From: a virus
Length of the DNA: 39,263 nt
IMG/VR virus record: IMGVR_UViG_3300035703_000196
Coordinates: 1-39,263 of that record
Reading direction: 5' to 3' (one strand)
Shown here: positions 1 through 39,263 of the stretch, in pieces
Layout: every line of letters begins with the position of its first letter
Position numbering within the stretch: the first letter of the stretch is position 1
Notes under the pieces: generated by a model
What the model saw: the letters and a program-made list of their open reading frames with translations, nothing else
Database searches by the model: none
What the model was told of the DNA's origin: nothing
Program-made: the position numbers and the translations under genes

Positions 1-127
1 ACGAAGAATGCGCCTTCGTACTCACCGATTTCTCCAGCCCAAATCTTGCTTGCTTCTGAAGCAGACTGTGACTGTGGGTAGCGCCATCCGAGGTCGCCTG
101 TCTCTGCACGAAGGTCGTGTGAAACTT
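1..127. repeat. Terminal direct repeat, left copy (circular-contig overlap)
   Basis: Bases 1-127 are identical to 39137-39263. An exact overlap of 127 bases is what a k=127 graph assembler leaves on a circular contig, so this is most simply an assembly overlap. It lies inside the capsid gene and reading continues in frame across it, which argues against a physical terminal repeat placed by the phage. The unique genome length is then 39,136 bp. Confidence 0.95.
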
Positions 128-713
128 CTGGGTGGATACCAACCCAGTATGATGCTCCGCGACGGCCCTTAGCCTTGTTAGCACGTAGCTTAGCAACAGC
201 CTTGCGGATGTCTGCTGAGTCTAGCGTATCGGCTGCATCTACGTTAGCAACTGCTGTTGCGTTACCTGCGTAGATGTTGTTTGAACCTGAGCGTAGTGTG
301 TTCATTGCAACTACGTCGATAGAATCGGCTAGGTTGTATGCAATGATGTTTGCGATTGCTGGGTCTACATCTGCTAGAGAGAATAGTTCCAACGCACGTG
401 TTACAAGTACAGCATTACCATACTCGTTAAGTGTCACTGTAACAGATGTTGGTGTTGACAATGCTACTGCATCTGGGTCAACTGTCTCTGTTAGAGTAGA
501 TGTCTTTGTATCTAGGTCAACGTACTTCTGTAGAACTACAGTTGAACCTGGGATTGCTTGCTTTGCTGGGCGCTTATCTGCGACAGAACGAATTAGGGGT
601 TCTGAACGGAGAGCGAACTCGAGAAGGCGGTCGTATGCCTTTTGTACGAGACCAGCGCCGCCAACTGTACCGCCGAACGAACCGCTCGAGGTATCTGTAT
701 ATGCGTTTGCCAT
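1..713 (-). CDS. Major capsid protein, N-terminal part (N4-gp56 family)
   Basis: The gene starts at the ATG whose complement is 711-713, with AAGGAGAC upstream as ribosome-binding site, and runs off the left edge. It continues from 39136 down to a stop at 38647, giving 400 residues in total. This part holds residues 1-237. It has the N4-gp56 layout: a short N-arm, then 'LRSEPLIRSVADKRPAKQ', 'TETVDPDA' and 'NEYGNAV'. The product would form the icosahedral head with an HK97-like fold. It follows the scaffold gene directly, as in most tailed phages. Family assignment is by motif memory and no search was run. Confidence 0.85.
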   Translation of the reverse strand, partial: MANAYTDTSSGSFGGTVGGAGLVQKAYDRLLEFALRSEPLIRSVADKRPAKQAIPGSTVVLQKYVDLDTKTSTLTETVDPDAVALSTPTSVTVTLNEYGNAVLVTRALELFSLADVDPAIANIIAYNLADSIDVVAMNTLRSGSNNIYAGNATAVANVDAADTLDSADIRKAVAKLRANKAKGRRGASYWVGIHPEVSHDLRAETGDLGWRYPQSQSASEASKIWAGEIGEYEGAFF

Positions 714-744
714 GTTTTTTAGTCTCCTTGACTATGAACGGATA

Positions 745-1218
745 TTATTGTTGTGACTGCATCAGGGAGAGGAGTTCCTCCATAGAGCCTGCATTATCCA
801 TGCGTTGCTCTAAGTCCTGTGCTCTGTCTGGGGTGAAACCCTTTGTCGTCATGACATCCTGCTGGCGCAAGGCCGCTAGGTTTTGTTCATCACGATTCTC
901 GGATACTTCTAAACCAAATAGTTCGCCGTTCTCATTGAGCCAGTTAGAAACTGATTCCTCAGAGAAGTCTCCATCTAAATCCTTAAGGATTAGACGTGCT
1001 GCTTTTTGGTTTACACCCTTCTTTTCTAAGACTGCTTTGACGGTTGACTCACGCTGCGACTTGGTAAATGTCTCAAGTTGCTCAGTGAGTTCCTTAATAC
1101 GCTTTTCATCAGAGCGCTTGGCTTTGCGTAACTTTTTAAGTAAGTCACTTCCATCCAATTGCACTTCATTGTCGGTATCTTGGTCTTCGTCTTCGTCGTC
1201 CCAGTAGTTGTTGCTCAT
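745..1218 (-). CDS. Capsid scaffolding protein
   Basis: 157 residues with a strongly acidic start (runs of D and E at residues 6-20) and a predicted coiled coil at about 25-65 (LLKKLRKAKRSDEKRIKELTEQLE). It ends in a Gln-rich tail after 'SMEELLSLM'. Small, acidic, coiled-coil proteins coded immediately before the capsid gene are typically scaffolds that guide procapsid assembly and then leave. There is no protease signature in this protein. The gap to the capsid start is about 30 bases and carries the capsid ribosome-binding site. Assignment rests on position and composition, not on a recognised family motif. Confidence 0.75.
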   Translation of the reverse strand: MSNNYWDDEDEDQDTDNEVQLDGSDLLKKLRKAKRSDEKRIKELTEQLETFTKSQRESTVKAVLEKKGVNQKAARLILKDLDGDFSEESVSNWLNENGELFGLEVSENRDEQNLAALRQQDVMTTKGFTPDRAQDLEQRMDNAGSMEELLSLMQSQQ

Positions 1219-1262
1219 AGCAACCCACCCTTCTATTCGTTGTTAGTTCGCAGGCCACAGTT

Positions 1263-1321
1263 CAGTTCGGGGAAACTGGCTGGCTCCTACTATCGGTCTA
1301 TTACGCTGACGGGGCCGATAG
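1263..1321 (-). promoter_or_regulatory. Two hairpins in the scaffold/capsid leader
   Basis: The 117-base gap between the 585-residue gene and the scaffold gene is unusual in this tightly packed operon. It holds two inverted repeats: CTATCGG (1290-1296) with CCGATAG (1315-1321), and CAGTT (1263-1267) with AACTG (1274-1278). Neither is followed by a T run on the transcribed strand, so simple termination is unlikely. A processing or stabilising element for the abundant scaffold-capsid mRNA, or a late promoter region, would fit. Confidence 0.45.
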
Positions 1322-1335
1322 GTCCGTTCAGGATT

Positions 1336-3093
1336 CTAGAATTGTCCTACGCTTGATGTCGTAAGACTTGTGCGGCTAGTACCAGACATGCCACTAAAGG
1401 CTGCTACCTCACGTGCAGTTAACTTCTGACGCTTGCGCTGTGCAGATGCTAGGCTATTGAATACTTCTTGTTCAGCCTCTGACTGACCATATGTATCCAT
1501 TGTTGTGCCATAGATATCAGATAGTTTCTCAGCAGTTGGAAGGATATCTGCGATAGTAGCGTAACCCTTTCGTGCCTCTGCTTCAGATATACCTTGTGCT
1601 GCTAGTTGCTCGGCAACTGATACACCAGCGGTTAGTCCTTGACGTGATGCTGCAAGACCAATTTCTCCTGCTGCAATCTGACGTTCAATCTTTGGGAACT
1701 CTTGTTCTGGGTCAAGAACATACGCAAGGAGACCTTGAGAGTTAATGCCATAGAAATCATTGAGTTGCTTTATGAGTGCAGGGTCGGCGTTTTGTACACG
1801 CTGAACTGCTGTAACAACACGATTAGAGAACTCTGTTGGCGACATGTCATTAGCAATAAACTTAGATACATAATCATCAGTGTCAAACTGATTAAGACCA
1901 TATGAACGCAGGACCTGGCGGTAGCCATCCTCTACTCTTAAGTATGTTCCTGGGTCTAGAACAGCTAAACCCTTTTTGAATCTTTCTTGGTTAGCCTTAA
2001 AGCGTTGCTTGTATTCTTCAGTCTCCTGAAGCTCAAGCATAATTGTTGCTTCATTGGCACCGTTAATGGCAAGCTCTTTAATCTTTGGAGCAAGTGAAGT
2101 TAGGTTATACTTTTGGAATCTATCAGCAAGCATCTGGCTAGTTGCAATTCTATCTGCCATCTTCTGCTCTAATGCCTGGTCAGCTGCAAGCTTAGCTGCA
2201 ATATCTGCTGCCGTTGAACCAGCAAGTGGCAAAGCTGTGTTGCCAGTTACGTTAATATTTGTATTAGCCTTATCAGCAGCTGCTTGAGCTGCTGCTTGTG
2301 CAGCGGCAGTTGCTGCCTGTGCTGCTACTGCATCTGCTGCAGCCTTTGCCTCTTGTGCTGTTTTAATCGCTGCTGCACTGCCTGCAGCTTGTGCTGCTTT
2401 TAAATCTTCCTCTGCTTTTTTCGCCGCTGCTGCTGCATCTGCTTTTACTTTGTCAAGTGCTTCCTGTGCTGCTTTTGCAGCATCTGCTATTGCTTTATTC
2501 GCAGCAGCTAATGCAGCCTTAGCCTCTTCTAATTCTTTTGCAGTTCTTGCTTTTGCAGCTGCTTCTTCTGCAGCAATTCTATCCTTCTCTGCTTTAGCAG
2601 CTGCTTCTTGTGCAGCCTTTATAGCTGCTTCTTGTGCGGCTTTTTCAGCTGCATCTTTAGCCGCTGCTTCTTCGGCAGCTCTTTGTTGAGCAGTTAGGGC
2701 AGCAAGTCTAGCTGCTTCAATCCTATCTGCTTCTGCTTTATCGGCCTCCGCTTTAGCAATTCTATCGGCTTCAGCTTCTTGTGCTGCTGCTAATGCAGCA
2801 AGTCTATCGCCTTCAGCCTCTCCGCCGAGCCCTGCTTCTAGAATGGCTGCATCTGCGGCTGCCTGCAATTCTGCAGCTTTCTTTTCAGCAGCCGCTTTAG
2901 CACGTGCTGCTGCTGCAGATTCTGCTGCAGAGATTGGAACTGATGTAGGCAGTGGTGTTGTTTGAGATTCTGCGGTTCTGAATTGTTCCAATGTTCCACC
3001 AGATTGACGTATATATTCAGCATAAGATGTACGGTCCTCAGGCGGTAGGGTTGACTGCATTCTTGCCCATTGTGCTTCTGTATAACGTGCCAT
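1336..3093 (-). CDS. Alanine-rich coiled-coil virion protein, 585 aa
   Basis: Not recognised as a named family. Residues 1-45 form a short folded start ('EAQWARMQSTLPPEDRTSY'). Residues about 55-290 are an unbroken Ala/Lys/Glu-rich region of heptad-like repeats, certainly helical and probably a long coiled coil. Residues about 320-585 are a globular helical domain with 'YGLNQFDTDDYVSKFIANDMSPTEF'. The start codon overlaps the stop of the upstream gene as TAATG, so translation is coupled. Its place between the 1596-residue protein and the scaffold suggests a protein packaged inside the head or ejected with DNA. The repetitive coding sequence produces many false frames on both strands. Confidence 0.7.
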   Translation of the reverse strand: MARYTEAQWARMQSTLPPEDRTSYAEYIRQSGGTLEQFRTAESQTTPLPTSVPISAAESAAAARAKAAAEKKAAELQAAADAAILEAGLGGEAEGDRLAALAAAQEAEADRIAKAEADKAEADRIEAARLAALTAQQRAAEEAAAKDAAEKAAQEAAIKAAQEAAAKAEKDRIAAEEAAAKARTAKELEEAKAALAAANKAIADAAKAAQEALDKVKADAAAAAKKAEEDLKAAQAAGSAAAIKTAQEAKAAADAVAAQAATAAAQAAAQAAADKANTNINVTGNTALPLAGSTAADIAAKLAADQALEQKMADRIATSQMLADRFQKYNLTSLAPKIKELAINGANEATIMLELQETEEYKQRFKANQERFKKGLAVLDPGTYLRVEDGYRQVLRSYGLNQFDTDDYVSKFIANDMSPTEFSNRVVTAVQRVQNADPALIKQLNDFYGINSQGLLAYVLDPEQEFPKIERQIAAGEIGLAASRQGLTAGVSVAEQLAAQGISEAEARKGYATIADILPTAEKLSDIYGTTMDTYGQSEAEQEVFNSLASAQRKRQKLTAREVAAFSGMSGTSRTSLTTSSVGQF

Positions 3094-4049
3094 TATGCAA
3101 TCCCCAAATTCTGGAATACTCTAAGTGTCAATGAATCCATTGTATCGCGAGCGTTATTTGTATATTCCCACTCAGGACGACTCTTCAATTCTTTCTCAAA
3201 TTGCCACAAAGGTTTGACAGATGGCTTGCCATCAGGTCCAATGTACTGCAATGCTGAGCGTAGGATTGGGTCTTCAAATGTAATTGAGTCAGCATCTCGT
3301 TCTAGGATTGTAGCCATTGCTCCCTTGTAGGCAGAGCCAATTGCATCAACGCTTATTCCATTGTTAATTTGGTCTGCATATCCTGGGAATGCGCTTGCTG
3401 CTGTAGCGCGAATCTCTGCTTGAATATCATCTGTTGTTGTCTGACCAGTAAATAAGTCAGTAGACTTCTGCTTCCAGTATGCATCACCTAGGTATTTGCC
3501 TACACCAAATGAGTTGGCGTATGACTTAAGAGACGAGGTGTCTCCAAGGATGTTCCCACCAAAGCCAGTAATCTTACCTGAGAACTTAATAAGTTCATCA
3601 AACTGGCCATCACTTAGTCCGCGCTCGTAAGCTGTAGCGGCAAGCTTATCAAACTCTTGTTGGTCAACCTTAATACCTGCAGTTACAAGGCGCTTGCGTG
3701 CTGAAAGTTTATACTTATTTAAGTCATCAGTAAACTGACCTGGCTGCTCCAGCTTTGTCTTCATGCGGTTACGCACAGTAGAGCTTAGCTCTCTGTAGTA
3801 TCTACTCTTGAATAGTGCTTCTAGAGCAGGGCCTGGCTGGTTAGCTTTGAACAAATCAAAGATAGCTTTAATCTCATCACCATAAATTGGGTCAGCAAAT
3901 AATGCTTCGCTGATTCCATAAGAGGCAGCAGTAGACATGTTCTCACCTGCAGCTTTAGCAGCAGCATCGGCTGCAGCTTTAGCGGCAGCGTCAGCTGCCT
4001 TTTGTTCTGCTGCAAGTCTTGCTTCATTTAATGCATCTGCTGCTGCCAT
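3093..4049 (-). CDS. Probable internal virion protein, 318 aa
   Basis: No family recognised. Residues 1-35 are an Ala/Lys helix similar in composition to the coiled coil of the next gene. The rest is a helical globular protein with repeated short motifs of the type 'GIKVDQQEFDKLAATAYERGLSD' and 'FEDPILRSALQYIGPDGKPS'. Start ATG at 4047-4049 overlaps the upstream stop (TAATG) and its own stop overlaps the next start the same way. The three genes from 4771 to 1336 therefore form a translationally coupled block and probably act as a complex. Confidence 0.65.
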   Translation of the reverse strand: MAAADALNEARLAAEQKAADAAAKAAADAAAKAAGENMSTAASYGISEALFADPIYGDEIKAIFDLFKANQPGPALEALFKSRYYRELSSTVRNRMKTKLEQPGQFTDDLNKYKLSARKRLVTAGIKVDQQEFDKLAATAYERGLSDGQFDELIKFSGKITGFGGNILGDTSSLKSYANSFGVGKYLGDAYWKQKSTDLFTGQTTTDDIQAEIRATAASAFPGYADQINNGISVDAIGSAYKGAMATILERDADSITFEDPILRSALQYIGPDGKPSVKPLWQFEKELKSRPEWEYTNNARDTMDSLTLRVFQNLGIA

Positions 4050-4771
4050 TACGCACCTGCCACATTCTTGGATAGCCAGTCAGAAAAGTTAATACGTTGC
4101 TGACGGTCATAGTCGTCTGGATTCAAAAGCTTTAGCTTCTCTTCAATTGTCTGTTGCTCTGCTTCTTGGTCAAAACCTTTTTCGCTGCGAGTAACAAGTT
4201 CAGTCTGTCCTGTAGCTTCATTAAGTTCCTTCTTTGAAGTTGTCAAAGTTCCATACTCAAGCAAAGGCTTTACTTCTTCAAAGCGTGTGTCAAGTTCTTC
4301 CTTTGTAGCTGCACGACCAAGAGTGCTTACATAGATACTGTCAATCCAGCTCTTAATTGCAGTCGGGTCGTATGAACCAATAGCACGCTGAGGTAAGTTC
4401 TTATCTTTGTCTGCATCAATATCGCTTACCAACAAGTCTGAAGCTAGACTAGTGTATAGTTGAGAGAAGTTTGTTGCAGAGTCATAGACTGTTGGATACC
4501 ATGCGGCAAGCAGAGTCTTTAGTTCATTGATTCCCTGGGACTTGTATCCAAGCTTACCCATAATCTTTTGAACCTGTATTTTCTGTGCTTTATTAAATGA
4601 ATCAAACAGCTCGTCACCAGCACCAATTGTAGTGCCATCTGGGGCGTTAAACTCTACGCCTTTGTCTATAAGGATTTGTTTAATTCTACTAGCGTCTAAC
4701 GAAGGTGTAGAAGATGGAGCTATAAGAGGAGGCCGTGTAGCCTCTATTGCCTCTGCAAATGTCTTACTCAT
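4049..4771 (-). CDS. Probable internal virion protein, 240 aa
   Basis: I set the start at ATG 4769-4771, preceded by a good GGAGAC site. The frame is open further up to a TTG at 4873, but that would overlap the 1596-residue gene by about 100 bases without a ribosome site. The protein opens with 'MSKTFAEAIEATRPPLI' and has a middle segment 'YVSTLGRAATKEELDTRFEEVKPLL'. This resembles the peptidoglycan-binding or assembly-helper segments found in phage internal proteins, though I cannot name a family. It ends in 'NFSDWLSKNVAGA'. It sits just after the giant protein and before two further coupled virion genes. Confidence 0.65.
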   Translation of the reverse strand: MSKTFAEAIEATRPPLIAPSSTPSLDASRIKQILIDKGVEFNAPDGTTIGAGDELFDSFNKAQKIQVQKIMGKLGYKSQGINELKTLLAAWYPTVYDSATNFSQLYTSLASDLLVSDIDADKDKNLPQRAIGSYDPTAIKSWIDSIYVSTLGRAATKEELDTRFEEVKPLLEYGTLTTSKKELNEATGQTELVTRSEKGFDQEAEQQTIEEKLKLLNPDDYDRQQRINFSDWLSKNVAGA

Positions 4772-4772
4772 A

Positions 4773-7700
4773 TTAGTCTCCTGGTTCTTCGTATACAAAG
4801 TCAAACTTATCATTTTCAAAGTATCTAATATATAACTTATCAAAGTTAATATCCGATGCTCTGAGTTCTGCAACGTTTAGCATGACCTGCGTCCGCAAAT
4901 GTGTTGCTTGCTGAGAGTCAAAGGTAGTTCCCATTCTCTGAAGCATTGAGTTTACGTATCTGCGATAGTTTAGATAGTCTGCAACTGCATGGAACTTAGG
5001 CTGCTTTAGCAACAACGGTCCAAGCTTTTCATCATTAAGTGCAATAGTCAGCGCAGTTACAGTATCAGCCTGACGACTACCTGCCCCTCCTGCTGACTGA
5101 GCATTATACTCTTGCCACCAAAGGTTGTTATCTTCTTTTGCTGCATCAACGAATGCCTTCTTGTACTGCTTTAATACCGCAGCCCCGTAGCCCTTGTAAG
5201 GATTAATTGCTGGAGTAACACGGGCAAACTCATCCTTAAGTGTTTGTTCAATAATGAAGTAGTCTTTCCAACCCTTGCTTACAAGGACTGAACGACCATT
5301 CTCAAATGCATCAGATACATCACGGAACTTTCTGTTACCAGCTCCTGGTATTCTTGTATCTTGGAGCACTGCTTGCGCCGCGCTAGAGAATGCATAATCA
5401 TCATCATTAAAAATTGCACCTAAAACTGTAAGGTTTTCAACCCCAATACCAGAGACAATCTTCTGAATAGATGGCTTATTATTAACTACCAAACCAGCAG
5501 AAGTTCTATCTGCATTAATTCCTGATGTAGAATCAGATAGTCTATCCATGAACATCCAGGCATCTGGATAATCAATAGAAAACATTTCAGCAGCTTGGGC
5601 TCCGTACTTATCTTGGTACTTGTTAAAGATATCAACGTAACCTGTAACTGATGTTACTAGACGTCCTTGAACTGGCAACGTGTAAGCGCTTACTGTACGT
5701 ATTACCGATAGATAAAATGCACGCTTTTTGGCTTCTTCGAACTGTTGTTCCCACTTTTTAGCAGATGGCTTATTACCAGTTTCCTTAACGTAATCATTCC
5801 ACATCTGTTGGCGGAACATATCAACATCTTTGTTGAACTGTTCACCAGACTTAAGGACTCCTGCTTGCCATACCTGGTATAGTCGACGAGCGGTATTTAC
5901 ATTCAACGCATTAAGAGAGTTGCGCTGCACACCAAATGGTAGCAATGCATCAGTAAAGAAGTTCTCTGTCTGTGTACGCTTGGCGTACTCATTAATTAAT
6001 GCAGCACCCATAGGTGATACAGATAAAATGTTACCACCAGTTGGGTTATCTGGGTTGAACCATTCTACTGGAAGACGTGACTCTAGGCCAAGGAATCCAA
6101 GGTTTACTGGAATGTACTTATTGCCAGCAGAGTCTTCTTCTACTTCGCCAAGACGCTCAGGTATTGTTGAAATAGCCATCTTCTTAACAAGGAAGTCTGG
6201 GTTTTCCATAGTGATACGTGCATATGCACGGAACTGCTCAACAACTGCAGGGAAGAAAGCAAAGACGTAGTTAATCCAACCAGAATAGTTCATGTCACGG
6301 TGGAAAGAGTTAAGCTTTTCTTCGTATTCGCGTTGAGCAAAGTTACGTGCCTTAGCCTCGAACTCTGACTTCTTCTTTAGTGTAAGCTTTGTTCCATTAG
6401 CGTTAGCTAGCCAAATCTGGGTTTGGATTGATTGCTCATACTTTGCTTTGAAATAAGGGTTAAATGCTAGTCTTGCCGTAGGCTGCGTAGCAAGCCAAAC
6501 AACCATATCCTTGGTAGCCTGACGGAAGTTCTTAGATATAGAACTGTTTCCAATCATATCTTCTACTAGGTCAGTAAAGACAGGTGGGCGTGTTTGGATA
6601 TCTGGATATAGTTTCTTTAGTTCCAATAGATTTAACTTGTCAGTAACAACCAAATCTCTTAACGCCTGAGATGGAGCATACATATCAACCATTGCTTTTG
6701 CACGTTGATATGCAACTGGTGCATCTCTAAGGTTGCTTGAGAATCTATCAAGATAGGCGACAGCCTCAGGTGAACCCTTGCGGAACCAGTCGAGTACCAC
6801 CTTCTTCGGGGCACCCTTCATAATCATCTCTGCTACTGGGTCAAAACGTAGCTTATCGTTTAGAATTTGCACCCAAGACTGCATATGACGAGTCTCATCT
6901 GTAGGAAGAATGGATGCTGCGCCACTGCGACCACGACGAGAGATGTCAACTTCTAGCTCACGCACTCCAGCTACAGCTGCACGAAGGTCATCCTTCTGGT
7001 CAATCTTCTGCTTAAAGATAGAACCAAAACGTCCACCAAATGCGCTTTCAAACTCTTCTCCATCAAGCTTAACCTTGCGGTCTCTTACTGGCTTAATCTT
7101 TACGCCAGACACAAGTCTTTGTTCCTGTGCTCGTAGAGCTGCAATGCTATTTGCAACATCGTTACGACGCTGGATATCTGGAATCAAAGCAACTGGTATA
7201 GTCTTTGGAGGATTATTGACATCATACTTTGCCTTAAGTAAGGACTTGTCATACTCATTGAGAACTAGTTGCCGCGCTGCTGCTTCTTTTCTAATCTTCT
7301 TCATGTTATAATTAGAATTAGTTGTAGACTTTACCCAGCGGTTAACTCTATTAACAGTGTTTGTGCTAGATGAAATTGCATCGATTGTGTCTTGAGCAAG
7401 ATACTTCATCATTCCACTAATAGCACCATCGCCCCATGCACGAATGTATGAGTCTTTAATAACGTTAATTGGGTAACCAGTACGAAGTAGGGTACCTGTA
7501 CGCCACAAACTGTTTAGCTCGTCAGCAAGATACATTGCTGATTCTCTGCTGCGAATAATCTTGGTAGTCTCGCCATTGCGCTTTGAAAAATCTTTCAAAA
7601 CGCTATCAACAAACTTCCAGTCAGGAAGTATTGCGCCATTTGCTAGCTGAGTAATAAGCTGAGCGTCTGCAATTAGTGGACCATCAAGGTCATTAGGGTC

Positions 7701-9563
7701 ATTCATGTAACCTTGCTTTAATTCACGCGCCTTAATAGCTTCATCTCTGAAACGCTTGTGGGTCATGTTGTACTTGTCAATTGCAAACTGAATAATATCT
7801 ACGCCGACGTTGTACTTCTCGCCCATTAGTTTCATGCCAGTATCTACATAGTTGTCGATAACTGCAGTCTTTTCGTTTTCTGTTCTAGCCTTCATCCAGT
7901 TGTCAAAAATACGAGCATTTTCCTGTGGGATTGAAGCGCCAAACTTTTCGGCAGAACGAAGGCTTGTCTGCATTCTAATGCCAGCAGCAAACGGTTCATT
8001 GTAATTAATAACTTGCCTTGGCGCATCATCTGTCAAGCGGTCTAAACCACGAACAGGACGCGACAATGGACTTTTCTGATAGAACCATTGGTAGGTTTTA
8101 CCCAATGCTGTTTCCATTTGAATGCCATCATCAAGAGCAAGTTTTCTGCTAGCGTTTTCTTTAGCAAAGTCATTGCGTACTTTTTCAACCATTGCCCATT
8201 TTGATACAGTTCTATTGGTAAGGTCACCTTCAATGCTTAAAGCATCATCAAGCCAACCAACCTCTTTCTTTAATGCTTCAATTTCTGCATCTAAAAGAGA
8301 AACGTTGTTTTTGAAACGCTTAGATAGTACCAGAGTTTGACCTTTAAATTGTAATGAAAATAAACCATTATTGTTTACGTAGTTCATTGCATCATCTAGA
8401 CGTGTATACTCTGCAAATTTGTCAGCACGCTTTGTTGCTAACTCTGCGATTGCCTCAGGGTCTCCGCGACCTACGCGAATTATTAAGCCAATCGTCTCAT
8501 CTGATTCTTTAGCCATGAGCGAAGCTGCAAGTTTTCCGCTTCCACTCTCAAATCCTGCACGATTTGCAACTGTTGCTGCATCATTTTCACGAATAAACTT
8601 TATTACTGGGGTGTATGCGGTTTCTTCACCAGCAACTGTACGCTTAATTAAGTCAACATCTGCAGCTAGACGTGCGCCAACGCGCTCTGCCTCTGACTTT
8701 CCATAAATCTTTTTCTGAAACGGAGTTAAAGGCTCAACAATTGGGTTTCTTAAAGTACCTTTAATAGCAAGTCCTGTGCCTTTTGCTGCGGCTACATCTA
8801 ATCCAAGACCCATTTCTGCAACAAAGTTGACAAGTCCAGAAGAAATAGCTCCAATGCCCTTGCTTGTGTCGCCAAGAGTTTGAGCTCCAGTAATCTGTGC
8901 AGCAGTGTGAACAACATCACGACCAAGATTGTAACGCTCTTGTCCAACATCTGACTCAGAAAACTTTGCAGACTTATTCAAAGTCTTTGAAATACTTGCA
9001 CCTAGGTCAGTTTCGAAAGTGTCGCGTAAACCTTTACCAGCAAGTCCAGCTCCAGCTGTAGCTCCAACGAATGCTCCTGCAGGACCTCCTAAAGCAAAAC
9101 CTGCAAGACCTCCAGCAAGACCACCTGCTACAAAGCCAAGGCTTGCAAGTAGTCCCATCGCTGCATTTTCATCAGCTACGTTACGCAAAAATGCATAGTT
9201 AGAACGAAAGTTTTTTTGTCCAGCCTGCAAAACTTTAGTAGCTCCGCCATCAGTTGCTTCATCAATCTCCATAATTGCAAGACCTGAACCAGCTCCTACT
9301 GCAGCACCAACTGGACCACCAAGAACTAATCCAACAGTTCCGCCAACAAGGGCTGGGTTAGCCTTAGATATAGTGTTAAGCGCAACCTGTCTTACTTTTT
9401 CGGTGTCATCATTATCCCATCCACCAGGATTTTGTGGCAGGTTAGATGCAATATCAAATGAAGTACTAAAAGGAATTCTAGTACTGTTGGTTGATGTAAT
9501 TTGCGCAGCAGGGGTATCTTTAAATACCTTCTGCGTCTTGCCAATATACTCCCAAAGATTCAT
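4773..9563 (-). CDS. Giant internal virion / DNA-ejection protein, 1596 aa
   Basis: The largest gene, one eighth of the genome. Residues about 72-98 (VGLVLGGPVGAAVGAGSGLA) and 140-195 (GGLAGGLAGFALGGPAGAFVG) are glycine-zipper hydrophobic stretches able to enter a membrane. The remainder is long, mostly helical and charged, with no enzyme motif that I recognise. Short-tailed phages of this size usually encode one or more very large internal proteins that leave the head before the DNA and form a channel across the envelope (T7 gp16 is the model). The glycine zippers fit that role. The stop TAA at 4773-4775 lies just before the next ribosome site. Confidence 0.7.
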   Translation of the reverse strand: MNLWEYIGKTQKVFKDTPAAQITSTNSTRIPFSTSFDIASNLPQNPGGWDNDDTEKVRQVALNTISKANPALVGGTVGLVLGGPVGAAVGAGSGLAIMEIDEATDGGATKVLQAGQKNFRSNYAFLRNVADENAAMGLLASLGFVAGGLAGGLAGFALGGPAGAFVGATAGAGLAGKGLRDTFETDLGASISKTLNKSAKFSESDVGQERYNLGRDVVHTAAQITGAQTLGDTSKGIGAISSGLVNFVAEMGLGLDVAAAKGTGLAIKGTLRNPIVEPLTPFQKKIYGKSEAERVGARLAADVDLIKRTVAGEETAYTPVIKFIRENDAATVANRAGFESGSGKLAASLMAKESDETIGLIIRVGRGDPEAIAELATKRADKFAEYTRLDDAMNYVNNNGLFSLQFKGQTLVLSKRFKNNVSLLDAEIEALKKEVGWLDDALSIEGDLTNRTVSKWAMVEKVRNDFAKENASRKLALDDGIQMETALGKTYQWFYQKSPLSRPVRGLDRLTDDAPRQVINYNEPFAAGIRMQTSLRSAEKFGASIPQENARIFDNWMKARTENEKTAVIDNYVDTGMKLMGEKYNVGVDIIQFAIDKYNMTHKRFRDEAIKARELKQGYMNDPNDLDGPLIADAQLITQLANGAILPDWKFVDSVLKDFSKRNGETTKIIRSRESAMYLADELNSLWRTGTLLRTGYPINVIKDSYIRAWGDGAISGMMKYLAQDTIDAISSSTNTVNRVNRWVKSTTNSNYNMKKIRKEAAARQLVLNEYDKSLLKAKYDVNNPPKTIPVALIPDIQRRNDVANSIAALRAQEQRLVSGVKIKPVRDRKVKLDGEEFESAFGGRFGSIFKQKIDQKDDLRAAVAGVRELEVDISRRGRSGAASILPTDETRHMQSWVQILNDKLRFDPVAEMIMKGAPKKVVLDWFRKGSPEAVAYLDRFSSNLRDAPVAYQRAKAMVDMYAPSQALRDLVVTDKLNLLELKKLYPDIQTRPPVFTDLVEDMIGNSSISKNFRQATKDMVVWLATQPTARLAFNPYFKAKYEQSIQTQIWLANANGTKLTLKKKSEFEAKARNFAQREYEEKLNSFHRDMNYSGWINYVFAFFPAVVEQFRAYARITMENPDFLVKKMAISTIPERLGEVEEDSAGNKYIPVNLGFLGLESRLPVEWFNPDNPTGGNILSVSPMGAALINEYAKRTQTENFFTDALLPFGVQRNSLNALNVNTARRLYQVWQAGVLKSGEQFNKDVDMFRQQMWNDYVKETGNKPSAKKWEQQFEEAKKRAFYLSVIRTVSAYTLPVQGRLVTSVTGYVDIFNKYQDKYGAQAAEMFSIDYPDAWMFMDRLSDSTSGINADRTSAGLVVNNKPSIQKIVSGIGVENLTVLGAIFNDDDYAFSSAAQAVLQDTRIPGAGNRKFRDVSDAFENGRSVLVSKGWKDYFIIEQTLKDEFARVTPAINPYKGYGAAVLKQYKKAFVDAAKEDNNLWWQEYNAQSAGGAGSRQADTVTALTIALNDEKLGPLLLKQPKFHAVADYLNYRRYVNSMLQRMGTTFDSQQATHLRTQVMLNVAELRASDINFDKLYIRYFENDKFDFVYEEPGD

Positions 9564-10006
9564 TAAATAACTGTCCTTAAATACTGTACGTAATCTTTGG
9601 TAGCCTGCGATGTACCTGGTTGACTAGCCCAGAACTCAAGCATTGGATAGTAATCACGAATCATATTAATGTCTGGGTCTTCTACTGGACCAGATGGCAA
9701 ACCAGGAATTGAATTAGCACCAGGACCAACTGGAACGCCATTAGTGATAGGGTCGTTAGGGTCCATTGTTTCTGCCGTGATAGGAGTAATTGGAGCCAAT
9801 GAACGCATTTCACCCATGCGAGCAGAACCAGCATTAAATGACGGAGCTTTTTTTAATGGAGCGGATGCGGCTTGCTCATTGATTTGCTTATTCATTCCGT
9901 ATGCAAATCCTTCAGCGACTCGTCCATCTGTACGACGTGAAAGCGCACCTGGACCAGAAACTGGAGCAGGGTTACCTGGCTTACGATATCCGCCTTGAGT
10001 TGCCAT
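9563..10006 (-). CDS. Pro/Gly-rich virion-operon protein, 147 aa
   Basis: Unrecognised. The N-terminal two thirds are low-complexity, rich in Pro, Gly and Ala ('GGYRKPGNPAPVSGPGALS', 'GVPVGPGANSIPGLPSGPV') and probably disordered. The C-terminus is a short helical domain ('DINMIRDYYPMLEFWASQPG'). It sits between the proteasome-like gene and the giant internal protein, with its stop touching the next start. A flexible linker or cargo protein of the head is possible. Confidence 0.6.
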   Translation of the reverse strand: MATQGGYRKPGNPAPVSGPGALSRRTDGRVAEGFAYGMNKQINEQAASAPLKKAPSFNAGSARMGEMRSLAPITPITAETMDPNDPITNGVPVGPGANSIPGLPSGPVEDPDINMIRDYYPMLEFWASQPGTSQATKDYVQYLRTVI

Positions 10007-10014
10007 GTTTCCTC

Positions 10015-10560
10015 CTACTTAGTAAATTGCTCAAAGATATGAAACGGCGGAGCCGTCTCGTTATGGTTAAGTGCTGCAATTCGCATTGCATCTAGCATTG
10101 TAGTTCCTGCGTGAAGTGCTCCAACTGCGAAGTCTCCACCTGAACCGATGCCGTAAAATCCGCTACTATTCATACTGATAGAGAAATCAGAATCCATCTC
10201 AAAGATAGTTCCGTTAATTCCAAGTAAAAGATTTAATTCAAACTTATTGTCATCAGCATCTGATGTTTTGTTAAAGTCTACGCCTGCTTCAGTTAGTGCC
10301 GATTTAATAGATGGCACAACTTTATTAATTACAAACTCATATAAGTTTGCTTTAGCTTTTACTGTAACTAGTGGAGGCGTCCACCCATGAAGTACCACTT
10401 GCAAACTACGATAGTTACCAGCACCACTAATAATATAACTTCCACGTTCAACTGCCTTTGTCATGTTAGGGTGAGTATAAAGTTTGCCAGCAGCATGGAT
10501 TCGACTGTCTGCTACGATTACACACTTGTCTTCGTGCTGTACGCCGATAATCGTAGTCAT
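10015..10560 (-). CDS. Proteasome/HslV-like Ntn-hydrolase
   Basis: 181 residues, the size of HslV or a mature proteasome beta subunit. It begins MTTIIGV, as HslV begins MTTIVSV, so removing Met would expose a catalytic Thr. 'VIVADSR' matches the conserved Asp region ('VIAGDGQ' in HslV), and a Lys follows in 'HPNMTKAVE' where HslV has its catalytic Lys. 'SYIISGAGNY' parallels 'KVIAGFAGG', and 'GIGSGGDFAVGAL' parallels 'AIGSGGPYAQAAA'. No ATPase partner is encoded. It lies directly after the portal gene, where many phages code the prohead protease, so a role in head maturation is plausible. It could instead act on host proteins. The ribosome site AGGAGGGGACA is strong. Confidence 0.75.
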   Translation of the reverse strand: MTTIIGVQHEDKCVIVADSRIHAAGKLYTHPNMTKAVERGSYIISGAGNYRSLQVVLHGWTPPLVTVKAKANLYEFVINKVVPSIKSALTEAGVDFNKTSDADDNKFELNLLLGINGTIFEMDSDFSISMNSSGFYGIGSGGDFAVGALHAGTTMLDAMRIAALNHNETAPPFHIFEQFTK

Positions 10561-10574
10561 TGTCCCCTCCTAGT

Positions 10575-12341
10575 TTATATACGTCGCGTTGAACGAACGC
10601 TTGCTGTTGGTGTTCCTCCACCAGTAATGCCTGATAGTAAACTCATAATGTCTGGTGGCGCTGCTTCAATTTCAGGGTTAGCGCCTCCTGCTGAAGCACC
10701 AGCGGGAACAGGGGACGGTTGCTCAACCGCTTGTTGGGCCCCAGCAGGAGGAACTGGTTGCGGCTGTGGCGTAAAGACTTCTTCGATGACGTCCTCTAGT
10801 GCCTGTCCCTTTTGGCGTGCCTTAATGACAGCCGCAATCTGTCGCACTACTTCAGAAGCGTCCTGGCCTTGCATAGCCATCTGTGGTATCGCTTGAGAGA
10901 GTGCAGTAATGGAACCGAGTAATGATTGACGCATATTCTCGATTTCAATCTTTTCTAGTTCTTGTGTGACGTTGACTGTGAATGGTAGTTCACGCATCGC
11001 CATATCCTTGGAGATTAATCCACCACCAAGTGCCTGGAGCATAAAAATAAGTCCTTGTGCTGGGTTAAGACCAGCAAGCATTCCGTAACGAACATCGGCC
11101 GAGTAGTCACCCTTGATGTCCTTGCGTGGGTTGTACGTAATCTCGTACGGGGAACCTGAGTCAACACCACGGATAGTCTTTTCTTCTGGGAAAATAGCTT
11201 CATCAACTTCAAAGCAGATACTGATTACATCGCGTAGAGCAGATGCAAAGATTGCCTGGGCTGATTTAACTTGTGTATCAAAGGCTCCCATAAGAGCCTG
11301 TACGCCTTGACCAGTAACAACTGAAGCGTTGATATTTCCTGTACGTGATTCAGGATAGCGTGCACCAACACGCAATTCTTGATTGAGTAAGTTCTGCTCA
11401 GTGAACGCACCTGCTGGAATATTAAGTTCCACACGGCGGACACCTGCTGGGTTAGCTGTACGAATAACAGCGTCGCCACCAAGTTGCAACTCTTGTACAT
11501 CCTGTGGAAGTACGATAGGAGCCTGAACTGATTTTTCTGCAGCTTCCATAGCAAGCAACGCAAAGCGGTTGCGAAGAAGTTGGATGCCAAGAATATCATC
11601 AAACTGTCCGCGTAGTTCATCATCGATGGATGGCTTGCGTGCTACAACAATCATCATCTTGCCCAATGGATTCTTAGCACGTGATAGTACTAGGTTATCC
11701 TTTGTAGGGATGTAGATGATAGACTGGTCTTTGTCAAAGTAGCGAATCATTTCTACCTGAGTATTTAAGTCTTGGCGGTAGCCGTGGCCACCTAACAAGG
11801 AGTACTCATACTCAGGGAACAATGCGACTAACTCTGCTAATGACATGAGGTAGCGTTTTGCAAAGGCAATGCAGCGTCCGTAGCGGTCGAATTCTGGGTA
11901 AGCACCCACTGGGTTTTCTAGGCGGATGCGTGGCATCTTTGCTTCCTCGTCCAATTCAATAAAGAATGGGAGGAAACCGTAGGTTAGGTACCAGTCAGCA
12001 CCTTGGTACATTTGCACAGCAAGGTCTGCATGTGCAAAGTAGTTAGAGGCAATACGTGTACGTTTGTCAGCAAACTGACGTGCTCTATCTGAAACTGAGT
12101 TGGCTGCTGAACAGTTAACCGCAGGGAGGGGCGCCATAACTTCTGACAAGTCGCGTGCGACAATGTCAATAAAGTTTGCGACTACGTTAGCATCTACGCC
12201 ATCTGGAAAAAAGTCAGGATAAACAGATGCAATGTTACCCTTGCGGACTGCAAGAACGTCGAGGTTGCGACCGTCGCGTTCAGCGTTGCGGAAGCGAAGG
12301 TTCTCGACTCTCGCCGCAACTTGTTCCATTGATAATGCCAT
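10575..12341 (-). CDS. Portal protein
   Basis: 588 residues, a normal length for portals. It is coded after the terminase with one small gene between, which is the standard position. The protein has a mixed alpha/beta N-terminal half ('IASVYPDFFPDGVDANVVANFIDIV', 'FLPFFIELDEEAKMPRIRLEN'), a helical middle ('LRNRFALLAMEAAEKSVQAP') and a Pro/Ala/Gln-rich disordered C-terminus from about residue 520. It would form the twelve-fold ring through which DNA is packaged and ejected. No unmistakable motif is visible, so the call depends on size, order and general pattern. Confidence 0.75.
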   Translation of the reverse strand: MALSMEQVAARVENLRFRNAERDGRNLDVLAVRKGNIASVYPDFFPDGVDANVVANFIDIVARDLSEVMAPLPAVNCSAANSVSDRARQFADKRTRIASNYFAHADLAVQMYQGADWYLTYGFLPFFIELDEEAKMPRIRLENPVGAYPEFDRYGRCIAFAKRYLMSLAELVALFPEYEYSLLGGHGYRQDLNTQVEMIRYFDKDQSIIYIPTKDNLVLSRAKNPLGKMMIVVARKPSIDDELRGQFDDILGIQLLRNRFALLAMEAAEKSVQAPIVLPQDVQELQLGGDAVIRTANPAGVRRVELNIPAGAFTEQNLLNQELRVGARYPESRTGNINASVVTGQGVQALMGAFDTQVKSAQAIFASALRDVISICFEVDEAIFPEEKTIRGVDSGSPYEITYNPRKDIKGDYSADVRYGMLAGLNPAQGLIFMLQALGGGLISKDMAMRELPFTVNVTQELEKIEIENMRQSLLGSITALSQAIPQMAMQGQDASEVVRQIAAVIKARQKGQALEDVIEEVFTPQPQPVPPAGAQQAVEQPSPVPAGASAGGANPEIEAAPPDIMSLLSGITGGGTPTASVRSTRRI

Positions 12342-12370
12342 TGTTATCCTAACGTAGTTTTAAAAAAAAA

Positions 12371-12796
12371 TTATTTATTCTGCCAGTTCATTCCGCCACC
12401 CATTGGCTTGTAAATACCGCCAACCATGGAGCCACCTTTACCAGCAATACCACTAAGATTTCTTGTTTTGATTGGTACTGTTTTTGCTGGTGTTAGTTTT
12501 CCACTCATGCCAACCTTAGATTCAGTACGTGCTCGAGCGCGGGCACCATCAACATTTTGAGAAGGATACTTTTTCTTCATGGCTTCATCACTCATGAATT
12601 CCATGCCTTCACGCGAACGGCGAGCAACCCCACGAAGTGGACCGCGGCCCTTGCCAGTATCTTGTGCTCGGCCTAATGCTGCTTCGCCTGCTTGTGTTTG
12701 CTTGCTATTAATAGCACGAGAAGGAATGGTTACTTTTTTACCAGAAGGTTTTTTGTAAGTATTCTGTTTGCGTGCTTCATCTGCTGACTTTGCCAT
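12371..12796 (-). CDS. Small basic protein between terminase and portal, 141 aa
   Basis: Unrecognised. Strongly basic throughout ('KKPSGKKVTIPSRAINSKQ', 'ARARARTESKVG') and rich in Gly and Met near the C-terminus ('SMVGGIYKPMGGGM'). It is probably disordered and nucleic-acid binding. Its stop is followed on the coding strand by a run of nine T before the portal start. No second small terminase gene is present, but the large terminase carries its own helix-turn-helix, so I do not call this a small terminase. Confidence 0.6.
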   Translation of the reverse strand: MAKSADEARKQNTYKKPSGKKVTIPSRAINSKQTQAGEAALGRAQDTGKGRGPLRGVARRSREGMEFMSDEAMKKKYPSQNVDGARARARTESKVGMSGKLTPAKTVPIKTRNLSGIAGKGGSMVGGIYKPMGGGMNWQNK

Positions 12797-12804
12797 AATG
12801 ATTC

Positions 12805-14673
12805 CTATCCGTAAGTGTCAACCCATTGTTCGGCAAAGGCCTCATCTAAGTTGAGTGACATGCGTTGTTGTTTTTGACTTCTGGTTGCCCAGCGATTTGT
12901 TTGGTACTGTCCAACTGAAGAAGCCTTCTGCATTAATTCACGTATGCGAATGATAGCAAACCATAAAGCCATCACGCAGTCAGTTGGGTTCTTAGTCTCT
13001 GGCTTCCAAGTAATTAGTTGCTGTACAAGAGACTTGAGTCCCTCAGAGCCTTCGTTGCTTGGTAGTTCAATTAAACCGTTGTCTTGGTAGCGACCATCAT
13101 GGATAGTACCAAAGAGGCTAGACATAGATGCTACACCAAAAGATGTGTCCCACTTGTTCTTACCAGTAAAGTGTGAGTTTAACTGGCAGCCGTAGGTAGC
13201 CAGATAGTTACGCAGGTCAGTGTCCATAGCGTAGTACTTCTGGTGTGCGTTAATCTCAACACGAAACTCTTGTGGATGGTAACGCTCGACCCACTCACGA
13301 ATCAGAGCGTTTTCCTTTTGCGGAGTTGGGTCTGACATGTTAACGCAGTCAAGTACATAGATTCTACCATCGTCGCGGTTGTAAGATACTGCCACGAACG
13401 CTGAGCGTCCAGATACGGCAGGGTCAAAACCAATTACGGTGTAGGTGGAGTTTCCGCTGCGCGGGTGCCCTGGAGTACCTGGTTTAAGCGGTCCACGCTT
13501 TCGCATACCGTTGACACATCCTGCAACTGCTGTTGGCGAGAATATAGAATCGGACTGGACGTCTTCTTGTTGGTAGACCATAGCCCAGACAGATGCCGCC
13601 ACTTCAGAGCGGCGCGTAAAGAGCGAGGGTCCATCCCATTTCGGATAAAGTCCATTGTCATCAGGTTCATCAATCTCGTTCTCCTGCATTGTGGTCTTAG
13701 GCCACAGCGTCTTCCAGTTTTCAGGCTTCTCGTCAAACTGAAGTACGGCAGGCATTGCAAAGTAGGTAAAGGGTGACTTGCCACCAGACCATTGCTGGGA
13801 GTCACGTAGCATTTTGTATAGGTCAATTGGTGCAACTCGAGTGCCAACGATAATTAGTTTACCATGTCGCCCAAGGCGGGTAATAACTTCTTTTTGAATC
13901 CACTCGAGCTGCTTTTCCCACTCGTGGGCGTTGGAGCCCATAACAGCATCGTCGATGATAATCAGGTCAGCACGTGCACCGTAAATCTGGGAGCCCATAC
14001 CTAGGGCTTGGACCGTAGGGTCCTTCTCGCCAGAGTCGCGGCCTGTGCCCAGATAAATCATGTCGGCAGACCATTGTGTTGAGTCTGCCTTATAGCCACC
14101 GTTGGGGCCAAAGGCCACTTGTAACTTGGTGTAGGCTGGGTGGGAAAGTCTAGTTTTAATCGCCCCAAGAAACTTGCGGGCCATACCCTGAGTCTTTGAA
14201 ACAATGATGACGCGGGCGTTGGGGTTAGTCACAATCTTGTAGACGACATAGTTAGTCGTGATGACTGTGGACTTGGCGTGCTCAGGCGGTACGTTAATCA
14301 GTACACGGTTAGCCGCCCCTGGCTCGTAGGTCATGGCTGGGTCCATCCAGCGCGGCTCACGGCCCTCAATCAAATCTACCCAGTCAAGGTGATGGTCAAA
14401 GAGTTTGGTGTCTAGGAACTGCTCAGAGAAGTCTGGGAATGAGATATCGCCCAGTTCCTTTAGGTCAGTCTTGATGCCTTTACCCTCGAGGCGAGCAGCC
14501 TCGGCACGTTCTTTGAACTCAGGGTCAGTTGCACACCATTGGCGGAAGGCCACGTCTGAGCGGCCTACAGAGGCCATAGCCTGGGTAATCGTGCTACCCT
14601 GACTCAGTTGCTGCAGGGCCTTTTCTTGCGCCTCGCGCTTGGGGATGTTCTGAATCCCAGGTTTTCTACCCAT
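12805..14673 (-). CDS. terL: Terminase large subunit with N-terminal helix-turn-helix
   Basis: 622 residues. The ATPase domain shows a Walker A variant in 'NVPPEHAKST' (about residue 130), Walker B 'ADLIIIDDAV' and a coupling motif 'IIVGTRVA'. The nuclease domain begins with 'VIGFDPAVSG' (first catalytic Asp) and ends with a conserved Asp region 'NPTDCVMALWFA'. Residues 10-55 ('EKALQQLSQGSTITQAMASVGRS') look like a DNA-binding helix-turn-helix, usually a separate small-subunit property, so this may be a fused recognition domain. It is the first gene of the late operon, with AGGGGAC as ribosome site, and would cut and pump the replicated DNA into procapsids. Confidence 0.93.
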   Translation of the reverse strand: MGRKPGIQNIPKREAQEKALQQLSQGSTITQAMASVGRSDVAFRQWCATDPEFKERAEAARLEGKGIKTDLKELGDISFPDFSEQFLDTKLFDHHLDWVDLIEGREPRWMDPAMTYEPGAANRVLINVPPEHAKSTVITTNYVVYKIVTNPNARVIIVSKTQGMARKFLGAIKTRLSHPAYTKLQVAFGPNGGYKADSTQWSADMIYLGTGRDSGEKDPTVQALGMGSQIYGARADLIIIDDAVMGSNAHEWEKQLEWIQKEVITRLGRHGKLIIVGTRVAPIDLYKMLRDSQQWSGGKSPFTYFAMPAVLQFDEKPENWKTLWPKTTMQENEIDEPDDNGLYPKWDGPSLFTRRSEVAASVWAMVYQQEDVQSDSIFSPTAVAGCVNGMRKRGPLKPGTPGHPRSGNSTYTVIGFDPAVSGRSAFVAVSYNRDDGRIYVLDCVNMSDPTPQKENALIREWVERYHPQEFRVEINAHQKYYAMDTDLRNYLATYGCQLNSHFTGKNKWDTSFGVASMSSLFGTIHDGRYQDNGLIELPSNEGSEGLKSLVQQLITWKPETKNPTDCVMALWFAIIRIRELMQKASSVGQYQTNRWATRSQKQQRMSLNLDEAFAEQWVDTYG

Positions 14674-14760
14674 CAGTTTGTCCCCTAATTACAGTCATTT
14701 AACGCTAGCCGATTAACGGCAGAACTTCCCCATATATATAATATATTATATAATATATAA

Positions 14761-14791
14761 GAGTCGCGGAGTCTTAAACGGAGCGACTCCG
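14761..14791. promoter_or_regulatory. Alternative hairpins GAGTCGC/GCGACTC and CGGAG/CTCCG
   Basis: GAGTCGC (14761-14767) can pair with GCGACTC (14783-14789). A second, mutually exclusive hairpin pairs CGGAG (14779-14783) with CTCCG (14787-14791) around the triloop CGA. A further AT inverted repeat (TATATGTA/TACATATA) follows at about 14792-14813. The position suits a leader or origin structure upstream of the terminase. Confidence 0.45.
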
Positions 14792-14908
14792 TATATGTAT
14801 TTCTATACATATAAGATAACCTGTTCAAATCGTAAAAGCGAACAGATTATATCAATATATTTTAAAAGCCCTGTTCAGGGCTATATATAGGGGGCTACTG
14901 ATATATAT

Positions 14909-14967
14909 CGCAGGGGGTAATCACAATATAACAGAAATTTTTATTGGGATACTATACACCCCCTGCG
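14909..14967. repeat. Perfect 10-bp inverted repeat with 39-base AT-rich loop
   Basis: CGCAGGGGGT (14909-14918) is exactly complementary to ACCCCCTGCG (14958-14967). The loop is AT-rich with a TTTTT run. GC-rich arms around an AT-rich centre in a gene-free region fit an origin element, a transcription barrier between the divergent operons or a protein-binding site. An additional short hairpin, AGCCC/GGGCT, lies just to the left near 14870-14885. Confidence 0.5.
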
Positions 14968-15069
14968 TATCAAAATTAAATAATCTGGGGTCAAATTGTC
15001 GACAAATAGATAAAACTATAAAGAGATTAAGCGGTTTAGGTATTTATAGACTTACCGACACTCCACCCA

Positions 15070-15218
15070 CCCACAGCAGACTCTCAGGAAACTCACAGTT
15101 AACTCTCAGTTTTGGGGGGCTATAATAATTCTCAGGAAGTTCTCAGGTAACTCTCAGACTTAACAGGGTGTGACCCACGTCACAGGATACTCTCAGACTT
15201 CTCTCAGGAAACTCACAG
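15070..15218. repeat. Eleven CTCTCAG-like boxes in three phased groups
   Basis: Seven-base boxes begin at 15070, 15081, 15092 and 15103; at 15129, 15140 and 15151; and at 15179, 15190, 15201 and 15212. Inside each group the spacing is exactly 11 bp, one helical turn. The boxes read CCCACAG, CTCTCAG, CTCACAG, CTCTCAG; TTCTCAG, TTCTCAG, CTCTCAG; GTCACAG, CTCTCAG, CTCTCAG, CTCACAG. Spacers are four bases, mostly A/T-rich. Seven-base direct repeats with four-base spacers are the architecture of OmpR/PhoB-family operators. The actinobacterial PhoP site TCACAGC-N4-TCACAGC is very close in sequence. The array ends 44 bp before a -35 element, as an activator site would. Iterons for a replication initiator are the alternative. 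Confidence 0.8.
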
Positions 15219-15242
15219 GGAAAGTGTGAGCGACATCACAAT

Positions 15243-15286
15243 GGGTTGAGCGTGTTGGGTGCTTGACATTGTGGGGTTGAGCGTGT
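15243..15286. repeat. 13-bp direct repeat GGGTTGAGCGTGT
   Basis: GGGTTGAGCGTGT occurs at 15243-15255 and again at 15274-15286, 31 bp apart (three helical turns). The second copy lies in the spacer of the promoter at 15263-15291 and ends at the first base of its -10, while the first lies just upstream of its -35. This is the usual layout for a repressor binding two sites around a promoter. Confidence 0.55.
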
Positions 15287-15291
15287 AGTCT
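15263..15291 (+). promoter_or_regulatory. Early promoter PE1 (TTGACA-17-TAGTCT)
   Basis: A perfect -35 TTGACA at 15263-15268, a 17-base spacer and a weak -10 TAGTCT at 15286-15291. A strong -35 with poor -10 is compatible with dependence on an activator or with repression through the flanking 13-bp repeats. It is the first rightward promoter after the phased box array. Confidence 0.5.
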
Positions 15292-15361
15292 TTGTCTTGT
15301 AATCGGATAGGGGAATAACCCCAAAGGGTCACAAAGCAAGACACGGGTCAATCGTGAGTAG

Positions 15362-15389
15362 TTGACAAGGTAGAATTATCGTGTATAAT
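15362..15389 (+). promoter_or_regulatory. Early promoter PE2 (TTGACA-16-TATAAT)
   Basis: Both hexamers are perfect consensus: TTGACA at 15362-15367 and TATAAT at 15384-15389 with a 16-base spacer. It should be the strongest host-type promoter in the region. The first coding start is more than 200 bases downstream, so its transcript begins with a long leader containing the structured segment at 15453-15529. Confidence 0.8.
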
Positions 15390-15452
15390 TCTCCAAAGAT
15401 AGGCAGACCTAGCGAAAGTTAGAGCGTCACTTATCAAAGACAATTCAATAGT

Positions 15453-15529
15453 GTGTAGGTCGGTAGTCTTGATTAGATACTTAGTAACAGCGGGACGCCC
15501 GTGAGTATCACGACACGCCCGACCTACAC
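15453..15529 (+). ncRNA. Structured leader or small RNA candidate
   Basis: GTGTAGGTCGG (15453-15463) is exactly complementary to CCGACCTACAC (15519-15529), an 11-bp closing stem. Inside it are two competing hairpins: CGGG/CCCG around ACG (15491-15501) and CGTGA/TCACG around GTA (15500-15512). The block is transcribed from the perfect promoter at 15362-15389 and ends before the next promoter. No T run follows, so it is not a plain terminator. It may be a small RNA, an attenuator or a DNA-level origin structure. Confidence 0.45.
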
Positions 15530-15536
15530 GCTAGAA

Positions 15537-15565
15537 TTGACAAAGCAATACAAAGCATGTATAGT
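15537..15565 (+). promoter_or_regulatory. Early promoter PE3 (TTGACA-17-TATAGT)
   Basis: TTGACA at 15537-15542, 17-base spacer, TATAGT at 15560-15565. It directly precedes the gene at 15601. Its context GAATTGACAAAG...ATGTATAGTAC is nearly the same as that of the promoter at 16322-16350, so the two look like copies of one promoter cassette. Confidence 0.8.
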
Positions 15566-15600
15566 ACGGATTACAACTTAACGAGAGAGGATAGATAGAC

Positions 15601-15903
15601 ATGAGTTACAACCCCTACGGGGGTGGTAGTGGTAGTATCGTAGTTACGCCTAGTAAGCCTATTGTGACGGCTCGCCGTCTAGGTAGCCCTAATGCGCGAC
15701 TCACCGATACTAAGCATGGCAAGGCTGTACGCCGTACACGCCCACGCCACGCCGTAACGACCAACCGACCTAAGGTTGAGCGTGTGCTACCGACCCTAAC
15801 TGAACAGGAACAGGAACGCCTAGCCCGCGCCCTAGCACTTAGCGAACGCGAACGCGAGTTCCGCGCCACGCTACCTAGCGTACACATAGACGCGAACGAC
15901 TAA
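15601..15903 (+). CDS. First early protein, 100 aa, basic
   Basis: Unrecognised. The Gly-rich start 'SYNPYGGGSGSIVV' is followed by a basic stretch ('KHGKAVRRTRPRHAVTTNRPK', residues about 38-58) and an acidic helical C-terminus ('LTEQEQERLARALALSERERE'). Start ATG 15601 has GAGAGG 12-17 bases upstream and promoter PE3 35 bases upstream. As the first protein made it is a candidate for binding host RNA polymerase, nucleic acid or another host target, but nothing in the sequence shows which. Codon use is richer in C and G at third positions than in the late genes. Confidence 0.75.
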   Translation: MSYNPYGGGSGSIVVTPSKPIVTARRLGSPNARLTDTKHGKAVRRTRPRHAVTTNRPKVERVLPTLTEQEQERLARALALSEREREFRATLPSVHIDAND

Positions 15904-15908
15904 GATTA

Positions 15909-15957
15909 GCCACGCCCGACTCTGGGGGTAGGTCTAGGTTCGAGCCCTAGCGTGGCA
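15909..15957 (+). other. tRNA-like element: acceptor-like stem plus canonical T-arm
   Basis: GCCACG (15909-15914) pairs with CGTGGC (15951-15956). Inside it, CTAGG (15934-15938) pairs with CCTAG (15946-15950) around the seven-base loop TTCGAGC. This fits the tRNA T-loop rule exactly (G-TTCRANY-C). Only 19 bases replace the D-arm, anticodon arm and variable loop, and the 3' end reads ACGA rather than ACCA. It therefore cannot be a normal tRNA. It could be a tRNA-mimic RNA, a tRNA remnant or an attachment-site-like copy of a host tRNA 3' end, but no integrase is present. Confidence 0.5.
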
Positions 15958-15961
15958 CGAC

Positions 15962-15990
15962 TTGACAAGCCGTCAAGCCTATGGTAAGAT
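15962..15990 (+). promoter_or_regulatory. Early promoter PE4 (TTGACA-17-TAAGAT)
   Basis: TTGACA at 15962-15967, 17-base spacer, TAAGAT at 15985-15990. The next start is 31 bases after the -10 and is preceded by GAGAGAGGGTTAGAC, part of the shared early leader pattern. Confidence 0.75.
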
Positions 15991-16020
15991 ACACTTATCA
16001 TAACAGAGAGAGGGTTAGAC

Positions 16021-16161
16021 ATGACACTTTCAACGGGTGACATGTTCGCACTAATGATAGCCTTGCTATCGGTGAACATGGTACTATTGGTAGCGTTCCG
16101 TAGAGTCTACGTATTAGAGCGTAGATTACGCCGATACGAGGGCTACTATGACGCACGATAA
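16021..16161 (+). CDS. Small single-pass membrane protein, 46 aa
   Basis: Reads MTLSTGDMFALMIALLSV...: a hydrophobic segment at about residues 8-26 followed by a very basic, arginine-rich helix ('FRRVYVLERRLRRYEG'). This is a one-pass membrane protein with its basic tail probably in the cytoplasm. Strong ribosome site GAGAGAGGG and own promoter at 15962-15990. The end overlaps the next start by 14 bases. Small early membrane proteins of phages often block superinfection or perturb the host membrane; no family is recognised. Confidence 0.75.
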   Translation: MTLSTGDMFALMIALLSVNMVLLVAFRRVYVLERRLRRYEGYYDAR

Positions 16162-16336
16162 CCTACTATTGAACCTTACTCAACGTGAGGTCGAGGTAAT
16201 CCGCATGGCACTTAGAGTGCAAGAGGATACCCACAAGCGCAACGACTTCCCTAGTTTATTGCTAGAGGTACAAGACTTGCGCTCTAAGATTGCAGACATG
16301 ATTATAGATAACGCTAGAGAATTGACAAAGGCTTAA
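16148..16336 (+). CDS. Small helical early protein, 62 aa
   Basis: Unrecognised. Fully helical by appearance ('LTQREVEVIRMALRVQEDT', 'LLLEVQDLRSKIADMIID'), charged and without a membrane segment. It starts inside the end of the preceding gene, so it is translationally coupled to the small membrane protein. The last codons contain the -35 of the next promoter (TTGACA, 16322-16327). Confidence 0.65.
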   Translation: MTHDNLLLNLTQREVEVIRMALRVQEDTHKRNDFPSLLLEVQDLRSKIADMIIDNARELTKA

Positions 16337-16350
16337 CGCCATGCTATACT
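16322..16350 (+). promoter_or_regulatory. Early promoter PE5 (TTGACA-17-TATACT)
   Basis: TTGACA at 16322-16327 lies inside the coding end of the previous gene; a 17-base spacer leads to TATACT at 16345-16350. It drives the amidoligase gene, whose start is 31 bases beyond the -10. The flanks GAATTGACAAAG and ATGCTATACTAC repeat those of PE3. Confidence 0.8.
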
Positions 16351-16380
16351 ACGACTATACAGCGAGAGGGGGTGAGATAC

Positions 16381-17685
16381 ATGGAAGAAGTTACCTATGA
16401 GGACAACATCAAAGAGTGTACGGATTGCAGTAGCACGATAGATGACGGAGATGAGTTAATCATCAACGAACATGCCTACTGTACAGAGTGTGCGTTCTTA
16501 TGCTTTGAGTGCGAGACTGTCTTTGCCGTTAGTGGTCAAGGTCGTGAGTTTGTTGCTGACGAGTGGTACTGCTGGGGTTGCGCGACACAATGCGAACGCT
16601 GTAATGACGGAGTTCGCAATGATGACACGCACACAGTAGACAACGAGTCATGGTGTGAGTACTGCTACGAGAACCACAGTTACTACTGTGAGTCATGTAG
16701 TGAGTCATCATCAGAGAGTACGACCTATGTGGGTGATAACCCTTACTGCGAGTCATGCTTTATGGATAACTGCTACTACTGTGATGACTGTGACGAGTCA
16801 TACCACAATGATTACCCTTGCGATTGTCGTGAGAGCGATAGCGTAGAGGGTAAGTGTTGTCGTGCCTATCGTAGTAGTGGTACTATCCACGACTACTCAT
16901 GCAAGCCAGCACCTATCTTCAAGGGTGTAAGCAAGCACAAGATGTATCTCGGCTTTGAGCTAGAGACAGAGATGCCACGTGTAGACTCTGCCTCATCATT
17001 CGCTTCTAGTGCCTTGCTAGGTACTGCGTACCTCAAGCATGACGGCAGTATTAGTAACGGGTTCGAGATAGTGACTCACCCACACACGCACCAAGAGTAC
17101 CGCGAGAATAGTGCAACGCTATGGCATACCATAGAGACACTACGCAAGGACTATGACGCTAGGTCGTGGGATACAGATACCTGTGGCTTACACATACACC
17201 TAAGTCGTGACGGATTTAGTAGTGGCGCACACTTGCATAGGTTCATAGCCTTTGTGTACCACAACGCACCATACATGATGAAGTTTGCAGGTCGCAAGAC
17301 TAGGTTCGCAAGGTTCAATGATGTGTACACCTTTGATGAGTTTGACCGCCCAGTATTCTCCATCAAGCACAAGGTCGGCAACCCTGACCGATACAGTTCA
17401 GAGAGATACTCAGCAGTCAATACGCAGAACAAGAACACCATAGAATTGCGCTTCTTTAGAGGCACAATGAAAGCAAGTGGCGTACTAAGTGCCCTAGACT
17501 TAGCACAAGCCATGGTAGAATACACTAGGGAACTACGACTAGATGACGTCAAACTTGGCGCACTATCTTGGGACTGGTTCGCTGACTATGTAGTGTCCAA
17601 CAATGGACTCTACCCCGACCTATACTCTAGGTTGGACAAGATACAATCGGTAGACATACACAACAAGGTTGTTGCTAATGCTTAG
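16381..17685 (+). CDS. Amidoligase (COOH-NH2 ligase) with Cys-rich zinc domains
   Basis: 434 residues from ATG 16381 (GAGAGGGGG site). An in-frame GTG at 16372 is less likely. Residues about 10-165 carry many CxxC pairs, six or more LIM-like or zinc-ribbon units. Residues about 185-420 show the glutamine-synthetase-fold amidoligase signature: 'GFELE' (191-195), 'KHDGSISNGFEIVT' (219-232), 'CGLHIHLSR' (268-276) and 'TIELRFFRGT' (about 353-362). Such enzymes join a carboxyl to an amine using ATP, making amide-linked peptides or modified proteins. The next gene is a class II glutamine amidotransferase, a partner predicted for this family by comparative genomics. The substrate is unknown; host cell-wall peptide or protein tagging are possibilities. 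Confidence 0.8.
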   Translation: MEEVTYEDNIKECTDCSSTIDDGDELIINEHAYCTECAFLCFECETVFAVSGQGREFVADEWYCWGCATQCERCNDGVRNDDTHTVDNESWCEYCYENHSYYCESCSESSSESTTYVGDNPYCESCFMDNCYYCDDCDESYHNDYPCDCRESDSVEGKCCRAYRSSGTIHDYSCKPAPIFKGVSKHKMYLGFELETEMPRVDSASSFASSALLGTAYLKHDGSISNGFEIVTHPHTHQEYRENSATLWHTIETLRKDYDARSWDTDTCGLHIHLSRDGFSSGAHLHRFIAFVYHNAPYMMKFAGRKTRFARFNDVYTFDEFDRPVFSIKHKVGNPDRYSSERYSAVNTQNKNTIELRFFRGTMKASGVLSALDLAQAMVEYTRELRLDDVKLGALSWDWFADYVVSNNGLYPDLYSRLDKIQSVDIHNKVVANA

Positions 17686-17697
17686 GGAGATGATACT

Positions 17698-18513
17698 ATG
17701 TGCTTACTTGTAGTGTGCGAGCCTAACTCCACACCAAACAAAGCCGACTTACACGCTGGTGCGTGTAGTAATCCACACGGATTTGGCTTTGCCATACATG
17801 CTGGCGATAGAATTATCTCAGAGCGTAGCATGTCTGCTAAAAAATCTATTGCCCGCTTCTTGGAATTACGCAAGCAATTCCCAGACGGGTACGCCATGTG
17901 GCACGCACGATACGCCACACATGGTGTTAAGAACGAACAGAATTGCCACCCGTTCAAGGTTGGTGATGATGAGCGTACTTACCTAGCACACAATGGTGTG
18001 CTTGACATAAGTATCGGCAAGTCCGACAAGCGTAGTGATACGCGTGTCTTCGCTGAGGATACACTACCTAGAATTGGTGGTGTGTCCGCACTTGATGACG
18101 ATAACGTATGGATAATGGCTGAGACTTGGGCTAAGGGTAGCAAGATTGCTATCCTAACATGTGACCCAGCAGCGCAACACCCTATGTATCTACTCAATGA
18201 GTCGGCTGGTTCATGGGACAATGAAGGTATCTGGTGGAGTAACCAAAGTCATAAGCGTACTACCTACCTAACACCTGTCAAAGCCATAGAATACGACGAC
18301 AAACTGTGGGACTACGCAGTAGATGTGGACATAGACCTAGAGCTATGCCCCTACTGCGAGTCTGCCACAGACTTGACAGACAACCCATACTACTGTAACA
18401 TGTGCAAGTCATGCTTTGATTGTTCAGTCATGATAGATGATTGCCTATGTTACACACCAAACAAAGACTGGCAAAGTAAACAAAGCCTAGCCAGTTTCCT
18501 ATACGAATACTAG
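17698..18513 (+). CDS. Class II glutamine amidotransferase (Ntn-hydrolase)
   Basis: 271 residues beginning MC, so removing Met exposes Cys as N-terminal nucleophile. Further family motifs: 'NPHGFGFA' (25-32), 'WHARYATHG' (68-76) and 'HNG' (98-100). These match the glutaminase domain of PurF/GlmS-type enzymes, which releases ammonia from glutamine. No synthetase domain follows; instead a C-terminal Cys-rich zinc ribbon (about 219-255, 'CPYCES', 'CNMCKSCFDC') is present. It is 12 bases from the amidoligase stop, so the two are co-transcribed and probably act as a pair, ammonia supply plus ligase. The ribosome site is AGGGAG. Confidence 0.85.
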   Translation: MCLLVVCEPNSTPNKADLHAGACSNPHGFGFAIHAGDRIISERSMSAKKSIARFLELRKQFPDGYAMWHARYATHGVKNEQNCHPFKVGDDERTYLAHNGVLDISIGKSDKRSDTRVFAEDTLPRIGGVSALDDDNVWIMAETWAKGSKIAILTCDPAAQHPMYLLNESAGSWDNEGIWWSNQSHKRTTYLTPVKAIEYDDKLWDYAVDVDIDLELCPYCESATDLTDNPYYCNMCKSCFDCSVMIDDCLCYTPNKDWQSKQSLASFLYEY

Positions 18514-18524
18514 AGAGGTAACAA

Positions 18525-18788
18525 ATGTCCGCAAGCACAATCCTTGGTCTCGCTGATGAACTACGCATTATCGCAGACGAGATTTCATACAACGCACTTG
18601 ACACTTCAAGTGACTATCCAAAGCGTGGTACTATCGTGAAGGCACTAGCCTCACAGACACGCTTCAAGCCTAAGTCTATGTGGGTATCACTAGGCAACGG
18701 CGCATACAAGCACCTTACTGGTAGCAAGGGTCTTGTTACCACGCACGACCGACTCGAAGGCTATGTCGAAGTAGTCTTCGAAGCGTAA
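18525..18788 (+). CDS. Early protein of unknown function, 87 aa
   Basis: Unrecognised. The N-terminal helix 'ILGLADELRIIADEI' is followed by a mixed region with 'FKPKSMWVSLGNGAYKHLTGSKG', and it ends in 'GYVEVVFEA'. Eleven bases follow the amidotransferase stop, with AGAGAGG as ribosome site, so it belongs to the same transcript and may be a small partner of the amidoligase pair. Confidence 0.65.
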   Translation: MSASTILGLADELRIIADEISYNALDTSSDYPKRGTIVKALASQTRFKPKSMWVSLGNGAYKHLTGSKGLVTTHDRLEGYVEVVFEA

Positions 18789-18793
18789 TCACA

Positions 18794-18851
18794 ACACCTA
18801 GGCATGTGTATAAACTGTTACTTGCCGACACCTGAGTACGTGTATAAACTG
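18794..18851 (+). repeat. Imperfect tandem repeat with GTGTATAAACTG
   Basis: ACACCT...GTGTATAAACTG occurs twice, starting at 18794 and 18828 (unit 34 bp). The 12-base core is identical at 18806-18817 and 18840-18851. It fills the only gap near 90 bases inside the early operon. TGTATAAA could be a -10 element, giving two stacked weak promoters, or the pair could be an operator for the genes that follow. Confidence 0.5.
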
Positions 18852-18881
18852 CTCACTATTATTTACTAGAGAGGATAGATG

Positions 18882-19034
18882 ATGACTACACTATGGAAAG
18901 CAGAATTAACTGATGAGTTAATCGCTCATCTAACTGATGATGATAAGGTACGCATACGCAGAGACCTTGACATGGCAGTCGAGGCTATCTGTAATGAGTA
19001 CGAAGTAGGAAGGGAATACAAGCATGAGTTATGA
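18882..19034 (+). CDS. Small acidic early protein, 50 aa
   Basis: Reads MTTLWKAELTDELIAHL..., ending ...EYKHEL. A second in-frame ATG three bases upstream (18879) could also be used; GAGAGG lies 6-11 bases upstream of that. No family recognised. The 3' end overlaps the next gene by 11 bases. Confidence 0.65.
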   Translation: MTTLWKAELTDELIAHLTDDDKVRIRRDLDMAVEAICNEYEVGREYKHEL

Positions 19035-19131
19035 GCCACCACTTGACGACGACATAGCATTAGGGTATGATGATGAAGAAGAACTCGACGAGGAATTCGA
19101 CGAGATGACAGAGATAGCACTAGAGAGATAG
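19024..19131 (+). CDS. Very acidic micro-protein, 35 aa
   Basis: Reads MSYEPPLDDDIAL...; more than a third of its residues are Asp or Glu, with a run 'DDEEELDEEFDE'. Start lies inside the preceding gene and the stop is nine bases before the WhiB start. Highly acidic small phage proteins can mimic DNA to inhibit host DNA-binding proteins; here that is only a possibility. Confidence 0.55.
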   Translation: MSYEPPLDDDIALGYDDEEELDEEFDEMTEIALER

Positions 19132-19140
19132 GGGATAGAG

Positions 19141-19470
19141 ATGCAAGGTCTATGCACAGGTCATGAGAACCCTGACCTATGGTTCAGCGAGTCTATTGAC
19201 AGCGACGCTGAGAACAACCGCGTCAATGAGCGTAGCGCAGAGTATCAGCAACGCATCGCTAACGTACGGACCGCGCTATCTATCTGCAACGCATGCCCAG
19301 CCAAAGCAGAATGCTTTGCTGAGGGTATGAAGAAAGAAAACTTAGACAATGGAATTTGGGGAGGTTCTCTACCAGGTGAGCGTATCGTACTTGCAGATGC
19401 TTCATTGACATGGAACAATCGCAAGTCTATGATTAACTTCGCACACAGAGTGAGGGCAACAACCAAATGA
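19141..19470 (+). CDS. whiB: WhiB-like iron-sulfur regulator
   Basis: 109 residues with the complete WhiB pattern: C5, then 'CNACPAKAEC' giving C49, C52 and C58, the four ligands of a 4Fe-4S cluster, then 'GIWGG' (71-75) followed by 'ERI'. Near the N-terminus 'NPDLWF' is also typical. WhiB proteins occur only in actinobacteria and their phages and act by binding region 4 of the primary sigma factor. A phage copy can therefore redirect or silence host transcription. The basic C-terminus ('NNRKSMINFAHRVR') may touch DNA. It is the strongest host marker in the window. Confidence 0.9.
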   Translation: MQGLCTGHENPDLWFSESIDSDAENNRVNERSAEYQQRIANVRTALSICNACPAKAECFAEGMKKENLDNGIWGGSLPGERIVLADASLTWNNRKSMINFAHRVRATTK

Positions 19471-19859
19471 AATCATTAACTTTCTTACTGCTCGTAGTAA
19501 TTGCACTGCTACTTGCCGATAACTCAAAGACACCCACGGACACAACAGACAAAGGCGTGCGCGTTTCTTGGAGTAAGGCAGATAGTAAGGCATACGCTAG
19601 AGATAAACTCAACGAGTGGAAAGATAATCAGGTGTCATGTCTCAACAGATTGTGGGGCAAGGAATCCGCATGGAATCCTAAAGCTTTCAATCCTGTTCGC
19701 GTAATGGGGAAGCACGCGGGTGGGATTCCACAACTGTTGGGACTTGACCCTGACACACCAGCACCACGTCAGATAGAACGTGGGCTTGATTATATTTACT
19801 ATAGATACGGCACACCATGCGATGCATGGATTCACTGGAAGAGGAATGGTAACTACTAA
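19467..19859 (+). CDS. Secreted lytic-transglycosylase-like protein, 130 aa
   Basis: Residues 1-18 (MKSLTFLLLVVIALLLA) are a signal peptide or membrane anchor. The rest resembles short actinobacterial lysozyme-fold muralytic domains: 'CLNRLWGKESAWN' with likely catalytic Glu66, 'AGGIPQLLG', 'RQIERGLDYIYYRYGTPCDAW' and terminal 'RNGNY'. Such enzymes cut peptidoglycan glycan strands. The start overlaps the WhiB stop by four bases (ATGA). A muralytic enzyme with its own export signal in the early operon, far from the lysis cassette, suggests early wall remodelling or superinfection exclusion rather than the final lysis step. Confidence 0.75.
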   Translation: MKSLTFLLLVVIALLLADNSKTPTDTTDKGVRVSWSKADSKAYARDKLNEWKDNQVSCLNRLWGKESAWNPKAFNPVRVMGKHAGGIPQLLGLDPDTPAPRQIERGLDYIYYRYGTPCDAWIHWKRNGNY

Positions 19860-20083
19860 TGGCTAAGCATGTAACAGAAATGCGTCCTGATTACACTCAG
19901 GCTATGGACATACGCGGTGCTTCTACTACTGTGTGCCCATGCGGTTGTGAGATTTGGAATCTCAAGACTATCTTTGATGACGACGGAGAGATTGGTATGT
20001 ACTTCCTTGACATGGAGTGCGCTGAGTGTGGTACACTAGCAACAGCACCAACACCTATTGATACGGAGGTAGATGATGACTGA
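19859..20083 (+). CDS. Zinc-ribbon protein, 74 aa
   Basis: 'CPCGCEIW' and 'CAECGT' provide four or more Cys for one zinc ribbon; the C-terminus is acidic ('DTEVDDD'). Start ATG overlaps the preceding stop by one base (TAATG). Similar short zinc ribbons are common in actinophages with unknown role. Confidence 0.7.
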   Translation: MAKHVTEMRPDYTQAMDIRGASTTVCPCGCEIWNLKTIFDDDGEIGMYFLDMECAECGTLATAPTPIDTEVDDD

Positions 20084-20534
20084 GTTTTTACATGAGGTAG
20101 TTAAACGCCGCGAGCGTGCAGAAGAAAGCCGACAATTGATGTCTTACTCTGATAATTTGCAACGAGAAATGCAAGCTTCATATGAAAGATTAGTAGCCAG
20201 CGCAGTTCGAGTTGATGGTTTAGTAAGACCACCAAGTATAACTAGAGATGGCAATTCTTATGTGAATGTATCAGGTTACTTATACGTACGTCAATCTAAC
20301 TGGCCCCTGTCAGCAGACTTGATGTCTTCCATAGCGAGACACTCAACCGCGCAACCATTTCATGAACACTTAATGGAATGTCCACAAAATGGAGAAGGTT
20401 TTGAGTTACGAGCTATTGAATGGACAGGCCCTCGCACTAGCTATGACACTTATAGGTATGAATGTATTGGTTGTCGCCATCAGCAATCAGTCGCAATGCC
20501 TAGACTACATAGACTACCAGGATTGGCGGTATGA
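20073..20534 (+). CDS. Early protein with C-terminal zinc-like motif, 153 aa
   Basis: Unrecognised. The N-terminus is a charged helix ('EVVKRRERAEESRQLMSYSDNLQRE'). The C-terminal half has 'HEHLMECP' and 'YECIGCRHQQ', which could bind a zinc ion. Two in-frame ATGs occur at 20073 and 20076; GGAGG at 20064-20068 suits the second better. It overlaps the upstream gene by 11 bases. Confidence 0.65.
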   Translation: MMTEFLHEVVKRRERAEESRQLMSYSDNLQREMQASYERLVASAVRVDGLVRPPSITRDGNSYVNVSGYLYVRQSNWPLSADLMSSIARHSTAQPFHEHLMECPQNGEGFELRAIEWTGPRTSYDTYRYECIGCRHQQSVAMPRLHRLPGLAV

Positions 20535-20629
20535 TGAACGAGTTTGATGAGTGGGACCAAGCGCTTGGCTTAACAGAGTCAGGCTCTGCCCTAATTGAAT
20601 TGATTGAAAGGTTAAAAGATAATGGCTAG
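20534..20629 (+). CDS. Micro-protein, 31 aa
   Basis: Reads MNEFDEWDQALGL..., ending ...LKDNG. Another in-frame ATG is at 20531. It fits exactly between two genes, with ATGA at the upstream junction and an eight-base overlap with the FmdB-like gene, and this packing is the main support. It is acidic and amphipathic; function unknown. Confidence 0.5.
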   Translation: MNEFDEWDQALGLTESGSALIELIERLKDNG

Positions 20630-20798
20630 TTATGAATACAAATGTGAGATTGACTCAAGCACTATCACAATCAGTAGAGGTATGACCGAACAGGAAATCA
20701 TACCTTACTGCGACAGTTGCAATGAGCCAATGGTAAGGGTGTACAGTGCACCACCTGTCAAGTTTAATGGCAGTGGATTCTATTCAACAGGAGGGTAA
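20622..20798 (+). CDS. FmdB-family zinc ribbon, 58 aa
   Basis: Reads MASYEYKCEID..., with 'YCDSCNEPMVRVYSAPPV' and 'FNGSGFYSTGG'. This is the usual FmdB layout: aromatic start 'YEYKC', CxxC, and the GSGFY-T ending. These proteins are widespread in phages and bacteria and act as small zinc-binding regulators of uncertain target. It starts before the previous gene's stop. Confidence 0.8.
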   Translation: MASYEYKCEIDSSTITISRGMTEQEIIPYCDSCNEPMVRVYSAPPVKFNGSGFYSTGG

Positions 20799-20800
20799 CA

Positions 20801-21019
20801 ATGGTATGTGAAGTATGCGAAGCTGGTGGTTGTTCAGCCTGTGACTTACAGTCTGATGAACTACAGTTTGCTAGCATGAAAGAGATTGAAGAGTTCTACA
20901 ATGTAAATGGGGAAGCATTACATGTTGACCCAGCAGAGCTGGACTTAGAGGGTATGATACAAGAGATGATAGATTCAGAGATTAACTTTGACAGGGAGTA
21001 CAGCCCTGACAATGAGTAG
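20801..21019 (+). CDS. Last early-operon protein, 72 aa, Cys-rich start
   Basis: Starts 'MVCEVCEAGGCSACDLQ', four Cys in the first 14 residues that could bind one metal ion. It continues as an acidic helical protein ('EEFYNVNGEALHVDPAELDLEGMIQEMIDSEI'). GGAGGG precedes the start. Its stop is seven bases from the stop of the convergent sigma-factor gene and no strong terminator lies between, so the two transcripts probably overlap. Confidence 0.7.
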   Translation: MVCEVCEAGGCSACDLQSDELQFASMKEIEEFYNVNGEALHVDPAELDLEGMIQEMIDSEINFDREYSPDNE

Positions 21020-21026
21020 TAAACTA

Positions 21027-21737
21027 CTAGAAACTATCCTCGCTTGCTTGCTCCCATTCATTATGATGGCTGCTCTCTTCGGACTCTACAAATTCGTCTG
21101 GGGTTTCACTTACTTCCTCTTGAAGGTCTTTGTCTAAGTATGGCTTGAACCCACCTAGTTTATTGACCAGTCGCTTGATAGCCCTGTTACCTCTCATGCG
21201 GGCTGCGTCATCACTACCTAGTGATAAGTAATTGCTTATCTCTTTGTAGTCCATAGACTCTGCATATCGGAAGAAGAGTATCTTTCTATCCTCTTTACTT
21301 AACTTCCAATATGCGGAGTCTATTTCCATCATCATGACTGACAGATTGCCACCTTCTGAGGGTGCACTTGGTCGTCCTGGTCTACCTAAGTTTAACTTAT
21401 GAGTAACACCGTACTCATTACGCAACACGGCAGGAAGCAATGCCTCTACAACATCTGCTTCATAGTAATACAAATCTGACACGTCGTATCCGACACTCTT
21501 TGCCTTCCACTTCTGACAATAATCCAACGCATGATTACGTAGGCTACGATAGATAAGGTTCTTTGCATCCTTGTTACCTATCTTCTCCCACTCAGCTACC
21601 TTGTTAGGGTGCTTAGCGAACCACTCATATAGACTCTGCTTGATATCTTCAAGTTCAACCATGTCAAACTTGCGATGATACTCAGAGGCTACTGCCGTGA
21701 CTACGTATTCCCATGGCTCAATTTGTTGCCAGTTCAT
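21027..21737 (-). CDS. RNA polymerase sigma factor (sigma70/ECF-like)
   Basis: 236 residues. Residues about 10-80 resemble region 2 ('VELEDIKQSLYEWFAKHP', 'KNLIYRSLRNHALDYCQKWK'). Residues 146-195 are a clear region 4 helix-turn-helix ('LSKEDRKILFFRYAESMDYKEISNYLSL' region, then 'AARMRGNRAIKRLVNKLG'). A long linker and acidic tail ('EEVSETPDEFVESEESS') flank them. It is the last gene of the replication operon, so it is made before the late genes. The late operon lacks an evident consensus promoter, so this protein is the best candidate for switching to late transcription. Start ATG at 21735-21737 overlaps the upstream gene by 20 bases. Confidence 0.75.
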   Translation of the reverse strand: MNWQQIEPWEYVVTAVASEYHRKFDMVELEDIKQSLYEWFAKHPNKVAEWEKIGNKDAKNLIYRSLRNHALDYCQKWKAKSVGYDVSDLYYYEADVVEALLPAVLRNEYGVTHKLNLGRPGRPSAPSEGGNLSVMMMEIDSAYWKLSKEDRKILFFRYAESMDYKEISNYLSLGSDDAARMRGNRAIKRLVNKLGGFKPYLDKDLQEEVSETPDEFVESEESSHHNEWEQASEDSF

Positions 21738-22128
21738 CTGCCTTTGCTTTCTTATAGAGTCGGGTTGCTGACATTAAATCATCTACTGTAATCAAATAAC
21801 CTTTAGAAATATTCGGTGGTATATTGCATGTAATTTCTCTACCAAACTCTTTGACTGCATATCTTAGTGCATCTGTTGGCACAATCAATGTGCTCTCTTC
21901 TAATACAAATGCCCAGTATGCTGCTTCAGTTACACCTAGCCCTGAAGGGGCCCAGTCCTCAATCTTCTTGAAGAAACACTCGGTCTCAATGTAAAGGTTG
22001 TTGGTCTTTGCCCACTTGCGGTCACGCTTAACCTCTACAGTACGACCGCCAGTTAACAACTCATCTACTAGTTGCTCACCCTTGCGTCCGTATCCAAAGT
22101 CTAAATCAAATGATGATTTGTTAGTCAT
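21718..22128 (-). CDS. PD-(D/E)XK nuclease, 136 aa
   Basis: 'GRKGEQLVDELLTGGRTVEVKRDRK' shows the core: Glu18 on the first helix and the catalytic pair E32-x-K34, followed by 'NNLYIETE'. The C-terminal part is mixed and unassigned. Such small phage nucleases act on branched or host DNA. It is coded between the DUF1599 protein and the sigma factor. The active-site first Asp is not obvious ('FDLDFGYG' is a candidate). Confidence 0.7.
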   Translation of the reverse strand: MTNKSSFDLDFGYGRKGEQLVDELLTGGRTVEVKRDRKWAKTNNLYIETECFFKKIEDWAPSGLGVTEAAYWAFVLEESTLIVPTDALRYAVKEFGREITCNIPPNISKGYLITVDDLMSATRLYKKAKADELATN

Positions 22129-22507
22129 TGTCCCATTGCTTTCGTAGTACTAGCAATCCAATGATTGCATAGTTAGCCATATCCTTGAAGGAATCCTCAA
22201 GTGATTCGTGCTCAGGGTTTGCACCACTGTCTATCAAGTTGTTGATACGTGCTAACTTATCATGCATGCGTACACGTAAGCCGTTGATTGCACCGCCTGG
22301 TGCTTGCGAAATATTCTTAGGACCATAGTCCTTATGCTTACTCAGTAACAACTCAGACAACTCATCGATTGTGTTGCTAAGGTGCACCTCTAGGTGGACT
22401 TCGCGTGCAATAGCGGTATTGTTAAAGTTATTTTTAGCTGAGTGTCTTCCTTGTGATACGACTGTATCTTCAATCCCAGTTCTGATACGTATTGGATAAT
22501 CTGCCAT
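22121..22507 (-). CDS. DUF1599 / nucleotide-modification-associated protein
   Basis: 128 residues. 'HKDYGPKNI' (58-66), 'RMHDKLAR' (80-87) and 'ESLEDSFKDMANYAII' (101-116) match the DUF1599 pattern, helical proteins linked by others to nucleotide pools or DNA modification and related to MazG-like folds. A role in nucleotide sanitation or base modification during replication is plausible. It overlaps the following nuclease start by eight bases. Confidence 0.75.
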   Translation of the reverse strand: MADYPIRIRTGIEDTVVSQGRHSAKNNFNNTAIAREVHLEVHLSNTIDELSELLLSKHKDYGPKNISQAPGGAINGLRVRMHDKLARINNLIDSGANPEHESLEDSFKDMANYAIIGLLVLRKQWDND

Positions 22508-22513
22508 ATCTCT

Positions 22514-22852
22514 TCATTCTCCATCTTCGAGTAGCTGTTTAAGTTCGTCATCAATTCCCACCATACTAGAGTCAACAATCATATCTTCAATAACTTCCAA
22601 CACCGTACCTGGGTCTGTCTCTGCTGAGAACAATGTCATGTACGTGTCCTGCGTGATTGACTGTATCTGTTCAGGATTATTTGCATAGCGGTACATACAA
22701 CGAAGCAGTGAACCAATCATTAGGCGATAGCCATTAGGCAATACCAATGCTGGGTCGAACTCTTCATCATCTTCAAGTAGATGGTCTGTTGCTTCGAACA
22801 CATTATCAAAGTGCTGTCCACATTCTGGACAAGGATTAATCTTATTCTTCAT
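22514..22852 (-). CDS. Zinc-finger protein of the replication operon, 112 aa
   Basis: Starts with 'NPCPECGQHFDNVFEATDHLLEDD', a C2H-type zinc-finger-like segment (C8, C11, H24). The rest is acidic and helical ('IQSITQDTYMTLFSAE', 'VLEVIEDMI'). It overlaps the primase C-terminal gene by 11 bases. Accessory replication or regulation factor; no family recognised. Confidence 0.65.
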   Translation of the reverse strand: MKNKINPCPECGQHFDNVFEATDHLLEDDEEFDPALVLPNGYRLMIGSLLRCMYRYANNPEQIQSITQDTYMTLFSAETDPGTVLEVIEDMIVDSSMVGIDDELKQLLEDGE

Positions 22853-23555
22853 TGCTTAATCCCATCTTCTCTTTAATGAAGCCCGCCCCATACTTAGTAT
22901 ATGCTGAGTTAACATCTTCTCCGTCTCCGAAGGTAATCGTGGTGACTGGGAGTTCACGGGAGAGACTGGTGGCAAACTCTCTTCCTGGTGCGTCTCCATC
23001 GGCAAAGACGAAGACCCGTTCAAAGTCTGCAAGTAATCTTGTATAGTGCTTCTTCCAAGAGTTCGCCCCTGGGACTCCAACACAGGGAATTCCAACCATG
23101 CGTGACATCGTAAGCGTATCCAGCTCGCCTTCACAGACTCCAATCCAATCACCAGCACGCTCGATATCAAGAACATTATACATCCGAGTATCACTTCCAA
23201 CCATACCCATATATTTCGGTTCCACGGCAGGATTGAGAGACCTAAAGCGCAAGTCAACAACCCCAGTCTTAGTAATATACGGGATGCTAAGTCTACCTGT
23301 GTATGCTTCATGTCCTGGTTCAGGCTCCTCTACTACGCCTAATCGTGCCAACCGTGCTACCTCCAGAGTTATACCCCTGCTTCGAAGGTAGTCTTCTGCC
23401 TGATAAATGCTTTCCTGATACCGCTTGGACGCTATGCCCAAGAGTTCCTTCTGCGAATTTTGCAGCGCCACGTATGTCACATCCTTCTTGTTGTGCGATA
23501 ATTTGTAAACTGTTTCCTTGTACACCACATGCGAAGCATACGAATAGATTGTCAT
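22842..23555 (-). CDS. DnaG-type primase, TOPRIM part (different frame from zinc part)
   Basis: TOPRIM signature: 'VCEGELDTLTM' (Glu142 and D146), 'GVPGANSW' and 'VFVFADGDAPGREFA' (DxD at 186-188). Upstream, 'AEDYLRSRGITLEVARLARLGV' is the link region usually found between zinc and catalytic domains of phage primases. The frame opens at ATG 23555 with no good ribosome site and overlaps the zinc-domain frame by 236 bases. Recognisable primase sequence begins only near residue 40. A +1 shift near the GGGC at 23439-23436 would join the zinc domain's 'KFAEGTLG' to 'IASKRYQESIYQ', giving a normal single-chain primase. Two separate chains or a sequence error are alternatives. Confidence 0.8.
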   Translation of the reverse strand: MTIYSYASHVVYKETVYKLSHNKKDVTYVALQNSQKELLGIASKRYQESIYQAEDYLRSRGITLEVARLARLGVVEEPEPGHEAYTGRLSIPYITKTGVVDLRFRSLNPAVEPKYMGMVGSDTRMYNVLDIERAGDWIGVCEGELDTLTMSRMVGIPCVGVPGANSWKKHYTRLLADFERVFVFADGDAPGREFATSLSRELPVTTITFGDGEDVNSAYTKYGAGFIKEKMGLSNEE

Positions 23556-23685
23556 CTAAGTTAGCTGTACCTGACTGGTGTGAGTCACCATGAAAGGGAC
23601 ACTTAAGGTTTGCTTGCCCATGGTCACGACGTATCACAGCACCGTAGTGCTCTAACACAGCCTTGATGCTGGGCAAATCATTCAC
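23320..23685 (-). CDS. DnaG-type primase, zinc-binding part
   Basis: CHC2 zinc ribbon: C29, H32, C50 and C53 in 'CPFHGDS' and 'FVCFACG', then 'GNSLQIIAQQEGCDIRGAAKFAEG'. This domain recognises the priming site on single-stranded DNA. From about residue 84 on, the sequence becomes basic and low-complexity ('GKHLSGRRLPSKQG') and no longer looks like primase, because the authentic continuation lies in the +1 frame. The start is GTG at 23685, overlapping the upstream stop by eight bases, with AGGAG placed correctly. The short chain may be a real truncated product if frameshifting is programmed. Confidence 0.8.
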   Translation of the reverse strand: MNDLPSIKAVLEHYGAVIRRDHGQANLKCPFHGDSHQSGTANLDDNLFVCFACGVQGNSLQIIAQQEGCDIRGAAKFAEGTLGHSVQAVSGKHLSGRRLPSKQGYNSGGSTVGTIRRSRGA

Positions 23686-24046
23686 CGAAGATATCTCCTA
23701 GTCTAAGTACCAAATACGAATCTGCTATGGACTTTCCTCTAGCCTTGATAAGTACTGCTGGGATGACCGCGTTACGGTCAATCCCCCTTGCTTCTGCATA
23801 ATGCGTTGCTTCAATCTGTGCCTCTTTTGTCCAACCACTAAGGTCAATGGCATTGCCCGCACCTGGTGCTTTGCATTCGATAACGCCAATGCTTCCAAGG
23901 AAGTCTTTGCGGACAACAACGTCGCCCTCATCTCGTGCACCTGTTCGAGCAAGTCGTTCACTATCGTATCCATTTGCTCGAAACCAGTCTCGGATGTCGG
24001 TTTCGTACGTCGCACCTCTAGCCTTGTGACTCTTGCGTGTCGTCAT
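23678..24046 (-). CDS. Holliday-junction-resolvase-like nuclease, 122 aa
   Basis: PD-(D/E)XK fold of the Hjc/VRR type: 'GATYETDIRDWFRANGY' (E15), 'GARDEGDVVV' (Asp42) and 'GVIECKAPG' (E57-x-K59). The end 'LIKARGKSIADSYLVLRL' is typical of actinophage resolvases. It would cut branched DNA made by recombination-dependent replication before packaging. It lies between helicase and primase and overlaps both neighbours. Confidence 0.8.
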   Translation of the reverse strand: MTTRKSHKARGATYETDIRDWFRANGYDSERLARTGARDEGDVVVRKDFLGSIGVIECKAPGAGNAIDLSGWTKEAQIEATHYAEARGIDRNAVIPAVLIKARGKSIADSYLVLRLGDIFGE

Positions 24047-24197
24047 TTGTTATCTCATACTCTTTAGGTAGTTCGAACTTGTCGATGACGGAACGTAATC
24101 TGTCTTCATAATCTTTAGTTAAAGCAGATACTGCATCCTGCCAACCTTCAACATATGCATCCTGCTTTAATTGCTTTAGTGTATTATCTAGTAACAT
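24018..24197 (-). CDS. Small helical protein of replication operon, 59 aa
   Basis: Reads MLLDNTLKQLKQDAYVEGW..., ending ...DTQESQG. A clear AAGGAG site precedes the ATG at 24195-24197, and the gene fills the gap between helicase and resolvase exactly. It overlaps the resolvase start by 29 bases. 'YVEGWQDAVSALTKDYEDRLR' looks like one amphipathic helix; function unknown. Confidence 0.7.
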   Translation of the reverse strand: MLLDNTLKQLKQDAYVEGWQDAVSALTKDYEDRLRSVIDKFELPKEYEITNDDTQESQG

Positions 24198-24205
24198 TAT
24201 TCTCC

Positions 24206-24988
24206 TTAAACATTCTCTGGTATATCATCAATGAACATGTACTCAGGATTGAAAGCAACCCATGTCATGAGTCCTCCCCCTGCGTCAGCTCTACCGTATC
24301 TATTCTTAACAGGTGCAACACCCATAGAAGTACCAACAACGCCGAGGGTGCATATAAGAGCAGGAAGTTGAGCAACCTTACCCTGAATAGCGGAGCGCGG
24401 TTGACACGGGCTACCTTGGACAGCCTCCGAAGTATGGTGTAGTACAACCACTGCAGCGTTAGTCGCTCTCGCAAGATACTTCAACTCCTTCATGATTGCA
24501 CGCATAGATGCAAACTCTTCACCACCATCGGTGGCTACATCCATTAAGTTATCTACTACAATTAAAGTTGGGGGGCAACCCCATAGTTCTTCAAATGCTT
24601 GCACCTCTTCATCAATATCTTGAAGTGTTGGTGCTGATTCGAATGACCAGACAATGTGTGAACCCTTAGACAATGTTGCCTTAGTCCAACCATGGTCTGT
24701 ATTCATCAATGATTCCACATCAGTCTGTGACTTACCTGAAATCATTGAGGCTAAACGCATAGCCATTGTGTGTGCGTTGGTATCTGCTGAGATGTAAAGT
24801 GTTGGCACCTTCATCTTAAGTGCAAGTGCCAGTGCTAGTGTGGACTTTCCGACTCCTGGCGCTGCTGCGAACATCGAAACCTCAGAGCGCCTAATGATAA
24901 TCTTGTTACTTTCGAATGCCTTAAAGCAACTAGGGAGCGGTTCTCCACCAATACTGGAACGACCAACTGAGCGGACAAGTGTACGCAT
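24206..24988 (-). CDS. Replicative helicase-like RecA/DnaB-fold ATPase
   Basis: 260 residues, a single RecA-like ATPase core without the DnaB N-terminal domain. Walker A is 'APGVGKST' (43-50), Walker B 'TLIVVDNLMD' (141-150), and the 'VVLHHTSEA' (about 183-191) equals the conserved His motif of hexameric SF4 helicases. It belongs to the compact RepA/AAA_25-like type often paired with a separate primase in phages. It would unwind DNA ahead of a host polymerase, since no phage polymerase is coded. ATG at 24988 follows AAAGG at close distance. Confidence 0.85.
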   Translation of the reverse strand: MRTLVRSVGRSSIGGEPLPSCFKAFESNKIIIRRSEVSMFAAAPGVGKSTLALALALKMKVPTLYISADTNAHTMAMRLASMISGKSQTDVESLMNTDHGWTKATLSKGSHIVWSFESAPTLQDIDEEVQAFEELWGCPPTLIVVDNLMDVATDGGEEFASMRAIMKELKYLARATNAAVVVLHHTSEAVQGSPCQPRSAIQGKVAQLPALICTLGVVGTSMGVAPVKNRYGRADAGGGLMTWVAFNPEYMFIDDIPENV

Positions 24989-25011
24989 CCTTTATCATTC
25001 CCTTCTTTGTA

Positions 25012-25060
25012 GAAAGAACGCAGCCACTTCTGTGGTGTACGTCGGTAGCTGCGCTCTTTC
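25012..25060. repeat. 13-bp near-perfect inverted repeat before the helicase gene
   Basis: GAAAGAACGCAGC (25012-25024) pairs with GCTGCGCTCTTTC (25048-25060) with one mismatch, loop 23 bases. It lies in the 84-base gap between the zinc-ribbon gene and the helicase, which is otherwise rare in this operon. The mRNA hairpin could control helicase translation or protect the transcript end. A small frame starting at 25062 also reads through it. Confidence 0.5.
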
Positions 25061-25072
25061 ATGAACGTCTCT

Positions 25073-25489
25073 TTAGTTTACTGGCTTGCACTGGTCTGGA
25101 GTCCCCTGTGGGGTTGGGCATGCCCAGAAAGCGTAAGGCTTCCCACTCGCTTTGCTCACTCCCTGTCGGAAGATTCTCGCTCCGTGGATGCACGTCGGGC
25201 TCGCTGTCCCTGATGGTGTGACCGCGCTTGGTGGAGGTGTAAGTAACGGACCCTGCACCTGGGTTGGAGCGGAGGATGTGAATTGCGTAGTGCTTGGAGT
25301 TGAAGGCGTGGTCCCCAAAGGGGCTGCGTTGTATGCACCAACAACCAATCGCTGCACTGCAGCAACCTGTGTTGAGTAATCACCAATGCCTTCTAGCAGT
25401 ACGCTGAGTTCATCAGCAGTGTTAGCACGGATATTAATCATATCCCCAGCAGGTGTCTTGTAACTAACTTGCAGTTTCCATTCTTCCAT
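25073..25489 (-). CDS. Two-domain protein with C-terminal zinc ribbon, 138 aa
   Basis: The N-terminal region 'WKLQVSYKTPAGDMINIRANTADEL' looks like a small beta domain. A disordered Pro/Thr/Ser linker (about 60-98) is followed by a compact Cys/His unit: 'CIHGARIFRQGVSKASGKPYAFWACP' and 'DQCKPVN'. The same kind of tail occurs in actinophage replication-operon proteins that I associate loosely with single-stranded DNA handling, but I cannot name the family. Its position between nuclease and helicase fits a recombination or SSB-like role. Confidence 0.65.
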   Translation of the reverse strand: MEEWKLQVSYKTPAGDMINIRANTADELSVLLEGIGDYSTQVAAVQRLVVGAYNAAPLGTTPSTPSTTQFTSSAPTQVQGPLLTPPPSAVTPSGTASPTCIHGARIFRQGVSKASGKPYAFWACPTPQGTPDQCKPVN

Positions 25490-25492
25490 TTG

Positions 25493-26101
25493 TTATCCTA
25501 TCTTCGTTGAGAACTGACAGTGTGCTGTCAATCCGCATTTATATTGGCAGTTGTTTGTGTTCGGTAAAAAGATTCCAGCTTTACGAGCCTTGTCAAATCC
25601 TGAAACAAGGTACTCAAGTTTATCCTCTGTGTACTGCTCGAGGCTAACAAGAGGTGACACACCGTGCTGACGTGCCATCCAATAGGTCCCCCACTTAACA
25701 TCGATGCCGAAGGTCTTTAACATACCGACCTTATAGAATCCGAGTTGCAGTGTATTGGTTGGTGTTTGCTGAGAGGTTTTTAAGTCGACGATGACGAGTT
25801 CGCCATTGACTTCAAACACCCTGTCAAGAATCATCTTGACTGGCACGCCAGCAAATTCAGGTAGCATCGCTAACTCAATCGCTGGTGCACCCTGTGGTGT
25901 CTTCCACAGTTTCCAGTTAGGGTTAGCCTTACGCCAATCAATGTACGCCTGTACCCATTGAGGGCCAGTTGCTTGCCAAAAGTTTACGTCTTCCTTCTGT
26001 GGGTTAGCCTTGGTTGCACGACCACCAACACGAGCATTAGTCAGGTCCTTGCCTTCGGACTCTAGTGCCCAAGCCTTGTCCCATAATTCGTTATTGAGCA
26101 T
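25493..26101 (-). CDS. Cas4/RecB-like nuclease, C-terminal chain
   Basis: 202 residues with PD-(D/E)XK motifs 'ILDRVFEVNGELVIVDLKTS' (D93, D106-x-K108) and 'QLGFYKVGM' (motif Q). A C-terminal Cys triplet C185, C189 and C195 is typical of Fe-S Cas4/AddB-type exonucleases. The normal N-terminal piece with the fourth Cys and the active-site His is coded by the separate overlapping gene at 26091-26282. ATG at 26099-26101 overlaps that gene's stop by 11 bases. Together they make a length usual for the family. Likely role: 5' end resection for recombination or host DNA degradation. Confidence 0.8.
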   Translation of the reverse strand: MLNNELWDKAWALESEGKDLTNARVGGRATKANPQKEDVNFWQATGPQWVQAYIDWRKANPNWKLWKTPQGAPAIELAMLPEFAGVPVKMILDRVFEVNGELVIVDLKTSQQTPTNTLQLGFYKVGMLKTFGIDVKWGTYWMARQHGVSPLVSLEQYTEDKLEYLVSGFDKARKAGIFLPNTNNCQYKCGLTAHCQFSTKIG

Positions 26102-26282
26102 TCTCTAAGTCCCACAATTCTGTAGCTGTATGGAAGGCGGACCCGCCTACTGACCAGACCGATGGTGCCTCAGGTACTTGCATAAGTCGACCAAGGTAGT
26201 ACTGATAACCGCAGTCGACATAGGTACTGAACGCTGAGTAACTCACGTGTTCAGGTAATTCGTAATCTCCAAGTTGAATCAT
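26091..26282 (-). CDS. Cas4/RecB-like nuclease, N-terminal chain
   Basis: 63 residues. 'VSYSAFSTYVDCGYQYYL' carries the first Fe-S cysteine (C24), and 'WSVGGSAFHTATELWD' carries the conserved His51 of RecB/Cas4 nucleases. It then stops within the ATGCTCAATAA overlap where the second chain starts in the +1 frame. It cannot be an active nuclease alone. Either two chains assemble, with one Cys from this chain and three from the other, or a +1 shift joins them. It is the first gene of the replication operon, its ATG seven bases after a -10 element. Confidence 0.75.
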   Translation of the reverse strand: MIQLGDYELPEHVSYSAFSTYVDCGYQYYLGRLMQVPEAPSVWSVGGSAFHTATELWDLENAQ

Positions 26283-26288
26283 GAGACA

Positions 26289-26317
26289 ACTATAGCATAG
26301 TAATACATCAGTGCCAA
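26289..26317 (-). promoter_or_regulatory. Replication-operon promoter giving a leaderless mRNA
   Basis: On the minus strand: TTGGCA (complement 26312-26317), 17-base spacer, TATAGT (complement 26289-26294). Only six bases separate the -10 from the ATG at 26282, so transcription should start at or next to the A of the start codon. No ribosome site can then be present. Leaderless genes are frequent in actinobacteria, which supports the host assignment. Confidence 0.7.
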
Positions 26318-26339
26318 TAGGCGTACCTGATTCGCTTAC

Positions 26340-26367
26340 TTACACGGTCAGATTCTATGTGTATAAT
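26340..26367 (+). promoter_or_regulatory. Possible rightward promoter (TTACAC-16-TATAAT)
   Basis: TATAAT at 26362-26367 with TTACAC 16 bases upstream (26340-26345). It points to the lone plus-strand gene at 26451 through a hairpin at 26388-26407. The AT-rich run downstream contains further TATA-like sequences, so the exact start is uncertain. Confidence 0.45.
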
Positions 26368-26387
26368 TAAATATATATACTATATAA

Positions 26388-26407
26388 GGGAGCCTTTAAG
26401 GGCTCCC
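26388..26407. terminator. GGGAGCC/GGCTCCC hairpin in AT-rich flanks
   Basis: GGGAGCC (26388-26394) and GGCTCCC (26401-26407) form a 7-bp GC-rich stem with six-base loop. Both sides are A/T runs, but without long T stretches. It may be an inefficient bidirectional terminator or a 5' stabiliser for the mRNA of the gene at 26451, which starts 44 bases later. Confidence 0.45.
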
Positions 26408-26450
26408 ATATATTATATATAATAATATATATTATACTATAGGAGATACT

Positions 26451-26612
26451 ATGTTAGAAGTTTTCTTTGGAGTATTGCTAGCAATTGCAGTACGTGACTT
26501 ATACCTAGAACTGATTGAGCGATACAGGAACCACCGATTCAAGAAGGACCTCAAGGTCTTTGCTGACCAACTTGAGGACCTTGAAGCAGACGATGATGAC
26601 GACCTTAAGTAA
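26451..26612 (+). CDS. Lone plus-strand small membrane protein, 53 aa
   Basis: Reads MLEVFFGVLLAIAVRDLYLELI..., ending ...DDDDDLK. Hydrophobic residues 1-14, then a basic segment ('ERYRNHRFKKDLK') and a very acidic tail with six Asp among its last eight residues. AGGAGATACT is a good ribosome site. It is the only rightward gene between two leftward operons and has its own promoter and terminator, so it is independently expressed. It may be a membrane-anchored regulator, for example an immunity or lysis-timing protein; no family recognised. Confidence 0.7.
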   Translation: MLEVFFGVLLAIAVRDLYLELIERYRNHRFKKDLKVFADQLEDLEADDDDDLK

Positions 26613-26629
26613 CCGATAAACGACAAAAG

Positions 26630-26667
26630 ACCCCCCAACCTAGGGTGATTACCTTAGGAAGGGGGGT
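26630..26667. terminator. Strong bidirectional terminator
   Basis: ACCCCCC (26630-26636) pairs with GGGGGGT (26661-26667), with CCTA and TAGG continuing the stem inside. On the plus strand TTTCTTGTT follows; on the minus strand the complement of AACGACAAAAG gives TTTTGTCGTT. It therefore can end both the rightward small gene and the long leftward late operon, whose last gene is the holin. Confidence 0.8.
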
Positions 26668-26704
26668 TTCTTGTTGCTATCAGCCCGCTAGGGGCCTTAA
26701 ATGG

Positions 26705-26896
26705 TTACTCTGAGCCTTTGCCGTAGGCAGTCTCTTTAGAGTCTAGAGCCTTTAGGATAGGTGCAGCAAGTGATGCGAGGAAGGCTGAGCCTAATGCCTT
26801 AGGGTCTGTGATTCCTGCGATGTACATTGCTAGCACTGATGCGAAAGCTGCACGTAGGTATGTGCCTGCAATTGCAACTAGTTTCTCTGTATTCAT
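26705..26896 (-). CDS. Holin
   Basis: 63 residues, 'MNTEKLVAIAGTYLRAAFASVLAMYIAGITDPKAL' region: one hydrophobic helix at about 15-29 and a second at about 36-50, charged tail 'DSKETAYGKGSE'. This is the pattern of short actinophage holins with the recurrent 'YLRAA.ASVLA.Y.AG.TDPKAL' core. It follows the endolysin by ten bases and is the last gene of the late operon. It would form the membrane lesion that releases or activates the endolysin. Confidence 0.8.
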   Translation of the reverse strand: MNTEKLVAIAGTYLRAAFASVLAMYIAGITDPKALGSAFLASLAAPILKALDSKETAYGKGSE

Positions 26897-26905
26897 AAGT
26901 CCTCC

Positions 26906-27415
26906 TTAGGACGTAGGATTTGACGCATGGACTTTGCAACAAGTGCAAACTTCAGTCTTATACGTTTTCTTGCTTGGCGATGGTGTGAGTACCGCCTTCA
27001 CCTGATTGATTACCTTAGGCTGATTAAGCCACCAGAACCACGGCGAAGTATCATTGCCCATCCCCTCATTGATTGAGATATGGAGATGCTTGTTGTGCTT
27101 ATTGGAGCCAGTGTATTCACGGTCTCCTTCAGATGCACGCTCTGCTGACCAAATCTTTCCCTTGAAAATCAGGTACTTGACTCGCTTGTCTTCCTTTAGT
27201 TTCTGGAAGATATCGACGCAGTCGATGCCACGCTTAGGGTCATGGGTTAAATCTACAGCAAAGCCTGTGTTATGGTCGCTGGTTGGATTCTGTGCCTGAT
27301 GTGCCTTCGACGGCAGAAGTCCATCGGATACTTTCAAACGAGAGGGCGCTATCGCTGTGGCTTGTCGAAGGACAGCAATAGCGGCAGGTGTGGCTTTCTT
27401 GACAACAGGCTTCAT
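26906..27415 (-). CDS. Endolysin, M15-type peptidase
   Basis: 169 residues. The metallopeptidase zinc ligands are visible: 'SDHNTGFAVDLTH' (H48 and D55) and 'HNKHLHISI' (H112). Peptidases of this family (VanY/L-alanyl-D-glutamate type) cut peptide stems of peptidoglycan. The C-terminal 30 residues carry a Pro/Ser linker and 'EVCTCCKVHA', a small Cys-rich tail that might bind the wall or a metal. No signal peptide, so export depends on the holin. It overlaps the upstream membrane gene by four bases. Confidence 0.85.
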   Translation of the reverse strand: MKPVVKKATPAAIAVLRQATAIAPSRLKVSDGLLPSKAHQAQNPTSDHNTGFAVDLTHDPKRGIDCVDIFQKLKEDKRVKYLIFKGKIWSAERASEGDREYTGSNKHNKHLHISINEGMGNDTSPWFWWLNQPKVINQVKAVLTPSPSKKTYKTEVCTCCKVHASNPTS

Positions 27416-27624
27416 CGTTGTTCATCTCTTCCCTTTTGAATCAGAATTTGGTATAGGATTTCTACTTTTTCTTCCAGTCTAATGACGGAATCTTTAAGGC
27501 TTGAGCCTGAGTTAGGCTTGAGTTCGTATAGGTAGTGCTTGACTAACCAGCGAACTGAGGTAGCAAATGCAGCTACTAATGTGCAGACGGATACGGCTAG
27601 ACCTAGCCATTGAGCAGAAGACAT
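27412..27624 (-). CDS. Membrane-anchored coiled-coil lysis-cassette protein, 70 aa
   Basis: A transmembrane helix at about residues 5-27 ('WLGLAVSVCTLVAAFATSV'), then a basic stretch and a coiled coil 'SVIRLEEKVEILYQILIQ'. The size and place before the endolysin suggest a second holin, antiholin or spanin-like helper. Its start overlaps the tail gene's stop by one base. Confidence 0.65.
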   Translation of the reverse strand: MSSAQWLGLAVSVCTLVAAFATSVRWLVKHYLYELKPNSGSSLKDSVIRLEEKVEILYQILIQKGRDEQR

Positions 27625-29603
27625 TATACAGTCCTAATCGTGATATCAATGACACCACCATAGCCCGTGAATCCACGGTCAGGAGGTGTGAGGCGGGTGA
27701 AAGAGATTTGTTCAATGACAGCCTGACGTGACTCACCTGTGGTTAAATCCTGCCAGGTAATTACGTCACCGTTTTCTTCGACAGCTTCTAGTTGTGAGAT
27801 TCTATCGAAGGCTCTGCCTTCGTACCCAACCTGCACATTGTATCGGTCTGTCTCCACGTCATAGCAATAGACGGGGAATCTCATTACTCGCTGTCTTGGT
27901 GTAGCGATAGTGGACTTGGCTTGATAGCCTTCCATTACTGGTCCTCGTGATGTTGTCGTCCCGTCACGATATAGGATAAACTTATAGGCAAGATACTCTT
28001 GCGCTTCCTGTGGTACAGATGTGGTAACCTCAACAGGTGGGACTGCAAAATCATAGGACACAACATCATACTCGGTACCATCGGCAGTAACAGTTTCAAG
28101 TGTCATCGAACCATAACTGTAGTCACCACGTGCGATGAGTCGCTTAAAGTTCTTAGGCTCTAGTGTGTTGTATCGGATGTAACCAGTCTGAATATAACCT
28201 GATGTCATAAGCTCTGCTTCATCTTCGTAGTATACATAACCTACTTCAGATGTTGTCGCTGAAGTACAGAACATTAACTGGTCAGTGCCATTAGCAAAGG
28301 CACAGCCAGTAGTCTGATGTCCAGATACGCCAGTATAGTACAAGTCATTAGCATAAGCAAAGCGTAGTGGTTCTAGTTGCAGGCTTAGGTCGATGCGGAT
28401 AACACCAGGTTCTCCAGCTACACCAGTAGCACACCACACATAGTGGTCACGGCTAGCAAAGTCATAGCATGGTTGTGTTGTTTCTACAATCAATGGGCCA
28501 TAAGATATAGAACCATCTTGGTCAGACACCTGCGCTACGCGAATACCCTTGTTAGTTCCAATCATCATGTAGCCAAGGTAGTAGTGAATCTTGTGTACGA
28601 TTTCACCGACTGGAAACTCAGCTGCAGTAATTGCAGATGTCAATGTTGGCATTACACCAGCAGTAGACAATGTAAACTTAATGATAGTTGATTGGATACC
28701 GTTGTATCCTGCAACATAAATAGCAGCACCTGATGCTGCGACGCTGCTATAAACATGTGTTGATGATGGGTGAGTATAGACAGCAGTTGGCATGGCAGTA
28801 GCAGAAGGTGCAAACTCATAGACTTTATTGTCAGCACACAAAACAATACGCTCTTTGACATACTCCATAGTTGCGTTAGCAATCGTGCCAATCTCGTCAA
28901 ACATTAGAGTAACATCTGCAGTAGATGCAGAGGTGCCAGTCAAAGGCTTCTTGTATACAGTCTTCTTGGTAGCAGTATTGGTAATCCAGTACGCAAATGT
29001 ACCATCGTCACAGATAGCATAGACTGGTGAATCTGTACCAGATACGTAGTCAATAAAGTGTGTTACTGTACCATCTGATGCAATCTTATCAACATCGTAC
29101 TCGTCCATAAGTAATGTTCCAGAATTTGTACCCCACTTGATGGAGCGAATCTGTTGGTCTGGTCGTAAGTTAGTCTTAATCTTACCAGTAGTGTTGTGTC
29201 CTTCATCTACATTGTTAAGCAATGTTACCTTGCCCTGGTCCCAGACATTAACTCCCTTGCTATCGGCAAAGCGATAGTGGTCAGGAGAGTTAGATGCTGT
29301 CTGGGCTGGGTCATAGAATGTTATACCGTCCCCGCCATGGAAAGATTGCTGACTACGAATCCACCAACCAGTAAGTGATTGCTCACCTGGCTCAGTCTGA
29401 TTGTCAAACTGTTCCTTACGGAATGGTGCAGTCTGTCGGATATACGGACGTGCATCATTGATTGCATAGATAAACGGCATGCCACCAACTGCAACATCAT
29501 ATGCTACATCAGTGTTCTGCCAGATAGCTGTAGTAGAAACTACACCTACGTCAACAGCAATCGCTCGCGTTGCACGACCTTCGGTAATATCACGACCAGC
29601 CAC
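27624..29603 (-). CDS. Beta-propeller-like tail protein (hub/nozzle), 659 aa
   Basis: Beta-rich throughout with repeated blade-like segments ('PVYAICDDGTFAYWI', 'SAAIYVAGYNGIQSTIIKF'-like, 'YYLGYMMIGTNKGIRVA', 'HYVWCATGVAGEPGVIRI'), suggesting a multi-bladed propeller in residues about 40-480. A separate beta domain ends in 'GGVIDITIRTV'. Short-tailed phages have such proteins as tail nozzle or hub (T7 gp12 and P22 gp10 roles). The assignment is structural guesswork supported by its place next to lysis genes at the end of the tail module. Tail fibre attachment may be on it. Confidence 0.65.
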   Translation of the reverse strand: MAGRDITEGRATRAIAVDVGVVSTTAIWQNTDVAYDVAVGGMPFIYAINDARPYIRQTAPFRKEQFDNQTEPGEQSLTGWWIRSQQSFHGGDGITFYDPAQTASNSPDHYRFADSKGVNVWDQGKVTLLNNVDEGHNTTGKIKTNLRPDQQIRSIKWGTNSGTLLMDEYDVDKIASDGTVTHFIDYVSGTDSPVYAICDDGTFAYWITNTATKKTVYKKPLTGTSASTADVTLMFDEIGTIANATMEYVKERIVLCADNKVYEFAPSATAMPTAVYTHPSSTHVYSSVAASGAAIYVAGYNGIQSTIIKFTLSTAGVMPTLTSAITAAEFPVGEIVHKIHYYLGYMMIGTNKGIRVAQVSDQDGSISYGPLIVETTQPCYDFASRDHYVWCATGVAGEPGVIRIDLSLQLEPLRFAYANDLYYTGVSGHQTTGCAFANGTDQLMFCTSATTSEVGYVYYEDEAELMTSGYIQTGYIRYNTLEPKNFKRLIARGDYSYGSMTLETVTADGTEYDVVSYDFAVPPVEVTTSVPQEAQEYLAYKFILYRDGTTTSRGPVMEGYQAKSTIATPRQRVMRFPVYCYDVETDRYNVQVGYEGRAFDRISQLEAVEENGDVITWQDLTTGESRQAVIEQISFTRLTPPDRGFTGYGGVIDITIRTV

Positions 29604-29612
29604 GTAGACTCC

Positions 29613-30341
29613 TTAGTCTTGTTGTTTTTCTTGCGCTCTTTGTTTCATCATGTCTAATGTCCAGTACATATCATAGTACCCAACATCTAGCGAGAATCGC
29701 TTAATGTGTCGTACTAATGCACCAGTGTGTGCGTGTAGTGGAATACCTGCTTCTTGCATCTTACGGAAGAAGACAATGTCTTCGCCCACATACTTATCGC
29801 CAATGTTCTCTTGCTCAGCAAACATAGACTGATTAGGAAACTTCTCACGCATCTTAGGAATGATTGACTTATGCATCAGTACAAAACCAAAGCCTGCGCT
29901 GTCTACCTTAATGAGTTCATTAGGCGGTAGTGGGTGTACATGCTGAATGGTGTGCTCATCTACATCAAAGAACAATGCAGGGTATGGCTTAGCCAATGTA
30001 CCCTCATTCTCCTTGGAGATGAAGTAAGTACCGCTAACGACTGGCTTGCCAATTTTGTCAGCAGCATCCCAGAGTTTAGCAACTACCTCCATGTTGACTA
30101 CAATGTCTGAGTCAATCCATAAAAGCCAATCAGTTTTAATCTGGTCAGCCCAATAGTCAAACAGAACTTGGCGTTGTCTGCCAATCTGATTGCCTTGTAC
30201 TCGCATACTGTGAGTAAGTTCGATGCCATTGTTAGAGCACTGTAGTGCCACACTAACGACACCTTCTGTAAACTTACCATCTGTGTTACCGTTGTCACAC
30301 CAGCCTAGGGCTAGAGTTCCTTTGTTGATTTTATTAGCCAT
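29613..30341 (-). CDS. Glycosyltransferase, GT-A fold
   Basis: 242 residues. 'TDWLLWIDSDIVV' contains the D77-S-D79 metal/sugar-nucleotide motif. 'GKPVVSGTYF', 'VDSAGFGFVLMHKSI' and 'VGEDIVFFRKM' (acceptor-side Asp) fit GT2-like enzymes. A catalytic His may lie in 'ALVRHIKRFS'. It has its own upstream gap with a hairpin and AT-rich sequence, so it may be expressed separately. In the tail-fibre block it could glycosylate virion proteins, for example fibres, or change host surface sugars to block superinfection. Confidence 0.8.
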   Translation of the reverse strand: MANKINKGTLALGWCDNGNTDGKFTEGVVSVALQCSNNGIELTHSMRVQGNQIGRQRQVLFDYWADQIKTDWLLWIDSDIVVNMEVVAKLWDAADKIGKPVVSGTYFISKENEGTLAKPYPALFFDVDEHTIQHVHPLPPNELIKVDSAGFGFVLMHKSIIPKMREKFPNQSMFAEQENIGDKYVGEDIVFFRKMQEAGIPLHAHTGALVRHIKRFSLDVGYYDMYWTLDMMKQRAQEKQQD

Positions 30342-30422
30342 TGTGTCCCCTATGTTTAAGGCATTATTAGCCTAGTTGCAATATAGCACACTAACTATAA
30401 TACCGTAAATAAGCAAAATTGT

Positions 30423-30445
30423 TGAGCAGTTTTAATCCTTGCTCA
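30423..30445. promoter_or_regulatory. Hairpin in the gap upstream of the glycosyltransferase
   Basis: TGAGCA (30423-30428) pairs with TGCTCA (30440-30445). The 114-base gap 30342-30455 is AT-rich. On the minus strand it contains TATA-like hexamers (TATAGT, TATATT) but no good -35, so a promoter for the glycosyltransferase is possible but not proven. The hairpin could partly terminate transcripts from the upstream fibre genes. Confidence 0.35.
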
Positions 30446-30455
30446 GGGATAAGTA

Positions 30456-30713
30456 TTATTCTGTTGGTTCTGTTAGTTGAAGTTTAAACTCGTCAGCAAC
30501 TGAGTCATAATACACAGGACCACCCGCGTACATTCCTCTAAAGTTATTATTGTAAGAAGTTTGCACCCATTGAGTATCTTCTCCGTAAAGAGATTTGCAA
30601 AGTTCAATACCCATTGATTCTTGTTCAATACCATTTTCATCAATGATTGCTTCATTTGCAATTACAATAACATTTATAACTAAATTATCTTTTATTTGAG
30701 CAAAGTGTGCCAT
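30456..30713 (-). CDS. Fibre-associated virion protein, 85 aa
   Basis: 'MAHFAQIKDNLVINVIVIANE' and 'GEDTQWVQTSYNNNFRGMYAGGPVYYD' match a small family of virion proteins common in cyanophages and marine phages ('AHFAQLD...V..VIV', 'WKQTSYNNNFR.NYAG'). Their role is not known exactly; they usually neighbour fibre genes. Located four bases after the polyglycine adhesin stop. Confidence 0.7.
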   Translation of the reverse strand: MAHFAQIKDNLVINVIVIANEAIIDENGIEQESMGIELCKSLYGEDTQWVQTSYNNNFRGMYAGGPVYYDSVADEFKLQLTEPTE

Positions 30714-30716
30714 TGT

Positions 30717-31592
30717 TTATCCAATCACTAAAATAACTACGCCAGAACCGCCACTTGCGCCAGCAGCAGCCTGAGTTCCTGCACCACCACCACCGCCACC
30801 TCTACCACCAGTGCCACCACCAGGATTAGAGTTGGTTGAACCACCAACACCACCGCCGCCAGTGCCACCAGAACTTTGAGCCGTACCATTTCCCTGACCA
30901 CCAGCACCTCCACCTGCATAAACTATTGCAGAACCAGTTATAGAGGAAGAAGTCCCATTGCCACCAACACCGCCCAAGCCTGAAACAGAATTGCCTCCAA
31001 CAGCACCTGCACCTCCACCTCCACCTGAACCAAATGTAAAGTTAGAAGGATTACTTCCACCAGCGTTACCTTGATTTGCTACAGCACTTCCTGCTGAGGA
31101 AGGACCACTAGGACTGCTTGTACCACAGCCCCCACCAGAACCTCCATTAAGTCCATTTGCAGGTGGATAAAGCGATGAACCACCACCGCCGCCTCCGACT
31201 GCTACAAGTGCATCAAGTTGAGAGGCAAAACCATTATTTCCATTTCTGCCTGCACCGTTAAAATCATTAACTCCACCTGCGCCACCTCCACCAACGGTTA
31301 CGGTTAAAGTACCAGCAGGAAGCAATGCTGCAGAACGATACAAATATCCACCAGCACCACCACCACCACCAACTACGCTTGCGCCGTTTGACGAGCCGCC
31401 TCCACCGCCTCCACCGCCTACAATTAAAATTTCGCAAGTTCCAGCGGTTCCAATAGTTACTGAACCAGAACCAGTCCAGGTGTAAATAGTTTTACCTGGT
31501 CGTGCAACGGAGTTAACTGTCGGAGAACCAGTGGTTGAAGTAACAGTTGCTTTAGAGACTCCGCCTCCACCCACAGGACTAAAAAATGGCAT
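30717..31592 (-). CDS. Polyglycine-rich tail adhesin A, 291 aa
   Basis: Residues 1-60 form a beta-type cap ('TIYTWTGSGSVTIGTAGTCEILIVG'). From residue 60 on come runs of glycine of up to eight, 'GGGGGAGGYL', 'GGGGSS', 'GGVGGNGTSS', with aromatic and polar residues between. Such proteins fold as stacked polyglycine II helices; in phage S16 gp38 the loops between the helices bind the host receptor. A second, similarly built adhesin is coded at 32456-33334. AAGGAGATATA precedes the start. Probably the host-range determinant. Confidence 0.75.
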   Translation of the reverse strand: MPFFSPVGGGGVSKATVTSTTGSPTVNSVARPGKTIYTWTGSGSVTIGTAGTCEILIVGGGGGGGGSSNGASVVGGGGGAGGYLYRSAALLPAGTLTVTVGGGGAGGVNDFNGAGRNGNNGFASQLDALVAVGGGGGGSSLYPPANGLNGGSGGGCGTSSPSGPSSAGSAVANQGNAGGSNPSNFTFGSGGGGGAGAVGGNSVSGLGGVGGNGTSSSITGSAIVYAGGGAGGQGNGTAQSSGGTGGGGVGGSTNSNPGGGTGGRGGGGGGAGTQAAAGASGGSGVVILVIG

Positions 31593-31601
31593 TATATCTC
31601 C

Positions 31602-32243
31602 TTAAGCGTATTTGATTGGACCAGCACCTAATACGGTGAAGGTTGCTGATGCAGTTTTAATAATTGTGAATGAGTAAGCATCAATAGATGATGCGTTACC
31701 AGATGCAGGGGCTGTACCACCTGACCACTTTGGAGTCACAGATGTTCCGTCAATAGTCATTGCTGTATGACGGTATGCTGTTGCTCCATTGGTAACAAGA
31801 AACGCAATGGTAATAGTATCACCAGTTGCAAGGATGCTATTAAGGGTTGTTCCAGAATCTCCTCGGACATTAAGTGTCCAGTTAGCAGAAGCATTGCTTG
31901 TGTAATACAAGGCACCTTGAGTTACTGCATCAAAGTTAATTGTTCCAGTAGCAGTAGTAGCAGATGTTGTCCATCGCTCCTCTGGAGAAATAAAAATAGG
32001 GCTTGTTAAAGTCGCAGAACTTGTAGATGCTTTAGTATCTATCTGAGTCTGAATAGCAGAAGTAACTCCATCAAGGTAGCCAATCTCAGTATCGGTTACA
32101 TTTGCAACACGAGCCTGAATAGTTGTTGTATCAACATCAAGTGTGACAGTACCAGAGGTACCACCACCTGTTAACCCTGTACCAGCAGTTACTCCTTGAA
32201 TGTCAGCAGATGCGTTGTCTGCATTTACGCGGGCTTTAGTCAT
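31602..32243 (-). CDS. Tail fibre / spike component, 213 aa
   Basis: 'GVTAGTGLTGGGTSGTVTLDVD' and 'DTEIGYLDGVTSAIQTQIDTKAS' are recurrent phage fibre motifs forming a triple-beta or coiled shaft. The C-terminal half is a beta domain ending 'FTVLGAGPIKYA'. Start ATG overlaps the previous stop by four bases. It sits between the two adhesins, so it may be the shaft to which one attaches. Confidence 0.7.
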   Translation of the reverse strand: MTKARVNADNASADIQGVTAGTGLTGGGTSGTVTLDVDTTTIQARVANVTDTEIGYLDGVTSAIQTQIDTKASTSSATLTSPIFISPEERWTTSATTATGTINFDAVTQGALYYTSNASANWTLNVRGDSGTTLNSILATGDTITIAFLVTNGATAYRHTAMTIDGTSVTPKWSGGTAPASGNASSIDAYSFTIIKTASATFTVLGAGPIKYA

Positions 32244-32449
32244 TCAGTTACCTCTGGTTCTGGTTCGATAATTACTTCTGGTTCAACTGGTGCTGACCAG
32301 ACATTATCAGTACGAGTCCAATCAATCCAAGGTTCTCCTGTAGTTTCAAGGACTTCTTGACCAGTTACTTCAATAGCAATTTCTTCTGTATCGGCAACAA
32401 TTACATTAGTTACTTTGTTTTCTGTGATAACTGCATAATTTGGCATCAT
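32240..32449 (-). CDS. Small fibre-cluster protein, 69 aa
   Basis: 'PNYAVITENKVTNVIVADTEEIA' is a widespread phage fibre-associated motif (YAVI...V.NVIVAD). The C-terminus is Pro/Glu-rich ('EPEVIIEPEPEVTE') and disordered. Two ATGs in tandem at the start; GGAG lies just upstream. Possibly a fibre chaperone or connector. Confidence 0.6.
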   Translation of the reverse strand: MMPNYAVITENKVTNVIVADTEEIAIEVTGQEVLETTGEPWIDWTRTDNVWSAPVEPEVIIEPEPEVTE

Positions 32450-32455
32450 ATCTCC

Positions 32456-33334
32456 TTAGTAATAAATCAAAACTGCGCCAGAACCGCCAGCGCCACCAGC
32501 ACCTACTGTTCCTGAACCAATGCCGCCACCGCCACCGCCAGCGCCACCACCTGAGCCACCTGCTCCACCCGTGCCACCGACTGTTGTTCCAGCAACGCCG
32601 TTACTTCCATTTGCTAAATAACCAGCTCCGCCAGCACCGCCACCACCTGCAACGCTTGGGTTATTTGCTCCACCTGTGCCGCCTGTGTAACCAGTAAGCG
32701 TGGACGCGCCACCTGTACCGCCTGTTAATGTTCCAGTTGCACCTGTGCCACCACCGCCACCGCCAACAAATTCACCAGCCCCACCTGCGCCGCCTGACCC
32801 AGCAAAAGAACCACCGCCACCGCCACCGCCTGAAGTACCAAAAGCAGTATTGGCAGCACCAGCACTTGACGCACCCGCAGCACCATATGAATAAAAAAAT
32901 TGCCCTGCCCCGTTACCAAATGAACCACCTGAACCAGCACGACCACCGCCTGCTGCGCCAAATACTTGATTTACTCCTGAATTTCCTGGCCCACCACCGC
33001 CAGCGTATAAACCACCGCATTTTGACAAACCACCCACACCTTGACTTGCGCCACCTGCACCAATTGTGACTTGTGTTGGTGCTGGTATCCAGCCTTGAAT
33101 AATTCCACCAGCGCCACCACCGCCACCGCCATAAGGGTCACCACCGCTACTTTGTCCATTTCCGCCACCACCGCCACCGCCAATGACTACGGCGTAAACT
33201 TGCGTGACTGGATATGTCAAACCAGAAGCAGATGATGTATAAGTGTTTCGTAAAGTTAAACCAGCAGGAACTGCAACTGGCAAAGCAGTTGGAGTTGTTG
33301 CGCCACTAGCGGCAGGAAATACTGAAATACCCAT
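32456..33334 (-). CDS. Polyglycine-rich tail adhesin B, 292 aa
   Basis: Same architecture and length as adhesin A: a beta cap of about 60 residues ('GLTLRNTYTSSASGLTYPVTQVYAVVIG') followed by glycine-run modules ('GGGGGGGNGQ', 'GGAGGAGEFVGGGGGGTG', 'GGIGSGTVGAGG'). The two differ in the residues between glycine runs, as expected for paralogues recognising different receptors. The DNA on the opposite strand gives long false frames because of CCN and CCA repeats. Confidence 0.75.
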   Translation of the reverse strand: MGISVFPAASGATTPTALPVAVPAGLTLRNTYTSSASGLTYPVTQVYAVVIGGGGGGGNGQSSGGDPYGGGGGGAGGIIQGWIPAPTQVTIGAGGASQGVGGLSKCGGLYAGGGGPGNSGVNQVFGAAGGGRAGSGGSFGNGAGQFFYSYGAAGASSAGAANTAFGTSGGGGGGGSFAGSGGAGGAGEFVGGGGGGTGATGTLTGGTGGASTLTGYTGGTGGANNPSVAGGGGAGGAGYLANGSNGVAGTTVGGTGGAGGSGGGAGGGGGGIGSGTVGAGGAGGSGAVLIYY

Positions 33335-33636
33335 TACGCTATCTCCACTCCGCTAATGTGAAAGTCAACTGATGTTGACGATGCACTACCAGCAATAACC
33401 TGTGTTGCATCTAGCACTTGCTTTAAGTCAAAAAACGCTGATGTGTTAGCAGCAACAGACACGCTGCCTAGTAGGTCAATAGCGTTAAGAGTCATTGATG
33501 CAGTTACTGCAGATGTTGTTGGATTACATATAACGATATTAGTTACCACTGCAGTTGTTGCAGAAGGTACTGTGTATAGGGTTGTGCTTGATGTCGCTGC
33601 TGCTGTTCGAGCAAGGACTTTAGATACTACAGCCAT
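33334..33636 (-). CDS. Beta-rich virion protein, 100 aa
   Basis: Ser/Thr/Ala/Val-rich with alternating beta pattern: 'TTLYTVPSATTAVVTNIVICNPTTSAVTASMTL'. It resembles the short jelly-roll-like virion proteins coded near fibres or capsids of many phages. The start has an upstream gap of 19 bases from the long fibre gene; the stop overlaps the next start (TAATG). Confidence 0.65.
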   Translation of the reverse strand: MAVVSKVLARTAAATSSTTLYTVPSATTAVVTNIVICNPTTSAVTASMTLNAIDLLGSVSVAANTSAFFDLKQVLDATQVIAGSASSTSVDFHISGVEIA

Positions 33637-33655
33637 TAGTTACTGTGCCTTTCGT

Positions 33656-35665
33656 TTAGAGGTAGACACCCATAAGGGTGCTTATTTCGATAGATGTTAA
33701 ATCTGGTTCTGGTACTGCTGCCCACTCAAGTCCAAGTGCTGCGCTTGAGTTAGCCTTAAGAAAATATCCATTAGTCCCTGCTGTTAGTTTACCTGGGGTA
33801 TCTGCACTACTTGCAACAATCAAATCACCCTTAGCATCTAGGATGCTGTTAGGAATTGCAGTTGCAACCTCGAATGAGGTAAAGGTAATAATCTCTAGCA
33901 CATCGCCTGATACAAGTGCTGGGCTTAGGGCTGAGATAGATGTGCCGTTGCTTGCCGTGTAATCTTCTCCACGCACTAGGAGTACACCATTAAGGTAGAC
34001 CTGCTCCTTGCCTGGTAAGTATGATAGCGTTACGCCATTGTCATCTGGACCAGACTCTGAGGTTTCTCCGCCAGATGCTGTGTAGCGATAGCGGAAGATA
34101 GCAGCAGTTGAGGAGATTGAACCCCACTCTGTGCCAGTCCAAGCAAACATTGCATTGCTTACTGAGTTCCAGTAGATAGCACCAACGATAAGCGGGTCAC
34201 CATCATTGTCTACCGTAGGAGGAGTTGACTTAGCACCTAGGTATCTGTCATCAAAGTTATCGTAAGTTGTTGTAGCACTTGTCGCTGAAGTCAGAGCAGA
34301 TGATGCTGAAGTAGCAGCACTTGCTGCGTCAGTTGCTGCAGAACTTGCACTTGTGCTTGCAGACGCTGCAGATGTAGCAGCAGCAGATGCTGAGTTAGAT
34401 GCAGTTGTAGCATAACCTGAGATAGTGGCAACAGATGCCGCTGCTGTAATTGCATCAGCGGATGCTGAGTTGGCAGATGTTAATGCACTTGCTGCGCTAG
34501 TAGAAGCAGATGCTGCGCTAGTCGCTGCTGCTGCAGCGTCTCCCACAATACTTGCTGCACTTGCTGCAGCGCTAGATGCAGATGTTGATGCGCTTGCAGC
34601 ACTTGTTGCTGCTGCGCTTGCTGAGTTAGAAGCAGTAGTTGCATATCCTGCAATAGTTGCCACAGAAGCAGCAGCAGTTGTTGCACTGGCTGCTGCGCTT
34701 GTAGCACTGGTAGCAGCACTTGTTGCAGATGTTGCTGCGGCTGTAGCACTGTTGGATGCGCTAGTTGCGCTAGTTGCCGCTGCTGTTGCAGAGGTAGCCG
34801 CTGACGTAGCACTGGTTGCTGCTGCTGTAGCAGAAGTTGCTGAGGCTGTTGCAGAAGAAGCAGAAGCGATAGCAGATGTCTCTGCACTTCCAGCAGATGT
34901 AGCGGCACTTGCAGCCGAAGTGGCAGCACTTGCTGCTGAGGTGGCTGCTGCTGTCGCAGAACCTAGAATACTATCTACGTAATCCTTAGGAGTAGCAGAT
35001 GAGGCAGACATGCCTGCTGAAGATAGACCAGTAATAACTGGTGAGCCTGAGATAGTTGGGCTAGTTAAAGTCTTGTTTGTCAGAGTCTGTACTGCGGTAG
35101 CAATAACTACTGTGCCTGTTGTGTTAGGCATTGTGATTGTGTTGTCCTGTGTAGGGTCAACTACAGTCAGCGTAGTTTCATAGGCATCAGCAGTAGCACC
35201 TTCAAAGACAATACTTGCATCTACTCCAGCACCCGAGATACTAGGGTTGGTGATTGTAGGGCTTGTAAGAGTTTTGTTAGTTAGGGTCTGGGTGTCTGTA
35301 GTACCCACCACAGCCCCTGTAGCCCCGTGTACGCCCGTTGTAGACTCGATGTGGGTATTTGCTTCGCGGTAGTCACGACCAATAGCCATGTGGCGAACAA
35401 CAGCACCAGCAGAGTGAGCCTGGGCTGAGGAACCATCAATGGCACGGGTGATTGTAAAGGTGTTGGTCGATACCGCCGTGGCATCTACAATTTCTTCAAG
35501 AGCTGTATCTGGGTCAAGAACAATCGTAAAGGTTGTGCCTCCAGGAATAGTCACGCCACCAAGGAGAGCGGTTCCTGATACAACAACCATTGACGTAGCA
35601 CCAGAGGTGACTGCGCCAGTTAAGGTAGTTTGCTGAGAGCGAGAGGAGTAGTTGCGTGTTGTCAT
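33656..35665 (-). CDS. Long tail fibre with Ala/Ser repeat shaft, 669 aa
   Basis: The N-terminal domain (about 1-120, 'SRSQQTTLTGAVTSGATSMVVVSG', 'EEIVDATAV', 'TITRAIDGSSAQAHSAGAVV') is a virion attachment module. Next are two copies of 'QTLTNKTLTSPTI'. From about 225 to 470 is a shaft of seven-residue AATSATS-type repeats, probably a trimeric coiled rod. Residues about 470-669 form a beta C-terminal domain with 'YLPGKEQVYLNGVLLVRGEDYTAS', 'SVLEIITF'-like sequence and a terminal 'SAALGLEWAAV' motif. It is the main fibre. The repeat also creates an artefactual long frame on the plus strand. Confidence 0.8.
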   Translation of the reverse strand: MTTRNYSSRSQQTTLTGAVTSGATSMVVVSGTALLGGVTIPGGTTFTIVLDPDTALEEIVDATAVSTNTFTITRAIDGSSAQAHSAGAVVRHMAIGRDYREANTHIESTTGVHGATGAVVGTTDTQTLTNKTLTSPTITNPSISGAGVDASIVFEGATADAYETTLTVVDPTQDNTITMPNTTGTVVIATAVQTLTNKTLTSPTISGSPVITGLSSAGMSASSATPKDYVDSILGSATAAATSAASAATSAASAATSAGSAETSAIASASSATASATSATAAATSATSAATSATAAATSATSASNSATAAATSATSAATSATSAAASATTAAASVATIAGYATTASNSASAAATSAASASTSASSAAASAASIVGDAAAAATSAASASTSAASALTSANSASADAITAAASVATISGYATTASNSASAAATSAASASTSASSAATDAASAATSASSALTSATSATTTYDNFDDRYLGAKSTPPTVDNDGDPLIVGAIYWNSVSNAMFAWTGTEWGSISSTAAIFRYRYTASGGETSESGPDDNGVTLSYLPGKEQVYLNGVLLVRGEDYTASNGTSISALSPALVSGDVLEIITFTSFEVATAIPNSILDAKGDLIVASSADTPGKLTAGTNGYFLKANSSAALGLEWAAVPEPDLTSIEISTLMGVYL

Positions 35666-35673
35666 TTATATTC

Positions 35674-36591
35674 CTATCGAGTATAATGAATTCGTGGCGG
35701 GTATTGGTTTTGCTGTGTTGCAACTTCCTCATTAAGACGCTGTGAGTAAAGAGCAAAGAGTTGCTTTGTTGCTGATGCGCTTGCACCGTATGGGCGCTTG
35801 CCATCTGTTTCGTCCGCCTGTGGGCTGATTTGGCCCGCACGTGCTGGGTCAAGGTAAGCCAATAATCTGTATGCTGCACCTAGGATTACGATGTCTCGTG
35901 CTGACTCAGGATATCCTGTAGTAGTTGTGAAGACATCAGAGTTGTTTTCCATTGCTGTAGGTGGTGTGGCATACATCGCTTTAATTGTACGTCCTGGAGT
36001 AATCCAGTCATAGATAGTTACAGTCTGTGAACCTGAACCCCAAGTAGAAGTATCTGCAAATGGGTCAAAATACCAACGACGAATACGAATCCATTCCTTA
36101 GAAGGACCAGTATCCTGCCATGACATAGTGAGGATATTCTCGATGTTAAGATTTTCAAACTCATATGTATTTACTGCTGCGTTGAAAGGGAAGGTAGTCT
36201 GCTTGACAGACAATAGGCTCGCACCCATTGCTCGGATAGTGTCGTTGATTGCCTTCTTAATTACATAGCGTGGGAAGATAGGTGAGATAGTAACCTTAGC
36301 ATCTGCAGCATGTGTTGCTGCTGTAGTACCAAGATATCCACGGCCGTAAGGAGAGACTGTCGCTGTGTTTGCAACACGGTCGAATGAGTCAATCCACATA
36401 AGCTCTTCGTCAACCTCAAGTACACCCTTGCCCACGTTACTTGTATCACCAAGAGATAAGATAGTAGGTGCGGTACTTGGTGAAGTCAGTGTACTGACAG
36501 CAGTTCTGAGATAGGTAGAACGGTCTTGCTGGTAGGTATAACCCGAAAGGTTAATGAGAACTTCATCAATCATCTGTCCTAGAGTTGTCAT
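35674..36591 (-). CDS. Head-tail adaptor / tail tubular protein A-like, 305 aa
   Basis: Starts 'TTLGQMIDEVLINLSGYTYQQDRS', with a helical bundle segment 'VIKKAINDTIRAMGA' and a C-terminal helical part 'ARDIVILGAAYRLLAYLDPARAG'. A beta middle ('GKGVLEVDEELMWIDSFDRV') is typical of adaptor proteins that bind the portal and carry the tail. In short-tailed phages this ring sits between portal and nozzle. No exact family named. Located just before the fibre genes. Confidence 0.65.
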   Translation of the reverse strand: MTTLGQMIDEVLINLSGYTYQQDRSTYLRTAVSTLTSPSTAPTILSLGDTSNVGKGVLEVDEELMWIDSFDRVANTATVSPYGRGYLGTTAATHAADAKVTISPIFPRYVIKKAINDTIRAMGASLLSVKQTTFPFNAAVNTYEFENLNIENILTMSWQDTGPSKEWIRIRRWYFDPFADTSTWGSGSQTVTIYDWITPGRTIKAMYATPPTAMENNSDVFTTTTGYPESARDIVILGAAYRLLAYLDPARAGQISPQADETDGKRPYGASASATKQLFALYSQRLNEEVATQQNQYPPRIHYTR

Positions 36592-36863
36592 AGGTCTATG
36601 CTCCTTAATGCAACAACGGCTGATAATCCAGTAGTTCCTGCTAGCTCATTACAGATAGCGTTCATCATCTTGTAATTGTTAGGCTGGCGATTTGCATCAG
36701 CCTTAATGTTTAGTGCTGCTATGATACCTAAGCCACTAGTGTCAGCATAGTTGTTAGCTGCACCCTGCTCAGATTGATATGCATCTGGTGTGGGATATAT
36801 TCCACCATTTGCAAGACGATTCAACTCGTCAGCAAATGTGCTACCTGCTACTCCTGTTGCCAT
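36588..36863 (-). CDS. Small virion-operon protein, 91 aa
   Basis: 'FADELNRLANGGIYPTPDAYQSEQGAANNYA' and 'ICNELAGTTGLSAVVALRSI' form a small protein type I associate with freshwater and marine phages of unknown function. Coupled to both neighbours by ATGA/TAATG overlaps. Confidence 0.6.
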   Translation of the reverse strand: MATGVAGSTFADELNRLANGGIYPTPDAYQSEQGAANNYADTSGLGIIAALNIKADANRQPNNYKMMNAICNELAGTTGLSAVVALRSIDL

Positions 36864-37099
36864 TATCTAAACCTCGCAGCCTTCTTTGCTATGGACTTTG
36901 GTTGTTTTACAAACTGCTTACCCTTTGCATTACCTGCAGCTTTTGCTTTATTAGTTGCTTCTTTCTCAGAAGCGCTCAGCGCAGACCATGCCTTCTTGGG
37001 CAAATATCTTTTCTTGCCTTTAGATGGCTTACCATCAGAAGTTGTCCACTCTTCTTTGGTCCATTTCTTTAAGGACTTTTGTGACTTAGCAAGTGCCAT
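36863..37099 (-). CDS. Lys-rich protein, DUF5872-like, 78 aa
   Basis: 'KWTKEEWTTSDGKPSKGKKRYLPKKAWSALS' and 'EKEATNKAKAAGNAKGKQFVKQP' match a common phage family ('W.T.DGKPS...RYLP..A...L...E..ATN..K..G...GKQFV'). Strongly basic. One of several basic proteins in a row (36863-37848) that may bind packaged DNA. Confidence 0.7.
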   Translation of the reverse strand: MALAKSQKSLKKWTKEEWTTSDGKPSKGKKRYLPKKAWSALSASEKEATNKAKAAGNAKGKQFVKQPKSIAKKAARFR

Positions 37100-37284
37100 T
37101 ACTTGTAACCGCCTCCTGCTTTCTTGTACTGAGTTGCAAGCAACTGAGCCTTACGAGCAGACCATTCGCCAGGGTCTCCACCCTTTGAACCAGCCTTAAT
37201 CTTCTTAAACAAAGAAGCACGCATTGCTGGCTTAGTATAGTTGCCAGCGGCATTTACTTTAGACTTAGCCTTCTTCTTTACCAT
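37099..37284 (-). CDS. Small basic virion-operon protein, 61 aa
   Basis: 'NAAGNYTKPAMRASLFKKIKAGSKGGDPGEWSARKAQLL' is a pattern seen in many phage genomes with N4-gp56-type capsids. Net charge strongly positive. Function unknown; possibly a DNA-condensing virion component. Overlaps the next gene. Confidence 0.7.
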   Translation of the reverse strand: MVKKKAKSKVNAAGNYTKPAMRASLFKKIKAGSKGGDPGEWSARKAQLLATQYKKAGGGYK

Positions 37285-37535
37285 TTGACTTTGTCCGCCC
37301 AGTATGCAGCAGACATCTTACCCTTTGCAATGTTCTTAGCATGACGTGCTTTGAATGAAGCCTGACGCTTCGTAGGTTGTCTGTCGCCAGTCACACCCTG
37401 TTGACCAAAGCGAATAGTTTTGACCTTACTACCTTCTTTAGCCACAACTACGTGGCTCTTCTTGGGGTGGTTCGGTGTACGCTTAGGCTTGTTAAAGCCC
37501 GATACTCCTGCTCGCTTTAGTCTTGGGTCTGACAT
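37278..37535 (-). CDS. Small basic virion-operon protein, 85 aa
   Basis: 'AGVSGFNKPKRTPNHPKKSHVVVAKEG' and 'KTIRFGQQGV' followed by 'FKARHAKNIAKGKMSAAYWADKVKW' match a well-conserved phage protein of unknown role, typically found next to the preceding two. Its stop overlaps the start of the 61-residue gene by seven bases. Confidence 0.75.
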   Translation of the reverse strand: MSDPRLKRAGVSGFNKPKRTPNHPKKSHVVVAKEGSKVKTIRFGQQGVTGDRQPTKRQASFKARHAKNIAKGKMSAAYWADKVKW

Positions 37536-37536
37536 T

Positions 37537-37695
37537 TTAGTCCTTCTTTGTTTTCTTCTTGGCTAACTTTGCTGCGTTCTGTCTGCGTGCGCTATCTGCT
37601 GTTGATGCACGAACTGGTGTTGGGTATACCATTGTGCCATATTCCTTTTGGAAAATCTTAAGCATAGCCGCATCCTGCGGTGTCATCTTAGGCAT
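37537..37695 (-). CDS. Small basic protein, 52 aa
   Basis: Reads MPKMTPQDAAMLKIFQKEYG..., ending in a Lys run ('KLAKKKTKKD'). Start ATG complement 37693-37695; it fits exactly between neighbours with no gap, one base separating it from the next start. Confidence 0.65.
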   Translation of the reverse strand: MPKMTPQDAAMLKIFQKEYGTMVYPTPVRASTADSARRQNAAKLAKKKTKKD

Positions 37696-37698
37696 TTG

Positions 37699-37848
37699 TT
37701 ACTTCTTGCCCATCTTCTTCATAACCATCTTCTTTGCTGTCTTCTTAACGGCCTTCTTCATTGGCTTGCCAGTCTTCTTAGCTTCAGCCTTAGCCATTGC
37801 CATTCCCTTTGCTGTGTATGCAAATTCCTTCATTCCTACTTTTGGCAT
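37699..37848 (-). CDS. Protamine-like Lys/Met-rich protein, 49 aa
   Basis: Reads MPKVGMKEFAYTAKGMAMAK..., continuing with 'KKAVKKTAKKMVMKKMGKK'. More than a third Lys and seven Met; it must be DNA- or RNA-binding or disordered. The conserved start 'MPKVG.KEFAYT.KG' is common among phages of this kind. A role in condensing DNA in the head is plausible. Its start overlaps the upstream stop by one base. Confidence 0.7.
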   Translation of the reverse strand: MPKVGMKEFAYTAKGMAMAKAEAKKTGKPMKKAVKKTAKKMVMKKMGKK

Positions 37849-38294
37849 TATACTTGTCCTATCTCTTTCATTACCGCTACGGTTGATTTATTGACATGCT
37901 TTGCATCAGGCATAGTGTTCGAGTTGTATGGCTTACCTAACGCTTCGGAAGCAGTTTCTGCTTCACGAATCTTTTCCATAGTCGTGCCTCCAGGCTGTAT
38001 GCCTTGAGAGCGTGCATCCTTGTAGGCTGTGAGTTCTTTCTCAAAGCGCTTACGTGGTGCATTTCTCTGACTGTTTGCATCACCAGTGTTCATCTGAAGT
38101 CCTCTGGCTTTACAGCCAAAGCAATCAGGACCGCACTTGGTGTGGTCTATAAAGATATCGTTCTCATCAGGGAATGGTTCAGGTGATGTTGCTTCACATC
38201 CGACGCACCCATAGAGTGCGGCGTATGGAATCATATCTCCATCAACTAACTTGTATGCCCATTCAAGAACTTTGCTTGCGTGTTCGTGTCCCAT
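37848..38294 (-). CDS. Zinc-binding virion-operon protein, 148 aa
   Basis: Metal motifs: 'YGCVGCEA' and 'HTKCGPDCFGCKARGLQMNTGDA'. The C-terminal part 'LTAYKDARSQGIQPGGTTMEKIREAETASEALG' followed by 'MPDAKHVNK' is conserved in cyanophage and freshwater phage relatives. Function not known; probably a small structural or regulatory zinc protein. Confidence 0.65.
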   Translation of the reverse strand: MGHEHASKVLEWAYKLVDGDMIPYAALYGCVGCEATSPEPFPDENDIFIDHTKCGPDCFGCKARGLQMNTGDANSQRNAPRKRFEKELTAYKDARSQGIQPGGTTMEKIREAETASEALGKPYNSNTMPDAKHVNKSTVAVMKEIGQV

Positions 38295-38301
38295 ATGTCC
38301 C

Positions 38302-38571
38302 TTATACTGCTGTAAAGTTTGCTTCCGTTACACCAACGCCACCAGCAATAAGTGCTGCCTTTGTTGTATCATCTACAGTATACTTACTACCACCAAGATA
38401 AACTTCCTGGTATGTATCTAAGTCACCATCGTATGGGTAACGAACCTGACGGTAAGTCCCATTAACTCTGATAATACTGATGCCACGTGTTAACTTGTAG
38501 AATGTAAAGAGTCGCTGAACTCCTTCAAATCCTTCGTCGACAGTTGGTGTCTCAAAGATGTAATCTGTCAT
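38302..38571 (-). CDS. Small virion protein downstream of capsid, 89 aa
   Basis: Unrecognised; beta-rich ('GISIIRVNGTYRQVRYPYDG', 'YQEVYLGGSKYTVDDTTKAAL'). Strong ribosome site AAAGGAGGAGT. First gene after the capsid and the hairpin, so it could be a minor head protein or decoration. Good coding pattern. Confidence 0.65.
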   Translation of the reverse strand: MTDYIFETPTVDEGFEGVQRLFTFYKLTRGISIIRVNGTYRQVRYPYDGDLDTYQEVYLGGSKYTVDDTTKAALIAGGVGVTEANFTAV

Positions 38572-38598
38572 GACTCCTCCTTTAGTGGACTCACCCTA

Positions 38599-38631
38599 GA
38601 GGGGTAGACTTTTCAAATATGCCTACCCCTC
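38599..38631 (-). terminator. Hairpin between capsid and minor head gene
   Basis: GAGGGGTAG (38599-38607) pairs with CTACCCCTC (38623-38631), 9 bp perfect with a 15-base loop, and outer ACTC/GAGT bases extend it. Downstream on the transcribed strand no T run follows, so it is probably a partial terminator or a 3' stabiliser that lets capsid mRNA accumulate above downstream genes. Confidence 0.55.
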
Positions 38632-38646
38632 AGAGTCAATTAACTA

Positions 38647-39263
38647 CTAGAGAGCAGCGATTGATGAACCAGATGTGATGCGGTATAGTGCCTCATCACG
38701 GTATACTGCGAAGCCGAGTACGCCGTACCAACCCATTGGGCGGAAGCGCATCAACTTATCAGTTACGTTACCGATAACTACGTGTGGCTCTTCAGCTACG
38801 GCTTCTGCCATTGCCTGTGAACCTGCAACGATTGTGTTGAAGACACGAGTTACTGGAGTTACAGTTACAGTTGTTGAAACTGTTACTGCTGCTGTGTTAG
38901 CTGTGTCAACTGTGATAGTTGTTGTTGAACCTGATGTTGAGATAGCAGTGATTAGTGCGCCTGAAGCGATACCTGTTCCTGCAATCTTGTCACCAACTTC
39001 TGCACGAGATGCGATAACAGATGATGAAGCAACGCCGAATGTAAATCCTGCTGATGTTCCTGCAACTGTTACTGCTGTTGTTGTCAATGCTGTCTGGTCT
39101 GCACCTGACTTAGCGTTGTACAAACGTGATGACTCTACGAAGAATGCGCCTTCGTACTCACCGATTTCTCCAGCCCAAATCTTGCTTGCTTCTGAAGCAG
39201 ACTGTGACTGTGGGTAGCGCCATCCGAGGTCGCCTGTCTCTGCACGAAGGTCGTGTGAAACTT
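38647..39263 (-). CDS. Major capsid protein, C-terminal part with inserted domain
   Basis: Continuation of the gene that starts at 713; the frame is open through 39136 and ends in TAG at 38647-38649. The conserved C-terminus of the N4-gp56 family is visible: 'RVFNTIVAGSQAMAEAV', 'TDKLMRF' and 'GWYGVLGFAVYRDEALYRI'. Between about residues 253 and 335 lies a Thr/Val/Ser/Gly-rich stretch with few charged residues and alternating beta-like pattern ('GDKIAGTG', 'ITAISTSGSTTTIT'). It looks like an extra beta domain inserted just before the conserved tail, perhaps a surface decoration. An in-frame TTG at 39121-39123 could be mistaken for a start, but the frame is open far upstream. Confidence 0.85.
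   Translation of the reverse strand, partial: VSHDLRAETGDLGWRYPQSQSASEASKIWAGEIGEYEGAFFVESSRLYNAKSGADQTALTTTAVTVAGTSAGFTFGVASSSVIASRAEVGDKIAGTGIASGALITAISTSGSTTTITVDTANTAAVTVSTTVTVTPVTRVFNTIVAGSQAMAEAVAEEPHVVIGNVTDKLMRFRPMGWYGVLGFAVYRDEALYRITSGSSIAAL
39137..39263. repeat. Terminal direct repeat, right copy
   Basis: Exact second copy of the first 127 bases. Joining the two copies restores one uninterrupted capsid reading frame. The virion DNA may be circularly permuted or have real ends elsewhere; the sequence cannot tell. Confidence 0.95.

Follow-up and report, generated by a model that had tools for sequence, protein, structure and literature searches.

Which protein reads a set of seven-base boxes that repeat in direct orientation at 11-bp steps in the main control region of a phage, and what would the phage gain by it? 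The boxes lie in a 39,263-base virus record of 46% G+C, analysed over its whole length and called the window below. An exact terminal direct repeat of 127 bp makes it very probable that the window is a complete genome, assembled as a circle. It encodes a terminase, a portal, a DnaB-like helicase, an exonuclease, WhiB, a weak sigma-70-like protein and an amidoligase, and no tRNA genes were found in it. The nearest named relatives are phages F5 (OX376641) and E7 (OX376640), with a TerL identity of 79%; the host on which both were isolated is 'Ca. Planktophila', a member of the order 'Ca. Nanopelagicales' (PMC10202952). We presume that the phage of the window also infects Nanopelagicales-type actinobacteria, which are abundant in freshwaters worldwide; how infection by their phages is controlled is little understood.

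The array and its surroundings

The control region is bounded by the leftward operon led by the terminase gene (14673) and by the rightward genes that start at 15601. Its features, with the genes to either side, are as follows; scores come from a matrix derived solely from host phoP promoters.

12805 to 14673, minus strand: terminase large subunit gene (PHROG 38, 4.6e-68), leading the leftward operon; the anchor for finding relatives
15070 to 15076, plus strand: marginal box CCCACAG, in phase with group 1; two-box score 4.5
15081 to 15109, plus strand: group 1, PhoP-type boxes CTCTCAG, CTCACAG, CTCTCAG (starts 15081, 15092, 15103); scores 20.6 and 12.8
15129 to 15157, plus strand: group 2, boxes TTCTCAG, TTCTCAG, CTCTCAG (starts 15129, 15140, 15151); scores 21.9 and 26.2
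15169 to 15184, no strand: CRP-type palindrome TGTGACCCACGTCACA, exact TGTGAN6TCACA
15179 to 15185, plus strand: in-phase GTCACAG overlapping the right half of the first palindrome, a shared element; score 15.0 when paired with the box at 15190
15190 to 15218, plus strand: group 3, boxes CTCTCAG, CTCTCAG, CTCACAG (starts 15190, 15201, 15212); scores 17.9 and 20.6
15225 to 15240, no strand: CRP-type palindrome TGTGAGCGACATCACA, exact TGTGAN6TCACA, its centre 30 bp before the -35 box of P1
15263 to 15291, plus strand: predicted rightward promoter P1, read from the sequence as TTGACA (15263-15268), 17 bp, TAGTCT (15286-15291)
15293 to 15331, plus strand: conserved leader just after P1, around TGTAATCGGATAGGGGAATAACCCCAAAGGGTCACA, of the form TGTAATCGGATA-GGGG-N-CCCC-AAAGGGTCACAA with a short GGGG/CCCC hairpin
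15362 to 15389, plus strand: second predicted rightward promoter of perfect consensus, TTGACA, 16 bp, TATAAT (12/12 matches)
16372 to 17685, plus strand: amidoligase-like gene (PF12224), the first large gene downstream; its relatives flank arrays in other phages
17698 to 18513, plus strand: class-II glutamine amidotransferase-like gene (PF13522/PF13230) of the same module, which also adjoins arrays in other phages

All eleven boxes listed in an earlier, sequence-only reading of this DNA are present, with exact 11-bp steps inside each group. TCWCAG pairs at a lag of 11 occur seven times in the 39-kb window, every one of them inside the array, whereas each other lag between 7 and 30 yields at most one pair, with the exception of 22, which is 2 × 11. 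Order-1 Markov shuffles gave a mean of 0.02 pairs at lag 11 and a maximum of 1 in 100 shuffles. The boxes also follow a strict spacing rule, being direct repeats of 7 bp with a spacer of exactly 4 bp. They are not, however, of equal strength: the two-box site at 15070 scores 4.5 compared with 12.8-26.2 for the remaining sites in the array. Because that box is weak and the box at 15179 is half of the palindrome TGTGACCCACGTCACA, the robust core is nine boxes arranged 3+3+3 (15081/92/103, 15129/40/51 and 15190/201/212) rather than 4+3+4. The half-site equivalent to the 15179 box reads TCACAC in the relative L009. The proposal that the boxes face the same side of the helix holds inside each group and fails between groups, since these are 26 and 39 bp apart and neither distance is a multiple of 11.

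The array lies upstream of the rightward promoters, as had been claimed, and P1, which we infer to be early, is the nearer of the two listed above. With transcription predicted to start near 15298, the boxes span approximately -80 to -217. The perfect-consensus promoter at 15362-15389 means that P1 is only one among several promoters. The leader that follows P1 is present in 16 of the control regions scanned, the window included, and an Rfam search matched nothing anywhere in the window, leader included.

Immediately before the array, at 14998-15060, there is an 8-bp-periodic stretch with units such as GTCGACAA, ATAGATAA and CTTACCGAC. The same periodicity was found again in most of the relatives tested, where it beats all or nearly all shuffles; the stretch is possibly an origin element or another operator.

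The same box at host phoP promoters

Triple TCTCAG arrays are a real feature of actinobacteria: in 395 genomes of one class we found approximately 41 matches, compared with 1 for a reversed-pattern control, and several are found right in front of genes for proteins with an OmpR-family-like start. A weaker excess over control was seen in a second class (centre G001), several genomes of which (L220, L221, L224, L114) share a conserved triple array TTCTCAGG-N-TTTTCTCAGGTTCCTCTCAGG. These triplets in actinobacterial promoters had made us suspect MprA, but the literature searched offers no usable MprA box and the host evidence leads to PhoP instead.

Within the class of 395 genomes, one order, which we infer to be the Nanopelagicales, has small genomes (mostly 1.2-1.6 Mb) with a locus G+C of 39-50% and, in 17 of 20, a rhodopsin gene. 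A two-box search across the whole order gave 42 matches against approximately 18 in the reversed control, with the signal concentrated at phoP promoters, where matches recur just upstream of one and the same regulator. Specifically, the site TTCTCAG-N4-YYYYCAG, with small variations, lies 14-50 bp before the start codon of this regulator in all 20 of the 20 Nanopelagicales-type genomes. Compared with solved structures, the one ortholog checked matches M. tuberculosis PhoP best (3r0j, 1.4e-87), PrrA being the next kind (1e-48) and RegX3 weaker still (3e-43). On this similarity the regulator is classed as an ortholog of M. tuberculosis PhoP; it is present in each of the 20 promoter genomes, and its gene is followed by a histidine kinase gene. 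The suggestion that the array senses phosphate is unsupported and was rejected, because the host regulator is not of the PhoB/RegX3 type: it is far closer to PhoP than to RegX3 (1e-87 against 3e-43), and its 209 bits fall below the curated PhoB cut-off of 296. No phosphate genes were seen among the phage proteins scanned.

Scored leave-one-out, the 20 host promoters reach 18.4-28.0 on the matrix, compared with a maximum of 13.9 for 2000 random 150-bp pieces of one host genome. A scan of a complete host genome of 1.38 Mb returned the phoP promoter as its best site (22.9), with only three sites at 19 or more and phoP as the sole regulator promoter among the strong sites. When the same host-only matrix is run over both strands of the window, its top six matches, and likewise seven of its top eight, fall in the array. 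The strongest site of the phage genome lies in group 2, and at approximately 26 (26.2-26.5) the best phage score exceeds that of any site in the complete host genome. The sequence-only reading had proposed an OmpR/PhoB-family operator close to the mycobacterial PhoP site, and this is supported, since in the hosts the genes for the M. tuberculosis PhoP ortholog are themselves preceded by the same box. Judged by sequence match and position, the array is a predicted operator for a regulator of the host-PhoP kind placed upstream of phage genes, and TCTCAG at an 11-bp step is predicted to be the code that PhoP recognizes across an entire bacterial order.

The known operator is instructive here. M. 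tuberculosis PhoP binds as a tandem dimer to direct repeats whose 7-bp units must be separated by exactly 4 bp, and its affinity is higher for three or four units than for two (PMC4832192). The phage array has in common with that operator (TCACAGC-N4-TCACAGC) the 7-bp box, the 4-bp spacer, the 11-bp step and the direct orientation, and the regulator of its presumed host is the ortholog. It differs in being phage-borne, in having nine strong boxes and in its core, which is TCTCAG in phage and host boxes and thus one base away from TCACAG, although TCACAG variants occur. In M. tuberculosis PhoP, one shared water links Asn212 and Ser216 to the third base of TCACAGC. Host PhoP has Gly and Thr in place of these two residues but keeps Glu215, Tyr217 and Tyr220, and that third base is T in host and phage boxes alike. 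It is suggestive that the Gly and Thr replacements fit the change from A to T at this position.

Conservation and the second site type

Searching with the terminase yielded 80 related loci, and we compared 61 control regions of at least 600 bp, including those of the window and of the two isolates F5 and E7. Matches to the host matrix with a score of at least 12 are present in 32 of the 61, compared with 2 of 305 shuffles. The layout of the array is very similar in close relatives such as L009 and L014, while in several relatives it lies on the opposite strand with the 11-bp steps kept. The sequence-only reading had staked itself on the recurrence of the phasing in related phages, and because the phasing is conserved there it passes this first test. 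P1, with the -35 box TTGAC(A/T), and the leader downstream of it are conserved in many relatives as well; a fixed phase of the PhoP boxes to the -35 box of P1 was not found across them. F5 and E7, for which a Planktophila host is proven, have exact palindromes and no array, with one isolated strong site in E7 and none in F5, so that the array is tied to this host group by relatedness and by box identity only.

We also searched viral contigs at the DNA level for an 18-base two-box pattern and obtained 77 stretches, most of which bear genes of the window's phage group. In other phages, such as L433, L437, L440, L441 and L499, long TCTCAG arrays adjoin amidotransferase- and amidoligase-like genes, as read from the protein starts. 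Since this is the same module as that downstream of the array in the window, array and module seem to travel together. In L448 and L472, two-box sites stand directly before a short gene whose start is sigma-factor-like, with opposite-strand boxes nearby.

The TGTGAN6TCACA palindromes went unmentioned in the sequence-only reading. The exact motif is found in 36 of the 61 control regions compared with 1 of 305 shuffles, and in most of the relatives measured the distance from palindrome centre to -35 box is 18, 29-30 or 40-41 bp, i.e., it changes in 11-bp steps; an exception is L054, at 34 bp. The host has a CRP ortholog, but the one host genome searched lacks exact sites, shows near matches no more often than expected, and so gives no support to a CRP regulon in the host. 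Because of this, identifying the palindromes as probable CRP sites draws on the site sequence, the known M. tuberculosis site, the host ortholog and the phasing to the promoter. PhoP and CRP sites share promoters in M. tuberculosis, where the two proteins interact (PMC9645806). The phage likewise has both site types upstream of a promoter, here phage-borne, with many PhoP boxes and with perfect palindromes that are CRP-type by sequence, and this upstream layout resembles that of activated M. tuberculosis promoters (PMC9645806).

What the array may do

It is established that the boxes exist, that they match host phoP promoters and are conserved, and where they lie relative to P1. The reading that we consider likely is that they form a multi-copy operator for host PhoP, the Nanopelagicales ortholog, which would tune P1 and the module according to the stress state of the host. 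One PhoP monomer would occupy each 7-bp box, and the 11-bp steps would let monomers stack head to tail, giving a cooperative trimer on each of the three groups. The CRP-type palindromes, one between groups and one next to the promoter, would provide a second input, probably CRP. The most likely target is the rightward promoter P1 (15263-15291) with the genes behind it. Activation is the predicted effect of such binding on P1, but the downstream consensus promoters would need no activator, which counts against this part of the reading.

A wider version, which we hold only tentatively and think somewhat less likely to be right than wrong, is that host PhoP (envelope or stress) and CRP (cAMP) jointly set entry into the phage programme, and that the arrays, as copies of the phage DNA accumulate, also drain the pool of host PhoP. 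If true, the master control region of lytic phages of the dominant freshwater Actinobacteria would make a two-input decision by means of cooperative PhoP arrays whose strength surpasses that of every site seen in a host genome.

Depletion might also be the whole purpose: as a decoy, the array would titrate PhoP off its few chromosomal sites and so disable the stress response of the infected host, while phage promoters would be little affected directly. The numbers are compatible with this, as strong sites number about three in a complete host genome, against several of similar strength in each phage genome, multiplied by replication; the lack of a fixed phase between PhoP boxes and P1 and the occurrence of arrays on either strand also fit. 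We nevertheless regard a pure decoy as unlikely, given the array's position in the main control region, ahead of promoters conserved in many relatives, and given that arrays in other phages adjoin the amidoligase module or a sigma-factor-like gene rather than arbitrary places. A less probable variant is that the boxes serve another OmpR-family regulator, of the host or encoded by the phage. Host genomes have three to seven OmpR-type regulators and the sites of this family resemble one another, but phoP is the only regulator promoter among the strong sites of the complete host genome, and a domain scan found no Trans_reg_C protein encoded by the phage.

Tandem direct repeats between genes are also typical of plasmid and phage iterons, and the sequence-only reading had named replication as the competing idea, a phage or host initiator binding the boxes. 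The region is partly AT-rich, the 8-bp-periodic array lies at approximately 14998-15060, and DnaA-type TTWTCCACA boxes are present in 12 of the 61 relatives' control regions compared with 5 of 305 shuffles. For the 11-bp boxes themselves the idea is disfavoured, and we think it highly improbable: the sequences they match are phoP promoters of hosts and not origins, no initiator matches them, no TTWTCCACA box lies less than 1 kb from the window's terminase gene, and no skew switch points uniquely at the array region. Their period of 11 bp is also not that of iterons, which is typically roughly 20 bp. Least credible of all, and hardly to be entertained, is a packaging site at which terminase binds repeats beside its own gene. 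In its favour, 400-550 bp separate the array from the terminase gene, and about one in four of the relatives' contigs ends within approximately 550 bp upstream of that gene. These ends cluster upstream of the gene, yet they fall at many positions even among the closest relatives while other contigs run through, and the array is found away from terminase in other phages and in bacterial promoters; the packaging explanation was rejected. The scattered breaks among the viral loci L002-L081 look as if the region upstream of terminase were hypervariable or hard to assemble.

The proposed operator for host PhoP has a precedent of a kind. Cyanophage promoter regions bear pho boxes of host PhoB (Zeng and Chisholm 2012, as cited in PMC10976474), so that phages answering to a host response regulator are already known. 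In the cyanophages and, as predicted, in the window, a phage promoter region bears sites for an OmpR/PhoB-family regulator of the host and so responds to host state, whereas the cyanophage sites are at individual genes (pstS and others) and respond to phosphate. What is new here is the different regulator, the actinobacterial host group, the long and putatively cooperative array, and its place in the main divergent control region. No report of such a phage array was found in the literature searched, a search with most subscription journals outside its scope. The array thus suggests a virus that adjusts its gene expression to the state of its host; it would extend the hijacking of host regulators from cyanophage pho boxes to another regulator and to a main control region, and for Nanopelagicales it provides a connection from host physiology to phage gene expression that can be tested directly.

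Two further features of these control regions deserve mention. The untranslated stretch before the first rightward gene holds a 15-bp inverted repeat, 93% complementary, with arms 55 bp apart (15449-15533). TTWTCCACA boxes occur in the control regions of L035, L036, L038, L039, L041, L043, L062, L065, L068, L069, L072 and L077, with a count of up to five, in L072; because DnaA-type boxes are present in these 12 of 61, the control region may double as a replication origin in some relatives.

Follow-up and report, generated by a model that had tools for sequence, protein, structure and literature searches.

The window, that is, the whole stretch of DNA analyzed here, is an entire IMG/VR virus record of 39,263 bases. 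On its plus strand, a ligase gene (A), a glutamine amidotransferase gene (B) and a small gene (C) follow one another behind a promoter-like site:

16148..16336, plus strand: small open reading frame (ORF) of 62 aa, 5' of the promoter-like site; a frequent neighbor whose membership is doubtful
16322..16350, plus strand: sigma-70-type promoter-like site, TTGACA-17-TATACT with TG ahead of the second hexamer, immediately 5' of A
16381..17685, plus strand: gene A, predicted Amidoligase_2 (GS-fold COOH-NH2 ligase) of 434 aa, from PF12224, an AlphaFold2 model and structural matches
16423..16821, plus strand: Cys-rich N-terminal array of A, C15-C147, nine CxxC motifs, LIM-like zinc knuckles
16930..17682, plus strand: putative catalytic GS-like domain of A, residues 184-434, with near-invariant residues
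17698..18513, plus strand: gene B, stand-alone class II glutamine amidotransferase (GAT-II) of 271 aa with Cys2 as nucleophile, from GATase_6
18346..18450, plus strand: Cys-rich C-terminal tail of B, C217-C251, from sequence; CxxC in relatives
18525..18788, plus strand: gene C, 87 aa, predicted N-terminal helix and small SH3/KOW-like barrel; lineage-specific third member

The start of A is the ATG at 16381, and a GTG at 16372 is a possible alternative. A and B, both on the plus strand, are separated by 12 bases, and C starts 11 bases after B on the same strand. A previous reading made from the letters alone (the sequence-only reading) had named the two families, their motifs and the A-B spacing, all correctly: the Pfam cut-offs were passed and the gap is the 12 bases given.

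The A protein matched Amidoligase_2 (PF12224) with 30.5 bits against a Pfam cut-off of 22. This was its sole Pfam listing at E<=1, the Pup ligase/Dop profile giving no match, and the same family was matched at E<=0.1 in 40 of 41 aligned A sequences. The AlphaFold2 model built on this 41-sequence alignment had a pLDDT of 86.8 and a pTM of 0.63. In this predicted model, the best structural match of residues 184-434 was YbdK (Z 13.3 and 13.1; 1tt4, Z 13.3 over 226 residues at 3.7 A), followed by glutamate-cysteine ligase (Z 12.2), glutamine synthetases (about 11-12) and Dop (10.6). The catalytic domain of A is predicted to have a glutamine-synthetase-type fold, in agreement with what the sequence-only reading had expected. 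Identity to YbdK and glutamate-cysteine ligase, the nearest solved folds, was 12-14%. Those two enzymes are single-subunit ligases of small molecules that are not known to have a GAT-II partner or zinc knuckles.

Residue conservation was counted over 99 contig groups (loci sharing an exact 300-mer were merged into one group), and only groups with a letter at the position were counted. G191, E193, E195, D221, S223, E229 and H271 of A were present in 96 of 96 groups, and N347, E355 and R357 in 96 of 97; all ten were also near-invariant in 18 highly diverse A proteins. By sequence, A thus has the acidic, His, Asn and Arg residues that its family conserves in the active site; the roles of single residues are inferred.

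B passed the Pfam cut-offs of GATase_6 (33.7 bits, cut-off 27) and GATase_4 (28.6 bits, cut-off 23). Its N-terminus is Met-Cys, it aligns with the GlmS glutaminase domain over HxRxATHG, NxHP and HNG, and its profile search recovers GlmS and PurF. C2, H69, R71, T74 and G76 were kept in 96 of 96 contig groups, N99 and G100 in 97 of 97 and D114 in 96 of 97. These residues identify B as a predicted class II glutamine amidotransferase with all of the glutaminase signature. Against six relatives, dN/dS was 0.17-0.24 for A, 0.09-0.22 for B and 0.12-0.33 for C, values that point to purifying selection on all three genes.

The nine CxxC motifs of A lie within its N-terminal 150 residues, and at least 90% of the 41 aligned sequences retain the pairs from 41/44 to 134/137. 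Foldseek matched this region to tandem LIM domains (LMO2, TES) at E 3.6e-4, with a TM score of only about 0.3 and a metal-free model. Pfam LIM (PF00412) did not match the A protein of the window and was matched at E<=0.1 in 5 of the 41 aligned sequences; a single relative scored alone reached 21.1 bits, below the cut-off of 22.9. On these Pfam results, the array is not claimed as a LIM domain. Profile matches of A to LIM chains in the PDB (best E 0.0015) are likely to reflect composition bias, because saposin, ClpX and other Cys-rich chains were matched alongside them. We therefore describe the array as LIM-like, not LIM. A literature search found no paper on an amidoligase combined with a LIM domain.

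The tail of B contains at least two CxxC motifs in 79 of 89 contig groups. The sequence-only reading had placed zinc units in both proteins and had suggested a shared scaffold. The Cys-rich regions of the A N-terminus and the B tail are real, but homology between them is unsupported: hhalign gave a probability of 7.5% and a score of 25.5, against 9.7-24.1 for 20 column-shuffled controls. Beyond the CxxC motifs themselves, the shared scaffold has no sequence support. Outside the C-bearing lineage, the co-occurrence of fingers in A and B was suggestive only (Fisher P 0.058, 17 groups, 5 truncated groups left out). Four C-bearing groups were scored 'A<4' only since alignment trimming had removed their N-terminus.

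C had no family in Pfam, PHROGs or NCBIfam. In its AlphaFold2 model (pLDDT 87.6), a helix leads into a small barrel of five strands that weakly resembles KOW/SH3 folds (best Z 5.9, Spt5, 53 residues). Foldseek gave no match at E<=0.001, and no solved structure was related to C by profile at E<=1. The small genes 3' of the pair in Marvin-type mycobacteriophages were considered as homologues of C and gave no HMM match; in the phage records opened, the HMM search for C gave no match beyond the aquatic lineage. With C as bait, 80 of 105 relatives were kept, giving 54 contig groups of which 46 were testable, and A and B lay upstream in all 46. These counts assign C to the A-B unit in the phage lineage of the window, as a member new here.

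The partners of each gene were counted only in loci fetched with that gene alone as bait, which avoids circularity. With A as bait there were 67 groups, and B lay within 2 kb in 61 of the 63 that were testable (at least 900 bases 3' of A). The two exceptions were Clostridioides phage AR1086-1 (C. difficile; L144) and a Microcoleus phage (L146); in these phages the ligase occurs on its own, so it can also function without B. With B as bait, 80 of 180 relatives were kept, giving 46 groups, and A was present in all 40 that were testable. The proposal of the sequence-only reading that A and B act together is judged right, and the conservation of the pair (61 of 63) leaves that reading standing. 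Together with the dN/dS values (0.09-0.33), the near-total linkage in distant phages indicates that the pair is not a chance arrangement.

A-B pairs, not always adjacent, occur in phages of Mycobacterium, Methylophilales, Acinetobacter, Bifidobacterium, Rhizobium and Stenotrophomonas. Of the 26 records with an A-like protein in the phage collection, seven were opened; Marvin-type mycobacteriophages account for 19 of the 26 records and for one of the seven opened. In six further GAT-II phage records that were opened, the spacing of A and B ranged from neighbors to 1.3 kb, and Stenotrophomonas phage StenR_269 had two GAT-II genes within a larger cassette. A search of bacterial genomes with a narrower A alignment returned two loci, on MAG contigs of 3330 and 5639 bases, with A and B present and C absent. 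These contigs, L296 (RFQY01000240.1) and L297 (DYOP01000098.1), labelled Rhodobacteraceae and Bdellovibrio, are probably viral fragments binned with bacteria.

The nearest named record to the window is OX376641, Planktophila phage F5, whose terminase (TerL) is 78.6% identical to that of the window and which shares its gene order. Excerpts of one report describe phages E7 and F5 as infecting the freshwater actinobacterium 'Ca. Planktophila' (PMC10202952), and the host of the window phage is probably of the same order. None of A, B and C is present in the isolated phage F5, in which the terminase-whiB interval holds other small ORFs. The A-B-C function is thus dispensable, as a relative does without it. 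The terminase-whiB site was spanned by 31 loci (F5 and 30 of the 80 loci selected by their terminase). All three genes were present in 17 of them, A and B without C in seven, and none of the three in seven, F5 included. A alone or B alone was found in 0 of the 31. Independent co-loss of A and B was considered and rejected; the loci with none form one clade on the terminase tree, so that their co-absence is one event for A and B and not independent evidence. In the sister group with A and B and without C, other small ORFs follow B (L364:3108-3335, L365:3069-3275). A literature search found no paper on a freshwater actinophage with a glutamine amidotransferase.

The promoter-like site before A agrees with the consensus at 11 of 12 bases. 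It is one of several such sites on the plus strand (15537 and 15962, among others) and the one directly before A. Of 71 regions 5' of A in relatives, which are related and hence not independent, 41 have it at about the same offset with at most two mismatches, whereas a comparable site was found in 7.0% of 4000 random segments. The site was absent by the rule used from 23 of the 71 regions, many of them from more divergent relatives. The suggestion that A has a promoter of its own is thus upheld, as a promoter-like site.

Three neighboring genes had also been proposed as members. The one at 18525, gene C, proved constant (46 of 46 groups); the other two were only partly conserved, the 62-aa ORF at 16148 preceding the unit in 48, and a 46-aa ORF at 16021 in 36, of the 69 contig groups with enough upstream sequence. 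The 16148 ORF belongs to no Pfam family, and is possibly a fourth member. It begins with a conserved 'LT.REVEVIRMALR', and the seven relatives that lack A and B yielded no copy of it. On the neighbor conservation counts, the unit consists of A-B-C behind its own promoter-like site, with the 16148 ORF as a possible associate. Downstream of the unit, a whiB gene and a transglycosylase gene were present in 74 of 74 groups and a further small ORF (19859) in 73 of 74; in the window, a whiB-like regulator and then a transglycosylase with an N-terminal hydrophobic stretch occupy 19141-19859. Rfam gave no match at 14600-21000, and no tRNA was found in the window. On the minus strand, 4776-9563 encodes a protein of 1596 aa with no PHROG match at E<=0.001.

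We propose that A and B are two subunits of a phage glutamine-dependent amide ligase. Taken whole, with the docking parts and wall target described below, this is the best explanation of the locus, and we give it a probability of about 0.55. B would lose Met1, and its N-terminal Cys would hydrolyze glutamine to glutamate and ammonia. With ATP, A would convert a carboxylate into an activated acyl phosphate, which the ammonia would attack to form an amide. This joint reaction of A and B seems to us fairly probable. In several distant phages there is no other ligase beside the A-B pair, so that ammonia is the sole amine source encoded there; this would favor amidation over peptide building.

The LIM-like array of A and, in the lineage of the window, C might act in docking, keeping the complex or its substrate in place, a role on which our judgment is evenly balanced. 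A macromolecule as docking partner is suggested by the zinc knuckles and C, and this leaves room for protein modification. It is conceivable, if unlikely, that A attaches an amino acid or peptide by an amide bond to a protein of the host or the phage, in the way PafA attaches Pup, and that B is a processing amidohydrolase acting on glutamyl linkages and not a source of ammonia, while the knuckles select the protein target. The fold is common to Dop and PafA (Dop Z 10.6; Foldseek rows 9cku, 4b0r and 4bjr), LIM-like arrays usually bind proteins, and C is a small dedicated partner. However, the folds closest to A are YbdK and glutamate-cysteine ligase and not PafA, B has a complete glutaminase signature, and no Pup-like gene was identified among the neighbors examined. 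C is an unlikely carboxyl substrate because it has no invariant Asp or Glu, and its candidacy as a ligated peptide was rejected for this reason.

The amide ligase and protein modification might also be combined in a three-protein machine, in which a knuckle-guided GS-fold ligase, its own class II glutaminase and a small barrel escort would amidate or conjugate a selected protein of the host while the phage infects freshwater actinobacteria. We regard this as distinctly improbable; if true, it would be a new kind of phage-made protein modification. To our knowledge, the machine would also be the first case of a GS-fold amidotransferase whose class II glutaminase is a subunit of its own. Bearing zinc knuckles and paired with a class II glutaminase, a GS-fold ligase would also represent a new architecture among enzymes.

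For the amide ligase, the likeliest target would be a carboxylate of a host wall precursor peptide (D-Glu or diaminopimelate), and the resulting change in the wall would act against superinfecting phages or premature lysis. This target is plausible and is put forward tentatively, on the strength of a published prediction and the analogy with MurT/GatD. Zinc-finger arrays, not expected in an enzyme acting on a small wall precursor, count against it.

A phage peptidoglycan-modification cassette has reportedly been described by Iyer et al. in 2009 and Hardies et al. in 2013, in LUZ24-like phages, PaP3, phiEco32 and RIO-1. The Amidoligase_2/GAT-II pair is not new, as excerpts of the literature report it in podoviruses, mycobacteriophage Marvin and OM43 phages. 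In such excerpts, the gene set is termed a peptidoglycan modification cassette or module (PMC5498523; PMC11945000), wall modification is cited for phiEco32 (PMC10580990; repeated in PMC11318856), and a LUZ24-like phage has both families plus ATP-grasp, COOH-NH2_lig and AIG2 (PMC3890496). MurT/GatD of Staphylococcus aureus is a tested two-gene system for glutamine-dependent amidation of wall peptides, as excerpted (PMC3267633). The window pair has this logic in common with it, but the families differ, MurT being of the Mur-ligase type and GatD a CobB/CobQ-type GATase. The literature searched contained no experiment on the function or activity of any phage Amidoligase_2/GAT-II pair.

As far as the excerpts describe it, the LUZ24-like, PaP3, phiEco32 and RIO-1 cassette resembles the window in having an Amidoligase_2 and a stand-alone GAT-II in a non-structural region, and adds a second COOH-NH2 ligase, an ATP-grasp and a gamma-glutamyl cyclotransferase. 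The window pair instead has gene C and long CxxC arrays. Among the 10 neighboring proteins at 15.6-20.5 kb, no ATP-grasp or gamma-glutamyl cyclotransferase exceeded the Pfam cut-off, and a PreAtp-grasp match (E 0.093) was far below it; window ORFs outside this interval were scanned in part, with PHROGs. In OM43 phages MEP401/402 the amidoligase adjoins the GATase, as in the window, whereas the B homologue has no finger tail and gene C is absent.

Marvin-type phages also have a neighboring ligase and GAT-II (genes 105/106; 111/112 in Clarkson, L139), 33.8% and 35.9% identical to A and B and with CxxC in both. They differ in a 79-base gap, a shorter N-terminal array, the absence of C and two unrelated 82-aa genes after the pair. 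Clarkson gene 111 (L139:5926-7287) is named 'glutamine amidotransferase domain protein' in most Marvin-type records; it is actually the ligase, an A homologue, with an Amidoligase_2 E of 0.0012 just under the cut-off, and its neighbor is the GAT-II. The same pair is present in these phages, which infect Mycobacterium smegmatis mc2 155; they offer a tractable version that makes the wall-modification prediction directly testable. Amidoligase/GAT-II pairs span phages of very different hosts, and in the literature searched their functions are predicted only. The present analysis reduces the unit to a minimal form, two enzymes and one lineage-specific partner, with both active sites kept in nearly every relative.

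It is also possible, and in our estimate quite unlikely, that the pair is an auxiliary metabolic gene set, which would either produce a metabolite of amidated or gamma-glutamyl type or handle nitrogen on behalf of the phage. YbdK and glutamate-cysteine ligase, which A matches in fold, are small-molecule ligases. No other pathway gene was recognized beside the pair in the lineage of the window, and the long Cys-rich arrays suggest a macromolecular partner. In excerpts, the amidoligase (PF12224) and GATase (PF13522) genes of OM43 phages are listed as auxiliary metabolic genes and metabolite synthesis is suggested for Marvin (PMC10580990).

The B-less relative in Clostridioides phage AR1086-1 (L144:5054-7863) lies between DUF1653 and RlaP-family nucleotidyltransferase genes, with kptA nearby, which by gene content is an RNA-repair setting for the Amidoligase_2 family. 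This setting could favor a ligase that amidates or decorates a modified base or tRNA. We consider such a role of the window pair highly improbable, since B is absent from the RNA-repair neighborhood and PHROGs revealed no base-modification gene in 30 window proteins, except a distant glycosyltransferase (29616-30341, minus strand; PHROG 34859, E 6.8e-103). The latter is possibly another surface- or DNA-modifying enzyme of this phage group.
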